Source: Pseudoflavonifractor sp. 60 (GTDB taxonomy: Bacteria > Bacillota > Clostridia > Oscillospirales > Oscillospiraceae). Taken from it: a stretch of 64,000 nucleotides of DNA. The translations under genes and the position numbers were made by a program. This document shows, in pieces, positions 1 to 64,000 of the stretch. Location of the stretch: contig NZ_QWKI01000001.1 of assembly GCF_009911645.1 (NCBI RefSeq), forward strand, positions 1 to 64,000, read 5' to 3'. Under the pieces are notes generated by a model. That model searched no databases. It had not been told where the DNA came from and saw only the letters and a program-made list of their open reading frames with translations. The first letter of the stretch is position 1; each line of letters starts with the position of its first letter.

Positions 1-69
1 TTTACACGAAGTTTCCCTTGTTGTCCTCCCTTTTTTCTTGTGTTGCACTTCATATGATAATCTTTCGAG

Positions 70-108
70 CCCCTTTGCCAAAGGGGCCTGGCCCTGCTTC
101 GCAGGGCC
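70..108. repeat. Two adjacent GC-rich hairpins
   Basis: Two perfect inverted repeats lie side by side: an arm CCCCTTT pairing with AAAGGGG (70-86), then GGCCCTGC pairing with GCAGGGCC around a TTC loop (90-108). No T-run follows, so they do not look like an ordinary terminator. They may be a dispersed intergenic repeat or the end of an upstream transcript. The rest of 1-180 shows no gene. Confidence 0.5.
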
Positions 109-181
109 GTAAAGCGGCAGGCTAGGGTCGTCCCTTCCTACAAAAGATACTTTACGAATTAAAGTTTATGCGGAAGACACC

Positions 182-210
182 TTGACAAAGGAAATCTCTT
201 ATGGTAATAT
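182..210 (+). promoter_or_regulatory. Sigma-A type promoter of the decarboxylase leader
   Basis: TTGACA (182-187) and TAATAT (205-210) are 17 bp apart. The predicted transcription start near 217 falls just before the conserved start of the leader RNA, which supports both calls. Confidence 0.75.
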
Positions 211-218
211 GCTCCATA

Positions 219-320
219 CAAAGGGGAGTAGTCGGCACGTCCAATGGGCGTGCGGCACCAGTCAACAAGCATGGGCGGCAATAAGGCCGCTCTGGCTGTG
301 CCTGAAATGACCAGACCTGC
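219..320 (+). ncRNA. Ion-sensing riboswitch-like leader (yybP-ykoY or Na+-I/DUF1646-like)
   Basis: The leader opens with AAAGGGGAGTAG, the kind of conserved 5' strand I remember from yybP-ykoY (manganese) aptamers. An 8-bp hairpin follows (GCACGTCC with GGGCGTGC), then a GGCAC/GTGCC stem enclosing GTCAACAA and another hairpin (GGGCGGC with GCCGCTC), and finally a 3' strand TGACCAGACC. The 3' end overlaps the left arm of an intrinsic terminator, the usual layout of a transcriptional switch. The gene downstream is a Na+-pumping decarboxylase subunit, which would suit a sodium sensor. The RNA class is not settled; that it is a structured regulatory leader is fairly secure. Confidence 0.6.
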
Positions 321-350
321 GTTCCAACGATTTGGAGCGCAGGTCTTTTT
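313..350 (+). terminator. Intrinsic terminator inside the leader
   Basis: A long stem, AGACCTGCG...CGCAGGTCT, extended inward by TTCC/GGAG and followed by a T-run, lies 37 bp before the start codon. Its left arm shares bases with the 3' strand of the aptamer-like RNA, so folding of one could exclude the other. Confidence 0.85.
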
Positions 351-386
351 ATATAGATAGCTAAAAACAAGAAGGAGTGGATCAAC

Positions 387-1535
387 GTGGATTTTTCTTT
401 TCTGTGGCAGGGCCTTGTATCTATCACCTGGCAGCAGCTTGTCATGTATGCCATTGGGGGCCTGTTAATCTGGCTGGCTATTGAAAAGGAGCTGGAACCA
501 GCCCTGCTCATGCCTATGGGCTTTGGAGCAATCCTGGTCAACCTGCCTCTGTCCGGTGTAGTCAATCAGTTCAGTCAGGGGATGGGGGAGACCCGTGGAA
601 TTATTCAATGGCTCTTTGAAGTGGGAATTGAGGCCAGTGAGGCAATGCCGATCCTGCTCTTTATCGGCATTGGAGCTATGATTGATTTCGGACCGCTGTT
701 GGCAAATCCCAGGCTGTTTCTGTGCGGTGCGGCGGCTCAGGCAGGCATTTTTCTCACCATTATCATAGCGGCGTTCATGGGCTTTGATATCAGGGATGCG
801 GCCTCCATCGGCATCATCGGTGCGGCTGACGGACCGACCGCTATATTGGTGTCTCAGGTGCTTCATTCCAAATATGTGGGGGCCATCGCTGTGGCGGCCT
901 ACTCCTATATGGCGTTGGTACCAATCATACAGCCTCTGGCCATTAAAATGGTAACAAGCAAAGAGGAGCGGGCTATACCTATGACCTACACCGCGCAGGG
1001 CGTCAGCAGAAGAACGCGGATTATGTTTCCAATATGGGTCAGCGTCATTTCCGGTCTGGTTGCGCCTGCCTCGGTGGCACTGGTAGGTTTTCTCATGTTC
1101 GGCAATCTGATTCGGGAGTGCGGTGTGCTGGCCGCCCTGTCCCGCACTGCCCAATGTGAACTGGCTAATTTAATCACGCTGCTGCTGGGCATTACCATCT
1201 CCTTTTCTATGAAAGCGGACCAGTTCATTCAGCCGGAAACCCTGATGATTATGGGGCTGGGTCTGGTGGCCTTTGTGCTGGATTCTGTGGTGGGGGTTCT
1301 GTTTGTCAAGGTACTGAACCTGTTTGCCCCTGGCAGCAGGATCAACCCCATGATTGGGGCGGCGGGAATCTCCGCGTTCCCTATGTCTGCCCGGGTCATT
1401 GAGAAGCTGGGCCTGGAGGCAGACCCCCAGAATCATCTGCTGATGTACGCCATCGCCGCCAATGTGTCTGGCCAGATTGCCTCCGTGGTGGCCGGAGGTG
1501 TGGTACTGCAATACTTTGCCAACATGGCTTCATAA
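387..1535 (+). CDS. Sodium-ion-translocating decarboxylase beta subunit
   Basis: The 382-residue polytopic membrane protein belongs to the OadB/GcdB/MmdB family, which decarboxylates carboxybiotin and uses the energy to export Na+. Visible signatures are GIIGAADGPTAI (residues 142-153) and a C-terminal NPMIGAAGISAFP segment with AARV-type context, both in the ion-binding core of the family. The GTG start follows a good AAGGAGT site at 372-378. A gamma-like peptide follows after 13 bp. No alpha (carboxyltransferase) or biotin-carrier gene is nearby, so the substrate (oxaloacetate, glutaconyl-CoA or methylmalonyl-CoA) cannot be told. Expression is probably controlled by the leader RNA and terminator upstream. 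Confidence 0.9.
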   Translation: MDFSFLWQGLVSITWQQLVMYAIGGLLIWLAIEKELEPALLMPMGFGAILVNLPLSGVVNQFSQGMGETRGIIQWLFEVGIEASEAMPILLFIGIGAMIDFGPLLANPRLFLCGAAAQAGIFLTIIIAAFMGFDIRDAASIGIIGAADGPTAILVSQVLHSKYVGAIAVAAYSYMALVPIIQPLAIKMVTSKEERAIPMTYTAQGVSRRTRIMFPIWVSVISGLVAPASVALVGFLMFGNLIRECGVLAALSRTAQCELANLITLLLGITISFSMKADQFIQPETLMIMGLGLVAFVLDSVVGVLFVKVLNLFAPGSRINPMIGAAGISAFPMSARVIEKLGLEADPQNHLLMYAIAANVSGQIASVVAGGVVLQYFANMAS

Positions 1536-1548
1536 AGGAGGGAAGAGT

Positions 1549-1674
1549 ATGAATCAGAATGTAATTTATGCTTTGGAGATGCTGGGGCAGGGGATGTTGG
1601 GAATTTTCGTCGTACTGGGCTTGATTGCACTGGGAGTTTTCCTGCTTCAAAAGCTGGATGGCAAGAAGAAATGA
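1549..1674 (+). CDS. Mini gamma-like subunit of the decarboxylase (41 aa)
   Basis: A 41-residue peptide has one predicted membrane helix (about residues 15-33) and a lysine-rich tail ending GKKK. It starts at ATG 1549 after AGGAGGGAAG, 13 bp behind the beta subunit. The ALEMLGQGMLGIFVVLG segment resembles the membrane anchor of OadG-type gamma subunits, but the hydrophilic extension that normally binds the alpha subunit is missing. It is probably a minimal assembly subunit of the pump; assignment rests mainly on position and the helix pattern. Confidence 0.65.
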   Translation: MNQNVIYALEMLGQGMLGIFVVLGLIALGVFLLQKLDGKKK

Positions 1675-1704
1675 GAGAACACAATGCTGTATAGCTGTTT
1701 CACC

Positions 1705-1971
1705 TTACAGCCAATCCGCAATGATATCCTCCAATCCAGCAGGGCCTACGGTGTTGTCCACCAGCAGCGTCAGGAGCTCATCGATACGGGAGGCGCTGGT
1801 AGTAATTGCGGGGATTTTACGGTCTTCGCCGCCCTCCTCCGCAATATGGACCCCATAGTTTTCGCAGAAAAGGCGAGAGGCTTCTTCCTGATCAATTGTG
1901 AGATAGTAGTGAAAGCGACGGGCGCATCCTCCCTGATCCCAGCATTGACGTGTTGCAATCTTCATTTCCAT
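1705..1971 (-). CDS. DUF6514-like small protein
   Basis: This 88-residue protein is of unknown function. ATG 1971 is chosen because GGAAGGAG precedes it at proper spacing; the frame stays open upstream but lacks such a site. The pattern of an N-terminal strand ending YYLTI, a central YGVHIAEEGG, and a C-terminal GLEDIIADWL recalls DUF6514 proteins of Clostridia. There is no signal peptide or membrane segment. It converges on the decarboxylase gene pair. Family assignment is from memory. Confidence 0.6.
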   Translation of the reverse strand: MEMKIATRQCWDQGGCARRFHYYLTIDQEEASRLFCENYGVHIAEEGGEDRKIPAITTSASRIDELLTLLVDNTVGPAGLEDIIADWL

Positions 1972-2231
1972 GATATTGTGTCTCCTTCCAAAAAAACGAT
2001 TCATTAGACACATTATATAGCGCTTTCCGCGTTTGGGAAAGGAAAACATATCGCAGAAAAACCAAGACTGCGACCTCCTTCGTCACCGAACACAGCGAGA
2101 GGTGTTGGATGCCGTCGCATGAAGAGGATTTATCAGGAAACTTTCTTTTCACTCAAAGGAACACCTGTAAAGGAAAAATACTTTAAAATATATTTTAAGG
2201 GAAAATACTTCCTTTGGAGTGTCAGCAAAGA

Positions 2232-2271
2232 AAAGTCCCTTGTAAGGCCATTCGGCTTTACAGGGGACTTT
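2232..2271 (-). terminator. Terminator of the ylbJ operon
   Basis: AAAGTCCC...GGGGACTTT form a stem with further pairing (TGTAAGGCC with GGCTTTACA) around an ATTC loop. On the minus strand a run TTTTCTTTG follows. It lies 11 bp beyond the stop of the small Cys protein. The surrounding 1972-2231 interval holds no convincing gene. Confidence 0.75.
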
Positions 2272-2281
2272 GAGATAAGTA

Positions 2282-2497
2282 TTAGAGTTTAAAATCCTCG
2301 TCCCGCAAGCTGGAGGCGGACAGTTTGACAGGGCGAGGCGGGACCCGTTTTAGTGGGTCATACTTGAAGGAGCTGCAGTGGGAGCCGGCGGACATGACCC
2401 CCCTTTTGGAGCAGACAACCTGTCCCGCCTCCAGCTCCCGGCTTCTGGCACAGTAGGCACAGCGGGGTTCTATGGACGTTTGAAACAGCTTTATAAT
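2282..2497 (-). CDS. Conserved small four-Cys protein, apparent AUU start
   Basis: The 71-residue product begins (M)IKLFQTSIEPRCAYCAR and carries C13, C16, C29 and C41, a likely zinc site, then a basic and proline-rich stretch (YDPLKRVPPRP) and an acidic end LRDEDFKL. A TGA stop sits two codons before the ATT, and no ATG, GTG or TTG exists before the CxxC motif, so initiation must be at ATT (or the next codon, ATA). AGAGAGGTGAG lies just upstream as a ribosome site. It follows ylbJ by 36 bp and shares its terminator. I recall similar short proteins in related genomes, but its function is unknown. Confidence 0.75.
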   Translation of the reverse strand: MIKLFQTSIEPRCAYCARSRELEAGQVVCSKRGVMSAGSHCSSFKYDPLKRVPPRPVKLSASSLRDEDFKL

Positions 2498-2533
2498 GGC
2501 TCACCTCTCTCCGCAAAATTGATTCTGCCTCCA

Positions 2534-3715
2534 TTATACTACACTACGCTGCTTTTTTCCACTGTTTTTTTGTACCACATAGACGGTGAGGGCCAGGAAG
2601 AACAGCCACATTCCCCAGGCTGCGGCGGCGGAGAGGGTAAGGGCCTGCTGAAAATCCAGCTGGGCGATTGCCTGGGTCTGCTCCGCCAGATAGAAGCTGG
2701 CGGGACTGCTCAGGGGACAGACGCGCAGCAGCAGGGAGGTCAGAGCGGCGGAGAGGACCCCGTGGAGCAGTTTTCCTGTTACGTAGGTGCGCACAGACAG
2801 ACCGCTGTCCCCCAGAAAGGCCAGTACTTGACAGTGTACAGAAACACCTGCCCAGCCCAGCATAAAGGCGGCCATAGACAGCCGTCCGGGCAGGGAGCCG
2901 TCCGTCAGGGAGGACACGCCGGAGGACACCTCCACCAGGCCAGTGAGCAATCGCTCTGCCCAGGTCTGGTCCATTCCCAGCGGGGCCAGCAGAAGGGAGA
3001 GCAGGTGACCCAAGGTGTCCAGAATTCCAGAATGGGCTAAAATACGCAAAAATACGGAAAAGAACAGGATAAATGCACAGATATTTAGGGTTGATTGGAG
3101 GGACCCGGTCACTGAGCTGGTAAACGCTTTGGAAAAGCTGACTGCCTGAAACTGAGGAGTGCCTGCCCTGCTGCGCTGGGGACGATCCTGAGCCTTATAA
3201 AAGCGAAACAGGACCCCAACGCATAGGGAGGCCAGCAGGTGGGTGAGGTAGAGGAGCAGCCCCGCCGCCCCACTGCCGAAAATACCCGCTCCCACCACAC
3301 CCAGGATGAATGCGGGGCCGCAGTTGTTGCAGAAGGCCAGCATCCGCTCCGCTTCAGTACGGGTACACTGACCGTTCTCATAGATCTGGATGGCAGTCCG
3401 AGCCCCCACAGGGTACCCCCCCACAAAGCCCAGAGCCAGAGCGGCGGCGCAGTTCCCATTGACACAGAACAGGGGAGCCATGACCGGTTCCAGCAGTCTG
3501 CCCAGATAGCGGGACATTCCCAGCTCCACCACCAGAGACGAAAGCACGAAGAAAGGGAACAGGGAGGGCAAAATCACATTGCCGCACAGCTTGATCCCGT
3601 CCCGCATAGCTCCCATGGACTGCTCCGGCCACAGGACCAGCGCCAGCGCAGCCCACATCAGTCCGGCGCCCAGCAAAATATCCCGATACTGTGCCTTTCC
3701 TATAATTCGTCCCAT
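2534..3715 (-). CDS. ylbJ: Sporulation integral membrane protein YlbJ
   Basis: The 393-residue multi-pass membrane protein matches YlbJ, a nucleoside-recognition (Gate) domain protein needed for spore cortex formation in Bacillus. Characteristic motifs are FVGGYPVGAR (about residue 98) and FCNNCGPAFILG (about 127). ATG 3715 is used because AAAGGGG precedes it; the frame is open a further 59 codons without a better start. Length is close to the family norm of about 400. The small Cys protein follows in the same transcript, and the DUF2804 gene diverges upstream. Confidence 0.88.
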   Translation of the reverse strand: MGRIIGKAQYRDILLGAGLMWAALALVLWPEQSMGAMRDGIKLCGNVILPSLFPFFVLSSLVVELGMSRYLGRLLEPVMAPLFCVNGNCAAALALGFVGGYPVGARTAIQIYENGQCTRTEAERMLAFCNNCGPAFILGVVGAGIFGSGAAGLLLYLTHLLASLCVGVLFRFYKAQDRPQRSRAGTPQFQAVSFSKAFTSSVTGSLQSTLNICAFILFFSVFLRILAHSGILDTLGHLLSLLLAPLGMDQTWAERLLTGLVEVSSGVSSLTDGSLPGRLSMAAFMLGWAGVSVHCQVLAFLGDSGLSVRTYVTGKLLHGVLSAALTSLLLRVCPLSSPASFYLAEQTQAIAQLDFQQALTLSAAAAWGMWLFFLALTVYVVQKNSGKKQRSVV

Positions 3716-3872
3716 CCTGGTCGCCCCTTTTCTGGAAAAATACACGTCTAAAGGTATGCGGGAAAAAGATATTTCTTGCCTGTCCCAGAAAAGAATTGCG
3801 GAATGGGAGGATTTACAGTATAATGGAGTGAAATTGGCGGGATGCATAAAACCCGCAAAAGGGGAACGATTC

Positions 3873-4907
3873 ATGGAACAGCACGAAATCACGGCGGCGG
3901 GGCCGCTGTTGGATGAACAGGGAAATCTGCGGGAGGCGGGCTACGCCAAGCAGCTGCTGCCAGTGTACGACAGGAAGCGGATCAAGGCGAACCCTCTGCG
4001 TATCAAGGAATGGGACTACTATTTGGTGATGAATGGCCAGTTTGGGCTGGCCCTGACCATTGCGGACAACAGCTACATGGGACTGGATTCCTTTTCTCTG
4101 CTGAATTTCTGGGAACAGACGCAGATCACCAGGAGTATTGTCCGGTTGATGCCCATGGGGAGCACCGGGATGCCCTCCTCCTCAGCGGTGGGGGACTGCG
4201 CCTCCGGGCGAAAGGGACACTCTCTGCTGTTCCGGAAGGAGGAGGACCGGCGGCTCCTGTACGCCCACATGGAGCACTTCCGGGGGCGGGATCCGCTGGA
4301 CGCCTACATTGAGCTGACCCAGGAGCCGGAGGAGTCCATGGTCATCTGTACCCCCTTTGACAAACCAGGTCACTTCTACCTCAACCAAAAGATCAACTGT
4401 CTGCGGGCCTCCGGCAAGGTGACAGTGGGGGAGGACGAGTATATGCTGGACCCCGCCGACTCCTTCGGGGTTTTGGATTGGGGCCGGGGCGTCTGGACCT
4501 ACCACAATACCTGGTGTTGGGCCTCCGCCTCCGGACTGGTGGACGGGATCCCCTTCGGCTTCAATCTGGGCTACGGTTTTGGGGACACCTCTGCCGCCAC
4601 AGAAAATATGCTCTTCTACAACGGAAAGGCCCACAAGCTGTCCAAGGTGCGCTTTAAAATTCCAGGCCGGCGCCGGAACCGGCGCTATATGGAGCAGTGG
4701 GAGTTTACCAGCGACGATGGCCGGTTTGAAATGCGTTTTGACCCCATTTTGGACCGCTCCGCCTGCTCCAGCGCGGCGGGGGTCATTAAGTCCGACCAGC
4801 ACCAGATTTTTGGGAAATTTACTGGTCTGGCCCTGCTGGACGACGGCAAGGAAATCTTTGTCAAGGATTTTTTGGGGTTTGCGGAGGAAGTGGAGAACAA
4901 ATGGTAA
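3873..4907 (+). CDS. DUF2804 domain-containing protein
   Basis: The 344-residue soluble protein has the DUF2804 layout: an N-terminal ITAAGPLLDEQGNL segment, a central LDWGRGVWTYHNTWCWASASG motif region and a C-terminal beta-rich part. Its biochemical role is unknown. The ATG follows AAAGGGGAACGATTC; an open frame extends upstream but overlaps the ylbJ promoter side. The stop overlaps the next gene by 7 bp, indicating translational coupling with the YgjP-type peptidase. TATAAT at 3829-3834 may be its -10 box, without a clear -35. Confidence 0.85.
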   Translation: MEQHEITAAGPLLDEQGNLREAGYAKQLLPVYDRKRIKANPLRIKEWDYYLVMNGQFGLALTIADNSYMGLDSFSLLNFWEQTQITRSIVRLMPMGSTGMPSSSAVGDCASGRKGHSLLFRKEEDRRLLYAHMEHFRGRDPLDAYIELTQEPEESMVICTPFDKPGHFYLNQKINCLRASGKVTVGEDEYMLDPADSFGVLDWGRGVWTYHNTWCWASASGLVDGIPFGFNLGYGFGDTSAATENMLFYNGKAHKLSKVRFKIPGRRRNRRYMEQWEFTSDDGRFEMRFDPILDRSACSSAAGVIKSDQHQIFGKFTGLALLDDGKEIFVKDFLGFAEEVENKW

Positions 4908-5485
4908 CACCGGCGCTTCCGCAGCTGCGTTTAGTGGACACCCCTCAGGGACCGCTCACCTATACCCTGACCCGAAAATCCGTGAAGAATCTCAACCTGC
5001 GCATTGGCGCCAGCGGGGAGATCTGCGTCTCCATCCCCCTGCGCTGTTCTGTCAAGCAGGCGGACGATTTTGTCCGGGAAAAGGGCGGCTGGATTTTAGA
5101 GGCGCTCAACCGCCAGACACAGCGCCGAGTGGAGCCCCTGCCGCCGGTGTCCCGTGCGGAGTGCGCCAGGCTTCTGAGCGAGGCCCTGAAGCGGGTCTAT
5201 CCCCTTGTGGAGCCGCTGGGGGTCGCCTTTCCACCCTTGAGGCTGCGTGCACTGAAAAGTCAGTGGGGCAACTGCCACTGGGCTCAGGGCTATATCACCC
5301 TGAATACCGCACTAGCCCGGTGTCCGGAGGAGCTGCGGGACTATGTGGCCCTCCACGAGCTGGTCCACTTTCTACACCACGACCATGGACCGGGATTTTA
5401 TGCCCGGATGGATACCCTGATGCCTGACTGGAGGCAGCGGCGCAGGGCACTGAAGGGCTATAGCGGAGCCCTGGAACATCATTGA
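4901..5485 (+). CDS. YgjP-like (DUF45) zinc metallopeptidase
   Basis: The 194-residue protein has the gluzincin motif HELVH (152-156) with a likely third ligand in DHG (His162), and the family hallmark SQWGNC (120-125). The N-terminal half carries the LTRKSVKNLNLRI type strand typical of the YgjP/DUF45 group. Its substrate is unknown; relatives are linked to SprT-like protease folds. ATG 4901 lies inside the end of the DUF2804 gene, so the two are coupled. The next gene begins at or just after its stop. Confidence 0.88.
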   Translation: MVTPALPQLRLVDTPQGPLTYTLTRKSVKNLNLRIGASGEICVSIPLRCSVKQADDFVREKGGWILEALNRQTQRRVEPLPPVSRAECARLLSEALKRVYPLVEPLGVAFPPLRLRALKSQWGNCHWAQGYITLNTALARCPEELRDYVALHELVHFLHHDHGPGFYARMDTLMPDWRQRRRALKGYSGALEHH

Positions 5486-5502
5486 GAAGGACGCGAGGCA
5501 AT

Positions 5503-6147
5503 TTGAAAAATCCATATCGCTGGCTGATCTATGGCCTGGGCATGGTAGTGCTGGCCCTGGGGATCGCCTTGAACACCAAAGCGGGGCTGGGGGTGTCGCC
5601 CATTATCTCGGTGGCCTACTCTGTATCCCGGATTTATTCTCTGAATTTTGGAGACATGACCTTTTTGCTCTACGTGCTGTTTGTCATCGTCCAGCTTTTT
5701 CTGCGGAGCAGAGAGGAGCGGGCGGCGACCCTGCTTCAGATTGTTGTCAGCCTGATTTTCAGCCGTATGCTGAACCTATTTGATGCCTTGATCCCATATA
5801 GCTCTGGACAACACAGTTTGGCTGTCAATCTCATGTTGCTGGCCGTGGCGATTTTCTTGACTGGGCTGGGCATCGCTATGACAGTGAACATGCGGCTGGT
5901 CCCCAACCCCGGAGACGGCATTGTCCAGGCCATTGCGGAAAAAATCGGTCGGGACCAGGGCTTCACCAAAAATATCTTTGATATAGGCTGTGTTTGTACC
6001 ACCGTGGCGGTGGGACTGATTTGTTCCGGTCAGGTGGTGGGGATTGGCATCGGTACCATCGCCGCCATGATTGGAGTGGGCCGGGCCATCGCGCTGGTGA
6101 ATCATATTGGGAGAGATAAAATGCTGTCCGCTGCCGGAATGGCTTAG
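5503..6147 (+). CDS. YczE/YitT-like (DUF6198) membrane protein
   Basis: A roughly 214-residue membrane protein with about five helices. The ALGIALNTKAGLGVSPI segment and the later NPGDGIVQA segment are typical of YczE/YyaS/YitT relatives, whose transported substrate is unknown. The start is uncertain: TTG 5503 gives the family-like N-terminus MKNPYRW and has AGAAGGA 11 bp upstream; TTG 5482, overlapping the previous stop, would add seven basic residues. It closes a compact three-gene run with DUF2804 and the peptidase. Confidence 0.82.
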   Translation: MKNPYRWLIYGLGMVVLALGIALNTKAGLGVSPIISVAYSVSRIYSLNFGDMTFLLYVLFVIVQLFLRSREERAATLLQIVVSLIFSRMLNLFDALIPYSSGQHSLAVNLMLLAVAIFLTGLGIAMTVNMRLVPNPGDGIVQAIAEKIGRDQGFTKNIFDIGCVCTTVAVGLICSGQVVGIGIGTIAAMIGVGRAIALVNHIGRDKMLSAAGMA

Positions 6148-6167
6148 CTGGAAAGGGGAGGGCTGCT

Positions 6168-7679
6168 GTGGAGAACCGGGATCTTCAGCAAGAATTTAGC
6201 CAATTGTTTGGCACAGGGCAGACATGGCGGGAAATGTCTGACAAATTGGATACTCTGCTTCAGGGGCATTCGGATCCGGAGGAGTACAGGGAGCTTTTCT
6301 GTTACCGGCTGCTGCACGATCTTTCAACGGGATATTGTACTTACGGTGACCTGAAAGAGGTCAGAAAGAGGGAGCTGGTCTCCTTGTTAATCGAAAACAT
6401 CTCAAAATTGCCCGAAGAGAAGTACTATTATCATGGGGTGTCGGCGTTTTTCTGCGGAGAATATGAACGGTGCATCGCCCAATTGAAGCTGAACTATTCT
6501 GACAGTGTATTAAAAGAGAGGGACAGCAAATATCAGGAGACAGATATTTTTGATGAATTGATTGAGCCATTTAAAAATGCCTTTCCGGGTTTCTGGTCCC
6601 AGGTACAAAAGCTGATTTATCCTCTGTGCAGGCAGGATGGCACGGAATATTTATGTCAACTGATGGCTGATTATTATGCCTGCAGGACAGACGAGGAGGC
6701 GGTGGACATTTTGACGGCATATATTCAAACATATCCCCATTCTACTCTGGCCAGAGAATACTTAGCCTGTACTTACTACGACCTCAAAATGTGGAACAAC
6801 ACAATTGCATACCTTCAGACGGTTGGGCGGCCAATACTCTTTATGTTTACCAGATATCAAATCTATTTTATGATGGCCTGGTCATATGGAAAGATACGCA
6901 ATTTCAAACGAGAGGAATCATGTTACCGGGCATGTCTGAGATTTTATCCGCAGGCAGAAAATGCTCTGAACAATCTGGGCTATTGTCTCTACAAGCAGAG
7001 GCGGTATCAACAGGCTAAGGAGGTCTTTGAACAGTGCCTGAAAGAGGGGCGTGATTTGCCATACGCCGCAAACAACTATGTCCAGGTCCTGATTGCGCTG
7101 GGCCAGTACACGCAGGCGCGGAAATTCGCGGCCACAACAGGTGTTAAGCTGTCTAAGGGGCTCAGGGAGCGAATCAACAAGCTGCCTGAGAAGAATATGG
7201 AACAGCCCCAGGTATATGTGAGGGAACCGGACGAGGATGTCGGCGATACAGCAGCAGAGAAGACTATCGACATGGGCGGAAAGCGGGAGCAGTTTAGCAG
7301 CGAAAAGCTCCTGGAAGACGAACTGACGCTCAGAATCGAGTCCGGCCAGCCTGTGTTCGGGATGAAGCTGACAATATACAAGCGGCCTGGCGAGTATGGG
7401 CGGCAGTATATCATTCCAATTGGCCGTTTGGACCTCCTCTGTGAGGATAAGGCCGGAAATCTCTATATTATTGAGTTGAAAAAAGATAGCGGCTATGACG
7501 ATGTATACCGGCAGATTACCGATTATTTAGATTGGTTTGAGCAATCACCGCAGTTTAGGAATCGGAGCATTTATGGAATCATCTGTCTGAACAACCCAAC
7601 ACAAAAACTGATCTCTCAGGTACATAGCGATTCAAGGCTTCGGCTGTTTGAATATGGGATATCCTATCAGGAAATTTAA
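6168..7679 (+). CDS. TPR-repeat protein with C-terminal PD-(D/E)XK (NucS-like) nuclease domain
   Basis: The 503-residue protein has helical repeats over about residues 190-330, including NALNNLGYCLYKQRRYQQA-type TPR units, followed by a linker and a C-terminal domain with IGRLDLL (D422), YIIELKK (E436, K438) and YRQITDYL (Q449). That order fits the active site of PD-(D/E)XK nucleases of the NucS/DUF91 type. The N-terminal NucS DNA-binding half is absent and replaced by TPRs. GTG 6168 follows AAAGGGGAGG. Base composition is visibly lower in GC than the flanking genes, suggesting later acquisition. DNA substrate and role are unknown. Confidence 0.75.
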   Translation: MENRDLQQEFSQLFGTGQTWREMSDKLDTLLQGHSDPEEYRELFCYRLLHDLSTGYCTYGDLKEVRKRELVSLLIENISKLPEEKYYYHGVSAFFCGEYERCIAQLKLNYSDSVLKERDSKYQETDIFDELIEPFKNAFPGFWSQVQKLIYPLCRQDGTEYLCQLMADYYACRTDEEAVDILTAYIQTYPHSTLAREYLACTYYDLKMWNNTIAYLQTVGRPILFMFTRYQIYFMMAWSYGKIRNFKREESCYRACLRFYPQAENALNNLGYCLYKQRRYQQAKEVFEQCLKEGRDLPYAANNYVQVLIALGQYTQARKFAATTGVKLSKGLRERINKLPEKNMEQPQVYVREPDEDVGDTAAEKTIDMGGKREQFSSEKLLEDELTLRIESGQPVFGMKLTIYKRPGEYGRQYIIPIGRLDLLCEDKAGNLYIIELKKDSGYDDVYRQITDYLDWFEQSPQFRNRSIYGIICLNNPTQKLISQVHSDSRLRLFEYGISYQEI

Positions 7680-7696
7680 AATTAGGAAGTGTTTTT

Positions 7697-8962
7697 ATGG
7701 CATACCGTCCCTTGGCGGACGAGATACGGCCCACCAGTCTGGACGAGGTGGTGGGGCAGACCCACATTTTGGGCAATAACGGCCTGCTCCGCCGCATTGT
7801 AGAGGGGGGCAGCGTGCCCAACCTGATTTTCTACGGTCCATCAGGTACAGGCAAGACCACGGTGGCCAACATCATCGCCCAGCGAACCAACCGGCCTCTC
7901 CACCGCCTCAACGCCACCACCGCCTCCATCTCCGATATCAAGGACATTATGGCGGATATCGGCACGCTGCTGGCCCCGGAGGGGGTACTGCTCTACCTGG
8001 ACGAGATCCAGTACTTCAACAAGAAACAGCAGCAATCTCTGCTGGAATTTATGGAGGACGGGCGGATCACCCTCATTGCCTCCACCACGGAGAATCCCTT
8101 CTTCGCGGTGTTTGGGGCGGTGCTGTCCCGGGCCAGCGTCTTTGAGTTCAAACAGATTACCGCTCAGGACGTGCTCCCCGCCATTGACCGGGGGATCTCC
8201 ATTATGAGCCAGCGGCTGGAGGCGGAGGTGGTCTGTGAGGAGGGGGTCCGGGAGCATATCGCCTCTGCCTGCGGGGGAGACGTACGCAAGGCGATGAACG
8301 CCATCGAGCTGCTGCTCAACGCCGCCAACAGGGAGCAAGGGAAACTCCTTGTCACTCTTGACGACGCCCAAACCGCCGCCCAGAAGTCGGCTATGCGGTA
8401 CGACCGGGAGGGAGACGCCCACTATGACATCGCGTCCGCCCTGATGAAGTCTCTGCGGGGCTCCGACCCAGATGCCGCCCTCCACTACCTGGCCCGCCTG
8501 CTGGAGGCCGGAGACCTGATTACCGCCATCCGCCGGATTCTCTGCTCCGCCAGCGAGGACATTGGACTGGCCTATCCCATGGCGGTGCCCATTGTGAAGG
8601 CCTGTGTGGACAACGCCCTTCAGCTGGGTCTCCCTGAGGCCAAACTGCCCCTGGCGGAGGCGGTGATTCTGCTGGCCACCGCCCCCAAGTCCAATACCGC
8701 CTGCATGGCCATCGACACCGCTCTGGCCGACGTCCGGGCAGGACGAACCGGGAGTATTCCCCGTGAGCTGCAAAACGTCCACGCCGACTCCGCCGGTCAG
8801 GAGCGGGACCAGGGATACCAGTACCCCCACAGCTTTCCCCGGCACTGGGTACAGCAGCAATATCTGCCTAATGAGCTGGTGGGCACACAGTACTACCAGT
8901 ACGGCGACAACAAGACCGAGCAGGCCGCCAGGCGGTACTGGGAGGAAATTAAGGGAAAGTAG
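7697..8962 (+). CDS. rarA: Replication-associated recombination protein A
   Basis: The 421-residue AAA+ ATPase is related to clamp-loader subunits and acts at stalled replication forks. It has the N-terminal MAYRPLADEIRPTSLDEVVGQ, Walker A GPSGTGKTT (47-55), Walker B LYLDEIQYF (about 98-106), sensor-1 STTENPFF and the C-terminal tetramerisation region with PKSNTACMAID and QNVHADS. Length matches the family. ATG 7697 follows AGGAAGTG. The TSUP exporter follows after 9 bp. Confidence 0.95.
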   Translation: MAYRPLADEIRPTSLDEVVGQTHILGNNGLLRRIVEGGSVPNLIFYGPSGTGKTTVANIIAQRTNRPLHRLNATTASISDIKDIMADIGTLLAPEGVLLYLDEIQYFNKKQQQSLLEFMEDGRITLIASTTENPFFAVFGAVLSRASVFEFKQITAQDVLPAIDRGISIMSQRLEAEVVCEEGVREHIASACGGDVRKAMNAIELLLNAANREQGKLLVTLDDAQTAAQKSAMRYDREGDAHYDIASALMKSLRGSDPDAALHYLARLLEAGDLITAIRRILCSASEDIGLAYPMAVPIVKACVDNALQLGLPEAKLPLAEAVILLATAPKSNTACMAIDTALADVRAGRTGSIPRELQNVHADSAGQERDQGYQYPHSFPRHWVQQQYLPNELVGTQYYQYGDNKTEQAARRYWEEIKGK

Positions 8963-8971
8963 GAAAGAGAA

Positions 8972-9745
8972 ATGGAGTTTTCAGAGCTGGCACATATTTG
9001 GATAATCGTCTGTCCGCTGGTGTTTCTGGGCGGATTGATTGACGCAGTAGCTGGAGGGGGCGGTCTGATCACCCTGCCCGCCTATCTGCTGGCGGGGCTG
9101 CCTGCCCACATCGCCTCAGGAACCAACAAATGCGGCAATGCCTTTGGTACTGTTCTGTCCACCGGCCGTTTTTTGAAGCGGGGGGATGTCCATATCTCCA
9201 GTGCTGTGGCCGGAGCGGTTGGGGCTCTGATTGGAGCCTGGGCAGGGGCGCGCCTCAACCTGATTATGCCTGAGCAGATGCTCTACTACATCATGCTGGC
9301 GGTGGTGCCCGTTATGGCGGTGTTTCTGCTGCTGAAGCGGGACTTCGGCCAGGAGGACCGCTCCGGGGAGCTGAGCCGGGGACAGCTGCTGGCAATGGCG
9401 CTGGGGATCGGCTTGGTCATCGGCGGCTATGACGGCTTCTTCGGACCGGGGGCGGGGACCTTCCTTATGCTGGCCTTTACCGGGCTGTGCCGGTTTGATC
9501 TGCTCACCGCCTCCGGGAATACCAAGGTCGCCAACTCTGCCAGTAATCTGGCGTCACTGGTCACCTTTGCCCTGGCGGGAAAAGTGATGTGGAGCGTGGG
9601 CATCCCCGCCGCTCTGTGCGGGATTGTTGGAAACTATGTGGGTTCCAGTCTGGCCTTGAAGGGTGGAGCCAAGGTAATTCGGCCCATGTTCTTTGTGGTG
9701 CTGGCCCTGCTGCTGGCAAGGCTGATCTATGGTTTGCTCTCATAA
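8972..9745 (+). CDS. TSUP-family (TauE/SafE) membrane exporter
   Basis: The 257-residue protein has about seven to eight predicted helices and the duplicated TSUP pattern: FLGGLIDAVAGGGGLITLPA near residue 17 and GYDGFFGPGAGTFLMLAF near 153. Family members export sulfite, sulfoacetate or related organosulfur anions; the substrate here cannot be read. ATG follows GAAAGAGAA closely behind rarA, so cotranscription is likely. A terminator shared with the convergent DUF3810 gene follows. Confidence 0.9.
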   Translation: MEFSELAHIWIIVCPLVFLGGLIDAVAGGGGLITLPAYLLAGLPAHIASGTNKCGNAFGTVLSTGRFLKRGDVHISSAVAGAVGALIGAWAGARLNLIMPEQMLYYIMLAVVPVMAVFLLLKRDFGQEDRSGELSRGQLLAMALGIGLVIGGYDGFFGPGAGTFLMLAFTGLCRFDLLTASGNTKVANSASNLASLVTFALAGKVMWSVGIPAALCGIVGNYVGSSLALKGGAKVIRPMFFVVLALLLARLIYGLLS

Positions 9746-9773
9746 AAAAGACGCCCCACGGGCGGCTTTTTCT
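9745..9773. terminator. Bidirectional terminator
   Basis: AAAAAAGACGCCC...GGGCGGCTTTTT forms a short GC-rich stem with one mismatch, with A and T runs on either side. It separates the convergent TSUP exporter and DUF3810 genes. Confidence 0.8.
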
Positions 9774-10863
9774 ATCCATAGTAGCTGACCAGCAGGTCCA
9801 CGCAGGCGCCATAGGAGCGGATGCCCAGCTCCTGGTCGTTGCTCTTGAGAAATGTATCGTATACATCGCCAGCGGCATCCTCCACGGGGGAATCCAGTGC
9901 GGCCCAGTAGGCGTTGTTGCCGTTCCAGTCGGTGGAGAGCTCCGGAGTAAAGGTCCGTTCTGCAATGTCGTACCAGAGCTCGGGGGAGACTGGATACAGA
10001 GCGTTGCACAGCTGGATCAGGCCCATCAGGTACCCGGAGTACTGAAACACCACATCGTCACAGGATGTACAGGCGGCAATACCCACAAAGTTGGCTTCCA
10101 GTTCCGAGGCAACCATCCGCTGGTGGGCCATTTCGTGGGCAACAGTGGCGGGAATTAGACAGGCGGGAGCGTCTACGTTTATGTTTGCCTCCCCGGTGAA
10201 GGGGAAATAGATGCCGGTAAAGCCAAGAATGCTTTGCAATCTGGAGAACAGCAAGGGCTTTGCCTTTACGGGCTTTATATTCAGTGAGGGAAATTCTTCG
10301 GCAATATTTAAGTAGATTTCCGGCCCTCTGGGGAAGAAATCAGCGGGCGTTTCTTCGAAGTTTCCAGCCTCGTCCCGGGGGACCTGGGGGGCCAGGGCGG
10401 CGGCCTGCCGGGCAAAGTACTCGGTGACGGCGGCCAGCTCCTCTAACGAGCAGGGGGCGCTCTCCAGTCCCTCCCGCTGGGCGAAGGAGGGGACATAGTA
10501 GGCGGCGTTCCACATCCAGCACAGTCCTGCCCATAGCCAGAGCCAGGCGGCCCCCAGTGCCCAGAGGCGGCGCAGAAAGGGGAGAGCCGCCCTCTTCCGC
10601 CAGAGCAGAACGACGGCCCGCGCCAGAAAAATCACATTTCCCACTAAAAACAGGGCAGTAAGGGCCTCTGCTGCGGAACATGGGACGAGAGACCACAGCC
10701 GCCCCAAAAACCGTTCCACCGGGGCCATGATACGGAATACCCAGACGGTCATCAGGGGTTGATTTTCCTTCACCGCTTCGAACAGGATTATCAGCGCCGC
10801 AGGCAGGGTGATTGCCCCCAGCCAGAGCCAGGTTGGATTCATTGGATGATTTCTTGTTTTCAT
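9772..10863 (-). CDS. DUF3810 domain-containing membrane-anchored putative metallopeptidase
   Basis: The 363-residue protein has two to three N-terminal hydrophobic helices (about residues 8-120) and a C-terminal domain with HEMAH (243-247) followed by SELEANF (E254/E256), an HExxH plus downstream glutamate arrangement of a zinc peptidase. That matches DUF3810, whose biological role is unknown. ATG 10863 follows AAAGGAGAG. It lies 23 bp behind tmcAL in the same direction and is probably cotranscribed. Confidence 0.85.
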   Translation of the reverse strand: MKTRNHPMNPTWLWLGAITLPAALIILFEAVKENQPLMTVWVFRIMAPVERFLGRLWSLVPCSAAEALTALFLVGNVIFLARAVVLLWRKRAALPFLRRLWALGAAWLWLWAGLCWMWNAAYYVPSFAQREGLESAPCSLEELAAVTEYFARQAAALAPQVPRDEAGNFEETPADFFPRGPEIYLNIAEEFPSLNIKPVKAKPLLFSRLQSILGFTGIYFPFTGEANINVDAPACLIPATVAHEMAHQRMVASELEANFVGIAACTSCDDVVFQYSGYLMGLIQLCNALYPVSPELWYDIAERTFTPELSTDWNGNNAYWAALDSPVEDAAGDVYDTFLKSNDQELGIRSYGACVDLLVSYYG

Positions 10864-10886
10864 AGACTCTCCTTTGTGTGCGGGGC

Positions 10887-12062
10887 TCAGTTTTTGTGCT
10901 TCCTGATGACAACGGGATTTCTGGTCCATTCCAGTCCACCGGGGCGCGGTGTGGGAAAGCAGAGACCGAACAAGTCGGTAAAACGCTCCTCCAGGGCAAA
11001 AAGGGCCTGGGCCTGTGGCGAGAGGCGGCGGTTGTGGGCGGGTTTGACGAAAAAGGGGAGGGACGCCCTGGTATTCATCTCTCTTAGCAGTTCCTGCCCC
11101 CGCTCGTTGAAGCCCAGGACCCGGATGTAGGGCGGCGCAGCGGGGACATCCTCCTTATGGATCCCCAGCAGGGCGCACAGGGCCAGCCGCCGTACCCGGG
11201 CGTGGGCATAGGTCCGGGTTTTGGTCAAGGAATACAGCTCCTCCAGCTTAGCCGTCTGCCGGGCGGCGCACAGGAGCCGGGCAGCCAGGCCGTCACCACC
11301 GCCAGGGAGAGCCTCCGCCTCCTCCAGCGTCATGGTGCGTAGCCGGGCAATGAGGGCCCGCTCACACCACGCCATATCTGCCGCTTCTCCCTTCCAGGGC
11401 AAGGACTGAAAGGGGAAAGCCCTTGACACCTCTCCCGCCCGGAGCCACCGCCGCAGCAGGGAGGCGGAGGCGTGGGTTCCCGCCGTTTCCCCATCGTGGA
11501 CTGCTCCCTGTCGGGCTATGGTGACCGCCTCCATCCCATTTGGCAGGAAGCGCAGGTACTCAACTCCTAAATTGTTGTTGGGAGTATCCAACAGGGCAGC
11601 CCGGCCTGGCCCCAGAAGCCGCTCCACCGCACTTCGGCGGCACTGGGCAAAGGATTTTTTGGGTCCCAGCTCCTGGCGGAGGACCAGGGAGAACACCGGA
11701 CTGTTGAGACATCGGGCCAGTTCCAGCAGGGGGGTGATTTCTCCTGTTTCACTGCCAAAGGAGAGGACATCCACCACGCCTGCCGCCTCCAGAATGGCCA
11801 TTGTCCCTCGGGCAAATCCCTCCGCAGAGGCGACAGCCCACACGGTGGGGAGCTCCAATACCAGGTCCACGCCCCCCCTCAGCGCCATCTCAGTCCGAGT
11901 CCACTTGTCGGTAATCGCGCACTCTCCCCGCTGGACCCAGTTGCCGCTCATCACTGCCACAATGGCGGTCTCCTCCTGAAACAGCCAGCGGCTGGCCTGA
12001 ATGTGATATGCGTGTCCAGAGTGGAAGGGATTGTATTCTGCGACGATTCCGATGGTCTTCAT
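10887..12062 (-). CDS. tmcAL: tRNA(Met) cytidine acetate ligase TmcAL
   Basis: The 391-residue protein starts with MKTIGIVAEYNPFHSGHAYH, the nucleotidyltransferase HxGH signature at residues 14-18, then SGNWVQRGECAITDKWTR and GVDLVLELPTVWAVASAEGFARG, all typical of TmcAL. The enzyme makes N4-acetylcytidine at the wobble position of elongator tRNA-Met using acetate and ATP. It diverges from acetate kinase, so two acetate-using activities sit back to back, probably by chance. ATG follows AGGAGGACCGCCT. Confidence 0.92.
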   Translation of the reverse strand: MKTIGIVAEYNPFHSGHAYHIQASRWLFQEETAIVAVMSGNWVQRGECAITDKWTRTEMALRGGVDLVLELPTVWAVASAEGFARGTMAILEAAGVVDVLSFGSETGEITPLLELARCLNSPVFSLVLRQELGPKKSFAQCRRSAVERLLGPGRAALLDTPNNNLGVEYLRFLPNGMEAVTIARQGAVHDGETAGTHASASLLRRWLRAGEVSRAFPFQSLPWKGEAADMAWCERALIARLRTMTLEEAEALPGGGDGLAARLLCAARQTAKLEELYSLTKTRTYAHARVRRLALCALLGIHKEDVPAAPPYIRVLGFNERGQELLREMNTRASLPFFVKPAHNRRLSPQAQALFALEERFTDLFGLCFPTPRPGGLEWTRNPVVIRKHKN

Positions 12063-12138
12063 AGGCGGTCCTCCTGGTCAATTGACTGATTCTATGAAAT
12101 GCGGCAAAAAAATATATGGAAGAAATGTGAAAAAGTGG

Positions 12139-12167
12139 TTGTCGTATTGGAAAAAAAGCGTTAAAAT
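12139..12167 (+). promoter_or_regulatory. ackA promoter
   Basis: TTGTCG (12139-12144) and TAAAAT (12162-12167) are spaced by 17 bp in the AT-rich gap between tmcAL and ackA, about 85 bp before the ackA start. Confidence 0.6.
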
Positions 12168-12252
12168 AGAAGTATCAGCCGGGCTGTCTCTATTGTAGTA
12201 CATTCCCCGTCTGGAGGCAACCCAAATTTGATTTGAGAAGGAGACGATTCCC

Positions 12253-13446
12253 ATGAATATTTTGGTAATCAATGCCGGCAGTTCCTCCCTGAAGTATCAG
12301 CTGCTGAACCCTGAAACCCAGCAGGTGCTGGCCAAGGGCCTGTGTGAGCGTATCGGCATTGACGGTAAGTTTACCTACAAGCCCGAGGGCAAGCAGGCAG
12401 TCAAAGAGGCCGACGTGGCTATGCCAACCCACAACGAGGCCATCAAGGCGGTGCTGGACGCTCTAGTGGACCCCCAAAACGGCGTCATCGGCTCCATGAA
12501 GGAGATCGACGCGGTGGGTCACCGGGTTGTCCACGGCGGCGAGAAGTTTGCCAAGTCTGTCCTGATTACCGACGAGGTCATGGCTGCCATTGAGGAGTGC
12601 AACCCCCTGGCCCCCCTCCACAATCCCGCCAACATCATCGGCATCAAGGCCTGTCAGGCTCTCATGCCCGGGACCCCCATGGTGGCCGTGTTCGACACCG
12701 CTTTCCATCAGACCATGCCCCCTGTGGCCTACACCTACGCTCTGCCCTATGAGTACTACGAGAAGGACAAGGTCCGCCGCTATGGCTTCCACGGCACCTC
12801 CCACAAGTATGTCACTCAGCGGGCTGCCGCTATGCTGGGCAAGCCCATTGAGGAGCTGAAGCTGGTCTCCTGCCACCTGGGCAACGGCTCCTCCGTCACC
12901 GCTGTGGACGGCGGCAAGAGCGTGGACACCTCCATGGGCTTTACCCCTCTGGCCGGCCTGCCTATGGGGACCCGCACCGGCGACATTGATGCGGGCATCC
13001 TTGAGTATCTGATGGGCAAATACAACATGGATATCAAGGAAATGCTGAACATTATGAATAAGAAGTCGGGTGTGCTGGGCGTGTCCGGTGTATCCTCTGA
13101 TTTCCGTGACCTGGAGGCCGCCGGGAAGGAGGGCAACACCCGCGCCGCCCTGGCTGTTGAAGTTTTCGAGTACGGCGTGAAGAAGCTGATTGGCTCTTAC
13201 GCTGCCGCCATGGGCGGTGTGGACGCCGTCATCTTCACCGCCGGTGTGGGCGAGAACGGCGGGAACAACCGCGCCAGCATTGTCTCCGGTCTGGAGTTCA
13301 TGGGCATCAAGATTGACCCCGAGAAGAACAAGGTCCGGGGCGAGGAGATCGACATCTCCGCCGAGGGCGCCACCGTCCGCACGCTGGTCATCCCCACCAA
13401 CGAGGAGTTGATGATCGCCATTGACACCGCCGCGCTGGCTAAGTAA
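12253..13446 (+). CDS. ackA: Acetate kinase
   Basis: The 397-residue ASKHA-fold enzyme interconverts acetyl phosphate plus ADP with acetate plus ATP, the substrate-level phosphorylation step of fermentation. Motifs include NAGSSSLK (residues 6-13), [40 protein letters not shown] and the C-terminal [10 protein letters not shown]. Length equals the family norm. It appears monocistronic, with its own promoter and a strong terminator; no phosphotransacetylase gene lies in the window. RBS GAGAAGGAGA precedes ATG. Confidence 0.97.
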
Positions 13447-13464
13447 ATCTGAAGTTTGATTGAG

Positions 13465-13498
13465 AGCGCCGGACGCCATCGGGGGTCCGGCGCTTTTT
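13465..13498 (+). terminator. ackA terminator
   Basis: AGCGCCGGAC...GTCCGGCGCTTTTT forms a 10-bp GC-rich stem followed by five T, 18 bp beyond the ackA stop. Confidence 0.92.
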
Positions 13499-13514
13499 AA
13501 TAAGAGGTACCGGT

Positions 13515-14426
13515 ATGGAGCTTTGCAAGCAATGGACCGTGCGGATGAAAAACAACATCAGCGGCGGGGGAGTTATGGCGCCGGTTTCAGACCCCTTTGA
13601 CCCATCGGCCTTTTACGTCTCCGACGGCTGGGGGTCCTGCTACGCCTCGATGCGTCTGCGCAAGCTGTCCCTTGAGACAGGGGAGGAGCTGGCCAGCGTT
13701 CCGACCAGGGACAGCACAAGATGTATCCAGGTGGAGGAGGACCGGCTGTTTGCGGTTTTGAACAAGCGAATCCTGGAGCTGAACCGGAGCGATTTAAGCC
13801 TGAGGAGGGCCTACAGGAAGGGAGTGCCTCAGTATTCGGATTACGTCGGATTTAACGGCCGGGATAAGCTGCTGCTGATGAACTGGATGGGCGGCTTCTT
13901 GAGCGTATTTGATCTCAATACGGAGACGGCTCGAAAGAAGAAGGTGGACACCTGCTGCGGGATCTGGAAGGAGGACGAAAACTCTTTTCTGCTCCTGAAT
14001 GGGGACGCCATCCTGCGCTATGACCTGGCGGGGAACAAGCTGAAAAAACTGGCGGATACCGAGCCCTGCGTACAGTGCGCGCTGGGGCCGTCCGGTCAGA
14101 TGTACCTGCTGTGCAAGGGCCCGATTGAGGGTAGCACTATATCCTCTAAAATCGTAGTACTCCCTGCCGCCCTTGGCGGAACGCCTCAGGAGTTCGTACC
14201 AGGGGAGCTGATTCAGCATTTCGCCCTGTCTCAAGACGAGACCAAGCTGTTTTTGAGCCGGGATAACTGCATATGGCTCTATTCCATCCCGGAGAGAAGA
14301 GTCGTATTCCGGCATAAGTTTGAGGGAGAATTTGCGTTTGAGGACGGCCTTCATATATTCCATGAGAGGATTCTTACCTACCGCTGGAGTGAACAAGAGC
14401 TGACCTGCTGGCGAATGGAGGAGTGA
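13515..14426 (+). CDS. Hypothetical beta-propeller-like protein
   Basis: The 303-residue protein has no signal peptide or membrane helix. It shows repeated beta-strand units with turns such as YVSDGWGSCYASMRLRKLSLETGEEL, LFAVLNKRILELN and LFLSRDNCIWLYSIPERRVVF, the look of a WD40/YVTN-type propeller. I do not recognise a specific family. ATG is preceded by AGAGGTACC. Codon use is slightly less GC-rich than ackA. A strong promoter for the next operon starts right after its stop. Confidence 0.7.
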   Translation: MELCKQWTVRMKNNISGGGVMAPVSDPFDPSAFYVSDGWGSCYASMRLRKLSLETGEELASVPTRDSTRCIQVEEDRLFAVLNKRILELNRSDLSLRRAYRKGVPQYSDYVGFNGRDKLLLMNWMGGFLSVFDLNTETARKKKVDTCCGIWKEDENSFLLLNGDAILRYDLAGNKLKKLADTEPCVQCALGPSGQMYLLCKGPIEGSTISSKIVVLPAALGGTPQEFVPGELIQHFALSQDETKLFLSRDNCIWLYSIPERRVVFRHKFEGEFAFEDGLHIFHERILTYRWSEQELTCWRMEE

Positions 14427-14431
14427 TGTGG

Positions 14432-14461
14432 TTGACAAGGGCATGAATCCTATTTTATAAT
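14432..14461 (+). promoter_or_regulatory. Strong promoter with a palindrome over the -10 box
   Basis: TTGACA (14432-14437) and TATAAT (14456-14461) are 18 bp apart. The -10 lies inside an inverted repeat CCTATT-TTAT-AATAGG (14449-14464), a possible operator. It serves the TIGR04076/DUF951/radical SAM gene group. Confidence 0.75.
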
Positions 14462-14495
14462 AGGGTTCAATCTGCCGGGAAAGGGGAAAAACGGT

Positions 14496-14843
14496 ATGAA
14501 AAAGTGGTATGATGAGGAGTACGAGTTTGAGGTGGAGGTCATCGGCTTCCTCCGCGGCGACCACACCGAGCGGTACTGCCGCAACGGCGAGGAGGTTGGA
14601 GACAAGTACACCTGCACCTACGGCTGTCCGGTCAACGCCCAGGGCTGCGGCATCTGCTCCAAGACCATGATGATGCTCTTCCCTTTGATGGAGGCGGTCC
14701 GCAGCGGCGGCGACCTGACCAAGGTGGGCGGAGATGACAAGTACAGCAAGGTGGTGGTCTGCCCGGACGGCTGCGTCATGTTCCGTCTCACGGCGAGACC
14801 CCTGGGGAACGAGAACTTTTTCACCGGGAAATTCTTCGACTGA
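14496..14843 (+). CDS. TIGR04076-family Cys-rich protein (first copy)
   Basis: The 115-residue protein has Cys at 28, 40, 44, 51, 54, 89 and 93, including CTYGC and CGIC pairs. The layout, with an N-terminal VEVIGF strand and a DGCVMFRL segment near the end, matches what I recall of TIGR04076 proteins, which are of unknown function and probably bind metal. ATG follows GGGAAAGGGGAAAAACGGT. A second, divergent member follows 22 bp later. Confidence 0.75.
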   Translation: MKKWYDEEYEFEVEVIGFLRGDHTERYCRNGEEVGDKYTCTYGCPVNAQGCGICSKTMMMLFPLMEAVRSGGDLTKVGGDDKYSKVVVCPDGCVMFRLTARPLGNENFFTGKFFD

Positions 14844-14865
14844 CGTGGATTCTGGAGGCGGTGGC

Positions 14866-15261
14866 ATGAAGTGTCAGGTAAAAGTAACTGTGATTGATAA
14901 AAAGCTGTATCCGGAATTGCAGAGAGCGTATTGTGCTGACCCGGACGCCGGCATGTGTCCCTGTTACAACATTGGCGATGAATTTATATTTGAGCGGGAT
15001 GAACACCAGGACCATTTCTGGCATGGCGGCTTGAATACCCTGGTCAGGACGGACGCCGACCCCGACACCGTTGCGGGCGGCCCCAATATGCCGCACTGTT
15101 CGGAGGCGTGGGACGCGATTGCCCGCTACATCTATACCGGATTGCAGGGCGGTTCTATTATGAGAGGCTGGATGAAGGAAGAACATACCATGATTGCCTG
15201 CTGCTCAGACGGCACCAGGCCGGTCATATTCAAAATTGAGCGAATTGATGTGGACGAATAG
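14866..15261 (+). CDS. TIGR04076-family protein (second copy)
   Basis: The 131-residue protein starts MKCQVKVTVIDKKLY and carries Cys at 3, 23, 31, 33, 78, 112 and 113, with CPCYNIGDEF and a C-terminal DGTRPVIFKIER strand, the usual TIGR04076 pattern. Function is unknown. ATG 14866 is preferred because TGGAGGCGG precedes it. It sits in tandem with the first copy and ahead of the DUF951 gene, with short gaps throughout. Confidence 0.78.
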   Translation: MKCQVKVTVIDKKLYPELQRAYCADPDAGMCPCYNIGDEFIFERDEHQDHFWHGGLNTLVRTDADPDTVAGGPNMPHCSEAWDAIARYIYTGLQGGSIMRGWMKEEHTMIACCSDGTRPVIFKIERIDVDE

Positions 15262-15276
15262 CTGGAGGGAATTGAT

Positions 15277-15477
15277 ATGGACATCCATGTCAACGATATA
15301 CTAAGGATGAAGAAGCCCCACCCCTGCGGCAGCGGGGAGTGGCTGGTGCTGCGGGTTGGGATGGACTTTAAAATGCGCTGCCAGGGCTGCGGCCACGAGG
15401 TCATGCTGCCAAGGAGCAAGGCGGAGAAGAACATTCGGAAGGTGTTCCGGGACGGCCAGCCTGTAGAAGCACCATAA
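15277..15477 (+). CDS. DUF951 domain-containing protein
   Basis: The 66-residue protein has KKPHPCG (C17) and CQGCG (C35, C38), the signature of DUF951, a small presumed zinc- or RNA-binding family common in Firmicutes. ATG follows GCTGGAGGGAATTGAT. It is in line with the TIGR04076 genes and the radical SAM gene. Confidence 0.9.
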   Translation: MDIHVNDILRMKKPHPCGSGEWLVLRVGMDFKMRCQGCGHEVMLPRSKAEKNIRKVFRDGQPVEAP

Positions 15478-15508
15478 TAAGAGACGTCACAGGAGAGGAG
15501 TATGTGAT

Positions 15509-16396
15509 ATGCGATATGACAGCGATTTGCTGTACCGGCCGCCAGGGGAGTGGAAGAGCTACCTGCTCCAGTGTACCATTGGCTGCTCCAACAACAAGTG
15601 TACCTTCTGCGGAATGTACAAGGAGAAGAAATTCCGCATCCGTCCGGTGGCGGAGATTTTAGAGGACATCGACATGGCCCGGGTGTACTACGGCCCGGAC
15701 CTGGAGCGGGTGTTCCTCATGGACGGCGACGCCATCATTATGAAGACGGAGGAACTGCTTCAGATTCTGGATAAGCTCTATAAGACCTTCCACCGCCTGG
15801 AGAAGGTGACCCTCTACGCCGGGCCCAAGAGCACCCTGTCCAAGACACCGGAGGAGCTGAGGACCCTGCGCGAGGCGGGACTGTCCCGGGCCTATCTGGG
15901 AGTTGAGAGCGGCAGCGACCAGGTCCTCCAGTTCATTCACAAGGGCTGTACCGCCGATGAAATGCTGCTGGCAGGCCGCCGCCTGGTGGAGGCGGGCATC
16001 GACCTTTGGGTCACCATCATCCTGGGTATGACCGGGGCCAACGGGGAGGGGGGCGACTGGGAGGAACACATCCTTTCCACCGCAAAAATGATGAACGCCA
16101 TGAAGCCCCGGCACCTATCCGCCATGACCTTCGCTCCCGCCAAGGGAACCCCGCTGGGAGAGGATGTGCTGGCGGGCCGATTTGAGGTGTGCTCCGCCGA
16201 CCACGTGCTGGAGGAGTGCCGTATGCTGATTGAACACCTGGATGTGGACCCGCTCCACTTCACCAGCAACCACGCCTCTAACTACCTGCCTCTGAAGGGG
16301 GGACTGCCTGAGGACAGAGAAAAGTTCCTGGATATGATCGATCAGGCCCTGGCGGGGAAAATCCGCCTGCGGAAGACGCTGAATCGCGGCATCTGA
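15509..16396 (+). CDS. Radical SAM protein
   Basis: The 295-residue protein carries C22, C26, C31 and C34 in QCTIGCSNNKCTFCGM, the [4Fe-4S] cluster loop of an Elp3/HemN-like radical SAM subgroup. Later segments LGVESGSD and FAPAKGTPL are also typical of it. Which three cysteines bind the cluster is not settled by reading. The product it modifies is unknown. ATG is preceded by AGGAGAGGAGTATGTGAT. It ends the 14.5-16.4 kb operon. Confidence 0.88.
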   Translation: MRYDSDLLYRPPGEWKSYLLQCTIGCSNNKCTFCGMYKEKKFRIRPVAEILEDIDMARVYYGPDLERVFLMDGDAIIMKTEELLQILDKLYKTFHRLEKVTLYAGPKSTLSKTPEELRTLREAGLSRAYLGVESGSDQVLQFIHKGCTADEMLLAGRRLVEAGIDLWVTIILGMTGANGEGGDWEEHILSTAKMMNAMKPRHLSAMTFAPAKGTPLGEDVLAGRFEVCSADHVLEECRMLIEHLDVDPLHFTSNHASNYLPLKGGLPEDREKFLDMIDQALAGKIRLRKTLNRGI

Positions 16397-16408
16397 CGGT
16401 AACAAAAC

Positions 16409-16444
16409 CGGCGCTCACCTATGTGGAAGGTGGGCGCTCTTTTA
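16409..16444 (+). terminator. Terminator after the radical SAM gene
   Basis: GCGCTCACCT and AGGTGGGCGC form a stem around ATGTGGA, followed by TCTTTT. Confidence 0.85.
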
Positions 16445-16553
16445 CTGTCAGAAATGGACCTGGATTGGAAAAAGAGGAGGAAATCGGGCTTATTCCTGTT
16501 TAATTCTGACAACTTACACAAGAACAGGGGGCTATTTATAGTCAATTTTGCCC

Positions 16554-16582
16554 TTGTTTTGTATTCTGAAATTGGTTACAAT
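16554..16582 (+). promoter_or_regulatory. Promoter of the SleB-type hydrolase gene
   Basis: TTGTTT (16554-16559) and TACAAT (16577-16582) are 17 bp apart. The -10 lies inside one of two GGTTACAA direct repeats (from 16574 and from 16586). Confidence 0.6.
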
Positions 16583-16614
16583 GTGGTTACAAAAGTAACA
16601 GTGATTGCTTTTGG

Positions 16615-16632
16615 TTGTCATAATTATGACAA
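16615..16632. promoter_or_regulatory. Perfect 18-bp palindrome, candidate operator
   Basis: TTGTCATAATTATGACAA is a perfect palindrome about 35 bp downstream of the predicted -10 and 24 bp before the hydrolase start codon. A repressor bound here could block early elongation. No regulator is identified. Confidence 0.55.
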
Positions 16633-16656
16633 ATCCGTATCCGAAGGAGGCAGATA

Positions 16657-17712
16657 ATGAAGCGCAAGCTGTTTTCCATTGTACTGAGCGCCTTTGCTCT
16701 GCTCCTCCTGATGGGCGCCGCCGCAGATCCTCAGCCGGCTGCCGCCCTCCTGGCAGAGGAGGAGAGTGCAGTTTCCAATGAGACAGCACTTGAGACTGAA
16801 GCGCAAACGACACAGACCCCAACTGAATCCCCCGACATCCCCGCCGGGGAGGAGACGCCCGCTGAAGAGGATGCGTCTGCCAATACCGAGGACCCCGCCG
16901 GAGAGGGGATGCCCGCTGACACAGAGGCTTCTGCCGAGGACAGCGCACCCGCCGTGGATGAGGTCCCCACAGGGGATACCAAGCTGCTGATTGATGGGCA
17001 GCCGGCTCCCCTGGAGCTGGGTAAATACTATCAAAAGGGCACTACCTATGTTTCTGTGGCCCTGATGGCTCAGCTTCTGGATCCCGCCGCCCAGATCGCC
17101 TGGGACGGCGAGACGATGACAGTAACTACACAGCAGCTTACTCTGACCGCTCAGGCGGGCAAGCTCTATGTGGTGGCCAATGGCCGGTATCTTTACGTGC
17201 CGGAGGAGGTGCAGCTGCCTGAGAATGGCCAGCTTTCCGCCCCCCTGTCCGCACTGACCCGAGCTTTCGGCGCCGGGCTGGTGTACGATGTCAACACCGG
17301 CGCTGTCTCAGTGACACGCGGTGTGGAGGCCATTGCCTCCGGCGACAGCTTCTATGATGCAGAGGACCTGTACTGGCTCTCCCGCATCATCTACCGCGAG
17401 AGCGGCAACCAGTCGCTAGAGGGACAGATGGCTGTGGGCAACGTGGTGCTCAACCGGGTTGCCAGCTCCATTTTCCCCGATACGGTGGAGAGCGTGCTGG
17501 CTCAGAAGAACCAGTTCAGCTGCTACAAGTCCGGGGCGTTGGCCAAAACCGACCCCTCCCAGACCAGCGTCATCGCTGCCAAACTGGTGATGGACGGGGG
17601 AGAAGTGGAGGAGACAAAGGGCGCGCTGTTCTTTGACTCTGGCTCCAACAGCTGGGCCGCCCGCAATAAAAAACTCATTGCGACTCTCGGCGGCCACAAA
17701 TTCTACGGCTAA
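16657..17712 (+). CDS. Secreted SleB-type cell wall hydrolase with copper-amine-oxidase-like N domain
   Basis: The 351-residue protein has a signal peptide (about 1-30), an acidic Thr/Pro/Glu-rich linker (about 35-105), a copper amine oxidase N-like domain (about 108-220) and a C-terminal Hydrolase_2 domain with WLSRIIYRESGNQSLEGQMAVGNVVLNRV. In that family (SleB/CwlJ type) a Glu in this segment acts in peptidoglycan cleavage. It probably remodels the wall or cortex. RBS GAAGGAGGC precedes ATG. It stands alone with its own promoter and terminator. Confidence 0.9.
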   Translation: MKRKLFSIVLSAFALLLLMGAAADPQPAAALLAEEESAVSNETALETEAQTTQTPTESPDIPAGEETPAEEDASANTEDPAGEGMPADTEASAEDSAPAVDEVPTGDTKLLIDGQPAPLELGKYYQKGTTYVSVALMAQLLDPAAQIAWDGETMTVTTQQLTLTAQAGKLYVVANGRYLYVPEEVQLPENGQLSAPLSALTRAFGAGLVYDVNTGAVSVTRGVEAIASGDSFYDAEDLYWLSRIIYRESGNQSLEGQMAVGNVVLNRVASSIFPDTVESVLAQKNQFSCYKSGALAKTDPSQTSVIAAKLVMDGGEVEETKGALFFDSGSNSWAARNKKLIATLGGHKFYG

Positions 17713-17755
17713 AAAATCAGGGACTTCCCAATTGGGAGGTCCCTGATTTTTTAGC
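17710..17755. terminator. Strong bidirectional terminator
   Basis: CTAAAAAATCAGGGACTTCC and its near-perfect complement GGAGGTCCCTGATTTTTTAG flank a short loop. It separates the hydrolase from the minus-strand interrupted gene. Confidence 0.93.
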
Positions 17756-17767
17756 CAAACGACGATT

Positions 17768-18520
17768 TCATATGGTGCGGTCAAAGCTGCATCCCACTCC
17801 AATGCGCATAAAATATGACTTGGGATAGAGCTGAAGATTTTTTAAAAACTGATTGACAGGGTCATGTTCTTTTTGCGTACCAAAGTTCAGAAGAGCTCCC
17901 ACGTTCATCAGGTCACTTTTGTCTTTCTGGAAAATAACATCTTTGCTGACCACTCGACGAATGCCGTTCTCGTCTGTATAGGCAGCCCAAGTTCGGCCTG
18001 TATAAAAAATCTTCTGGGTCAAATTTATCCCGCCATCATTGTTCCGCTGCACCGCAATTGATAAGATTTTTTGCCGAAACTCATCATAAATCGCTTCTGT
18101 ACAAGCCTGCTCCTGATAGGGTGCAAGTAAAGGAATCGGATAACCCGCCCAGGCGGTAGATTCGAACAGGCCATGCGCCAAGTTTTGAAATGCCGATGCC
18201 AGCTCATCTTCGCTCATCGTTACATCCATGAACTTCCCAATGGCGGAATATGCTTGATCGCTGATGGTTTTCCAGATATCCCGGGTCTTAGGATTATACT
18301 GCAAACTGCCAGCAGTGAATTTGGGCTTCATTTTCGATATTTGCTTTTTCAACGTTAAGGGTTTGACTCCCGTCCATTTGTCAGTACACTTATCTTCCTC
18401 GGACGAGGGACTTACCTGAAGTTCGACCTCTTTGAAATCCCAACTCCCCTAAGCATTTGTGTATCGATGTCCGCCCTCAATTTTTGTGATTGTGGATGAA
18501 TAGTCGATGGGTTCAATCAT
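17768..18520 (-). pseudogene. Unknown gene interrupted by an in-frame TAG
   Basis: Starting at ATG 18520, which follows GAAGGAGAATGATCC, the frame reads MIEPIDYSSTITKIEGGHRY and meets a single TAG at 18449-18451 (codon 24), then runs open in the same frame for 226 more codons to TGA at 17768. The downstream part alone could start at a TTG near 18352 (194 residues), but the coding pattern is continuous across the stop. I do not recognise the family. The segment is lower in GC than its neighbours. It is either a recent nonsense mutant or a shortened active gene. Confidence 0.65.
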
Positions 18521-18604
18521 GGATCATTCTCCTTCAAATTCCGATATCCATATCGCAATTTCGACGTCTCTATCAAACTATATATCAGAATTGATTTGGA
18601 AAAC

Positions 18605-19036
18605 TTAACCACGTGCCGTCAAAATCGACTGAGTCAGGCGATGGAGCAGGACTTCCTGCCGGGCTGTCCGCTCCCGCTCCTCCCGGAACAGCCGGAGCCG
18701 CTCCTCCTGAAGTTTCCGCTCCTTCTCCTGTTCCGCATGCCGCCGCTCCGTCCTGGAGTTTCCCACAGCGGGCAGTCCGGAGAGACAGGAGGAGGGGAGA
18801 CGGATATCAGAGGCATCCTCGGACTCCAGGGAGGCTTGCCAGGGGTGCTTCGGGTCTATGAGGACCCGTCCATACTCGTCCGGGACCCAGTAGGTGATAT
18901 CATGGCGTTCCGGCGCGGCGGCCAGCTTCTCCAACATCTCCGTGTAGTTATATTGGCCCAAGGCCATTTTTCCGGTAGAAGAATCATAGTAGTAACAAGG
19001 GCGATAGACGGGCTCTGTCGGGATGGAAATACTCAT
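18605..19036 (-). CDS. Hypothetical protein with charged coiled-coil tail
   Basis: The 143-residue protein begins MSISIPTEPVYRPCYYYDSS, has a DITYWVPDEYGRVLIDP segment in the middle, and ends in an Arg/Glu-rich helix (about 95-143) likely to form a coiled coil. ATG 19036 is preferred over GTG 19045 because GAAAGG is well spaced from it. It lies 12 bp behind the XRE regulator gene, so the two are probably one transcript. No family recognised. Confidence 0.6.
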   Translation of the reverse strand: MSISIPTEPVYRPCYYYDSSTGKMALGQYNYTEMLEKLAAAPERHDITYWVPDEYGRVLIDPKHPWQASLESEDASDIRLPSSCLSGLPAVGNSRTERRHAEQEKERKLQEERLRLFREERERTARQEVLLHRLTQSILTARG

Positions 19037-19048
19037 AAAAACCACCTT

Positions 19049-19570
19049 TCAAGGTAATGATTGTACTGCACTGGACTGCTCCTCCAGCCACTTCGCCTCC
19101 TCCTCTATGTCGGTCAAGGTCTTCTCCAGCCAGCCGACTGAGAGGACATCTTCTGTGCCCAGATCACCTACGGTGACCCGGCTGTTTTGGTCAATGACAG
19201 GAAAGGCCCGCTGCTCTGGTTGCTGCTGGAGGTTGATCCCAATGAGGATGCCAACCACCAAAATCAGGACCGCCAGCAGCAGAGCGACCAGAGTGGTATG
19301 GGACCTCGCCGGGGCCGGTGCCAGGGGGTTCTCCGCAGCCGCTGGAGTTTCCTCCAGTGCTTCCACTTTTGTGTCTTCAAACCTGACCAGGTCGTCCAGC
19401 GGCACGCCGTACACCTCGCTCAGGCTCACTAAATTGTCCACCGTGGGGACTGCCGATCCCACCTCCCATCTTGATACGGCCTGGCGGGAGACGTTCAGCA
19501 TCTCGGCCAGCTCCAGCTGTGTCAGTCCCTTTTCCTTCCGCAGTTGGGACAGCTTTTTCCTCAGTTCCAT
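19049..19570 (-). CDS. Membrane-anchored XRE-family regulator
   Basis: The 173-residue protein has an XRE helix-turn-helix (residues 1-60; QLELAEMLNVSRQAVSRWE), a linker, one membrane helix (about 92-113) and an outer domain of about 60 residues ending in an acidic helix. That architecture suggests a DNA-binding protein tethered to the membrane that senses something outside or in the membrane. AGGTGAACAG precedes ATG. Target and signal are unknown; the downstream hypothetical gene is the obvious partner. Confidence 0.85.
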   Translation of the reverse strand: MELRKKLSQLRKEKGLTQLELAEMLNVSRQAVSRWEVGSAVPTVDNLVSLSEVYGVPLDDLVRFEDTKVEALEETPAAAENPLAPAPARSHTTLVALLLAVLILVVGILIGINLQQQPEQRAFPVIDQNSRVTVGDLGTEDVLSVGWLEKTLTDIEEEAKWLEEQSSAVQSLP

Positions 19571-19799
19571 TCCTGTTCACCTCGTCCAGCTTAGGAAATT
19601 TTCCCACAAATGTAAACCGCATCCCCGTTGCATTGGGGCAACCAGCAGTTGCGCAGCCCCTTTTTCTGTATATCGGCCACACCTCTGCGCAAATTGACCA
19701 TCTCTGAAAAGAATTTCAAATTAGGGCTTTTCTTTTTGTATATTCATGTATATAATAGGAATGGTTTATAAAAGGGAAGATTGCTGGGAGGATGTACCT

Positions 19800-20300
19800 A
19801 TGACAAGAAACAGTGCGAGGGAAATCGCCGTACATATTATTTTTGCCCTGGGTTTTGACAACCGCAGCGCTCAGGAGGTGCTGGAGGCGGAATTGAACAA
19901 GGAGCGCTTTCAGGAGCTGGCGGAGGAGCTGCCCCTTTATGAGCAGTTCCCCAATGAAAAGCAGGAGAAATACATCCGGACACTGGTCCAGGGGGTGTTT
20001 GCCCATGGTCCCGAGCTGGACGACTGTATCAGCCGCTACTCGGTGGGCTGGGCCTTTGCCCGCATTCCCCGGATGGCGGCGGCCATTATGCGTACTGCCA
20101 TGTATGAGGTACTCTATATGCCCGATGTGCCAAATGCTGCCGCCATTAATGCAGCGGTGGAGATGGCTAAGAAATATGAGCCGGTGGAGATGGTCTCCTT
20201 TGTCAACGGCATTCTGGGCACCTTTGTCCGCACCGAGGTGGAGGATAGCCCGCCGAAGCCGGAGAAGGATACGGTCCAACTGGAGGAGGAGACAGACTGA
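19800..20300 (+). CDS. nusB: Transcription antitermination factor NusB
   Basis: The 166-residue protein starts MTRNSAREIAVHIIFALGFD and contains RIPRMAAAIMRTAMYEVLYM, PNAAAINAAVEMAKKY and a C-terminal FVNGILGTF, all NusB marks. NusB with NusE binds boxA RNA for rRNA antitermination. ATG 19800 follows GGGAGGATGTACCT; an in-frame ATG at 19746 has no good ribosome site. TATAAT at 19751-19756 may be the -10 of the long operon. Its TGA overlaps the next ATG. Confidence 0.93.
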   Translation: MTRNSAREIAVHIIFALGFDNRSAQEVLEAELNKERFQELAEELPLYEQFPNEKQEKYIRTLVQGVFAHGPELDDCISRYSVGWAFARIPRMAAAIMRTAMYEVLYMPDVPNAAAINAAVEMAKKYEPVEMVSFVNGILGTFVRTEVEDSPPKPEKDTVQLEEETD

Positions 20301-21229
20301 TGGCTGTCCTTGGCTTGGATACCAGCAACTACACCACTTCTGCCGCTCTGTTTGATGGGGTGTCGGGGACCAATAGTGGCCGTCTGCTGGATGTACGCCC
20401 GGGAGAACTGGGCCTGCGCCAAAGCGACGCGCTGTTTCAGCATGTGAAGCGGCTGCCGGAGCTGTTGGAACAGCTGTTGGGCGTGCGGCAGGAGATTCAG
20501 GCGGTGGGGGCGTCAGCCCGGCCCAGAGCGGTGGAGGGCTCCTATATGCCCTGTTTTCTGGCGGGGGAGTCCCAGGCCCGAGGGATCGCCGCCGCGCTGG
20601 GCGTACCCTTCTACGCCCACTCCCACCAGCAGGGGCACCTGGCCGCCGCCGCCTGGTCCGCTGGGCGGCTGGAGCTGCTGGACGCCCCCTTTCTGGCCTG
20701 GCATCTGTCGGGCGGCACTACGGAACTGCTTCTTGTAAAGCCAGAAGGGTTTACAGTGTCAGCGGAGATCATCGGCGGCACCAGCGACCTGTCCGCTGGT
20801 CAGCTCATCGACCGCACCGGGGTCCTGCTGGGACTCCAGTTTCCGGCGGGAAAGGCCCTGGACGCGCTGTATCTCCAGGCAGATACCTGCTATGAGCCGC
20901 GTGTAAAGCTGAAAGGCCTTACATTTTCTCTGTCCGGTATGGAGAACCAGGTGAAGGCCCTGGCGGCGGAGGGAGAAAAACCGGCCAACATCGCCCGCTT
21001 CGCCCTGGACGCTGTCTTCAACGTGGTAGTCCGCGCCACGCAGGAGGCACAGCGGCGGTATCCCGGTCTGCCGGTGCTCTGCTCCGGCGGCGTGGCCTCC
21101 AACTCCAAGCTGCGGCCCTGGCTGGCCTCCTACGGGGCCGTCTTTGCCCAGCCCCAGTATTCCACCGATAATGCCATGGGAACCGCCGTGCTCACCTGGC
21201 GGGCCGCCCGGGCGGAGGGGATAATATGA
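20300..21229 (+). CDS. TsaD/Kae1-like paralogue (peptidase M22 fold)
   Basis: The 309-residue ASKHA-fold protein begins MAVLGLDTSNYTTSAALFDG. HSHQQGHLAAA resembles the metal-binding loop of TsaD, with the HxxxH spacing, and LCSGGVASNSKL is the family C-terminal motif. Canonical TsaD makes tRNA t6A with TsaB, TsaC and TsaE; this copy diverges and sits between nusB and xseA, a location I recall from other Clostridia, so it is likely a paralogue of unknown role. Start overlaps the nusB stop and its stop overlaps xseA. Confidence 0.82.
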   Translation: MAVLGLDTSNYTTSAALFDGVSGTNSGRLLDVRPGELGLRQSDALFQHVKRLPELLEQLLGVRQEIQAVGASARPRAVEGSYMPCFLAGESQARGIAAALGVPFYAHSHQQGHLAAAAWSAGRLELLDAPFLAWHLSGGTTELLLVKPEGFTVSAEIIGGTSDLSAGQLIDRTGVLLGLQFPAGKALDALYLQADTCYEPRVKLKGLTFSLSGMENQVKALAAEGEKPANIARFALDAVFNVVVRATQEAQRRYPGLPVLCSGGVASNSKLRPWLASYGAVFAQPQYSTDNAMGTAVLTWRAARAEGII

Positions 21230-22485
21230 GAGAAACTTCCATTCTGACCCCCAGTCAGGTGGGGCAGTATTTGAAAAATATGATGGACCGGGACCGCCTG
21301 TTGTCCAACCTGATGGTGCGGGGGGAGCTGTCCAACTACAAGATGTACCCCTCCGGCCACCACTACTTCACTCTAAAAGACGGGGATGGGGCCCTGCGGT
21401 GCGTCATGTTTCGGGGGGATGCCCAGTCCTTGCGCTTCCGGCCCCAGAATGGGATGCAGGTCATTGCCGCAGGTCGGATTTCGGTGTTCCCTAGAGACGG
21501 ACAGTATCAGCTGTACTGTGTACGCCTCACGCCGGAGGGGGTTGGAGATCTGGCCCTGGCCTTCCAGCAGCTGAAAGAGAAGCTGGCCCGGGAGGAGCTG
21601 TTTGACCTGGACCACAAGAAGGAGATTCCTAAATTTCCCAAACGGATTGCTCTTATCACCTCCACAGCGGGGGACGCAGTCCATGATATGATCGAGATTT
21701 TGGGGATGCGCTGGCCCCTGGCGGAAATCAAGGTCGTTCCCACTCGGGTCCAGGGGGCGGAGGCTCCGGAGGAAATTGCTGCCGCCATCCGTTGGGCCGA
21801 CGCCAACCACGTGGCCGATCTGCTGATTACCGGGCGGGGCGGCGGTACTGCGGAGGATCTGTGGGCGTTTAATGAGGAGGTGGTGGCCCGGGCCATCTAC
21901 AACGCGCAGACCCCCATCATCTCCGCCGTGGGCCATGAGCCCGATGTGACCATTGCCGACTTTGTGGCAGACCTGCGGGCGGCCACACCCTCTCACGCCG
22001 CCGAGAGTGCGGTGCCGGACCGGAAAGAAATCTCGATGACCCTTATGGGAGAGGGAAAGCGGCTGACAAGTGCAATGAATAGCCGGCTAGTCCAACAGCG
22101 CCGGCGTCTGGATCGGTTGGTAGCCAGCAGACCTATGACAGACCCCTCCTTTTATTTTCGTGAGAAGCGTCTGCTGCTGGACTACCAGAGTAGCCGTCTG
22201 GTCCATGGACTTCGAAGTTGTGCCAGCAGTCAGCGGGTTCGCTTGACCACACTGTCCTCCGCTCTGCCTGGCGCCGCCCAGCACGTGTTGGCCAAGCGCC
22301 GGAAACAGCTGGAGACCTTGGCCGCCGCCCTGGACGCGCTGAGCCCCCTGAAGGTGCTGAGCCGCGGCTATGCCATCGCCCGGCAGGGAGACGGAACGGT
22401 GGTTGCGTCCGTGCGGGACGTACACGCTGGTGACAAATTGAGCTTGACCTTGACAGACGGCAGTGTGGACTGCCAGGTATTATAG
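21226..22485 (+). CDS. xseA: Exodeoxyribonuclease VII large subunit
   Basis: The 419-residue protein has an N-terminal OB-fold (LTPSQVGQYLKNMMDRDRLL, ELSNYKMYPSGHHYFTLKD) and a catalytic domain with RIALITSTAGDAVHDM, RGGGTAEDLWAFNEE and GHEPDVTIADFVADLRAATPSHAAE, all ExoVII marks. It degrades single-stranded DNA with XseB. ATG overlaps the previous stop. Length is typical. Confidence 0.96.
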   Translation: MRETSILTPSQVGQYLKNMMDRDRLLSNLMVRGELSNYKMYPSGHHYFTLKDGDGALRCVMFRGDAQSLRFRPQNGMQVIAAGRISVFPRDGQYQLYCVRLTPEGVGDLALAFQQLKEKLAREELFDLDHKKEIPKFPKRIALITSTAGDAVHDMIEILGMRWPLAEIKVVPTRVQGAEAPEEIAAAIRWADANHVADLLITGRGGGTAEDLWAFNEEVVARAIYNAQTPIISAVGHEPDVTIADFVADLRAATPSHAAESAVPDRKEISMTLMGEGKRLTSAMNSRLVQQRRRLDRLVASRPMTDPSFYFREKRLLLDYQSSRLVHGLRSCASSQRVRLTTLSSALPGAAQHVLAKRRKQLETLAAALDALSPLKVLSRGYAIARQGDGTVVASVRDVHAGDKLSLTLTDGSVDCQVL

Positions 22486-22501
22486 AAAGGGAGTAGGTCT
22501 T

Positions 22502-22738
22502 ATGGCCGCAAAAAAGAAACTGGATTTTGAGGGCTCCATGGCCCGGCTGGAGGAGATCGTCTCCCTTCTGGAGAAGGGGGACGCACCTATGGAGCAGGCG
22601 ATGGCCCTCTTCGAGGAGGGGGCCAGGCTGCTGCGGGAGTGTACCGCTCAGCTGGACGAGGCGGAGCAGAAGGTGTCGCTGCTGACCGCGGGAAGATCGG
22701 GAGAAGTTGTGGAGGAGCCCTTCTTGGGCAATGGCTGA
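22502..22738 (+). CDS. xseB: Exodeoxyribonuclease VII small subunit
   Basis: The 78-residue helical protein contains FEGSMARLEEIVSLLEKGD and FEEGARLLRECTAQLDEAEQ, the XseB signature. It binds multiple copies around XseA. ATG 22502 follows AAAGGGAGTAGGTCTT. The stop overlaps the ispA start. Confidence 0.95.
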   Translation: MAAKKKLDFEGSMARLEEIVSLLEKGDAPMEQAMALFEEGARLLRECTAQLDEAEQKVSLLTAGRSGEVVEEPFLGNG

Positions 22739-23618
22739 CATGGAAAATAGCTTTACAGAGAGAATGGCCCTGGATCAGGAGATGATTCAGTTGTATCTGT
22801 CCCAAGTTTTCGCCGGTGAGCCCCGCTATGCTTCGTTGCAGGAGGCGATGGAGTACTCCCTGCTGACGGGTGGAAAGCGCATTCGGCCCATCCTGACCCT
22901 AGAGACCTGCCGGATGTGCGGCGGAGCCCCCGAGGCAGCTCTGCCCTTTGCCTGCGCGGTGGAGATGGTCCACACCTATTCCCTGATCCACGACGACCTG
23001 CCCGCCATGGACAACGACAGTCTGCGCCGGGGACGGCCTACCAACCATGTAGTCTACGGAGAGGCCACCGCCATCCTGGCCGGTGACGCCCTGCTCACCG
23101 CCGCTTTTGACCATCTGACCAGAGCAGAACTGCCGGCTGGTCAGGTGGTGGCCGCAGTTGCCTGTCTGTCCCGGGCCGCCGGGTCTGCCGGCATGGTGGG
23201 CGGACAGGCATTGGATATGGCCGGTGAGGGCCGTGCGCTGGATTTGGAGGAACTAGAGCTGCTGCAAAGCCTGAAGACCGGTGCGCTCATCTCCGCTGCC
23301 GCCGAGCTGGGCTGTATTGCCGCCGGCGGGACCTGGGAACAGCGGGAGCAAGTACGCACCTATGCCCTGGCTCTAGGCCGAGCCTTTCAGGTGCGGGATG
23401 ATATGCTAGACGTAATCAGCTCCCAGGAGGAACTGGGCAAGCCTCTGGGGTCCGACCAGGCCAACGAAAAGAGTACCTTTGCCTCCGCCTTGGGGCTGGA
23501 CTCCTGCGCTGCTCTGGTGGAGAAACTGACCCGTCAGGGAGTAGAGGCACTTCAGTGCTTTGAACACCCAGATTTCCACATCTGGCTGGCGGAAAACCTG
23601 GCTTTGAGGATGAAATGA
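22731..23618 (+). CDS. ispA: Polyprenyl (farnesyl) diphosphate synthase
   Basis: The 295-residue enzyme has GGKRIRP (47-53), the first Asp-rich motif DDLPAMD (88-94) and the second RDDMLD near residue 225. These bind the allylic diphosphate through Mg2+. It makes geranyl or farnesyl diphosphate from IPP and DMAPP. It overlaps xseB and lies just before dxs, so isoprenoid precursor genes are clustered. ATG 22731 is preferred; ATG 22740 is an alternative. Confidence 0.93.
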   Translation: MADMENSFTERMALDQEMIQLYLSQVFAGEPRYASLQEAMEYSLLTGGKRIRPILTLETCRMCGGAPEAALPFACAVEMVHTYSLIHDDLPAMDNDSLRRGRPTNHVVYGEATAILAGDALLTAAFDHLTRAELPAGQVVAAVACLSRAAGSAGMVGGQALDMAGEGRALDLEELELLQSLKTGALISAAAELGCIAAGGTWEQREQVRTYALALGRAFQVRDDMLDVISSQEELGKPLGSDQANEKSTFASALGLDSCAALVEKLTRQGVEALQCFEHPDFHIWLAENLALRMK

Positions 23619-23644
23619 TCCCAATATAGTGGAGGAACCCAACA

Positions 23645-25513
23645 TTGACAACATCTGCCACCAAAAAAGAATATGAGCCCATCCTCTCCCGCCTAACCGA
23701 CCAGGAGGGAGAGGCTTTGTGCGTCCAGCTGCGTCAGGAGCTGGTGGAGGATGTATCCTGGACTGGGGGACATCTGGCCTCCAATCTGGGGGCGGTGGAG
23801 CTTACAGTAGCCATTCACCGGGTTTTTGATACCGCAGTGGACCGGCTGGTATTTGATGTAGGCCACCAGTGTTACCCCCATAAGATGCTCACCGGCCGCA
23901 GGGAGGCCATGTCTACACTGCGGCAGTATGGCGGCGTCGCCGGCTTCCCCAAACCGTCAGAGAGCGTACATGACGCGTTTATCGCCGGCCACGCCTCCAA
24001 TTCGGTGGCGGTAGCGCTGGGGATGGCCCGGGCCCGAACCGTGCTGGAGGAGGACTACAAGGTGATTGCCCTCATCGGCGATGGGGCCCTTACTGGCGGT
24101 CTGGCCTACGAGGGATTGTCCAACGCTGGGGGCAGTGACCAGCAGATTTTGGTCATCCTCAATGACAATGGTATGTCTATAACCCCCAACGTGGGCGGCG
24201 TGGCAGACCACCTAGCTAAACAGCGGCTCAAGCCCCAATATCTCACCTTTAAAAAGCACTACCGCCGGATCATGAACGCCACCACGCCTGGGAGGGCGAT
24301 TTACAAAGTGACCCACCGGCTGAAACAGGCGCTGAAACAGGCACTGCTGCCGTGCAGTATGTTTGAGGATATGGGCTTCCGCTATTTGGGGCCAGTGGAT
24401 GGCCACAACCTGCCCCTGTTGACTAACATTTTGCGGTACGCCAAAGACATAGATGAGCCGGTACTGCTCCACATCAAGACTGTAAAGGGGAAAGGCTTTC
24501 TGCCCGCAGAGGAAAATCCGGATGCCTTTCACGGGGTCGCACCCTTTGATGCCATTACTGGTAAACCCAAACAGGGGTCTGCCGAGAATTTTTCAGTTGT
24601 TTTCGGTCGGACATTGGTGCGGCTGGCGGAACAGGACCGGCGGATCTGCGCCATTACCGCCGCTATGACCGGCGGCACCGGTCTGGAGCGCTTTGCACAA
24701 AAATTCCCAGACCGATTCTTTGATGTAGGCATTGCCGAGGGCTGTGCCGCCTCTATGGCTGCTGGAATGGCCAAACAGCGGGCGATTCCTGTCTTTGCGG
24801 TTTACTCCACATTTTTGCAGCGGGCCTACGATATGCTTCTCCACGACGCGGCCATTGACAATCTCCACGTGGTACTGGGGGTGGACCGGACCGGTTTGGT
24901 AGGGGACGATGGCGAGACCCACCACGGCCTTTTCGATGTGGCATATTTGGACAGCATTCCTAACATGACGGTGCTGGCCCCCTCTAGCTTCGCGGAGTTG
25001 GAGGTCATGTTAAGCCGGGCTCTTTTTCAGATTGAAGGCCCGGTGGCGGTGCGCTATCCCCGGGGCGGTGAGGGGCAATACGTGGGGACCGGAGGAGAGG
25101 ACCCTGCGGTCATTCTGCGTTGGGGCAGCGACATTACCATGGTGAGCTACGGCACTGAAATCAACGAGGTGCTGAGTGCCGCAGAGGTGCTGGAGACTCA
25201 GGGAGTCCAGGCGGAGATTGTAAAGCTAAATCAACTTACACCCCTTGTGCCGGACCTGGTAGAGTTGTCTGTTCGCAAGACGGGGGTACTGCTGGTGGCA
25301 GAGGAGCAGTGTGCCCGAGGCTGTGTGGGACAACGAATCACCTCTGGGTTGCAGCTGGCCGGGCTGCCCACGAAAACAGTGCTGGTCAACTGTGGTGAGG
25401 GCTTTGTGCCCCACGGAGCTGCCAGCTTGCTAAAAAAGGACTATTCTTTGGACGAAGCCGGTTTGGTTCGTAAGGCGTTGGAGGTGTTGGGACGTGGCAA
25501 AACGGCGTCTTGA
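23645..25513 (+). CDS. dxs: 1-deoxy-D-xylulose-5-phosphate synthase
   Basis: The 622-residue thiamine-diphosphate enzyme condenses pyruvate and glyceraldehyde 3-phosphate in the MEP pathway. Seen are HLASNLGAVELTVAIHRVFD, DVGHQCYPHKMLTGR, the ThDP motif GDGALTGG...NDNGM, and the transketolase-type KLNQLTPL region near the C-terminus. TTG 23645 is the start, with GGAGGA 8 bp upstream; no ATG is available near it. The end overlaps the tlyA-type gene by 20 bp. Confidence 0.96.
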   Translation: MTTSATKKEYEPILSRLTDQEGEALCVQLRQELVEDVSWTGGHLASNLGAVELTVAIHRVFDTAVDRLVFDVGHQCYPHKMLTGRREAMSTLRQYGGVAGFPKPSESVHDAFIAGHASNSVAVALGMARARTVLEEDYKVIALIGDGALTGGLAYEGLSNAGGSDQQILVILNDNGMSITPNVGGVADHLAKQRLKPQYLTFKKHYRRIMNATTPGRAIYKVTHRLKQALKQALLPCSMFEDMGFRYLGPVDGHNLPLLTNILRYAKDIDEPVLLHIKTVKGKGFLPAEENPDAFHGVAPFDAITGKPKQGSAENFSVVFGRTLVRLAEQDRRICAITAAMTGGTGLERFAQKFPDRFFDVGIAEGCAASMAAGMAKQRAIPVFAVYSTFLQRAYDMLLHDAAIDNLHVVLGVDRTGLVGDDGETHHGLFDVAYLDSIPNMTVLAPSSFAELEVMLSRALFQIEGPVAVRYPRGGEGQYVGTGGEDPAVILRWGSDITMVSYGTEINEVLSAAEVLETQGVQAEIVKLNQLTPLVPDLVELSVRKTGVLLVAEEQCARGCVGQRITSGLQLAGLPTKTVLVNCGEGFVPHGAASLLKKDYSLDEAGLVRKALEVLGRGKTAS

Positions 25514-26288
25514 CGTTGCAGTTACAGAGCTGGGACTGTCGGAGAGCCGGCAGAAGGCCCAGGCCCTCATCATGGCGGGTGAGGTGTATGTCAATGGGCA
25601 GAAGCAGCTAAAGGCTGGGACTCCGGTTGCTGAAGACGATGTGATCGAAGTGCGGGAGAAGCGGTCTCTTCGTTATGTAAGCAGAGGCGGTTTAAAGCTG
25701 GAGAAAGCTATGGAGCTGTGGCCCATTGTCCTGGATGGAAAAATTTGTGCAGACATTGGTGCATCCAAGGGTGGTTTCACCGACTGTATGCTTCAAAACG
25801 GGGCAAAGCTGGTCTACGCTGTGGATGTGGGTTACAATCAACTGGATTGGCGGCTGCGTACCCACTCTCAGGTGGTTTGCATGGAGCGGCTCAATGCACG
25901 CTATCTCACCGCAGAACACATCCCAGAGCTCCTGGATTTTTTCTCCGTGGATGTCTCCTTCATCTCACTGAACCTCATCCTGCCGGCCCTGCGCCCCCTG
26001 ATGGCTGAGAGGGGGCAGGCCGTCTGTCTGGTAAAGCCCCAATTTGAGGCTGGGAAGGAAAAGGTGGGAAAAAAGGGTGTGGTACGGGACCCAGCGGTTC
26101 ATTTAGAAGTATTGGAGCACTTCCTGACCTACGCCGCCTCTGCCGGATTTACTGTAAAGGATATTACCTTTTCACCCATAAGGGGCCCGGAGGGCAACAT
26201 TGAATATCTGGGTTATTTACAGGTGGGGACAGGTCCCGACTATGAGGGGGACCTGAGGGCGCTGGTGGAACAGTCCCACAGGGTTTAA
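25494..26288 (+). CDS. TlyA-family rRNA (cytidine-2'-O)-methyltransferase
   Basis: The 264-residue protein has an N-terminal S4 RNA-binding domain (MAKRRLDVAVTELGLSESRQ) and an FtsJ/RrmJ methyltransferase domain with the SAM loop DIGASKGGFTDCML (about 83-96) and VKPQFEAGKEKVGKKGVVRDP. Family members 2'-O-methylate 16S and/or 23S rRNA, and some are called hemolysin A by older annotation. Translationally coupled to dxs by overlap; nadK follows after 14 bp. Confidence 0.92.
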   Translation: MAKRRLDVAVTELGLSESRQKAQALIMAGEVYVNGQKQLKAGTPVAEDDVIEVREKRSLRYVSRGGLKLEKAMELWPIVLDGKICADIGASKGGFTDCMLQNGAKLVYAVDVGYNQLDWRLRTHSQVVCMERLNARYLTAEHIPELLDFFSVDVSFISLNLILPALRPLMAERGQAVCLVKPQFEAGKEKVGKKGVVRDPAVHLEVLEHFLTYAASAGFTVKDITFSPIRGPEGNIEYLGYLQVGTGPDYEGDLRALVEQSHRV

Positions 26289-26302
26289 AAGGAGGAAGTG
26301 CC

Positions 26303-27175
26303 ATGAAAATCGTACTCAGCTCCAATCCCTACCGAGACAAAGGACTGCGTGTTGCTCTGGAGGCCCGCCGGATTCTGGAGCACGCCGGTGCAAAGACTGT
26401 CATGTGTCTGCCCTTTCAGCCCAGGAAGGGGGACCGGCTGGATCTGCCCCGGCAGGTGGCTCTGTCTACTCTGGAGAAGGAACTGCCCAGTACCGATTTG
26501 CTCATCTGCTTTGGCGGGGATGGTACCATTCTCCACGCCGCACGGGACGCAACCCTCCACTCAGTTCCCATTCTGGGCGTCAACACCGGAAGCGTAGGCT
26601 TTATGGCGGAGCTGGAACGCTGTGAACTGCCTCTGCTGGCCCCTCTTGCCCATGGGATGTACACCATTGAGGAGCGGATGATGCTGGACGTTAAGGTGCT
26701 CCGGGGAGATAAGCTGGTCAGCCAGGACCTGGCGCTCAACGACGCGGTCATCTCCAAGGGCTCCATGGCCCGAGTGGCAGAGATGGAAGTGCTGGCAGAT
26801 CGTGTAAAGGTAACTTCCATTACAGGAGACGGCATTATTGTTGCCACGCCGACCGGTTCCACCGCCTACTCTATGTCGGCAGGAGGGCCCATTGTAGAGC
26901 CTACCTCCAAAGGTATTATTATAACCCCGGTGTGTGCCCACCAGCTGGCGGCCAGAGCTATGGTACTGGCGCCAGAGCGTGTGGTCACTGTCCAGCTTCC
27001 CAGAGGGAATAGAAAGTATTTATACTTGTCAGTGGATGGAGGAAAAGCTGTCCGGCTGACTGGCGGGGACCGGGTTGAAATACAGCAGTCCGAACGGTGT
27101 ACGCAGCTGCTCCGTCTGGCAGACCGCAGTTTTTATCAGGTCATTAATCAAAAGCTGGGAGGGTTGGCGCCATGA
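26303..27175 (+). CDS. nadK: NAD kinase
   Basis: The 290-residue enzyme phosphorylates NAD to NADP. It has GGDGTILHAA (71-80), NTGSVGFMAEL, and TPTGSTAYSMSAGGPIVEP with the following ITPVCAHQL, all NAD kinase motifs. ATG follows AAAGGAGGAAGTGCC. The stop overlaps argR (ATGA). Confidence 0.95.
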   Translation: MKIVLSSNPYRDKGLRVALEARRILEHAGAKTVMCLPFQPRKGDRLDLPRQVALSTLEKELPSTDLLICFGGDGTILHAARDATLHSVPILGVNTGSVGFMAELERCELPLLAPLAHGMYTIEERMMLDVKVLRGDKLVSQDLALNDAVISKGSMARVAEMEVLADRVKVTSITGDGIIVATPTGSTAYSMSAGGPIVEPTSKGIIITPVCAHQLAARAMVLAPERVVTVQLPRGNRKYLYLSVDGGKAVRLTGGDRVEIQQSERCTQLLRLADRSFYQVINQKLGGLAP

Positions 27176-27624
27176 AGAATGTACGGCAGAATGAGATTTT
27201 GAAAATCGTACAGACCCAGGATGTGGAGACCCAGGAGCAGCTGCTGGAGGAGCTGAAAGCCCGAGGATTTTCCACCACTCAAGCCACTATTTCCCGGGAC
27301 ATCAAGGAGCTTCGTCTGGTAAAAGAGCTCACGGGAGTAGGAGGGTACCGGTATGCCCAGTCAGACCGTAAGTCCTCATCCACCACCGACGCCCGCCTGC
27401 GCAATATTTTCAAGGAGGGAGTCATTTCGGTGGACGTAGCCCAAAACATTGTAGTGGTGCGTACCATGCCCGGCTTGGCTTCCGCTGCCTGTTCCGCCCT
27501 GGACGCAATGGCCATTGCAGGTATGGTGGGCAGTCTGGCCGGGGACGACACCGGAATTTTGATTATGCGGGACAATACGTCCGCCCAGCAGTTCTGCGGC
27601 GAGGTCCACAAGCTGCTGCGGTAG
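27172..27624 (+). CDS. argR: Arginine repressor
   Basis: The 150-residue protein has an N-terminal winged helix with TQEQLLEELKARGFSTTQATISRD and a C-terminal arginine-binding trimerisation domain including GLASAACSALDAM and GDDTGILIM. It represses arginine biosynthesis and activates catabolism in relatives. No arginine genes lie in the window; the position between nadK and recN is conserved in clostridia. Confidence 0.94.
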   Translation: MKNVRQNEILKIVQTQDVETQEQLLEELKARGFSTTQATISRDIKELRLVKELTGVGGYRYAQSDRKSSSTTDARLRNIFKEGVISVDVAQNIVVVRTMPGLASAACSALDAMAIAGMVGSLAGDDTGILIMRDNTSAQQFCGEVHKLLR

Positions 27625-27688
27625 GATAAACGGTTAGGGTTCTTTTCTTTTGATAAAGACGAACGGGATAGAAAGAGAGGAAAAGACC

Positions 27689-29377
27689 ATGCTTTCACTG
27701 CTTCACATCGAGAATATCGCCATTATTGAGTCGGCGGACATTAGCTTTGACGCGGGCTTTAATGTACTCACCGGCGAGACGGGCGCGGGCAAATCCATTG
27801 TCATTGACTCCATCAGCGCAGTGCTGGGGGAGCGGACCAGCCGCGAGCTGATCCGCACCGGAGCCAAATCGGCGCTGGTCAACGCAGTATTCACTGGGTC
27901 TTTCCCCAAAAAGTGGCTGGAGGACAACGGCTTTCCGTCAGACGGAGAGGAGCTGATGCTCCAGCGTGAGATTCAGGGGGATGGCCGGAACGCCTGTCGG
28001 GTCAATGGCCGGCCGCTGACGGTTGCCCAGCTGCGTGAGCTGGGGCGGCAGCTTTTGAACATCCACGGCCAGCACGACGGCCAGCAACTGCTGGACCCGG
28101 AGTGCCATCTGGGCTATTTGGACAGCTTCGGAAAAACCGGGCCCCTGGTGGAACACTATCAGGAGGCCTACCGCTCACTGGCTCAGCTGCGCAGGCAGAT
28201 CAGCCAGCTGGAGATGGACGAGGTGGAGCGCTCCCGGCGGGTTGACACGCTGGAATATCAAATCAAGGAATTAGAGCGGGCGGAGCTGAAACTCGGTGAG
28301 GACGAGGAACTGGACGCCCGGAAGGCGCTCCTCCGGGGGGCTGGAAAGCTGATGGAGGCCGTTCAGGAGGCCCAATTTGCCCTGTCCGGCGGAGAGGACA
28401 GCCGGGGTGCCTGTGATTTAATCAGCGAGGCAGAGGGGGCAGTGCGCTCTGTGGCCAAGCTGGGTCCCCAGCTGGAGGAGCTGTCGGAAAAGCTCAGTGC
28501 CCTGCGCTGTGCCGCCGACGATGCGGCGGAGGTTCTGCGAGACTTTGCCGACGACTTCGACTTCTCACCGGAAGAGCTGGACCGGCTGGAGAACCGGCTG
28601 GATATTATCTACCGGCTGAAAAAGAAATATGGCCCCACTGTGGCCGATATGCTGGACTATCTGGAGCGGTGCAGGGCGGAGCTTGAACAGATCCAAGATG
28701 CGGACGACACCATTCAGCGGCTGGAGAAGGATCTGGAGCAGGCGAAGAAGGCGGCGGCCAAGCAGGGGGCGGCGCTGACTAAGGCGCGGAAAAAGGCGGC
28801 GGAGGATCTCCAAAAACGGGTTCAGGAGGAGCTGCGCCAGCTGGATATGCCCAAGGTGCAGTTCGTCACCGATTTTGCCCCCAGCCCCGGTCAGGACGGC
28901 ATGGACGACACCGGTATGGACCAGGTGCAGTTCCTCATGTCCGCCAACCTGGGCGAGGCACTGAAGCCCATCCAAAAGGTGGCCTCCGGCGGTGAGCTTG
29001 CCCGAATTATGCTGGCACTGAAAAACGTGCTGGCGGAGGACGACGGAATCGGCAGCCTGGTCTTTGATGAGGTGGATACCGGCGTGTCGGGACGGGCGGC
29101 CCAGAAGGTGGCCGAAAAGATGGCCGACGTGGCCCGGCGCAAGCAGGTGCTGTGCGTGACCCATCTGCCCCAGATCGCCGCCATGGCGGATACCCACTTC
29201 TCGGTGGAGAAGGGGGAGAAGAAGGGGCGCACCTTCACCAACGTGGTCCGTCTGGAACAGGAGGGCAGGGTAGAGGAGCTGGCCCGGCTCATTGGCGGCG
29301 TAGCTGTCACCGACGTACTCAAGCAGAGCGCCGCTCAGTTGCTGGAGCAGGCGGAAGCCTATCACAAGAAAATTTGA
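27689..29377 (+). CDS. recN: DNA repair protein RecN
   Basis: The 562-residue SMC-like ATPase has Walker A GETGAGKS (29-36), central coiled coils (about 150-390), the signature ASGGELARIMLALK, Walker B LVFDEVDTGVSGRAA and the H-loop CVTHLPQIA. It acts in double-strand break repair. ATG 27689 follows AAAGAGAGGAAAAGACC; the open frame upstream has no such site. It ends the long nusB operon or is followed by the flavin-type gene 14 bp later. Confidence 0.96.
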   Translation: MLSLLHIENIAIIESADISFDAGFNVLTGETGAGKSIVIDSISAVLGERTSRELIRTGAKSALVNAVFTGSFPKKWLEDNGFPSDGEELMLQREIQGDGRNACRVNGRPLTVAQLRELGRQLLNIHGQHDGQQLLDPECHLGYLDSFGKTGPLVEHYQEAYRSLAQLRRQISQLEMDEVERSRRVDTLEYQIKELERAELKLGEDEELDARKALLRGAGKLMEAVQEAQFALSGGEDSRGACDLISEAEGAVRSVAKLGPQLEELSEKLSALRCAADDAAEVLRDFADDFDFSPEELDRLENRLDIIYRLKKKYGPTVADMLDYLERCRAELEQIQDADDTIQRLEKDLEQAKKAAAKQGAALTKARKKAAEDLQKRVQEELRQLDMPKVQFVTDFAPSPGQDGMDDTGMDQVQFLMSANLGEALKPIQKVASGGELARIMLALKNVLAEDDGIGSLVFDEVDTGVSGRAAQKVAEKMADVARRKQVLCVTHLPQIAAMADTHFSVEKGEKKGRTFTNVVRLEQEGRVEELARLIGGVAVTDVLKQSAAQLLEQAEAYHKKI

Positions 29378-29391
29378 TGGAGGCCCCAGAA

Positions 29392-29886
29392 ATGTTTCGA
29401 GAAATGAGAAGAAATAAACAGCTGCTGTCCTCTGAGGAGACGGCAGCTGTGCTGGAACGGGGGACCTCCGGGGTGCTGGCACTGGCGGGCGACCAGGGCT
29501 ACCCCTATGCCGTCCCCATCAGCTATGTGTATGACGGAGAAAAGATCTTTTTCCACTGCGCCAAAAGCGGTCACAAGCTGGACGCCATCCGCCGGGAGGA
29601 AAAGGCCTCCTTCTGCGTCATTGACCAGGACCGAATCATTCCAGAGGAGTTCACCACCTACTTTCGCAGCGTCATAGCTTTTGGCCGGATGCGCATTCTG
29701 GAGGAAGAAGCAGAGAAGCGCTCAGCCATTGAAAAGCTAGCCCTGAAATACGTCCCGGACAGCACACAGGAGGCAAGGGGGCAGGAGATCCAACGGGAGT
29801 GGAAACCACTGTGTGTCCTGGAGATGACCATTGACCATATAACCGGCAAGGAGGCCATTGAGCTGGCGCGAGAGCGGAAGACATAA
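29392..29886 (+). CDS. Pyridoxamine 5'-phosphate oxidase-family (NimA-like) protein
   Basis: The 164-residue split-barrel protein has YPYAVPISYVYDGEKIFFHCAKSGHKLDAI, the flavin-binding core of NimA-type proteins, some of which reduce nitroimidazoles. ATG 29392 is chosen over in-frame starts at 29374 and 29377 because TGGAGG lies at proper spacing. It is probably the last gene of the recN transcript. Substrate unknown; a resistance role is not implied by sequence alone. Confidence 0.87.
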   Translation: MFREMRRNKQLLSSEETAAVLERGTSGVLALAGDQGYPYAVPISYVYDGEKIFFHCAKSGHKLDAIRREEKASFCVIDQDRIIPEEFTTYFRSVIAFGRMRILEEEAEKRSAIEKLALKYVPDSTQEARGQEIQREWKPLCVLEMTIDHITGKEAIELARERKT

Positions 29887-29925
29887 AAAATTGACCGGTA
29901 TCCCAGAGGACGCCGGTCAATTTTG
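29886..29925. terminator. Bidirectional terminator
   Basis: AAAATTGACCGG and CCGGTCAATTTT pair around a 14-base loop. It separates the recN/NimA-like transcript from the convergent transporter gene. Confidence 0.88.
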
Positions 29926-29932
29926 CTGTAAT

Positions 29933-31357
29933 TTACGGGATACGCATAAACTCGCTCACCTGACCATAGAGGATGAAGGCCATTGCGAAGGGGGCGATAA
30001 AGCGGATGCAGATATTGAAAAAGGTATACAGACCGTCGCTCATCTTGTGTTCTCCCAGCTCCACCTCATTCCGGATGGTCTTGGGACCGATGACCCAGCC
30101 AATCAGAAGGGACATGACCAGCGCACCCAGCGGCATTGCTACGCCCTCAGAGATGAAGTCCATGAAATCCAGCCAGGAGCCGCCCAGGTTCCGTCCGGTC
30201 TCGTGGAGCGGAATCCACAGACCATTGGAGCCCAGACCGTCGGCAGCTACTACGGCGGCCTCAATGAAAAGCACCAGACAGACCACGGCAACCACCGTAT
30301 TCCGCTTCGGCGCCTTGCCCTTGGCGGTGCGCAAATCGATCACGAAGGTGACCAGCACCTCGGTCAGGGCAATGGCAGAGGTAATGGCCGCCAGCACCAC
30401 AAACAGGAAGAACAGGATGCCAAAGATGGGCCCAAAGGGACCCATTGCGTTGAACACGTCCTGAAGGGTTATAAACAGCAGCTTGGGTCCGGACAGCTGG
30501 GCATTCTCACCGCCAAGAGCGAAGGCGGCGGGCAGCACGGCCATACCGGCCATCACAGCTACCAGGGTATCAGACACAATGATAACCAGGGAGTTTTTGA
30601 CCAAACTTTCCTTTTTGCTCAGATAAGAGCCGTAGGTAACGGTAATACCCATGGCCAGAGAGAGAGAGAAGAACATCTGGCCGCCGGCGGCGGAGAGAAC
30701 GCCGATAAAGTTGGTCTTAATGGGTTCAAAATTGGGGGCAAACATGAACTTCAGCCCCTCCATAGCTCCGGGAAGAGTGAGGGAGCGGATAATAACGATG
30801 ACCAGCATGATAAACAGGGCGGGCATACCAACCCTGTTGAATTTCTCAATGCCGTCCTTAATGCCGCCCCGGATGATGAGGAAGCACAGGGCGATGAACA
30901 GGAAGGTGGTGCCAATGGCCAGGGGCTGGTTGGTGAGCATAGTGCCGAAGGATTCCGCACCGGAAATGCTGGACAGACTGAAGATCCCCAGCAGCTCGGC
31001 GAAATTCAGGCCCACATACTGGATGCAGTAGGCGCCCAGCACCGTATAAAAGCTGAGAATCAGAAAGGGAGAGAGCAGCGCCAAAAAGCCTACAAAGCCG
31101 CCTGCCTTACCGGCGATTTTGTGGTAGCTGTCCAGCACACTGCCGCCGCCCTTGCGTCCGATTGCCAGCTCACACAGCATAATGGTAAAGCCTACCAGGA
31201 TGGCCAATACCAGGTAGATGATTAGGAAGGGGAATCCGCCATTGGCGCCCATGCGGTAGGGGAAGGACCAGATGTTGCCCAGTCCCACCGCCGCGCCTAC
31301 TGTGGCCAGCAAAAAGCCTAAATTGCTGCCCCATTGTCCTCTGTGATGTTGTTCCAT
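29933..31357 (-). CDS. Neurotransmitter:sodium symporter (NSS) family transporter
   Basis: The 474-residue protein starts GQWGSNLGFLLATVGAAVGLGNIW, the sodium-site helix of the NSS (LeuT) family, continues with FPYRMGANGGFPFLIIY, and has about 11-12 helices. Relatives import amino acids with Na+. Sodium coupling fits with the Na+-pumping decarboxylase in the window. ATG follows AGGAGGAAATTATGG. The gene stands alone. Substrate is not readable. Confidence 0.92.
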   Translation of the reverse strand: MEQHHRGQWGSNLGFLLATVGAAVGLGNIWSFPYRMGANGGFPFLIIYLVLAILVGFTIMLCELAIGRKGGGSVLDSYHKIAGKAGGFVGFLALLSPFLILSFYTVLGAYCIQYVGLNFAELLGIFSLSSISGAESFGTMLTNQPLAIGTTFLFIALCFLIIRGGIKDGIEKFNRVGMPALFIMLVIVIIRSLTLPGAMEGLKFMFAPNFEPIKTNFIGVLSAAGGQMFFSLSLAMGITVTYGSYLSKKESLVKNSLVIIVSDTLVAVMAGMAVLPAAFALGGENAQLSGPKLLFITLQDVFNAMGPFGPIFGILFFLFVVLAAITSAIALTEVLVTFVIDLRTAKGKAPKRNTVVAVVCLVLFIEAAVVAADGLGSNGLWIPLHETGRNLGGSWLDFMDFISEGVAMPLGALVMSLLIGWVIGPKTIRNEVELGEHKMSDGLYTFFNICIRFIAPFAMAFILYGQVSEFMRIP

Positions 31358-31489
31358 AATTTCCTCCTAAATACAAATTTACACACACTGAAACGAGTAG
31401 TTAAGCGCCATTTTACCAGAAACACCCCTGCCCGTCAACTAAAAAATGAAAGACTTCGCACAAAGAGCGGATACTATGCAAAATACCCA

Positions 31490-31517
31490 TTGCGTTTTTG
31501 CCAGCTTTTAGTATAAT
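31490..31517 (+). promoter_or_regulatory. Malic enzyme promoter
   Basis: TTGCGT (31490-31495) and TATAAT (31512-31517) are 16 bp apart, 58 bp before the malic enzyme start. The rest of 31358-31574 is AT-rich with no gene. Confidence 0.7.
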
Positions 31518-31574
31518 AAGATAAGAGAATCTTATGTTGATTTTTAAATCATTTGAATCAAGGGGAGAGTATCT

Positions 31575-32747
31575 ATGGATTATGCAAAAGAGAGTCTTCG
31601 TCTCCACGGGGAGTGGAAGGGTAAAATAGAAGTGGTGGCCACGGTGCCCGCTAACGATAAGGAATCCCTGTCTCTGGCCTATACCCCCGGTGTGGCCCAG
31701 CCCTGTCTGGCTATCCAGGAGGATATCACCAAGAGCTACGAGTTCACCCGGCGTCACAATCTGGTGGCCGTCATCACCGACGGTTCCGCAGTGCTGGGAC
31801 TGGGGGATATCGGCCCCGAGGCGGGAATGCCCGTGATGGAGGGGAAGTGTGTGCTGTTCAAGAGCTTTGGCGGGGTTGACGCCTTCCCTCTGTGCGTCAA
31901 GACCCACGACGTAGACGAGTTTGTGCAGACTGTGTACAATATCTCCGGCTCTTTCGGCGGAATTAATCTGGAGGACATTGCCGCCCCCCGGTGCTTTGAG
32001 CTTGAGCGGAAGCTGAAGGAGAAGTGTGATATCCCCATTTTCCACGACGACCAGCACGGCACCGCCATTATCACCCTGGCCGGCCTGACCAACGCCCTGA
32101 AGGTGGTGGGCAAGAAGAAGGAGGAGGTCAAGGTGGTCACCTCGGGAGCGGGCGCCGCCGCAGTTTCTATTGTCAGGCTGCTGCTGACCGCCGGATTTAA
32201 AAATGTCACCATGTGCGACCGAAAGGGAGCCATCTACGCCGGACGGGAGGGCCTGAACTGGATCAAGGAGGAGATGGCCCAGGTCACCAATCTGGAGAAG
32301 CGGGCCGGGTCTCTGGCCAACGCCCTGGTGGGGGCCGATGTATTTATCGGTGTGTCCGCGCCTGGCACTGTCACCTCTGAGATGGTGAAGACCATGAACA
32401 AGGACGCCATTGTGTTCGCCTGTGCCAACCCCACTCCTGAGATTTTCCCCGACGACGCCAAGGCGGGGGGAGCCAGGGTTGTTTCCACCGGTCGCAGCGA
32501 CTTCCCCAACCAGATCAACAATGTGCTTGCCTTCCCCGGTATATTTCGAGGGGCGCTGGATGTTCGGGCCAGCGATATCAACGAGGAGATGAAGCTGGCT
32601 GCCGCCCAGGCCCTGGCCGAGTTGATTGCTGACGAAGAACTGCGGGAGGATTACATCATTCCCCAAGCCTTCGACCCCCGCGTGGGTCCCGCTGTGGCGA
32701 AAGCGGTGGCAGAGGCCGCCCGAAAATCCGGTGTGGCGCGCATCTGA
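31575..32747 (+). CDS. NAD(P)-dependent malic enzyme
   Basis: The 390-residue oxidoreductase decarboxylates malate to pyruvate. It has YTPGVAQPCLAI, DGSAVLGLGDIGPEAGMPVMEGK, FHDDQHGTA and the Rossmann glycine motif SGAGAAAVSIVRLL, all typical of the short bacterial form without a phosphotransacetylase domain. Length is normal for that form. It is the first gene of a short group with a RibD-type reductase. Confidence 0.94.
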   Translation: MDYAKESLRLHGEWKGKIEVVATVPANDKESLSLAYTPGVAQPCLAIQEDITKSYEFTRRHNLVAVITDGSAVLGLGDIGPEAGMPVMEGKCVLFKSFGGVDAFPLCVKTHDVDEFVQTVYNISGSFGGINLEDIAAPRCFELERKLKEKCDIPIFHDDQHGTAIITLAGLTNALKVVGKKKEEVKVVTSGAGAAAVSIVRLLLTAGFKNVTMCDRKGAIYAGREGLNWIKEEMAQVTNLEKRAGSLANALVGADVFIGVSAPGTVTSEMVKTMNKDAIVFACANPTPEIFPDDAKAGGARVVSTGRSDFPNQINNVLAFPGIFRGALDVRASDINEEMKLAAAQALAELIADEELREDYIIPQAFDPRVGPAVAKAVAEAARKSGVARI

Positions 32748-32756
32748 GGAGGCGGC

Positions 32757-33272
32757 ATGAGCGTATTTTTCTACGGCTGTATCACCTTGGACGGCTATCT
32801 GGCCGACAAAAACCATGGCTTGGACTGGCTCCATCAGACTGGCAGTGCGGAAGAGACCGGGTATGAAGCGTTCTACCAGAAGATGGACGTGACCATCATG
32901 GGCAGGCGGACCTTTGAAGAGATTGCCCAGATGGAGGATGCTGCCAGCGTCTATCCTACCACAGAGAACTTCGTCTTTACTCACGCTGCCAGCCTGCCTC
33001 AGAAGGGCTTTGTCCCTGTGCAGGGCGATGTAATGGAGTTTGTGAAAGGGCTGGGGAGGGGGAAGAATATCTGGATTGTCGGCGGAAACACGGTTCTGGC
33101 CCCGCTGCTGGACGCAGATCTGGTGGACCACATGATTATTCAGGTCGCCCCGGTGCTGCTGGGGAAGGGAATCCTGCTGTTTACGCAGCAGGAGGCGGTC
33201 AAACGCTTTCACCTGGATGAAGTAAAGCAGTATGGTCAGTTTGCGGAATTGATATATAGGAAGAACGCTTAA
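32757..33272 (+). CDS. RibD C-terminal (dihydrofolate reductase-like) protein
   Basis: The 171-residue protein has the DHFR-like RibD_C fold pattern: MSVFFYGCITLDGYLADKNHGLDWL, VTIMGRRTFEE, NIWIVGGNTVLAPLLDADLVDHMII and APVLLGKGILLF. Such stand-alone proteins reduce unknown substrates with NADPH. ATG follows GAGGAGGCGGC and lies 9 bp behind malic enzyme. It is followed by about 90 bp without a gene. Confidence 0.88.
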   Translation: MSVFFYGCITLDGYLADKNHGLDWLHQTGSAEETGYEAFYQKMDVTIMGRRTFEEIAQMEDAASVYPTTENFVFTHAASLPQKGFVPVQGDVMEFVKGLGRGKNIWIVGGNTVLAPLLDADLVDHMIIQVAPVLLGKGILLFTQQEAVKRFHLDEVKQYGQFAELIYRKNA

Positions 33273-33364
33273 CTGAAAAGCCTATACAGACCGGGAGCGG
33301 GCAGAATGCGGCAGCTATATTGGACTGAGGCGCTTTAGAAACCCAGAATATTGGAAGTAGGAAC

Positions 33365-33883
33365 ATGATACTTGAAACAGAAAGATTATATCTGAGAGAG
33401 CTGGAACAGGCAGATTTTCATTCTTTGTGTAAAATCTTGCAGGATGGAGATACGATGTATGCCTATGAGGGCAGCTTCAGCGACAGTGAAGTACAAGAAT
33501 GGCTCGATAGACAGATCTCCCGTTACCAAAAGTGGAATTTCGGCTTGTGGGCAGTGATATTGAAAGAAACTGAGCACATGATAGGGCAGTGTGGGCTAAC
33601 GATGCAGCCGTGGAAAGAAACAGAAGTGCTTGAGATAGGGTATCTTTTCGAGCGGTCGTATTGGCACAAAGGATATGCGACAGAAGCTGCAAAGGCGTGT
33701 AAAAAATATGCTTTTGAAGGGTTGAAAGCAGAAGAAGTCTGCTCAATCATCAGGGATACAAATATCGCATCTCAAAATGTAGCGATAAGAAACGGTATGA
33801 CAATGACGGATATTTGGACAAAGCATTACCGGGGTGTAGATATGCCGCATTATCGTTACGTCATACATCGTACACAATCATAA
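33365..33883 (+). CDS. GNAT-family (RimJ/RimL-like) N-acetyltransferase
   Basis: The 172-residue protein has MILETERLYLRELEQADF and IGQCGLTMQPW, and a C-terminal GYLFERSYWHKGYATEAAKAC acetyl-CoA binding segment with NVAIRNGM. Typical of the RimJ/RimL subgroup that acetylates protein N-termini or small amines. Its GC content is clearly below that of its neighbours, suggesting later acquisition. GAAGTAGGAAC precedes ATG. Confidence 0.9.
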   Translation: MILETERLYLRELEQADFHSLCKILQDGDTMYAYEGSFSDSEVQEWLDRQISRYQKWNFGLWAVILKETEHMIGQCGLTMQPWKETEVLEIGYLFERSYWHKGYATEAAKACKKYAFEGLKAEEVCSIIRDTNIASQNVAIRNGMTMTDIWTKHYRGVDMPHYRYVIHRTQS

Positions 33884-33995
33884 GTTATCCGAGACTGGTC
33901 TGCCGACCCGCCATTGTCTGGGAAAAATACTGCAAAAATAAGCAGCGTATCCTGAAAAAGCTCTTTATGCTGGAAGGATTTAGATAGAATTTCAG

Positions 33996-34024
33996 TTGAC
34001 AAGCGGCATAAAGTATGGTAAAGT
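33996..34024 (+). promoter_or_regulatory. Promoter of the tyrosyl T-box operon
   Basis: TTGACA (33996-34001) and TAAAGT (34019-34024) are 17 bp apart. A transcript starting near 34031 would begin right at the T-box leader. Confidence 0.75.
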
Positions 34025-34030
34025 GTGTAA

Positions 34031-34304
34031 CACTGCGAAGAAAAGGTCAAGTAATGCGGCGATTACCTGCCCAGAGAGCCCCCGGGCCGGTGAAACGGGG
34101 GAGAGGAGCACCGCGTGAATACCCCTTGGAGCAGCCGCCCGAACCGTCTCAGTCTGGGGCACAGTAGGGGACAGGCCGGGCCGCGCCCGTTACCGCGCCG
34201 GAGCTGAACGCTTCATGAGGTCTGCCTCGGAAGAGGCAGGCGAATCAGAGGTGGTACCGCGTAAATACGCCCTCTGTCCGGTTTTCGGGCAGAGGGCTTT
34301 TTGT
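34031..34304 (+). ncRNA. T-box leader, tyrosine specifier
   Basis: The leader has the T-box sequence GAGGTGGTACCGCG (34248-34261) and an upstream stem I with an AGAGAG loop and GGTGAAACGGG apex. Codon TAC (34120-34122) sits in the expected specifier loop (GTGAA-TAC-CCCTTGGAGC), matching tRNA-Tyr; the TGGT variable base pairs with discriminator A73, as tRNA-Tyr has. Uncharged tRNA-Tyr should stabilise the antiterminator. The third gene of the transcript is tyrS, which supports the reading. Confidence 0.9.
34269..34304 (+). terminator. T-box-controlled terminator
   Basis: GCCCTCTG...CAGAGGGC with inner TCCGG/CGGG pairing is followed by TTTTTG. It ends the leader 16 bp before the EamA start. 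Its left arm lies just after the T-box sequence, consistent with competition by the antiterminator. Confidence 0.88.
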
Positions 34305-34319
34305 AAGGGAGTGATTGTT

Positions 34320-35180
34320 TTGTCAGCGCGTCAACGGGGAACGCTGTGTGTGTTCCTGGCCGCTGTACTGTACAGCATTGGGGGCCTCTGTATCAAGCTG
34401 ATTCCCTGGGGTGGCATGGCCATCAATGGAGCCCGCACCGCCATCGCCCTGGTGGTGATTGGCGCGTATTTAAAAACAACCCACCACAAGCCCCGGATGA
34501 ATCTGTGGATACTGGTGGGGGCGCTGTCCGTCTGCGGCACCAACATTTTATTCTCCATTGCCAATAAGCTGACCACCGCCGCAAACACCATTGTGCTCCA
34601 GTTTACTGCCCCCATCTTTGTGATTCTGTTCTCCGTCCTCCTGTTTGGGAAAAAGCCCCAAAAGCTGGATCTGCTGGCCTGCGGACTGGTGCTGGGGGGC
34701 GTGCTGCTGTTTTTTGTGGACAGCCTGTCGGCAGGGGGAATGCTGGGCAATATCCTGGCCCTGCTGTCCGGCGTCTCCTACGCAGGGGTATTTTTGATGA
34801 ACGATATGCCGGACTGCGACCCCATCTCCTCGGTCTTCTGGGGAGACGTGATCAGCGCCGTGGTGGGCCTGCCTTTTTTGGGCTACGAGACCAGCTTTTC
34901 TGTAACCACACTAATCTCGCTGCTGGTACTGGGCGTGTTTCAGGTGGGCCTGGCCTACATTCTAATGGTAGAGGGTCTGAAAACCACGCCCCCTGTCACC
35001 GCCAGCCTGGTATCCGGCATTGAACCGGTGCTCAATCCCATCCTGGTAGCGGTGTTCTACCACGAGATGATTGGCCCTGTCGCTCTGGTGGGTGCTATGG
35101 TGGTGGTTGGCAGTGTGGTGCTGTATAATGTGATTCTGGCCCGGCAAACAAATCCCTTTGAGGCAGGAGAAATCCGATGA
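34320..35180 (+). CDS. EamA/DMT-family transporter under tyrosine T-box control
   Basis: The 286-residue protein has about ten membrane helices in the duplicated EamA pattern, with NKLTTAANTIVLQFTAPIF in the first half and LVSGIEPVLNPILVAVFYHE in the second. EamA proteins move amino acids and other metabolites. The T-box leader suggests it responds to tyrosine shortage, so aromatic amino acid uptake is a reasonable guess. The TTG start at 34320 follows GGGAG by 7-8 bp; GTG 34311 would overlap the ribosome site. The stop overlaps the DUF4240 gene (ATGA). Confidence 0.85.
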   Translation: MSARQRGTLCVFLAAVLYSIGGLCIKLIPWGGMAINGARTAIALVVIGAYLKTTHHKPRMNLWILVGALSVCGTNILFSIANKLTTAANTIVLQFTAPIFVILFSVLLFGKKPQKLDLLACGLVLGGVLLFFVDSLSAGGMLGNILALLSGVSYAGVFLMNDMPDCDPISSVFWGDVISAVVGLPFLGYETSFSVTTLISLLVLGVFQVGLAYILMVEGLKTTPPVTASLVSGIEPVLNPILVAVFYHEMIGPVALVGAMVVVGSVVLYNVILARQTNPFEAGEIR

Positions 35181-35620
35181 AGCGCTTTGAATTTTTCTGG
35201 CAAACCATGGAGTTGTGCGACTGGTCTCACAAGGGCGACGATAACAAGGTGCTGAGACCGGTCATGCGATATCTGGCCCAACAGGAGGACAGCATAATTT
35301 TTCTGTTCCACGATTTGATGTCTGAGCTGTTATATGAACTGGACAGCAAAAAGCTGGCGGACCAGTGCGAAAAGGCGGAGCCCAGTATGAGCGATGATTC
35401 CTTTTTATACTCCCGCTGTGTGGCTCTGATCAACGGGCCGGATTACTATGAAAAGGCAAGGCAGGGGAGGGCAAAGGAGATGTGGAACATAGAATTTGAA
35501 TCGCTCCTCTATGTTCCGTCAAGAGCTTGGGCCTTGAAGCACAGAAAATCGGAGGAGGACTATCCTCACACCTCGCCCCTCAGCTATGAAACTGGCAGCA
35601 ATTTGGAACAATGGAAGTAA
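35177..35620 (+). CDS. DUF4240 domain-containing protein
   Basis: The 147-residue soluble protein has an N-terminal FEFFWQTMELC, a central MSDDSFLYSRCVALINGPDYYEKA and ESLLYVPSRAW, the pattern I remember for DUF4240. Function unknown. Its ATG overlaps the EamA stop and tyrS starts 19 bp after its end, so it belongs to the tyrosine-responsive transcript. Confidence 0.8.
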   Translation: MKRFEFFWQTMELCDWSHKGDDNKVLRPVMRYLAQQEDSIIFLFHDLMSELLYELDSKKLADQCEKAEPSMSDDSFLYSRCVALINGPDYYEKARQGRAKEMWNIEFESLLYVPSRAWALKHRKSEEDYPHTSPLSYETGSNLEQWK

Positions 35621-35639
35621 ATAAAAAGGAGATATTACC

Positions 35640-36863
35640 ATGACCTGTTATGAAGAACTGAAAGCCCGCGGGCTTATCGCCCAGGTGACCAACGAAGAAG
35701 AAATTTCCAAAATGGTGAACGAAGGGAAGGCGGTGTTTTATATCGGTTTTGACCCCACCGCCGACTCCCTCCATGTGGGCCACTTTATGGCGCTATGTCT
35801 GATGAAGCGGCTGCAGATGGCGGGCAACCGGCCCATCGCCTTGATTGGCGGCGGCACTGGCATGATTGGCGACCCCTCCGGTCGCACCGATATGCGCTCC
35901 ATGATGACCCCGGAGACCATTCAGCACAACTGCGACTGCTTTAAAAAGCAGATGGAGCGGTTTATCGAGTTCGGCGAGGGCAAGGCGATGATGATCAACA
36001 ACGCCGACTGGCTGCTGAAGCTGAACTATGTGGAGGTCCTGCGGGAGGTAGGCGCCTGCTTCTCGGTGAACAATATGCTCCGGGCAGAGTGCTACAAGCA
36101 GCGCATGGAGAAGGGGCTCAGCTTCCTGGAGTTCAATTATATGATTATGCAGTCCTACGACTTCTACTACCTCTTCCAGCACTACGGCTGCAATATGCAG
36201 TTCGGCGGCGACGACCAGTGGTCCAATATGCTGGGCGGCACCGAGCTCATCCGCCGCAAGCTGGGCAAGGACGCCCACGCCATGACCATCACTCTGCTGC
36301 TCAACTCCGAGGGGAAGAAAATGGGCAAGACTGCCAAGGGGGCTGTCTGGCTGGACCCCAACAAGACGTCCCCCTATGAGTTCTACCAGTACTGGCGCAA
36401 CGTAGGAGACGGCGACGTGCTCAAGTGCCTGCGGATGCTCACCTTCCTGCCGCTGGACCAGATTGATGAGATGGATTGCTGGGAGGGTAGTCAGCTGAAC
36501 ACCGCCAAGGAGATTTTGGCCTTCGAGCTGACTAAGCTGGTCCACGGCGAGGAGGAGGCCGTCAAGGCTCAGGAGGCAGCCAAGGCCCTGTTTGTGGGGG
36601 GCGGCGATATGTCCAACGTGCCTGCCACTCAGCTCACTGACGATGACCTCACCGACGGCACCATCGGCGTACTGGACCTGATGGTGAAGTGCAAGTTGGC
36701 CCCCTCCAAGAAGGAGGCCCGCCGCCTGGTGGAACAGGGCGGGGTGGAGGTCAACGGCGAGAAGGTGGCCGCCGCCACGGTGAGCTACTCCGCCGCCGAC
36801 CTGTCCGGCGAAGGGCTGATGGTAAAGAAGGGCAAAAAGGTGTATCACCGGGCCCATATGTAA
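35640..36863 (+). CDS. tyrS: Tyrosyl-tRNA synthetase
   Basis: The 407-residue class I synthetase charges tRNA-Tyr. It has the HIGH-like HVGH (45-48), the tyrosine site with [13 protein letters not shown] and [17 protein letters not shown]-type motifs, the KMSKS-like KMGKT near residue 230 and a C-terminal S4 RNA-binding domain. Length is typical. RBS AAAAAGGAGA. It is the last gene of the T-box operon, explaining the TAC specifier upstream. Confidence 0.96.
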
Positions 36864-36874
36864 GGAAAACCGGC

Positions 36875-36903
36875 CAGGGAGAGGTGACAATTGCCTCTCC
36901 CTG
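36875..36903 (+). terminator. Weak terminator or pause hairpin after tyrS
   Basis: CAGGGAGAGG and CCTCTCCCTG pair around TGACAATTG. No strong T-run follows (TCTAGTCTGG), so readthrough into the next gene is likely. Confidence 0.5.
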
Positions 36904-36923
36904 TCTAGTCTGGAGGGGCAAAG

Positions 36924-37424
36924 TTGGAGAGAGTCATTGTGATCGGCAGTCCCGGGGCGGGGAAGAGCACCTTTGCCCGGAAGCTACGGGAGAAGACCGG
37001 TCTCCCGCTGTACCATTTGGATCTCTTCTGGCATAAACCGGACCGTACAACTGTAACAAGAGAAGAATTTGACGCCCAACTGAAGGAGCTCCTCAAAGAG
37101 GACCGGTGGATCATGGACGGAAACTTCCAGCGGACCCTTGCCATGCGTTTGGAGGCCTGCGATACCGTTTTTCTGCTGGACCTTCCATTGGAGGTCTGCC
37201 TGTCCGGCGCAGAGAGCCGCATTGGCCAAAAGAGAGCGGATATGCCCTGGGTCGAAGACGAATTTGCTCCGGAATTTCGACAGTGGATTGTGGATTTTCC
37301 CCAAAATAAACTGCCGCAGATTTACCAGCTGCTGGAACATTGTCCAGCCGGAAAAACCGTCATTATTTTCAAATCCCGAGAGGAAATCAACAGCTACCTG
37401 AACTCAGAAAATCGATTGTTCTGA
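36924..37424 (+). CDS. Small P-loop kinase (adenylate kinase/FlaR-like)
   Basis: The 166-residue protein has Walker A GSPGAGKST (8-16), YHLDLFWHKPD and a GNFQRTLAMRLEACDTVFLLDLP segment, as in the FlaR/topology-modulation relatives of adenylate kinase. Substrate unknown. The TTG start follows TGGAGGGGCAAAG. It is probably cotranscribed with tyrS by readthrough. The 37425-37591 gap holds nothing recognised. Confidence 0.85.
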   Translation: MERVIVIGSPGAGKSTFARKLREKTGLPLYHLDLFWHKPDRTTVTREEFDAQLKELLKEDRWIMDGNFQRTLAMRLEACDTVFLLDLPLEVCLSGAESRIGQKRADMPWVEDEFAPEFRQWIVDFPQNKLPQIYQLLEHCPAGKTVIIFKSREEINSYLNSENRLF

Positions 37425-37591
37425 GGCGGCATACCAGAGTTACGGCCCAACCGCAGGGGGCGTTGATTTTGGAACAGACTTTTGAACCCATGAATGAAGA
37501 AAGGGGGGACGGATCAGACCTCAGAGGGGCCACATTTCCAGGTAAACAAAATAAAAATTTTGTTGACTGGAGTGGAGGCTGAAACGCCATT

Positions 37592-38602
37592 TTGAGGTGT
37601 GATCTTGATTCTGTGGACTACCGTACTGACGCGCCGCCTATTCTGCGGGATTTCCTGGTCTACCACGAGACTATCCAGGGACACTCCCGGCGAACGGTGG
37701 ATGAATATTATTTGGATTTGCGGAATTTTTTCCGTTTTCTCAAGCACGATAAGAATTTGGTCTCCAGAGATATTCCGGTGGACGAGATCTCCATTGACGA
37801 CGCGGACCTGGCCCTGGTTCGCAGCGTCTCTCTGACCGATATCTATTCCTATATGAACTATCTGTCTCGGGACCGCGGCCTGAATAATACATCCCGTGCC
37901 CGCAAAGTGGCCACCATTCGTTCCTTCTACAAATACCTTACCAACAAGGCGAAGCTGCTGGAGGTCAACCCGGTCCAGGACCTGGACTCACCCCGGTTGA
38001 AAAAGACTCTCCCTAAATACCTCAACCTGGATGAGAGCCTGGACCTGTTAAATAATGTGGACGGAAAAAATTCCATTCGTGACTACTGTATCCTCACGCT
38101 GTTTCTCAACTGCGGCCTGCGTATTTCCGAGCTGGTGGGGCTGAATAAAACGGATGTTCGAGGCGACCAGCTGAGAGTTTTGGGCAAGGGCAACAAGGAG
38201 CGCATTTTATACCTCAACGAGGCCTGTCAAAATGCGCTGGAAGACTGGATGATGGAACGGGATACCCTGGCCCTGGTGGACCAAAATGCTCTGTTTGTGA
38301 CCCTGCAAAACCGGCGGCGTATCTCCACAGCGGCGGTCCACAAGCTGGTGAAGAAACACCTGGCCGCCGCCGGGCTGGACAGCACCCAGTACTCCTCCCA
38401 CAAGCTGCGCCACACCGCCGCTACCCTGATGCTGCAAAATGGCGTGGATGTGCGCACCCTTCAGGAGGTACTGGGCCATGACCACCTGAACACTACACAA
38501 ATTTACACTCATGTGGACAACGACTCAATGCGCGCCGCCGCCAAGGCCAATCCGCTGGGAAGGGCAAAACAGCGGAAACAAAAAGCAGAAAAAGACACCT
38601 AA
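37592..38602 (+). CDS. Tyrosine recombinase (XerC/XerD type)
   Basis: The 336-residue protein has a SAM-like N-terminal core-binding domain (about 15-118) and a catalytic domain with R177, K199, H270, R273, H296 and nucleophile Y305 in LRISELVG, KGNKER, HKLRHTA and LGHDHLNTTQIYTH. The set is complete, so it should be active. A second Xer protein is encoded at 48.5-49.4 kb; this one could be XerC. No integrase-linked mobile genes are near. TTG 37592 is the start, after GTGGAGG. Confidence 0.88.
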   Translation: MRCDLDSVDYRTDAPPILRDFLVYHETIQGHSRRTVDEYYLDLRNFFRFLKHDKNLVSRDIPVDEISIDDADLALVRSVSLTDIYSYMNYLSRDRGLNNTSRARKVATIRSFYKYLTNKAKLLEVNPVQDLDSPRLKKTLPKYLNLDESLDLLNNVDGKNSIRDYCILTLFLNCGLRISELVGLNKTDVRGDQLRVLGKGNKERILYLNEACQNALEDWMMERDTLALVDQNALFVTLQNRRRISTAAVHKLVKKHLAAAGLDSTQYSSHKLRHTAATLMLQNGVDVRTLQEVLGHDHLNTTQIYTHVDNDSMRAAAKANPLGRAKQRKQKAEKDT

Positions 38603-38642
38603 TGTATGGCCAATCATGCTTTATTAGGAAGGCGGTAATGAA

Positions 38643-39008
38643 ATGAATACACTTTATTTCTTAGTTGTGATGCTGGCCCCGGCGGCGATGCTGGCGGTGG
38701 GAATCCTGTGGAGAGTCTCCCCTCCCCCCTACCGGTCCAAAGGTCTGGCCTACAGCACAGAATTGACCCAGAGCAATCCGGACGCCTGGGATATGGCCCA
38801 TCGAAACTGCGCCAAGCTGTGGACCCGCATCGGGATCGTCAGCGGCGTGGTCAGTGTGATCTTGATCGTGCTATTCCAGGAAGTTCTGGAAAACCTTTGG
38901 ATGTGGTTTGTGGTGGGACAGATGGTGCTGTTCTGCGTTTCAGTATTTATGGTAGATTTATTATTGAAAACTATCTATTCAGACGAAAATCAAAACAAAA
39001 ATAAGTAA
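38643..39008 (+). CDS. SdpI-like small membrane protein
   Basis: The 121-residue protein has three hydrophobic segments (about 5-22, 63-84, 88-108). The block AYSTELTQSNPDAWDMAHRN resembles the SdpI/YhfL family motif (YRTxxxxxxxxxWxxAH). SdpI gives immunity to the SdpC toxin in Bacillus, but many homologues are of unknown role. ATG follows AGGAAGGCGGTAATGAA. It converges on a SUKH-like gene across a shared terminator. Family call is tentative. Confidence 0.6.
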   Translation: MNTLYFLVVMLAPAAMLAVGILWRVSPPPYRSKGLAYSTELTQSNPDAWDMAHRNCAKLWTRIGIVSGVVSVILIVLFQEVLENLWMWFVVGQMVLFCVSVFMVDLLLKTIYSDENQNKNK

Positions 39009-39012
39009 ATCT

Positions 39013-39059
39013 ATAAAAAAGCAACCCCTTCAGCCAGGTGCTGGAGGGGTTGCTTTTTC
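39013..39059. terminator. Bidirectional terminator
   Basis: AAAAAAGCAACCCCTTCAGC and GCTGGAGGGGTTGCTTTTT pair around CAGGT. It lies between the convergent SdpI-like and SUKH-like genes. Confidence 0.95.
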
Positions 39060-39061
39060 TG

Positions 39062-39729
39062 TTATGCCATGGAGAGCATCCACTGTGTAAAGGAATCCTG
39101 AGACTGGATGGGGTCTGGTATGCCGCCGTTTTTGGCAAAGCGCTTCTGAGCGTAAGAGTATAGGTGCCCTGATCCATCTTTGCTTCGATTTTGTCGCTCA
39201 AGTTGTAATCCTCATAGTTTTTGTCCGGGTCCCAATCCAAAAAGGGTTGATATTCCTCTTTTAAGCCGAAAAACTGTGCAAAAAAATCGAACAAGTTTGG
39301 GGCAATTTCCTCAAACTGGCCTTCTGTCTCCCCATAGACCTTCCCGTTTTCACTCCAGTAGATGAATTCAGAGCTCCAATAACGGTCTCCGTGTTCCACC
39401 ACACCAATTTCTATCAACAATTCATCCCGCTGGAGCTGGATTACTTCTACCACGGGAAGCTCCCAGAGTTCACACCCGCTTATTTCGCGACTGGGTGTTC
39501 GCCATCCGATTAAGATCAGCTCTTTTTTCACATCAGATCTGGGCCGAAAAAAACCGCCCTTCATCTGTATGCCACCGAATTGCTCCACAAAGATACGGGC
39601 GGCGGGAAAGAGATAGACACCAAAAAGGCCAAGCTGCTCCAGGGCTTCGATGCCCTCCTGACGCTTAGAGCCATCCCAGCCGCATCGGGCAAGCGCCTGC
39701 TTTACCTGCTCTTCCAAAGCGGTCTCCAT
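39062..39729 (-). pseudogene. SUKH-3-like gene with a C-terminal frameshift
   Basis: From ATG 39729, after GAGGGGTGTGGTTTCCA, the protein begins METALEEQVKQALARCGW and has YLFPAARIFVEQFGGIQM, the N-terminal pattern of SUKH-3 (SMI1/KNR4-like) immunity domains. At about 39165-39172 the frame seems to shift: the continuing frame runs off through the terminator, while the neighbouring frame gives HLYSYAQKRFAKNGGIPDPI and ends at TAA 39062 just before the terminator. One base is missing or two are extra near GGG. It is either a disrupted gene or a sequencing error. Confidence 0.6.
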
Positions 39730-39744
39730 TGGAAACCACACCCC

Positions 39745-40875
39745 TCACATCTGAATCAGCTCATATTTCCGGGAGCCCAGTCCGATTTTCTCGGCGTGAG
39801 CCAAGCAGCTGCGCCACTCCGACTCCGGGGTTGAGTTGGTGAAGTGGTCGTGGTGGTCATGGAAGCTGGGGTCGGCCAGGTGCTGAGCCAGCTGACTGCC
39901 CGGCATGGGTTCAGCGGCCATACAGGCGTCCACACAGGCCTGGTCCAGAGCCAGCGGGTCGGTGGAGACGAACATCCCCAGATTGGGCAGGATAGGCACG
40001 TCGTTCTCGGCGTGGCAGTCGCAGTTGGGGGACACATCCACAATCAGTGAGATGTGGAACTGGGGCCGCCCGTCCACCACCGCCTTGGTGTACTCCGCCA
40101 TGCGGCAGTTGAGGGCCGCCTGGGCATTATCGTTCTGGAAATAGATGGCGTCAAAGTTGCAGGCCCCCAGACAGCGGCCGCAGCCCACGCAGTGCTGTTC
40201 ATCCACCGTCATTTTCTTGGAAGCCTCGTCAAAGACCAGACCGCTGTTGGCGCACTCCTTTTGACAGCGGGTACAGCCCCGGCAGGCACTGACTCTGATC
40301 TTGGGCTTGCCGCTGGCGTGCTGCTCCTTCTTCCCTGCCCGAGACCCGCAGCCCATACCGATGTTTTTAATTGCCCCGCCGAAGCCGGTCATCTCGTGGC
40401 CCTTGAAGTGGGTCAGGCTGATGAACACGTCTGCGTCCATGATGGCCCGGCCAATCTTGGCCTCTTTGACATATTCGCCCCCTGCCACAGGCACGTCCAC
40501 ATCGTCGGTCCCCTTCAGACCGTCGCCGATGAGGATGGGACAGCCCACCGTCAGCGGGGTAAAACCGTTCTGCCAGGCGCACTCCAGGTGCTCCAGGGCG
40601 TTTTTCCGAAAGCCGGGGTACATGGTGTTGCAGTCGGTGAGGAAGGGCTTGCCCCCCAGTTCCTTGACCACGTCCACCACCGCCCGGGCGTAGTTGGGCC
40701 GGAGATAGCTGATGTTGCCCAGCTCGCCGAAGTGCATCTTGATGGCCACAAATTTGCCCTCCAGATCCAGGTCCGCAATGCCTGCCTTGCGGATCAGCTT
40801 CTTCAGCTTAGTGGGCAGACTGTCACCATAGGCCTGGGTATGAAAATCAGTGAAATAAACCTTTGATACCTGCAT
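39745..40875 (-). CDS. DUF362 protein with ferredoxin domain
   Basis: The 376-residue protein has an N-terminal DUF362 part (MQVSKVYFTDF, FVAIKMHFGELGN, TGFGGAIKNIGMGCGSRAGK) and a [4Fe-4S] ferredoxin-like insert with two Cys clusters (ACRGCTRCQKECANSG near 190 and HCVGCGRCLGACNFDA near 217). Such proteins are assumed redox carriers in anaerobes; partner unknown. ATG 40875 is favoured over ATG 40881 by its distance from AGGGGGAAAA. A minus-strand promoter-like TTGACT/TATAGT lies at about 40910-40935. Confidence 0.9.
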   Translation of the reverse strand: MQVSKVYFTDFHTQAYGDSLPTKLKKLIRKAGIADLDLEGKFVAIKMHFGELGNISYLRPNYARAVVDVVKELGGKPFLTDCNTMYPGFRKNALEHLECAWQNGFTPLTVGCPILIGDGLKGTDDVDVPVAGGEYVKEAKIGRAIMDADVFISLTHFKGHEMTGFGGAIKNIGMGCGSRAGKKEQHASGKPKIRVSACRGCTRCQKECANSGLVFDEASKKMTVDEQHCVGCGRCLGACNFDAIYFQNDNAQAALNCRMAEYTKAVVDGRPQFHISLIVDVSPNCDCHAENDVPILPNLGMFVSTDPLALDQACVDACMAAEPMPGSQLAQHLADPSFHDHHDHFTNSTPESEWRSCLAHAEKIGLGSRKYELIQM

Positions 40876-40946
40876 AAACATTTTCCCCCTATGTAAAATT
40901 ATTAAAACTATACCATATAAACTATACTTTAAGTCAAGAGGAATCC

Positions 40947-41888
40947 TCAAATATTTACTCTTTTGGCCTCCAATATCCCAGGAATGATGGAACACAGAGA
41001 ACCGGCGACAATCAGCACAACCCCCGCCAGCATATTGGGGACAATCTTCTCCCCGTGGAGCCACCAGGCCAGCACCGGGGACAGAGCCGGTTTGAAAAAG
41101 TAGACCAGAGAAACCACGCTGGCCGGCTGACGCTCCATCGCCATAAAGTAGCAGCAGAAACCGATACCAGCCACACCCACCGACACAAAGAGGACATAGG
41201 GAAGATTTTGCAGGGTATAGCCCGCCATGATGGGGATGTTGGCAAAGTTCTCCAGGCCCGCCTGCTGGAACATCCGAGCCACCGCCGGAATGTGAGAAAT
41301 CAGGATAAAGGCCAGCACAATCAAGCTGCCGAAGAGGAAACTGAAGCAGCTGACCACCGCCCCGCCAAATTCGGCACATTTTCGCTTACCCATAACTCCG
41401 TACAGAGAAAACAGCAGTGTAGACAGCAGCGCCAGCAGCACACCGGTCATATTCAGCCGGGTATTCCAGGGGCTGATGATGACCACAGTGCCGGCCACTT
41501 CCAGCAGGAGGGCTGCAATATTCCGGGGTTTAATCGGCTCTCTCAGGAGGAAAAAGGCCAAAAATGTAACGAACACCGGATTGCAGCTGAACAGCACTGC
41601 CGTCACACCGGAGTCGGTGTAGCTCACCGCCATTTGGAGGATGGGCATACTCAGAGCTATGCCAATAAAGCCCAGCAGTGCAAAATATGCTACGCTTTTG
41701 GCGTCCAGCTGCTTTCCTCGCTTCTTCAGTGTGTTCATTGCCACTGGCAGCAGGAACAGGAAACCCACAGCAAAGCGGCACAGGGTCAGCTGGACAGAAT
41801 TGATCTGGCCGGCGATAAATTTCAGCACCACCTCATAGGAGGTGAACATCACCACCGTCACAGCAATATAAAGATAGCCCTTTTTCAC
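40947..41888 (-). CDS. EamA/DMT-family transporter
   Basis: The 313-residue protein has about ten helices and a duplicated EamA core (TLCRFAVGFLFLLPVAM; VSLVYFFKPALSPVLAWWLHGE). It begins MKKGYLYIAVTVVMFTSYEVVLK. Substrate is unknown. It is a second, distinct DMT transporter in the window and has no T-box. It lies between ligA and the DUF362 gene on the minus strand. Confidence 0.88.
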   Translation of the reverse strand: MKKGYLYIAVTVVMFTSYEVVLKFIAGQINSVQLTLCRFAVGFLFLLPVAMNTLKKRGKQLDAKSVAYFALLGFIGIALSMPILQMAVSYTDSGVTAVLFSCNPVFVTFLAFFLLREPIKPRNIAALLLEVAGTVVIISPWNTRLNMTGVLLALLSTLLFSLYGVMGKRKCAEFGGAVVSCFSFLFGSLIVLAFILISHIPAVARMFQQAGLENFANIPIMAGYTLQNLPYVLFVSVGVAGIGFCCYFMAMERQPASVVSLVYFFKPALSPVLAWWLHGEKIVPNMLAGVVLIVAGSLCSIIPGILEAKRVNI

Positions 41889-41912
41889 GGAAAGCCTCTC
41901 CCCTTTTCTCTA

Positions 41913-44541
<2,629 letters not shown>

Positions 44542-44557
44542 TGGTAAAGTTCCTTTT

Positions 44558-45247
44558 CTACGATTTTACGCCGTCCCATTGCAGATAGGTGTCCGGCACC
44601 TGACCGACAATAACAGTCTCGGCCACACACAGGCGGGTGTGGAGCTCTGTCTCCGTCCTCCCCCCGGGGAGCAGCAGAGTCATAGGGACGGAGGTCTCCA
44701 GCCAGATACGATGAAGGGTCTGGTTTACGCCAGCAGAGGCGAACTGGCTGTCAAACTCAGCGTGTACTGTTCCTACCGTAATCGCCTGGATTTTTAGAGA
44801 CGGCCCTTTCGCCCACAGGGGTTCCAGGTCAAACAGATTGCCCAGAGGCACCTGAATCAGGGAGGCGTCCGCCCGTTCCAGCGTCTCCAAAATAGAGGCG
44901 GTCAACTCCGACCGGAGCAGGTTCATCTGTGCCATATTGGTAGTCAGGGCGGTAATGGCGCCGCTCTCGTCCCGCTGGATCGTAATAAAGTCCCCATAGC
45001 TCACCTGCCGGGCGGCAACAGCCTCCTCCACCACCGCAGTCATGGTGTTCTGGGCCTGGGCAGCGGCAAGCTCCGACACCACGGGGCGCAGTTTGGCCTC
45101 CAGCAGGGCAATCACCGACGCGGCCACCGCCAGGGCCACCGCCAGCGTGAGCAGCAGGGTTGATCCCTCAAACCGCACACCTGCTGGACGGCGTTGAGGG
45201 ACGGGTTTCCGGATGCGCCGTATCAGCTCCCGCCGCCATGGTCTCAT
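44558..45247 (-). CDS. yunB: Sporulation protein YunB
   Basis: The 229-residue protein has one N-terminal membrane helix (about 25-48), followed by ELAAAQAQNTMTAVVEEAV and a C-terminal QTLHRIWLETSVPMTLLLPG segment, the YunB pattern. YunB is made in the mother cell under sigma-E in Bacillus. ATG 45247 follows GGGTGAGGAT; an in-frame start 15 bp upstream has a worse site. Confidence 0.88.
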   Translation of the reverse strand: MRPWRRELIRRIRKPVPQRRPAGVRFEGSTLLLTLAVALAVAASVIALLEAKLRPVVSELAAAQAQNTMTAVVEEAVAARQVSYGDFITIQRDESGAITALTTNMAQMNLLRSELTASILETLERADASLIQVPLGNLFDLEPLWAKGPSLKIQAITVGTVHAEFDSQFASAGVNQTLHRIWLETSVPMTLLLPGGRTETELHTRLCVAETVIVGQVPDTYLQWDGVKS

Positions 45248-45291
45248 ATCCTCACCCCCCATGGGTCAGGATATTCCAAAGGCGGCTTGGA

Positions 45292-46557
45292 CTATGCCTC
45301 CAATAACTCCTGCACCGCCAGCAGCACGCCCAGCTTGCCCGACTCGAAGGTCAGGCCGCCCTGGAGGTAGACGGTGTAGGGCTCCCGCATAGGGGCGTCG
45401 GCGGACAGCTCGATGGAGGCCCCCTGGACAAAGGCCCCGGCGGCCATAATCACCTGGCAGTCGTAGCCCGGCATATCCCAGGGCTCTGGAGTGACATAGG
45501 AGTCCACCGGCGCACCGAACTGGATGCCCTTGCAGAACTTCCGCAGGGCCTCCGGCTGCCTCATGTGGATCATCTGAATGATATCGTGGCGGACCGTCGA
45601 GGAGTGGGGCTCGGTCTCGTAGCCCAGCAGCTCCATGACTCTGGCGGCAAAGACGGCGGTTTTCACCGCCTGGGCCACCGTATGGGGCGCCAGGAACAGG
45701 CCCTGGTAGAGCAGCCGGTTCTGGCCCAGGGTACAGCCGCACTCCCCTCCGATGCCCGGCACGGTGAGCCGCATAGCCGCCCCCTCCACCAGGTCTCGCC
45801 GTCCGGCAATATAGCCGCCCGTGGGAGCCAGACCGCCCCCGGGGTTCTTAATGAGAGAGCCCACCACCAGGTCAGCCCCCACGTGGGTTGGCTCCAGCTC
45901 CTCTACAAACTCGCCATAGCAGTTATCCACCAGAATGGCAGCATTGGGATTGGACGCCTTGATTCTGCGGCACATCTCGCCAATCTCCTCCACTGACAGA
46001 GACGACCGGGTAGAATAGCCCTTGGAGCGCTGAATGAGTACCGCCTTAACCCTGGGGTCGGCGGCAGCCCTTGCCATCCCGTCCAGGTCGGGTTTGTTGT
46101 CCAGCAGCTCCACCTGCCGGTACTCCACCCCGTAGTCCTTCAGGGAACCGGGCCCCTTGTCCACCGCCCCTACAACCCCCCGCAGGGTATCGTAGGGTGC
46201 GCCTATGGCGGACACCAGCACGTCTCCGCGCTTCAGTGCCCCGAAGAGAGCGCAGGCAATGGCATGGGTCCCGTTGACGAACTGGATGCGCACCAGGGCG
46301 GCCTCCGTTCCGAAAAGCTCGGCGTAGATTTTATCCAGTTCATCCCGGCCTAAGTCGTCGTATCCATAGCCGGTGGTGCCGGCAAAATAACCGTCGGCTA
46401 CCCGGTGTTTCTGAAAGGCAGCCAGTACACGGGCGGTGTTTGTTTCCGCAATGGCATCAATGCGGGAAAATTCCTCTGTCAGCTGTCCCTGGGCCTGAAC
46501 GCCCAGAGTTCTGACGCGGTCGTTGATCTGCAAAGTCATATCTCTTGTCAATCCCAT
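45292..46557 (-). CDS. Methionine gamma-lyase/aluminium-resistance family PLP enzyme
   Basis: The 421-residue fold-type I PLP protein has the predicted PLP lysine K237 in VVGSLIKNPGGGLAPTGGY, with GYGYDDLGRDELDKIYAELFGTEAALVR and SKGYSTRSSLSVEEIG, hallmarks of the YnbB/aluminium-resistance group. True substrate is not known. The start is uncertain (ATG 46557 or ATG 46539); neither has a strong ribosome site. It follows murD by 5 bp. Confidence 0.9.
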   Translation of the reverse strand: MGLTRDMTLQINDRVRTLGVQAQGQLTEEFSRIDAIAETNTARVLAAFQKHRVADGYFAGTTGYGYDDLGRDELDKIYAELFGTEAALVRIQFVNGTHAIACALFGALKRGDVLVSAIGAPYDTLRGVVGAVDKGPGSLKDYGVEYRQVELLDNKPDLDGMARAAADPRVKAVLIQRSKGYSTRSSLSVEEIGEMCRRIKASNPNAAILVDNCYGEFVEELEPTHVGADLVVGSLIKNPGGGLAPTGGYIAGRRDLVEGAAMRLTVPGIGGECGCTLGQNRLLYQGLFLAPHTVAQAVKTAVFAARVMELLGYETEPHSSTVRHDIIQMIHMRQPEALRKFCKGIQFGAPVDSYVTPEPWDMPGYDCQVIMAAGAFVQGASIELSADAPMREPYTVYLQGGLTFESGKLGVLLAVQELLEA

Positions 46558-46562
46558 CTGTT

Positions 46563-47951
46563 TTATTCTAAATGATTTACCAGCTGCTTGAACACCTTGC
46601 CCCGTTCCATAAAGTTCTTGAACCGGTCGAAGGCGGCACAGGCCGGGGACAGCACCACCACATCCCCTTCCTGGGCAATGTCTCGAGCGGCGGCCACGGC
46701 AGCGGTCAGGTCTTCCGTCTCCAGCAGTCTCAGGCCGCTTTCTGCACAGCTCTCCGCATTCTCCACCGCCTTTTTGATGGCAGGGGCGGTGTCGCCGGTG
46801 AGAATGAGTGCCTTCACCTTTTTGACAATTTCAATGCCCAGCTGGGTGAAGGGCACCCCCTTGTCGTAGCCGCCGGCGATGAGGATCAGCTTCTGGTCAA
46901 AGGAGTCAAGACAGGCCATGGTGCGGGTGGGGCTGGTACCGATGGAGTCGTTGTAGTACTTCACCCCGTTCAGCTCCCGCACCAACTCAATGCGGTGCTC
47001 CACTCCGGTGAACCGCTGGGCCACCGCACGCACACACTTGTCGGGGACGATCCCGTCCACCGCCGCAATGGCCGCCATGTAATTTTCAATATTGTGCAGT
47101 CCGGGAATATGGATGTTGTCCAGCGGCAGGACCTCCCTGCTGCCCATGTCGTTGGTCAGCCAGATGGCCCCGTCCCGCAGGTATACCCCCTCCTCCAGCC
47201 GCTGCTTCCGGCTGAACAGCATCGTCCGCCCCACAGCGGTCTTGGCCAGGGAGCGGGTGATATCGTTGTCGAAGTTAAAAATGGCCCGGTCCTGGGGGCC
47301 CTGGTGGCAGAAGATATTCAGCTTGGCTCCGGTGTACTCCTCCATGGTGTGGTGGTAGTCCAGGTGATTGGGAGACAGATTTGTGAATACCGCCACATTG
47401 GGACTGCGGTCCATGGTCATCAGCTGGAAGGAGGACAGCTCCACCACCGCCACGTCGTCAGACGTCATACCGTCTACGTCGGGCAGCAGGGGACGTCCAA
47501 TGTTGCCCCCCAGATAGACATTCCGCCCAGCCTCTTTTAAAAACTCGCTGATAAGGGTCGTGGTGGTGGTTTTGCCATCGCTGCCGGTAACACCGATGAT
47601 CTTGCAGGGGCACAACTGGAAAAACAACTCCATCTCAGAGGTAAGGATACTCCCCTGCTCCAGCGCCTTTTGCAGCTCCGGCGTGTTGGGGCTGAGGCCA
47701 GGGGTTCGGAAAATCATATCAAACCGGTGGATCTTGGCCAGGTAGTCGGGCCCCAGCCGCAGCTTGGCCCCCAGGCTCTCCAACTCAGCGGCCTGTTCCG
47801 CAACCCGTTCCCTGGGGGATTTGTCGCAGACAGTGACCCTCAGTTCAGCCCGCAGCAAAGTGCGGATCAGTGGGGTATTACTAACCCCCATCCCGATAAC
47901 TGCAATGGACTTGCCCCGCAGGGTCTCCAAATATTCAGACATGGTGGACAT
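46563..47951 (-). CDS. murD: UDP-N-acetylmuramoyl-L-alanine--D-glutamate ligase
   Basis: The 462-residue enzyme adds D-glutamate in peptidoglycan precursor synthesis. It has IAVIGMGVSN (16-25), the ATP loop GSDGKTT (123-129), ELSSFQL and FTNLSPNHLDYHHTMEEY. Length fits MurD. ATG 47951 has GAAGGAGGACG just upstream. No other mur genes of the usual dcw cluster are here. Confidence 0.96.
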   Translation of the reverse strand: MSTMSEYLETLRGKSIAVIGMGVSNTPLIRTLLRAELRVTVCDKSPRERVAEQAAELESLGAKLRLGPDYLAKIHRFDMIFRTPGLSPNTPELQKALEQGSILTSEMELFFQLCPCKIIGVTGSDGKTTTTTLISEFLKEAGRNVYLGGNIGRPLLPDVDGMTSDDVAVVELSSFQLMTMDRSPNVAVFTNLSPNHLDYHHTMEEYTGAKLNIFCHQGPQDRAIFNFDNDITRSLAKTAVGRTMLFSRKQRLEEGVYLRDGAIWLTNDMGSREVLPLDNIHIPGLHNIENYMAAIAAVDGIVPDKCVRAVAQRFTGVEHRIELVRELNGVKYYNDSIGTSPTRTMACLDSFDQKLILIAGGYDKGVPFTQLGIEIVKKVKALILTGDTAPAIKKAVENAESCAESGLRLLETEDLTAAVAAARDIAQEGDVVVLSPACAAFDRFKNFMERGKVFKQLVNHLE

Positions 47952-48030
47952 AGAAACGTCCTCCTTCCATTATTTTCTTCTGAATATTATATTACCATAT
48001 TCTCCCGGATAATTCAATCATTCCGCCCAT

Positions 48031-48070
48031 GAAAAAGCCCCGCACGGCAAGTTCCGCGCGAGGCTTGTCA
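48031..48070 (-). terminator. Terminator after the coiled-coil gene
   Basis: On the minus strand AAGCCTCGCGCGGAA...CCGTGCGGGGCTTTTTC forms a stem and ends in T residues. It is 10 bp past the coiled-coil gene stop. Confidence 0.85.
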
Positions 48071-48080
48071 TTTTACCGGT

Positions 48081-48479
48081 TCAAGCCAGCATCAGCTCTT
48101 GAATTTGGCGGTTGTGCTGATGGACCACCATCTCCAGCGCGGAAATTCGGACCTCCAATGCCTCGTACTTTTCCAGTGGGGTGACCCGGTCCAAAGCAGC
48201 CTGCTGGCCCTCCATCAGCAGATTCAGTGTCCGCTGCAGCTCGGTATCCATATAAATTCTGACGCCATCCACCTTGTTCTCCAGCCGCATATTGTTGGCC
48301 TGGATGTTCTGAAGCCCTTCCACCTGCAGGTGCAGTCCCTGGATGTCCTCCTTCAAATTCTGGATATCTGCCTTCAAAATCTGGACGTTCTCCTTCAGCG
48401 TGGAGATATCCTGGCGCATGGGTTCCATTGTGGATTCTATAACCCGGCCAATGGCCTGAATCAGTTCCTGGTCTGTCAT
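48081..48479 (-). CDS. Hypothetical coiled-coil protein
   Basis: The 132-residue protein begins MTDQELIQAIGRVIESTM and is nearly all heptad-like helix (about 15-130), with phased repeats QILKADIQNLKEDIQGLHLQV. It recalls small coiled-coil proteins common in Clostridia and phages, with no defined function. ATG 48479 follows AAGGAGAGGCACG. It is coupled to xerD upstream. Confidence 0.8.
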   Translation of the reverse strand: MTDQELIQAIGRVIESTMEPMRQDISTLKENVQILKADIQNLKEDIQGLHLQVEGLQNIQANNMRLENKVDGVRIYMDTELQRTLNLLMEGQQAALDRVTPLEKYEALEVRISALEMVVHQHNRQIQELMLA

Positions 48480-48499
48480 CGTGCCTCTCCTTATCTGAA

Positions 48500-49381
48500 T
48501 CACGCCCTGGGGTGGGCCTTTTTGTATACGTCCTTGATTTTTTTGTTAATTAGCTTGGAATATATCTGAGTGGAGGAGATATCTGCATGGCCCAGCATCT
48601 CCTGAATAGATCTGAGGTCGGCGCCATTCTCCAGCAGATGGGCAGCAAAGGAGTGGCGCAGTGTGTGGGGAGTGACATCCTTTTGAATGCCCGCCTTCTC
48701 TTGATAATACTTAATCAGCTTCCAAAAGCCCTGCCGGCTCATCCGTTCACCGTTCATGTTAACGAACAGTGCCGTCTCATCCACCGATTCCACCAGCTGG
48801 GGTCTGACACGATTGACATACTCCCCCAGCGCACGGATGGCTGCCGGGTAGAGGGGGATGGTGCGCTCCCGGCCCTTGCTGAAGCACCGAAGCACCCCTC
48901 CCGGCAGGTTCAGGTCGTCTACATCCAGCTCGATGAGCTCGCTGACCCGGATGCCGGTCGCGTAGAGCAACTCCAGCATAGCCCGGTCCCGGTAGCCCTT
49001 CAAATCAGTACACTCGGGCTGCTCCAGAAACAGCTCCACCTCTTTCCCGGTGAGTACCTGGGGCAGCTTGCGCTCTACCTTGGCGGCAGAGACTCCCTTG
49101 GCCGGATTCTGATCCACATAGCCCTTGGACATCAGACAGGCGTAGAAGGACTTGATGGAGGCCACAGAGCGGGTTACCGTGGCAGGCGACTTTCCCCGTT
49201 TCGTCAGGGAGTTTGCATAGTCCTCCACATCCCGGTTGGCCACCTGGGTAAGGGGCAGCCCCTTGCCCTCCATCGCTACAGCAAACTGATGGACGTCCCG
49301 GAGGTAGGAGCTGACCGTGTTGGCCGAGGCACGCTTTTCAGTTTTCAGAAAATCCTCGTAGACCGACAGTAGTTCAGACAC
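48500..49381 (-). CDS. xerD: Tyrosine recombinase XerD
   Basis: The 293-residue protein has the catalytic set R145, K169, H239, R242, H265 and Y274 (GIRVSELIEL, SKGRERTI, TLRHSFAAHLL, LGHADISSTQIY). It should resolve chromosome dimers with XerC. Start GTG 49381 is chosen since GGGGGGAG lies 8 bp before it; TTG 49387 or 49399 are possible. It is cotranscribed with spoIIM upstream and the coiled-coil gene downstream, an arrangement I remember for xerD in Firmicutes. Confidence 0.92.
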   Translation of the reverse strand: MSELLSVYEDFLKTEKRASANTVSSYLRDVHQFAVAMEGKGLPLTQVANRDVEDYANSLTKRGKSPATVTRSVASIKSFYACLMSKGYVDQNPAKGVSAAKVERKLPQVLTGKEVELFLEQPECTDLKGYRDRAMLELLYATGIRVSELIELDVDDLNLPGGVLRCFSKGRERTIPLYPAAIRALGEYVNRVRPQLVESVDETALFVNMNGERMSRQGFWKLIKYYQEKAGIQKDVTPHTLRHSFAAHLLENGADLRSIQEMLGHADISSTQIYSKLINKKIKDVYKKAHPRA

Positions 49382-49405
49382 TTCCAAGACTCCCCCCAAT
49401 TAATC

Positions 49406-50005
49406 TTACAGCACCACCTGAGCCACGCCCCGCAGCAGAACTGGTACCACCCAGTACTCCAGCAGTCCTGCCGACAGCCCCAGCCCAGCACAGGCCACAG
49501 CCCGATACCAGATGGCCGGATTCAGCGGGGGAGCGCTCTCCCCCAAGGACCGGCGCAGCAGCCGCTGAGCAGAGAGCAGGCCAGGGGTCCCCAGTAAAAA
49601 CAGCGCAGGCGACCAAAGCAGGGCGGGCAGTCCAAAGAGGATGAATGCGGGGAGGAGGCCTCTCCAGCCAAAAATCCGGCAGAAGCAGGCGGCGGGAAAG
49701 CAGAGGGAGAAACCCCGCACCCAGAAAACCAGAGGCATCCCCACCGTCCCCAGCGCGGTCAGCGTCAGCACCAGAACAGCCAGCACATACTTCATCTGCC
49801 CCCAGATGACCGGCCACAATCTGCGCGGCAGCTCACCCTCCTGGGTCAGGGTCAGATAATCCGCCAAATACTCGCTCAGCTCCTGCGCTCCCTCTCCGTT
49901 GGACGCGGCGGCAAGTACACAGCCAACAGAGCCGCCCAGTAAGAAGGCAATACTCAGCACAATCAGCGCGCCACCTTGTCCCGGCGGCAAGTCCCATTTT
50001 TTCAT
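49406..50005 (-). CDS. spoIIM: Stage II sporulation protein M-like
   Basis: The 199-residue membrane protein has about five helices and the SpoIIM/DUF95-like motif FILFGLPALLWSPALFLLG with RGFSLCFPAACFCRIFGW. SpoIIM is part of the SpoIIDMP machine for engulfment. Start ATG 50005 is one option; GTG 50011 and 50020 also fit. It is followed by xerD, with 24 bp between. Confidence 0.82.
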   Translation of the reverse strand: MKKWDLPPGQGGALIVLSIAFLLGGSVGCVLAAASNGEGAQELSEYLADYLTLTQEGELPRRLWPVIWGQMKYVLAVLVLTLTALGTVGMPLVFWVRGFSLCFPAACFCRIFGWRGLLPAFILFGLPALLWSPALFLLGTPGLLSAQRLLRRSLGESAPPLNPAIWYRAVACAGLGLSAGLLEYWVVPVLLRGVAQVVL

Positions 50006-50205
50006 TCCCACAGGCGTCACCTCAGGACTAGCCTATGTGGGGGAGTGCTGAAATAGACGCAGACGGCACCGTCTCTTTATCTGATGAATCTACTATAGCG
50101 CTAACTGCCATTTTTCGCAAGAGGTTTTTGCGAATTTCTCCATTTTTGTCAATTCTTTCAATACTTTATGTTAACTATGTTATGTCAACCGTGCAAACCA
50201 ACAAA

Positions 50206-50240
50206 GAAACGGAGCCGAGCGACCGGCTCCGTTTCAAGGG
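50206..50240 (-). terminator. Terminator downstream of the SCIFF maturase gene
   Basis: AAACGGAGCCG and CGGCTCCGTTT pair around a 6-base loop; on the minus strand CTTTG follows. The rest of 50006-50296 is AT-rich and has no gene. Confidence 0.75.
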
Positions 50241-50296
50241 GTATTCTGTTTGAGGTTGGGGGAAACACGCCGCTTTTGGACAGAAATATTGGAAAA

Positions 50297-51718
50297 TCAG
50301 GCCTCGCAGAGATTACAATCTGTATTATTACATTTTGTATTCGCTGGTTCGCCCATCCCTGCCGCCAGGGCGTTCAGGGCAATGGCACACTCCAGGCGTT
50401 TGCGCTGCATTGCGCAGGCCACCTCGTTTGACCTTGTTATGTCGCCGTTGACAAGCAGATTGGATGCAGAGCAGCCCCCGCTACAGTAGAACCTGGCCCA
50501 GCACTCCTGACAGGCCGGACGGGTGTAGATATTCTGTTGGGCAAACCGCCCAGAAATATCCATATCGAAGGAGCCGTCGTGGACGCTGCCCATGCAGTAC
50601 TCCTCCCTGCCCACAAACTGGTGGCAGGGGTAGATATCCCCATCGGGTGTGATGGCCACGTACTCACAGCCGGCGCCGCACCCCCGTAGCCGCTTGATGA
50701 CACAGGGCCCTTGGGACAGATCTACGTTGAAATGGAAAAAGTTGATGTCCTTCCGGTCCATCAGTGCCTGGGCCAGCTTTTCGTATTCCTTCTCTACCCT
50801 GCTCAGGTCCTCCTCCCGGATGGCAAAAGGGTCGTCCGCAGGACCGCTGCAAGGCTCCACCGACACGTGGCGGAAGCCCAGGTCCCCCATACGGAGTACG
50901 TCAGCTGTGAAGTCCAGATTTTCCCGGGTAAAGGTTCCCCGCACATAGTAGTCCCGGGTTCCCCGCCCGGCCACCAGCTTCTGGAACTTGGGGACGATCA
51001 CCTCGTAGCTCCCCTTTCCGTTCACTGTGGGGCGCATCCGGTCATTGACCTCCTGGCGGCCGTCCAGAGACAGCACTACGTTGGACATCTCCCGGTTGAT
51101 ATAGTCGATGGTCTCGTCATCCAGCAAAACACCGTTGGTGGTGATTGTAAAGCGAAATACCTTGTCATGCTCTTTTTCCAGAGACCGGGCATATTCTACC
51201 GTCCGCTTTACCGTGTCCAGGGCCATTAGGGGTTCACCGCCAAAGAAATCGACCTCGATATTGCGCCGCTTCCCCGACTTGGTCACTACCCAGTCAATGG
51301 CTTTTTTGGCAGTTTCAAAGTCCATCGTCATGCGGTGTCCAGTGCCAAAATCCCCCGTTGAAGCAAAACAATATCTACATCTCAGGTTACAATCGTGAGA
51401 GACATGAAGGCAAAGGGCCTTGACTACTGCAGCCTTGGGCAGATCCATAGCCGCCTTCGTGTCCAGGTAGTCGTCGTTGGTGAAGAGCAGTCCGGCCTCC
51501 TGGAGCTCTTGAAGCTCCTGCCAGCTCTCCTCCAAATCGGCGGGGTCGTACTGGGGAAGCTGGGCTGCCAGCTCCTGGGGTACCCTCCCCTCCCCTACCG
51601 GGCCTTCCCCCAATTTTTTTAGTAAATCATAGGTCAACTGGTCCAACACGTGAACTGCGCCACTATTGACGTCAGCCGCTAGGTATTGGCCCAGAGCTGT
51701 AAAGGTATGTACCTTCAT
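50297..51718 (-). CDS. scfB: SCIFF radical SAM maturase
   Basis: The 473-residue radical SAM enzyme has the cluster motif C110-x3-C114-x2-C117 in HVSHDCNLRCRYCFASTG and a Cys-rich SPASM/twitch region (CGAGCEYVAITPDGDIYPCHQF, CQECWARFYCSGGC). It matches the thioether-forming SCIFF peptide maturases. It makes sulfur-to-alpha-carbon crosslinks in the SCIFF peptide, which is encoded 606 bp upstream. N-terminal residues form the precursor-binding RRE-like domain. It ends with CNLCEA. Confidence 0.93.
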   Translation of the reverse strand: MKVHTFTALGQYLAADVNSGAVHVLDQLTYDLLKKLGEGPVGEGRVPQELAAQLPQYDPADLEESWQELQELQEAGLLFTNDDYLDTKAAMDLPKAAVVKALCLHVSHDCNLRCRYCFASTGDFGTGHRMTMDFETAKKAIDWVVTKSGKRRNIEVDFFGGEPLMALDTVKRTVEYARSLEKEHDKVFRFTITTNGVLLDDETIDYINREMSNVVLSLDGRQEVNDRMRPTVNGKGSYEVIVPKFQKLVAGRGTRDYYVRGTFTRENLDFTADVLRMGDLGFRHVSVEPCSGPADDPFAIREEDLSRVEKEYEKLAQALMDRKDINFFHFNVDLSQGPCVIKRLRGCGAGCEYVAITPDGDIYPCHQFVGREEYCMGSVHDGSFDMDISGRFAQQNIYTRPACQECWARFYCSGGCSASNLLVNGDITRSNEVACAMQRKRLECAIALNALAAGMGEPANTKCNNTDCNLCEA

Positions 51719-51740
51719 AGTGTAATCCTCTCTTCATTTT

Positions 51741-52256
51741 TTAGTTGTTGCAGATGTGACACCCAAAGACAGTGAGCAGGGTCTGATGCCTGGGACACAA
51801 CGGAAAGCCGCACAGAACCGGGTCGGAGACATCCGCGCCGAGGAGCCACTCCTCCAGTGCGTCTGCCTTGATCTCCGAGAAGGCCATCTCCCCTACCAGC
51901 TCCGCGAACCGATCCAGACAGGGAAACAGCAGCTTCTCATTGGGATGGTAGTCCAATTTTTCCCAGCCCATCCGCTCCCTGGCCCCCGCAGCCACACAGA
52001 GCAAAAACTCTCTGTCACGGGCAAACGAGGCCGGGGCCCAGGGCATGTCCCGCAGGTCGAATCCCACCGTCCCCATCCCGACCCTGCTCTGGTCCCGCTC
52101 CGCCAGCCAGACGATCAGCCGCTTTTCTGACACGGTCTTAGCCAACGCCGAGCCGCCGAGGACCAGAACATTCAAAAAGACGTCTGTCAGGCCGTTGCTC
52201 ATCTGGAGGCATGTCCCGCCGGATGTGGACGGATTCAGACCGATCATATTCCCCAT
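51741..52256 (-). CDS. Unknown protein in the SCIFF operon
   Basis: The 171-residue soluble protein begins MGNMIGLNPSTSGGTCLQM and ends GFPLCPRHQTLLTVFGCHIC, with several Cys. I do not recognise a family. It lies directly between the SCIFF peptide (67 bp away) and the maturase (22 bp) and is transcribed with them. ATG 52256 follows GGGAGGATGAC. Its place suggests a role in SCIFF processing or an adjacent function; this is inference only. Confidence 0.75.
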   Translation of the reverse strand: MGNMIGLNPSTSGGTCLQMSNGLTDVFLNVLVLGGSALAKTVSEKRLIVWLAERDQSRVGMGTVGFDLRDMPWAPASFARDREFLLCVAAGARERMGWEKLDYHPNEKLLFPCLDRFAELVGEMAFSEIKADALEEWLLGADVSDPVLCGFPLCPRHQTLLTVFGCHICNN

Positions 52257-52323
52257 GTCATCCTCCCCCCAGGCATAGCAAAAAGGCAGGCGCGGGCGCA
52301 CCTGCCTCTTTTAAGCGGGCTTT

Positions 52324-52464
52324 TTACTTGTTCTCGCACTTTTGGTTGGCGACGGTGCAGGAAGTCTTGCAGGCGGACTGGCAAGAGGTCTGGCACTCGC
52401 CGCAGCCGCCCTTCGCGGCGCTGGCCTTCAAGGTGGCCCCGTTGAGAGTCTGAATATGCTTCAT
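52324..52464 (-). CDS. scfA: SCIFF peptide (six Cys in 45 residues)
   Basis: The 46-residue peptide starts MKHIQTLNGATLKASAAKGG and has Cys at 21, 24, 28, 32, 36 and 43, the exact SCIFF spacing (TIGR03973). ATG 52464 follows AGGAGGAGATACCA. The maturase scfB is downstream in the same direction. The thioether acceptor is typically a Thr among the TSC repeats. Its biological role is not known. Confidence 0.97.
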   Translation of the reverse strand: MKHIQTLNGATLKASAAKGGCGECQTSCQSACKTSCTVANQKCENK

Positions 52465-52546
52465 TGGTATCTCCTCCTGTTTCATTGCTTACAGCAGATT
52501 CTGCCATAGTGACAGTTATTATAACATAGCGTCCGAGAGATTTCAA

Positions 52547-52969
52547 TCATCTTCTGCGTTTTTTCTTGGGTTTTCTTGCCAGCAATCCCGGGATCGCCCC
52601 ACCGCACAGGCAGGCGCACAGGAGTCCAGCGCCTCCGTTGGCAATGGAGGCCCCCTGGCAGGCGATCAGTCCAGCAGTGAGCAGCAGCAAAAAAAGCACC
52701 GCTCCCGCCCCCAGTCCCACCAGCAGAGACCGGCTGCCAACCCGGTGGACGGCCCAGGTCCCGCCCACCAGAGCACCCAAAACACATACAGCCAGTACGC
52801 CCCCATACATACCGCTCACCGGTATAACGCCCATGGACACCAGCACCGCGCAGACCAGCAGGGCCAGGATGGTAGTCACTCCGGCCAGCACGCCGCCCTT
52901 GAGTACTTCACAGGTGGTATTGAGCCACTGGCCGCCCAACTCTTCTGGCCGCCGTTCCTTCTTCTTCAT
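52547..52969 (-). CDS. TIGR04086-family membrane protein
   Basis: The 140-residue protein has about four helices and a basic C-terminus (KPKKKRRR). The family is known to me as a neighbour of SCIFF genes in Clostridia. Function unknown. ATG 52969 is favoured over the GTG upstream by GAGGGTGTTTTT. It lies between yajC and the SCIFF gene. Confidence 0.83.
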   Translation of the reverse strand: MKKKERRPEELGGQWLNTTCEVLKGGVLAGVTTILALLVCAVLVSMGVIPVSGMYGGVLAVCVLGALVGGTWAVHRVGSRSLLVGLGAGAVLFLLLLTAGLIACQGASIANGGAGLLCACLCGGAIPGLLARKPKKKRRR

Positions 52970-53034
52970 AAAAACACCCTCCCCCACGGTTTGGTAAAAC
53001 CTATGCGGGGAGGGCGAAAGACATACCTGTTTTG

Positions 53035-53313
53035 TTAGGCGGCGGGCTGCTCAGGGGCCACATTTTTGCTGGAGACGGCCCACTTGGTGAACTCGATGCG
53101 GACCCGGTCGGCGCTGGTCTCAATCACAATCGTGCTCTCGTTTACCTTGCAGATGGTGCCAACGATTCCGCCAATGGTGGTGATGACATCCCCCACCTTC
53201 AGAGAGTCACGCAGATTCTGTGCCTCTTTTTTCCGCTTGTTTTCCGGGCGGATCATAAAGAAGTACAGCATAGCGAACATCAGCACCATCATAATAATAA
53301 AATAAGGGTCCAT
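53035..53313 (-). CDS. yajC: Preprotein translocase subunit YajC
   Basis: The 92-residue protein has one N-terminal membrane helix (about 5-20, MMVLMFAMLYFFMIRP) and the YajC core SLKVGDVITTIGGIVGTI. It supports SecDF-dependent export. ATG 53313 follows TGGAGGAGAATTTT; the GTG 15 bp upstream is part of that ribosome site. It follows tgt by 84 bp. Confidence 0.95.
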   Translation of the reverse strand: MDPYFIIMMVLMFAMLYFFMIRPENKRKKEAQNLRDSLKVGDVITTIGGIVGTICKVNESTIVIETSADRVRIEFTKWAVSSKNVAPEQPAA

Positions 53314-53397
53314 AAAATTCTCCTCCACAGTTTAAAATCACGCTTGTCAATTATATTTCTCTTTGACACAGTGAACAATATTATAGCGGATAATTTT

Positions 53398-54567
53398 TCA
53401 GTTGACAAGCCCTTTTGGCAAATTTCTCTCATCCTCTTGGGCTGGCCGGCCCAGCAGGTCCGAATAGTTTGCCCGGAAGTCCTCAAAGGTCCTATTTTCC
53501 AGACTCTCCCGGATACGAGCCATCAGTTCATTATAGAAGTGAAGATTGTGGAGCACCGCCAGCCGCATGGCCAGCATCTCTCCCGCGGTGACTAAGTGGC
53601 GCAGGTAGGCCCGGGAGAAGGACCGGCAGGCGGGGCAATCGCAGGCGGAGTCGATGGGCCGGGGATCCAGCTTAAACTTTTCATTTTTGATGTTAATGGT
53701 CCCCTTCCAGGTGTACAGCTTGCCGTGGCGGGCGTTCCGGGCGGGCATGACGCAGTCGAAGAAGTCGATCCCCCGGGCCACCCCCTCAATGATGTTGGAG
53801 GGGGTCCCCACCCCCATCAGATACCGGGGCTTTTCCCAGGGCATATGGGGCTCCACCGCGTCGATGATGTCGTACATCACCTGGGTTGGCTCCCCCACCG
53901 CCAGCCCGCCGATGGCGTAGCCGTCGCAGTTCAGCTTGGCGATCTCGTCCATGTGCCACACCCGCAGGTCGGCATAGGTCCCCCCCTGGTTAATGCCGAA
54001 CAACTGCTGTTGAGGATTCACGGTATCCGGCAGGGCGTTCAGCCTGTCATGCTCTGCAATACAGCGCTCCAGCCACCGAGCCGTCCGCTCACAGGAGGCT
54101 TTTACATACTCATAGGGAGAAGGGTTTTCTACACACTCGTCAAAGGCCATTGCGATGTCGCTGCCCAGGTTGGACTGGATTTGCATGGACTCCTCCGGGC
54201 CCATGAAGATACGCCGGCCGTCGATGTGGGAGGCGAAGGTAACCCCCTCCTCCTTGATCTTCCGCAGGCCGGACAAAGAAAAGACCTGAAAGCCCCCGCT
54301 GTCGGTGAGCATGGGGCCATCCCAGTCCATGAATCTGTGGAGGCCGCCCAGTTGACGCACCACTCCGTCCCCGGGACGTAGGTGAAGATGGTAGGTGTTG
54401 GACAGCTCCACTTGACAGCCGATTTCCTTCAAATCCTGGGCGGACACCGCGCCCTTTATGGCCCCCTGGGTCCCTACATTCATAAACACCGGTGTCTGGA
54501 CCACCCCGTGGGCGCAGGTGAATACGCCCCGCCGGGCACGGCCCTCTTGTTTTAAAATTTCAAACAC
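53398..54567 (-). CDS. tgt: Queuine tRNA-ribosyltransferase
   Basis: The 389-residue enzyme exchanges guanine for a queuosine precursor at position 34 of GUN tRNAs. Seen are LTDSGGFQVFSL, GGLAVGEP and the zinc-binding CDCPACRSFSRAYLRHL. Length is typical. It is in operon order with queA and yajC as in many Firmicutes. Confidence 0.96.
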   Translation of the reverse strand: MFEILKQEGRARRGVFTCAHGVVQTPVFMNVGTQGAIKGAVSAQDLKEIGCQVELSNTYHLHLRPGDGVVRQLGGLHRFMDWDGPMLTDSGGFQVFSLSGLRKIKEEGVTFASHIDGRRIFMGPEESMQIQSNLGSDIAMAFDECVENPSPYEYVKASCERTARWLERCIAEHDRLNALPDTVNPQQQLFGINQGGTYADLRVWHMDEIAKLNCDGYAIGGLAVGEPTQVMYDIIDAVEPHMPWEKPRYLMGVGTPSNIIEGVARGIDFFDCVMPARNARHGKLYTWKGTINIKNEKFKLDPRPIDSACDCPACRSFSRAYLRHLVTAGEMLAMRLAVLHNLHFYNELMARIRESLENRTFEDFRANYSDLLGRPAQEDERNLPKGLVN

Positions 54568-54592
54568 ACAAAAACTCCTTTGTTATCCCTTA

Positions 54593-54850
54593 TCATTTTT
54601 TCGAAAGACCATCAAAAAATGCCCGCAGCTCCGCCCTGCACTCCGGGGTCAGCTGGGTCTTGCGGACCCCCTGCACCGCCCCCTCCAGAGCGGTGAGCTT
54701 GTGGAAACAGGAATCCGGATCCCGGGCCTTCAGCCGCAGAAAGGCCATCTCAGTGCCCAGCCCCTTCAGCTCCTCCGAATCCCGAATTTCCACCTGGTTC
54801 AGCAGCCGGGACAGCTCCGGGCCGATGTTGGGCAGCCTGGTCAATTCCAT
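54593..54850 (-). CDS. TfoX C-terminal-like helix-hairpin-helix protein
   Basis: The 85-residue protein is MELTRLPNIGPELSRLL followed by an EELKGLGTEMAFLRLKA segment, the TfoX_C pattern of a helix-hairpin-helix pair. It lacks the N-terminal domain of TfoX/Sxy. Role unknown. ATG 54850 follows ATGGAGGTACTTTT. It lies between tgt and queA. Confidence 0.85.
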   Translation of the reverse strand: MELTRLPNIGPELSRLLNQVEIRDSEELKGLGTEMAFLRLKARDPDSCFHKLTALEGAVQGVRKTQLTPECRAELRAFFDGLSKK

Positions 54851-54863
54851 AAAAGTACCTCCA

Positions 54864-55895
54864 TCATTCAAAGTCGGCAATCATCATGGCATCGCCGAAG
54901 GAAAAGAACCGGTAGCGCTCCCGCACCGCCGTTTCATAGGCGTCCAGGACGTGTTCCCGTCCTGCCAGGGCGGACACCAGCATAATCAGCGTGGACTGGG
55001 GCAGGTGGAAATTGGTAATCAAGGCATCCAGGACCTTGAACTTATAGCCGGGGTAGATGAAGATATTGGTCCAGCCGGATCGCTCCGTTATGGTGCCGTC
55101 CTCCGCCGCAAAGCTCTCAATGGTGCGGCAGGAGGTGGTACCTACGCAGACGACCCGTCCCCCGTTTTTCCGGGTCTCGTTGATGGTGCTGGCGGTCTCC
55201 CGGGAGATCATGCAGAACTCGGAGTGCATCTCGTGGTCCTGGATATCCTCCGCCTTTACAGGGCGGAAGGTCCCCAGTCCCACATGGAGTGTAACGTAGC
55301 ATACCTTTACACCCATTTCCCGTACCTGTTCCAGCAGTTCTGGAGTAAAGTGGAGCCCGGCGGTGGGCGCGGCGGCGGAGCCCGTCACCTTGGAGTAGAC
55401 GGTCTGATACCGCTCCTGGTCCTGGAGCTCCGCCTTGATATAGGGCGGCAGGGGCATTTTGCCCAACTGCTCCAAAATCTCCAGAAAAATGCCCTGGTAG
55501 TGGAAGCGCACCGCCCGTTTGCCGTCCTCCAGCTCCGCCTCTATGGAAGCGGTGAGCTGTCCGTCTCCAAAAGACACCTGGACTCCCGGTTTCAGCTTGC
55601 GTCCAGGACGGACCAGGCACTCCCACAGGTTGTCCCCCTTGTCGGAGAGGAGGAGCACCTCGCAGGCGCCGCCGGTGGGACGGTGGCCGATGAGCCGGGC
55701 GGGCAGGACCCGGGAGTCGTTGAGGACCAGGCAGTCCCCAGGCCGCAGGAGGCTGGGCAGGTCGTAAAAATGCCGGTGGGCCGTGACTCCGGTGGTCTTG
55801 TCCAATGTGAGCAGACGGGAGGCGTCCCGCCGCTTTAAAGGGGTCTGGGCAATGAGCTCTTCGGGGAGCTGAAAATCAAAGTCAGAAGTTTTCAA
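54864..55895 (-). CDS. queA: S-adenosylmethionine:tRNA ribosyltransferase-isomerase
   Basis: The 343-residue enzyme transfers the ribose of SAM to preQ1 in tRNA on the way to queuosine. Motifs: [46 protein letters not shown] and [11 protein letters not shown]. Paired with tgt two genes away. The SpoIID-type gene lies just upstream. Confidence 0.96.
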
Positions 55896-55912
55896 GGGAA
55901 TACATCCTTTAT

Positions 55913-57691
55913 TTAGTAGTGTGTAACTTGGGTACCAGGAAAATAGAAGGTGACAATCTCGTCATAGGCAAAACCACGGCGGGCCATTGCGTTGGCGCCG
56001 TACTGGCTCATGCCCACCTGGTGGCCCCAACCGCCGCCGTTGAAGGTGTATGTACTGCCGGAGACGGTCACTGTCCCGCCCACCGGCTGGGTGACCGAGG
56101 ACGTTCCTCCGCCGGTCTCCCCCGGTGTCTCCGTCTCCAGCTTGGACACTGTTCCAGCGCCAGAAATAGCATAGACTTCTCCGCTTACTTGAGATACCGT
56201 TCCAGTGCCAGAAATAATATATTTACCCTCCAGACTGTCTGCTCCGCCAGAGGGCTGGTCCTCAGGGACCGTCGGTGTTCCGGTTCCCGCTCCATTGACC
56301 GTAAAGCGGATGGACCTGACGTCAAATCTGCTGCGGATGTAACTGGCGCTGATGGTGTTGCTTTGGCCGTTGGCCCAGTGGACCACTACTTGAATCACAT
56401 TGCCCAAGGGAGAATAGGTCAGATCCAGCCGGTCCACCGAGGTGCTGGTACCCAGGCCGCTCTTTTGCAGCTGCTTGGTCAGCTGGGCGGTGGTGTAAGT
56501 TACGGTCCAGGGGGACATGGCGTTGCGGTCGTCCAGGTCAGCCTCGTAGGGGTCCACAACCCCCCGGAGATAGGGGTACTCGTTGACGGTGTCCGTTCCC
56601 CAGATGTTTTTGGCGTCTTCGCTGGCCCCGCCAAAGCTGGAGACATAAAAGACATCTGCGACCCTACCGTTGTATTTGACCACCATCCCAGCCGTCTCGT
56701 CCACTGCACGCATACTGGTCTCGCTGGGGCCGTAGTCCTCCTTTCCGCTGCCCATGCCGTGGTAGACCTGGCAGTAGTCAGAGGGACAGATATCAAACCC
56801 ATAGTCGTTGTGCTTTCCCAAATTGCCCATCACATAGGTGCGAGCGCAGACGGCCTGGGCTTTCAGCGCCTCCAGGGGCCAGTCCCGGCCCATCTCATAA
56901 CAGACCACACCGTTGATATAGTCCTCCAGCTCCAGCACATTGACTACCGACAGATTTCCGCCGGTGCGCCGGAAGTACTGAAAGCCCCCCCGGTACTTGT
57001 ACCCGGCGAACCAGGTGCGCACATCCGCCGCCCCGGTGACGTCGGGCAGAATGCCCAGCTTGCCCGAGGCGCCGCAGTCGTACTGGAACAGGATCTGATT
57101 ACTGCCCGTTCTGACCACGTTCATCCCATAGGCGCTGGTCCACACCACCTGAGCCCCCTCAGGCAGACCGGCCAGCGCGGCCTGGGCCTCCGCATTGGTG
57201 CCGTAGGCCCCCACCCGTACCTGATATGCCCCGTCGATCCAGGCCGGAAATCCGCCGCTGTAGCGGTTAGCCTCCGCCTGAACGGTGTCATAGGTGTAGC
57301 TGCCGGGGATTTGAACATGGTAGCATCCCACCAGAACATTGCTGGTGATGGAGGAGTAGTAGCCCTGCTTCCCCCCCGAGGTGCCCCAATACAGGTTTTG
57401 GGTCTTGAGTACTGCCACCTGGATGACGCTGGGGTCGGTGCGGGCCAGCTCCACAAAGTTCAGGCTGCTGTCAAAATAGCCGAAGCGGTAGCCGCTGCCG
57501 TGCCCCTCGCTGTTGTTGCTTTCCAGGTAGGCGGCCTCCAGCTCCCCGGTGGGGACGTGGCTGTTGGAAGAGGCCAGCCCAACCCGTATAACCACCTCGC
57601 CGTTCTGGTTGAGGGTTGCCGCACTGGCACAGGTGACGCTGAGACACACCGCCAGGACGGTGGCGGTAAGCTGTATCAATCTTTTGCCCAT
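55913..57691 (-). CDS. Secreted SpoIID-domain amidase-like protein with SPOR-like repeat
   Basis: The 592-residue protein has a signal peptide (about 1-25), an N-terminal strand region, a SPOR-like block (about 130-190, [18 protein letters not shown]), the SpoIID domain ([36 protein letters not shown], about 265-440), a Gly/Thr-rich linker and a C-terminal [19 protein letters not shown]. SpoIID is a lytic transglycosylase used in engulfment; this larger version may remodel vegetative walls. ATG 57691 sits after TGGAGTATATT. Confidence 0.88.
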
Positions 57692-57731
57692 AATATACTC
57701 CATTTCTCCGGTTTCTTCTATGTTTATTCTA

Positions 57732-57761
57732 TTGACAACCCATCAGAGGCCGTGGTACGAT
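57732..57761 (+). promoter_or_regulatory. asd promoter
   Basis: TTGACA (57732-57737) and TACGAT (57756-57761) are 18 bp apart, with the lysine riboswitch starting 8 bp beyond. Confidence 0.7.
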
Positions 57762-57768
57762 ATCAAAA

Positions 57769-57940
57769 AGATAGAGGTTGCGGCTTACATCAGTAAGCAT
57801 GGTCAGGGTACCGGTCCCCGTTTCAGCCATGCCGAAAGGGAGGGCCGCCGAAGGGTCTGTCCCGCCGGCAGGACGGGTCCTGGTCGTCTGGTGAACAATC
57901 AGCCGACTGTCATCAGTACGAAACTGATGGAGCGCTGTCT
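57769..57940 (+). ncRNA. Lysine riboswitch (L-box)
   Basis: P1 is AGATAG (57769-57774) with CTGTCT (57935-57940). Between them are AGAGGTTGCGGCTTACATCA, GCCGAAAGGGAGGGCCGCCGAAGGG and ACTGTCATCAGTACGAAACT, matching the conserved core of lysine aptamers. It should close the downstream terminator when lysine is abundant. It precedes asd-dapA-dapB, the lysine/diaminopimelate route, confirming the call. The gap 57704-58109 holds nothing else. Confidence 0.93.
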
Positions 57941-57986
57941 GTTTTTGTGGATATTTTGCCGGGGCCTCCTCCGACATTATAGTACA

Positions 57987-58023
57987 AAATCAGCCGCTTG
58001 AAAAGCCGCTGATTTATTTTTTT
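57987..58023 (+). terminator. Riboswitch-controlled terminator
   Basis: AAATCAGC...GCTGATTT with inner GCTT/AAGC pairing precedes a T-rich stretch, 87 bp before the asd start. Confidence 0.85.
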
Positions 58024-58109
58024 CAATGATCTAAGAATTTGCAACGGAAATCATCTATTTTTGCACCAGGACATAGAATGAACCTGGACAGATTATGGAG
58101 GGAATCAAA

Positions 58110-59207
58110 ATGGAAAAATATAAAGTAGGCATTATCGGCGCCACCGGCATGGTGGGTCAGCGCTTTGTTACACTGATGGAGAACCACCCTTGGTTCCAGC
58201 TTACCGCTCTGGCAGCCAGTCCCCGCTCCGCTGGAAAGCCCTATGAACAGGCGGTTTCCCACCGCTGGGCCATGAAGTCCCCCATTCCGGAGGAGGCCAA
58301 AAATTTGGTTGTCATGGACGCCCAGGCCGATGTGGAGAAGATCGCCGGCATGGTGGACTTTGTCTTCTGCGCAGTGGACATGAAGAAAGAGGAGATCAAG
58401 GCCCTGGAGGAGCGCTACGCCAAGGCCGAATGCCCTGTGGTGTCCAACAACTCTGCCAACCGCTGGACGGAGGACGTGCCCATGGTGGTTCCTGAGCTGA
58501 ACCCCCAGCACATTGAGATCATCCACGCTCAGCGCAAGCGTCTGGGTACCAAACGAGGCTTTATTGCGGTGAAGTCCAACTGCTCCATCCAGAGCTACAC
58601 TCCCCTGCTCACCCCCCTGATGAAGGCGGGCTATGAGATTGACAGCGTCCTGGCCTGTACCTACCAGGCCATCTCCGGCGCGGGCAAGACCTTTGAGCGC
58701 TGGCCTGAGATGGTGGACAACCTGATCCCCTACATCGGCGGCGAGGAGGAGAAGAGTGAGCAGGAGCCCCTAAAGGTCTGGGGTCACATTGAGGGCGGCA
58801 GGATCGTCAAGGCCGCTGGTCCCGCCATCACGACCCAATGCCTGCGGGTCCCTGTGTCCGACGGCCATACCGCCGCCGTGTTTGTCCGCTTCAAGGAGGG
58901 TAAGAGGCCCACTGAGGAGCAGATCAAGGAGATTTGGAAGAGCTTCAAGGGCCGGGCCCAGGAGCTGGAGCTTCCTTCCGCCCCCAAGCAGTTCATCCAC
59001 TACTTTGAGGATCCCGACCGGCCCCAGGCCCACACCGAGCGGGAGTTGGAGGGCGGCATGGCTATCTCCGCCGGACGCCTCCGCCCCGACACCCAGTACG
59101 ACTATAAGTTTGTCGGCCTGAGCCACAATACCCTCCGGGGAGCCGCCGGCGGCGGTGTCCTGCTGGCCGAGCTGCTGTGCGCCGAGGGGTATATCGACCG
59201 CAAATAA
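58110..59207 (+). CDS. asd: Aspartate-semialdehyde dehydrogenase
   Basis: The 365-residue enzyme reduces aspartyl phosphate to the semialdehyde. It has the NADP loop GATGMVGQRF and the catalytic Cys in VKSNCSIQSY. It is of the longer archaeal/fungal-like subgroup. ATG 58110 follows TGGAGGGAATCAAA. It is the first gene of the lysine-riboswitch operon with dapA and dapB. Confidence 0.95.
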   Translation: MEKYKVGIIGATGMVGQRFVTLMENHPWFQLTALAASPRSAGKPYEQAVSHRWAMKSPIPEEAKNLVVMDAQADVEKIAGMVDFVFCAVDMKKEEIKALEERYAKAECPVVSNNSANRWTEDVPMVVPELNPQHIEIIHAQRKRLGTKRGFIAVKSNCSIQSYTPLLTPLMKAGYEIDSVLACTYQAISGAGKTFERWPEMVDNLIPYIGGEEEKSEQEPLKVWGHIEGGRIVKAAGPAITTQCLRVPVSDGHTAAVFVRFKEGKRPTEEQIKEIWKSFKGRAQELELPSAPKQFIHYFEDPDRPQAHTERELEGGMAISAGRLRPDTQYDYKFVGLSHNTLRGAAGGGVLLAELLCAEGYIDRK

Positions 59208-59267
59208 GATGTTCATCTCCCCTGCGGGTGATGTTGAGTATTGCTATATAGGAAAGGATGCTGATCT

Positions 59268-60155
59268 ATGAGAACACCTGTCTTTACCGGTTCCTGCCCC
59301 GCCCTGGTAACCCCCTTCGACGAAAACGGAACCATCAACTACGACGCCTTCGGCAAGCTGATCGACGCCCAGATTGAGGCCGGTGTGGACGCCGTCTGTG
59401 TCTGCGGCACCACTGGCGAGTCGGCCACCATGTCCATCCGGGAGCACATCGCTGCGGTGGAGTTCTGCGTTAAGCGGGTTGACCACCGGGTGAAGGTCAT
59501 TGCCGGCGCGGGAAGCAACGACACCTCCGCCGCCGTCTACCTCTCCCAGCACGCTCAGGACTCCGGGGCCGACGCCCTGCTCCACGTAACCCCCTACTAC
59601 AACAAGGCCAGCCAAACCGGCCTTATCAAGCACTACGAATACATCGCTGACCGCACCGAGCTGCCTATTATCCTGTACAACGTGCCCGGGCGCACCGGCG
59701 TGTCCTTCACCGCCGACACCTACAAGGTCCTCTCCGCAAATCCCAAAATCAACGGCGTGAAGGAGGCCAGCGGCAATTTCTCCCTGCTGGCCCACACCCG
59801 CTGCCTCTGCCCTGACGACTTCTACATCTGGTCGGGCAACGACGACCAAGTGGTCCCCATGATGTCCCTGGGAGCCAAGGGCGTTATCTCGGTGGCCTCC
59901 AACATCATCCCTGAGGTAATGGTAAAGATGAGCCATCTGTGCCTGGAAAACGACTTTGCCGCCGCCTCCCAGCTCCAGATCAAGTATATGGACCTGATCG
60001 ACGCCCTCTTCTGTGAGGTCAACCCCATTCCCATCAAGGCCGCTATGAACCTGATGGGCATGGAAGCCGGCTCTCTGCGCCTGCCCCTGTGCGATATCTC
60101 TGAAAAGAATTTGGCCGTTCTCCGTGCCTCCATGGAGCGGATGGGCCTGCTGTAA
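59268..60155 (+). CDS. dapA: 4-hydroxy-tetrahydrodipicolinate synthase
   Basis: The 295-residue TIM-barrel enzyme condenses pyruvate with aspartate semialdehyde. Motifs: CGTTGESATM, AGAGSNDT, the YYNKASQTG tyrosine, YNVPGRTG and the Schiff-base lysine in GVKEASGN. It follows asd and precedes dapB, in pathway order. Confidence 0.96.
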   Translation: MRTPVFTGSCPALVTPFDENGTINYDAFGKLIDAQIEAGVDAVCVCGTTGESATMSIREHIAAVEFCVKRVDHRVKVIAGAGSNDTSAAVYLSQHAQDSGADALLHVTPYYNKASQTGLIKHYEYIADRTELPIILYNVPGRTGVSFTADTYKVLSANPKINGVKEASGNFSLLAHTRCLCPDDFYIWSGNDDQVVPMMSLGAKGVISVASNIIPEVMVKMSHLCLENDFAAASQLQIKYMDLIDALFCEVNPIPIKAAMNLMGMEAGSLRLPLCDISEKNLAVLRASMERMGLL

Positions 60156-60197
60156 TCTGCTTTTCTCCCAAAGTCCCTATGAAACGAGGAATCAATT

Positions 60198-60953
60198 ATG
60201 CTAAAGATAATCATCTCCGGCTGCAATGGCCACATGGGCAGAGTGGTCGAGGCGCTGTGTCAGGCTGACCCTGCTGTGGAGGTCTGCGCCGGATTTGACG
60301 TGATGGGAAGCGCTGACCGGGATTTTTCTGTGTACACCTCCCCCGCCCAGTTCACCGGCGAGGCGGACGCAGTGATCGATTTTTCCTCCCCTGCCGCCCT
60401 GGACGGCCTGTTGGAATTTGCGAAAGAGCGGCATATCCCTCTGGTGCTGGCCACCACCGGCTACTCTCCGGAGCAGGTAGCTCAGGTGGGCGCCGCCGCA
60501 CTGGAGGTTCCCATTTTTCGGTCCGCCAATATGTCCCTGGGTATCAACGTACTGCTGGAGCTGGTGAAAAAGGCCGCCGCTGTTCTGGGAGACAGCTGCG
60601 ATATTGAGATTGTGGAGCGCCACCACCGCCGCAAGGTGGACGCCCCCTCCGGCACCGCCCTGATGATCGCCGATGCGGCGGCGGAAAGCTGTGGCCACGA
60701 GACGGAGTATGTCTTTGAGCGCCACTCGGTACGTCAACCCCGGGACAAGAAGGAGATCGGCATCTCCGCCCTCCGCGGGGGCACCATCGTGGGCGAGCAC
60801 GAGATCATTTTTGCCGGTCACGACGAGGTGATGGAGATCAAGCACACCGCCTATTCCCGGGAAATCTTCGCCCAGGGAGCGGTGGAGGCCGCCAAGTTCA
60901 TCGCCAGTGTGGAAAAACCCGGCCTGTACGACATGAGCTGTCTTGTAAAATGA
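60198..60953 (+). CDS. dapB: 4-hydroxy-tetrahydrodipicolinate reductase
   Basis: The 251-residue enzyme has the NAD(P) loop SGCNGHMGRVVE (7-18), ATTGYS and the substrate site ERHHRRKVDAPSGTA. It carries out the second step of the diaminopimelate branch. Diaminopimelate feeds peptidoglycan and spore dipicolinate. It is followed by a terminator. Later pathway genes are not in the window. Confidence 0.96.
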   Translation: MLKIIISGCNGHMGRVVEALCQADPAVEVCAGFDVMGSADRDFSVYTSPAQFTGEADAVIDFSSPAALDGLLEFAKERHIPLVLATTGYSPEQVAQVGAAALEVPIFRSANMSLGINVLLELVKKAAAVLGDSCDIEIVERHHRRKVDAPSGTALMIADAAAESCGHETEYVFERHSVRQPRDKKEIGISALRGGTIVGEHEIIFAGHDEVMEIKHTAYSREIFAQGAVEAAKFIASVEKPGLYDMSCLVK

Positions 60954-60955
60954 GC

Positions 60956-60992
60956 AAAACCGCCTCTGATTATTTTAGCAGAGGCGGTTTTC
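60956..60992 (+). terminator. dapB terminator
   Basis: AAAACCGCCTCTG and CAGAGGCGGTTTT pair around a 10-base loop, followed by CTCTCC. Confidence 0.9.
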
Positions 60993-61074
60993 TCTCCCTG
61001 CGTCAGCAAACTCTACGGAGCGGCGATTGCTTTTTCTTTGGAAATCCGTTATTCTCTTTCCAGGAGGTGAGGAC

Positions 61075-61659
61075 ATGGACCAAGTAAAAATTGGAAAGCT
61101 CATCCGCGCCCTGCGCACCCAGAAGGGGTTGACCCAAAAGGCTCTGGCTGAGGCTGTGGGTGTGGGCGACAAGGCGGTAAGCAAATGGGAGCGCGGCCTT
61201 GGCTGCCCGGACCTGTCCCTCCTTCCAGAACTGTCAAGGGCTCTGGATGTAGGACTGGAGGCGCTGCTCTCTGGCGAACTAGATGCCAATGGCCCGGAAA
61301 GAGGAAATATGAAGAAATTACACTTTTATGTATGTCCCCATTGCGGCAATTTTATAACTGCCGCCAGCGAGGCGAGCGTGACCTGCTGTGGAAAGACGCT
61401 CCACCCCTTAGAATCCCAGAAGGCTGCGGGAGAAGAAAAGCTGTCGGTAGAGAAAATCGACGACAGTTGGTTTCTCTCCTCTCCCCACCCCATGACAAAG
61501 GAGCACTATATTTCCTTTGCAGCCCTGCTCACAGGAGATACGCTGTTCCTGCGGCGTCTCTATCCTGAATGGGACTTTCAGACACGCATTCCCTGTCTTG
61601 GACATGGGAGCTTGTTGTGGTACTGCACCCGGCATAGGCTGTTCCAACAGAACATTTAG
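61075..61659 (+). CDS. XRE regulator fused to a desulfoferrodoxin-like module
   Basis: The 194-residue protein has an XRE helix-turn-helix (1-66; GVGDKAVSKWERG), a rubredoxin-like desulfoferrodoxin N-domain with C87, C90, C104, C105 (YVCPHCGNF, TCCGKTL), and a superoxide-reductase-like domain with HPMTKEHYI (H138, H144) and WYCTRHRLF (C184, H187). The first iron ligand normally seen in a KHVP motif is absent; the residues here are EEKLSV (around L123). It may sense oxygen or superoxide and may not catalyse reduction. ATG 61075 follows CAGGAGGTGAGGAC. Confidence 0.8.
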   Translation: MDQVKIGKLIRALRTQKGLTQKALAEAVGVGDKAVSKWERGLGCPDLSLLPELSRALDVGLEALLSGELDANGPERGNMKKLHFYVCPHCGNFITAASEASVTCCGKTLHPLESQKAAGEEKLSVEKIDDSWFLSSPHPMTKEHYISFAALLTGDTLFLRRLYPEWDFQTRIPCLGHGSLLWYCTRHRLFQQNI

Positions 61660-61712
61660 CTTCGCATTTCTTTATTTGGAAGAAATGGCATATTTGAAGG
61701 AGTCGATTCAAA

Positions 61713-62456
61713 ATGTCTGACCAATTCATCCGAACCCGGCTGCTGGTGGGAGATGGACCTTTGGAGCGGCTAAAAAGGGCAAGGGTCGCTGTCTTCGGCG
61801 TAGGCGGCGTGGGCGGCTACGCCGTTGAGGCTCTAGCGCGGTCAGGTATAGGTGCTTTACACCTTTACGACGACGACACCGTGTCCGAAAGCAATCTGAA
61901 CCGGCAGATTGCCGCCCTCCACTCCACCTTGGGCCAGCCCAAAGCAGAGGTAATGGCCCGGCGGGTTCAGGATATCAATCCAGACTGCCAGGTCAAGGCC
62001 GTTCAGTTGTTTTACCTCCCCCAAACCGCCAGTCAGGTGGACTTGTCCCAATACGACTACGTGGTGGACTGCATCGACACAGTAACCGCGAAATTGGAAC
62101 TGGTGACAAGGTGTAACGCCTTACAGGCAAAAATCATCAGCGCCATGGGGACAGGCAACAAATTTGACCCCTCTGCTCTAGTGGTCACCGACATCTCCAA
62201 GACTCAGGGCTGTCCTCTGGCCCGCACCATGCGCAAGGAACTGCGCAGGCGGGGAATCAACCACCTGAAAGTGGTCTACTCCACTGAGCTGCCAACTCAT
62301 CCTCTGCGGCCCGCTGAATCGGAGACCCCAGAGACTTCCAAGACGCGCCCTGGCTCCACCGCCCGCCGGGATACGCCGGGCTCTACCCCCTTTGTTCCCG
62401 CCGCCGCCGGTCTGCTGCTGGCTGCCGAGGTGACCCGAGAAATTGGCTTAGCTTAA
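61713..62456 (+). CDS. tcdA: tRNA threonylcarbamoyladenosine dehydratase TcdA-like
   Basis: The 247-residue ThiF/E1-like protein has FGVGGVGGYAVEALARSGIG and DDTVSESNLNRQ, an adenylation Asp in DCIDTVTAK, and a C-terminal FVPAAAGLLLAAEV, all features of TcdA, which cyclises t6A37 of tRNA. A Gly/Thr/Arg-rich segment (SETPETSKTRPGS) replaces part of the catalytic-Cys loop seen in UBA-like E1s. ATG follows TTGAAGGAGTCGATTCAAA. Confidence 0.9.
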   Translation: MSDQFIRTRLLVGDGPLERLKRARVAVFGVGGVGGYAVEALARSGIGALHLYDDDTVSESNLNRQIAALHSTLGQPKAEVMARRVQDINPDCQVKAVQLFYLPQTASQVDLSQYDYVVDCIDTVTAKLELVTRCNALQAKIISAMGTGNKFDPSALVVTDISKTQGCPLARTMRKELRRRGINHLKVVYSTELPTHPLRPAESETPETSKTRPGSTARRDTPGSTPFVPAAAGLLLAAEVTREIGLA

Positions 62457-62462
62457 AAAATG

Positions 62463-62492
62463 ATACCGTGCCTGCTGGCACGGTATTTTTTC
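62463..62492 (+). terminator. tcdA terminator
   Basis: ATACCGTGCC and GGCACGGTAT pair around TGCT, followed by TTTTT. Confidence 0.95.
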
Positions 62493-62536
62493 GCATTTCC
62501 AGGAGACACTAGCGTTTTGAGAGGAGAGATATTACA

Positions 62537-62716
62537 ATGAGCCTCATTGCCTGCACTGATCCATGTGTGTATCAAAAGGACGGCTACTGCTCTCTGTCCC
62601 GGGCCGCCTCCTCCGGTGAGTTGGGACACTCCGGGTGTGTCAACTTTGTTCCGGTGCGCGGTTCACAGCAAAGCGGCCATAGCTTCCCGGATGTTGGTGA
62701 CCCGGATCAGCTCTAG
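62537..62716 (+). CDS. Conserved 59-residue Cys protein overlapping radA
   Basis: The peptide begins MSLIACTDPCVYQKDGYCSL with Cys at 6, 10, 18 and 34 and continues to GCVNFVPV, suggesting a metal site; it ends FPDVGDPDQL. GAGGAGAGATATTACA precedes ATG. I recall similar short proteins in related genomes but no function. Its last 54 bp overlap the 3' end of radA on the other strand. Confidence 0.72.
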   Translation: MSLIACTDPCVYQKDGYCSLSRAASSGELGHSGCVNFVPVRGSQQSGHSFPDVGDPDQL

Positions 62717-64000
62717 CCCATCAGGAACGGTCAGTTTTCCCTGGCTTCTCCTTGGAATCATACACTTTGTAAAGCCTAAACGCTTTACCTCTGCCAGCCT
62801 CTGTCCCAGTGCGCTGGCCGCCCGCAGTTCACCGGTGAGACCCACTTCACCGATGGCTGCCAAGTCGTGGGGAACGGGTTTATCACGGAAACTGGAGGCC
62901 AGCGCCAAAATAGCAGCTAAATCGGCGGCCGGCTCCTCCAGATACAGTCCGCCAATCACGTTAATGTAGGCGTCGCAGTTCCCCACCATCAGACCGCCCC
63001 GCTTCTCCAGCACCGCCAGCAGCAGCATAGAGCGGCTGTAGTCAAAGCCGTTGCTAACCCGCCGGGGATTTCCCAGACTGGAGGGCACCACCAGCGCCTG
63101 GATTTCCGCCAGTACCGGCCTGGCGCCCTCCATCACACAGGTGACACAGGTCCCCGGCGTTCCAGTGGGGCGTCCGGCCAGCATAGCTTCGGAGGGATTG
63201 GGTACCTCAGTGAGACCGCCATCCTCCATCTCGAAGACGCCGATTTCATTGGTGGCCCCAAACCGGTTCTTGGCCGCCCGGAGAATGCGGTAGGCCATAT
63301 GCCGCTCCCCCTCAAAGTAGAGAACACAGTCCACCATATGCTCCAGCACCTTGGGGCCGGCTATAGACCCCTCCTTATTCACATGGCCAATGACAAAAAC
63401 AGTTATATTTTCCCCTTTGGCAAGTTGCATTAGTGTCAAGGTGCATTCCTTTACTTGGCTTACGCTGCCTGGGGCGGAAGCCACATCCCCGTGATAGAGG
63501 GTCTGAATGGAGTCCACAATGAGTACGTCGGGCTGGAGCTGGTGGACCGCATCTGTCATATTTTCCAGATTGGTCTCCGCCAGCAGATACAGCCCCTCAC
63601 CACGCACCCTCAGCCGCTCTGCCCGCAGCTTGATCTGCCGCTCCGACTCTTCCCCGGATACATACAGAACCTTGGCAAAACGGCACAGATTGTCGCAAAT
63701 TTGCAGCATGAGGGTTGATTTGCCAATACCCGGCGCACCGCCTACCAGCACCAGGGACCCCTTCACTGCGCCGCCGCCCAGTACCCGGTCCAGCTCCCCC
63801 ATACCGGTGGCAAATCGCAGTTCGTCGGTGGTCTCTACCTCCTTCATGGGCTTAGGACGGTTTACCGCAATCCCCAGGGCAGAACCTCCCTTCGCCGGCG
63901 CAGTCCGCTTGGGCGCTTTCTCCGCCGGACGCTCTTCGATGGTGTTCCACGCCCGGCACATGGGACACTGCCCCTGCCACTTGGGAAACTCATTGCCGCA
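62663..64000 (-). CDS. radA: DNA repair protein RadA (5' end outside window)
   Basis: The visible part covers the C-terminal two of four zinc-finger Cys (GNEFPKWQGQCPMC), the RecA-like core with Walker A GGAPGIGKST and KNRFGATNEIGVF, and the Lon-protease-like domain with LGLASSF-type and AASALGQRLAE segments. RadA/Sms promotes branch migration in recombination. The start lies past position 64000. It ends within the small Cys gene on the opposite strand. Confidence 0.96.
   Translation of the reverse strand, partial: CGNEFPKWQGQCPMCRAWNTIEERPAEKAPKRTAPAKGGSALGIAVNRPKPMKEVETTDELRFATGMGELDRVLGGGAVKGSLVLVGGAPGIGKSTLMLQICDNLCRFAKVLYVSGEESERQIKLRAERLRVRGEGLYLLAETNLENMTDAVHQLQPDVLIVDSIQTLYHGDVASAPGSVSQVKECTLTLMQLAKGENITVFVIGHVNKEGSIAGPKVLEHMVDCVLYFEGERHMAYRILRAAKNRFGATNEIGVFEMEDGGLTEVPNPSEAMLAGRPTGTPGTCVTCVMEGARPVLAEIQALVVPSSLGNPRRVSNGFDYSRSMLLLAVLEKRGGLMVGNCDAYINVIGGLYLEEPAADLAAILALASSFRDKPVPHDLAAIGEVGLTGELRAASALGQRLAEVKRLGFTKCMIPRRSQGKLTVPDGLELIRVTNIREAMAALL

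Follow-up and report, generated by a model that had tools for sequence, protein, structure and literature searches.

The 64,000-nucleotide stretch of Pseudoflavonifractor sp. 60 DNA analysed here (hereafter 'the window') encodes a 194-amino-acid protein in which an XRE helix-turn-helix (HTH) domain is joined to a desulforedoxin and superoxide reductase (SOR) module, and which is a homologue of the desulfoferrodoxin superfamily. As read from sequence, this is a known fusion that has probably changed its role, here given a newly described operator and a set of candidate targets. There is a slightly better than even case that the protein acts as an autorepressor that uses a degenerate SOR as a redox or metal sensor, with its four-cysteine (Cys4) site as the sensing centre.

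Domain architecture and homology

The gene and the domains of its product lie in the window as follows:

61075..61659, forward strand: XRE–desulfoferrodoxin fusion, a putative regulator of 194 amino acids, stop codon included (ORF translation, profiles and model)
61075..61281, forward strand: XRE HTH domain, residues 1–69 (PF01381; structure match to P22 c2)
61312..61401, forward strand: desulforedoxin-like Cys4 domain, residues 80–109, with C87, C90, C104 and C105 in the pattern C-x2-C-x13-CC (phmmer, profile and alignment)
61435..61656, forward strand: degenerate SOR (centre II) domain, residues 121–194, with E121 in place of the first His and H138, H144, C184 and H187 present (alignment and structure match)

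A preliminary description of this DNA had proposed an HTH domain followed by both desulfoferrodoxin domains, and this architecture was recovered by the HTH_3 profile, by phmmer, by a profile search and in the AlphaFold2 fold. The residues that it had named (C87, C90, C104, C105, H138, H144, C184 and H187) all lie at those positions in the translation of 61075–61659. In a Pfam scan of the 194-residue protein, HTH_3 (PF01381) is matched with an E value of 2e-15 (57 bits against a cut-off of 23). A search with the Pfam desulfoferrodoxin families had been put forward as a check; both matches were found to be sub-threshold (PF06397, E 0.1; PF01880, E 0.15), and the C-terminal part searched alone matched no Pfam family at E 0.01. 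Within the protein family as a whole, PF01880 is matched by 19 and PF06397 by nine of the 35 scanned rows at the E 0.01 limit. Homology is evident by other routes: the NCBIfam desulfoferrodoxin model TIGR00320 matches with E 1.1e-7, which is below its curated cut-off, phmmer matches the protein to 1dfx with E 1e-8, and a profile built from 35 C-terminal family rows reaches desulfoferrodoxins in the PDB (2ji2, E 7.8e-13) over positions 2–113 of 116. An AlphaFold2 model of the fusion made from a 74-row alignment has a mean pLDDT of 92.2 and a pTM of 0.72. Modelled residues 78–194 superimpose on the Treponema pallidum SOR 1y07_D (Z 14.1, rmsd 2.1 over 114 residues) and on 1dfx (Z 13.1, rmsd 3.0), whilst residues 4–69 superimpose on the P22 c2 repressor 3jxb_D (Z 12.8).

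Variation of the metal ligands within the family

Conservation of the ligands was assessed in an alignment of 110 family rows, consisting of 80 named loci from a search for relatives and 30 loci from a search of 400 genomes, the latter including the window's own copy. The rows include two identical pairs (L010/L011 and L045/L115) and the incomplete copies L051, L067, L078 and L113; a tree was made from 108 rows, with L051 and L067 left out. The Cys4 site is nearly invariant: C87, C90 and C104 are each present in 110/110 rows and C105 in 108, and all four cysteines are found together in 108. In centre II, H138 is kept in all 110 rows, H144 in 105, C184 in 101 and H187 in 84. The position of the first SOR histidine, column 121, holds His in 54 rows, Glu in 30, Asp in 10, Gln in seven and other residues in nine. 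All five centre II ligands are retained in 44 rows, whereas 50 rows lack one of them and 16 lack at least two. The spacing of the ligands is more uniform, with x13 between the cysteine pairs and x16 from column 121 to H138 in 110/110 rows, and x39 to the centre II Cys in 105/110.

The preliminary description had held that the first active-site histidine is replaced near residue 123 (EEKLSV). The replacement is real, and its position has to be moved by two residues to E121, because the alignment places the first histidine of SORs in column 121, where 54 of the 110 rows have His. Retention of His by those same rows also means that its loss does not define the class: judging from the alignment, the loss is genuine but variable, set against a Cys4 site that hardly changes across the family. 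On the 108-row tree, with gains and losses counted alike, column 121 (His or not His) requires a minimum of 14 state changes, C184 six and H187 15, and the tree holds too few independent pairs for an analysis of ligand co-loss. H177 was considered as a ligand that might stand in for the missing histidine; by raw row counts, it is present in 35 of the 56 rows without H121 and in 17 of the 54 rows with it.

A second departure concerns the Glu-Lys-His motif that spans the first histidine in SORs, the lysine of which is catalytic. At this position the window protein reads G119-E120-E121, and across the family a lysine is found in column 120 in just 2/110 rows. All of the 20 canonical SORs compared, members of the same bacterial family, carry Glu-Lys-His together with the Cys4 pattern and CNLH, these controls having been chosen by profile match (E 2.9e-26 to 2.9e-18) in a manner that favours intact motifs. 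Enzymatic turnover is thus unlikely, since centre II varies and the catalytic lysine is missing. The same observations bear on the suggestion that the protein still works as a superoxide reductase and binds DNA in addition, for instance to protect the chromosome or to control its own amount. The SOR fold of the predicted model, the 44/110 rows with all five ligands and the lack of any SOR above the Pfam cut-off in the window's genome would be in keeping with such an enzyme, but the first His is replaced in the window protein, the lysine is present in only two rows, C184 and H187 are kept in 101/110 and 84/110, and about half of the carrier genomes (59/120) have a separate true SOR. We regard an active enzyme of this kind as highly improbable.

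The predicted operator and promoter

Upstream of the gene, the following elements were identified:

61010..61029, forward strand: predicted operator ACTCTACGGAGCGGCGATTG, with the left arm intact and the right arm reading CGGCG (family consensus palindrome YCTACG-NNN-CGTAGR)
61027..61032, forward strand: putative −35 element TTGCTT, weak, the first three bases of which are the last three of the operator (sequence; family logo)
61050..61055, forward strand: putative −10 element TATTCT, 17 nt past the −35 element (sequence; family logo)
61062..61067, forward strand: putative ribosome-binding site AGGAGG (by eye)

No promoter in the window reached the threshold of a generic promoter scan. The family supplies the pattern instead: the upstream consensus ACTCTACGNAGCGTNGRTTG holds the palindrome YCTACG-NNN-CGTAGR and ends with the TTG of the −35 box, and a TATAAT-like −10 element lies 17 nt beyond the −35 box in the family logo (drawn from the 101/106 upstreams that score at least 12 of 19). 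A search for palindromes upstream of this gene in related genomes, which had been put forward earlier as a check, thus finds one conserved over the −35 box. An operator score of at least 14 of 19 is reached by 90/105 upstreams of the family's own genes, compared with 7/681 other upstreams from the same loci and 4/5250 mononucleotide shuffles. These counts leave out L011, L067, L078, L115 and one further locus with less than 100 nt upstream, and the genes in both the upstream and the neighbourhood counts are those of a simple longest-frame caller. The consensus was drawn from those same upstreams, so that a more independent test is given by scans of whole genomes. In L048 and L050, two of the five upstreams scoring below 12 of 19, the site precedes an adjacent GIY-YIG-like gene instead, the regulator being the next gene on that strand, at distances of 47 and 164 nt.

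The overlap of an operator-like palindrome with the gene's own promoter suggests self-repression. Together with the missing lysine (K in 2/110 rows), this predicted operator lends support to the earlier view that the fusion would bind DNA and is probably a regulator and not an enzyme. A reading of the gene as a decayed pseudogene was rejected because the reading frame, the Cys4 site and the operator are all preserved.

Two further features were seen by eye in the same region. A GGAAA/TTTCC repeat surrounds the −10 element in the window, and a long inverted repeat, AAAACCGCCTCTG...CAGAGGCGGTTTT, lies at 60956–60991, directly past dapB, and is absent from the calls of the scan. The inverted repeat is probably the dapB terminator, and as such would part the regulator from the dap genes.

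Operator sites elsewhere and candidate targets

Whole-genome scans for exact TCTACGNNGCGTNGRTTG sites found 18 in the order (394 genomes), where the reversed pattern had none, and six in the class (291 genomes), where the reversed pattern had two; pooled, these are 23 distinct sites, one being common to both scans. Thirteen precede a family regulator, two a truncated XRE gene of this kind, three a CAT-like acetyltransferase, two an FMN-reductase-like flavoprotein and two a GIY-YIG-like gene, whilst one, as judged by eye, seems to fall within coding sequence. Looser scans gave a similar picture. In one, 30 of 33 sites were classified as 24 before the regulator, one before a GIY-YIG-like gene and five chance-like, against eight reversed-pattern matches. 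In the other, 29 of 48 sites precede the regulator, there were five reversed-pattern matches, and the 11 classified among the remaining 19 comprise three CAT-like genes, one GIY-YIG-like gene, one other XRE gene, one contig-end site and five coding or chance-like sites. The targets added by the looser scans are a CAT-like gene (genome G044), GIY-YIG-like genes (G132, and G768 from the window's genus) and a different XRE gene (G097). No SOR gene was found behind the operator among the classified sites.

The target labels differ in what they rest on. The G044 protein matches PF00302 (CAT) with E 1.3e-35, and the other three CAT-like proteins are alike by eye; the flavoprotein target of genome G733 matches PF03358 (FMN_red, the NADPH-dependent FMN reductase family) with E 1.2e-18. 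The flavoproteins behind exact sites carry CX2CX2CX7C, a form of the CX2CX2CX4-7C pattern that we take to be the motif of iron-sulfur flavoproteins. Proteins of that class reduce O2 and H2O2. The GIY-YIG label derives from a sub-threshold match to TIGR01453 (E 1.2e-5) by the protein of genome G1036, which shares 32% identity with that of G768. In G1036 the GIY-YIG-like gene comes first in a same-strand run, followed by a DUF2087 gene (PF09860, E 2.7e-27) and the regulator. Nine of the 10 genomes with CAT, flavoprotein or GIY-YIG targets carry the regulator (E 4e-39 or better), as against at least 120/400 genomes in the bacterial family; the corresponding binomial value of 1.4e-4 is only indicative, because two same-genus pairs are among the ten genomes, five of the ten come from outside the bacterial family of the window and the G1036 run is operon-like. 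The regulator match in genome G082 covers query residues 38–191, in an open frame without the first 37 residues. Taken together, the presence of the same site before CAT-like, FMN-reductase-like and GIY-YIG-like genes of relatives suggests a candidate regulon that includes a few genes of a defence type.

In G097 the site stands ahead of an XRE gene of another kind, so other XRE proteins may use the operator. It is quite improbable, in our estimation, that the operator chiefly serves XRE paralogues whose recognition helix is similar, with the fusion as just one user among several or of minor importance. Such sharing would account for G097, for the CAT-like gene L178 in genome G150, which has a perfect operator in a genome where no copy of the regulator was found, and for the retention of the site by the two truncated XRE genes. 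It sits poorly with the 13/23 exact sites that precede the family's own genes, with the site in 90/105 family upstreams and with the 9/10 genomes with non-self targets that hold the regulator.

The nature of the targets also bears on what the protein senses. The targets found in relatives appear to fit a detoxification response, which by itself does not prove a redox signal, and the Cys4 site could equally hold zinc. The main rival to the redox reading is accordingly a xenobiotic-binding repressor: the same autorepressor, with Cys4 as a structural zinc ribbon and with a small molecule (an antibiotic, a quinone or another xenobiotic) bound in the old SOR barrel as the signal, and no direct redox step. 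CAT-family (PF00302) and FMN reductase (PF03358) targets fit a xenobiotic response, the centre II ligands vary, and a few zinc-binding or zinc-ribbon profiles are matched, each weakly and by 1/35 family rows. Against this, the adjacent CC and the homology of the whole module point to desulfoferrodoxin, and the retention of H138 in 110/110 rows and of four or five centre II ligands in 94/110 is more than a bare scaffold seems to need. We therefore hold the zinc-based reading to be rather unlikely, if still a serious competitor to a sensor that works through redox or metal.

In the window's own genome, no further site within one mismatch was found beyond the gene's own, and no second target; allowing up to three mismatches yields 22 matches, and the reversed pattern yields 17. 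The sole two-mismatch match resembles a CRISPR repeat. It is the second of two 27-nt repeats ending GCGTGGATTGAAA that occur on contig C240 of this genome (L190:97–123 and 1985–2011) and that have the look of CRISPR repeats. A homologue of the GIY-YIG-like protein was not found in this genome either (best E 0.995). Other sites were noted in passing. The truncated XRE genes with perfect operators, L193 in G688 and L195 in G579, break off within a few codons at the same point (after KWERG or KWETG), and each of these genomes holds another copy of the module elsewhere. In L014, GCTCTACGGAGCGTCGGAGG lies about 127 nt before a small gene (MKTIQELEQYLEENCYNF...) that precedes the regulator and may be a further target, and in G182 a second operator-like site (C45:18406–18423) lies upstream of the one that belongs to the regulator, at a distance of about 2.3 kb. 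In viral contigs, at least 120 stretches with the operator pattern were found.

Distribution and genomic context

The regulator was found in at least 120 of 400 sampled genomes of the bacterial family, a lower bound obtained with eight candidates scored per genome and including two genomes with partial matches. A wider search returned 578 relatives, which may include HTH-only matches and are not taken as the family size. By record titles, the family is frequent in Clostridia and occurs also in Coriobacteria, Treponema and a few Bacilli. Among phage and plasmid records (E up to 1e-15), relatives were found in one phage record and two 'plasmid' records, one of which is 2.6 Mb long. The phage record, from human faeces, encodes a relative that is 45% identical over 98% of the query (MT835563.1:21715–22296).

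Gene neighbourhood was considered as a clue to function and set aside, there being no conserved neighbour. The largest neighbour cluster is present at nine of the 87 loci (of 110) in which the caller kept the family gene, and corresponds to the gene downstream in the window, which we take to be 'tcdA-type'. A role as the regulator of a true SOR was likewise rejected: an SOR is present in 59/120 carriers and in 124/280 non-carriers (p 0.38).

Proposed mechanism

We infer that the protein is a free-standing transcription factor, in which a dimer of the XRE domain would bind the palindrome at 61010–61029. From the position of the site, the bound dimer would cover the −35 box and so block the gene's own promoter, resulting in negative autoregulation. 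The C-terminal desulfoferrodoxin module would be a retired enzyme reused as a sensor. In desulfoferrodoxin the Dx Cys4 site binds iron, according to the SORGOdb paper (PMC3116461). Cys4, most likely as Fe(Cys)4, is favoured here as the conserved sensing centre because it is the most constrained site and binds iron in desulfoferrodoxin, while centre II varies. The old superoxide-reducing site would then be a variable second site, with Glu for the first His in the window protein. Oxidation or loss of the metal may alter the module and cause the DNA to be released, upon which the level of the regulator itself would rise; in relatives, release would also raise expression of the CAT-like, FMN-reductase-like flavoprotein and GIY-YIG-like genes. 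More tentatively, the proteins may make up a redox-repressor family that arose from a recruited SOR, with Fe(Cys)4 as the switch and the old active site left free to vary between His, Glu, Asp and Gln.

We know of no earlier transcription factor for which sensing by a desulforedoxin-type Fe(Cys)4 centre has been shown. If the redox reading is correct, this would be the first, equipped with a defined operator and with a detoxification regulon that is small and portable, and would offer a possible oxygen or redox sensor for gut anaerobes. It would also be a case of an enzyme converted to a sensor in which several stages of the change at the active site can still be seen, and the annotation of genes in at least 120/400 sampled genomes of the bacterial family would be corrected. 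With an operator predicted, both the binding of DNA and its release are open to direct test.

Comparison with known systems

The fusion had been presented in the preliminary description as a distinct and unrecorded class. The architecture is in fact known, because SORGOdb (2011, PMC3116461) defines an HTH-Dx-SOR class of 19 proteins, filed there among the superoxide reductases. Like these, the window protein carries its HTH at the N-terminus, ahead of the desulforedoxin and SOR modules. It differs from the motif CXXCX15CC given there in its cysteine spacing, which is x13 in the window protein and in 110/110 family rows, and the filing as enzymes is at odds with its incomplete centre II and the absence of the Glu-Lys-His lysine. 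In the open-access literature, with most subscription journals outside its scope, no paper was found, as far as the accessible texts go, that treats the HTH-Dx-SOR fusion as a regulator or names its operator.

Several regulators were considered as the known version of this protein and rejected on the accessible parts of their papers. OseR is Spx-like, TrtA has 104 residues and a function after residue 81 that its authors could not predict, and the paper on Xtr of Clostridioides difficile gives, in those parts, no sign of a desulfoferrodoxin domain and nowhere uses that word. OseR and PerR of C. difficile resemble the proposed regulator in being repressors of oxygen or peroxide defence in a clostridial species (PMC11481553, PMC11980386). 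Unlike it, they belong by description to other families, Spx/YusI for OseR and metal-dependent histidine oxidation for PerR, with no desulfoferrodoxin domain mentioned in the passages available (PMC11481553, PMC11980386).

A parallel in design is provided by the XRE-cupin regulators and the HTH-cupin enzyme HppE, in which an XRE domain is likewise fused to a beta-barrel with a metal site; fusions of this kind may thus serve as regulators or as enzymes. The barrel is of a different family from that of the window protein, and the structure matches cover the HTH part (residues 1–72).

The module itself is most like desulfoferrodoxin or 2Fe-SOR (1dfx, Desulfoarculus baarsii 2ji1 and C. difficile Sor), with which it shares the two-domain fold and order, Cys4 and four of the five centre II ligands. 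The matched desulfoferrodoxin PDB chains have no HTH, which the fusion does. Whilst an SOR centre II has four His and one Cys, the window protein has E121, although 44/110 family rows do conform. The published SOR signature, (E)(K)H(x)19-27H(x)5H(x)40-63C(x)2H (PMC11980386), is broken in the window protein by E121, by x16 to the second His and by x39 to the Cys.
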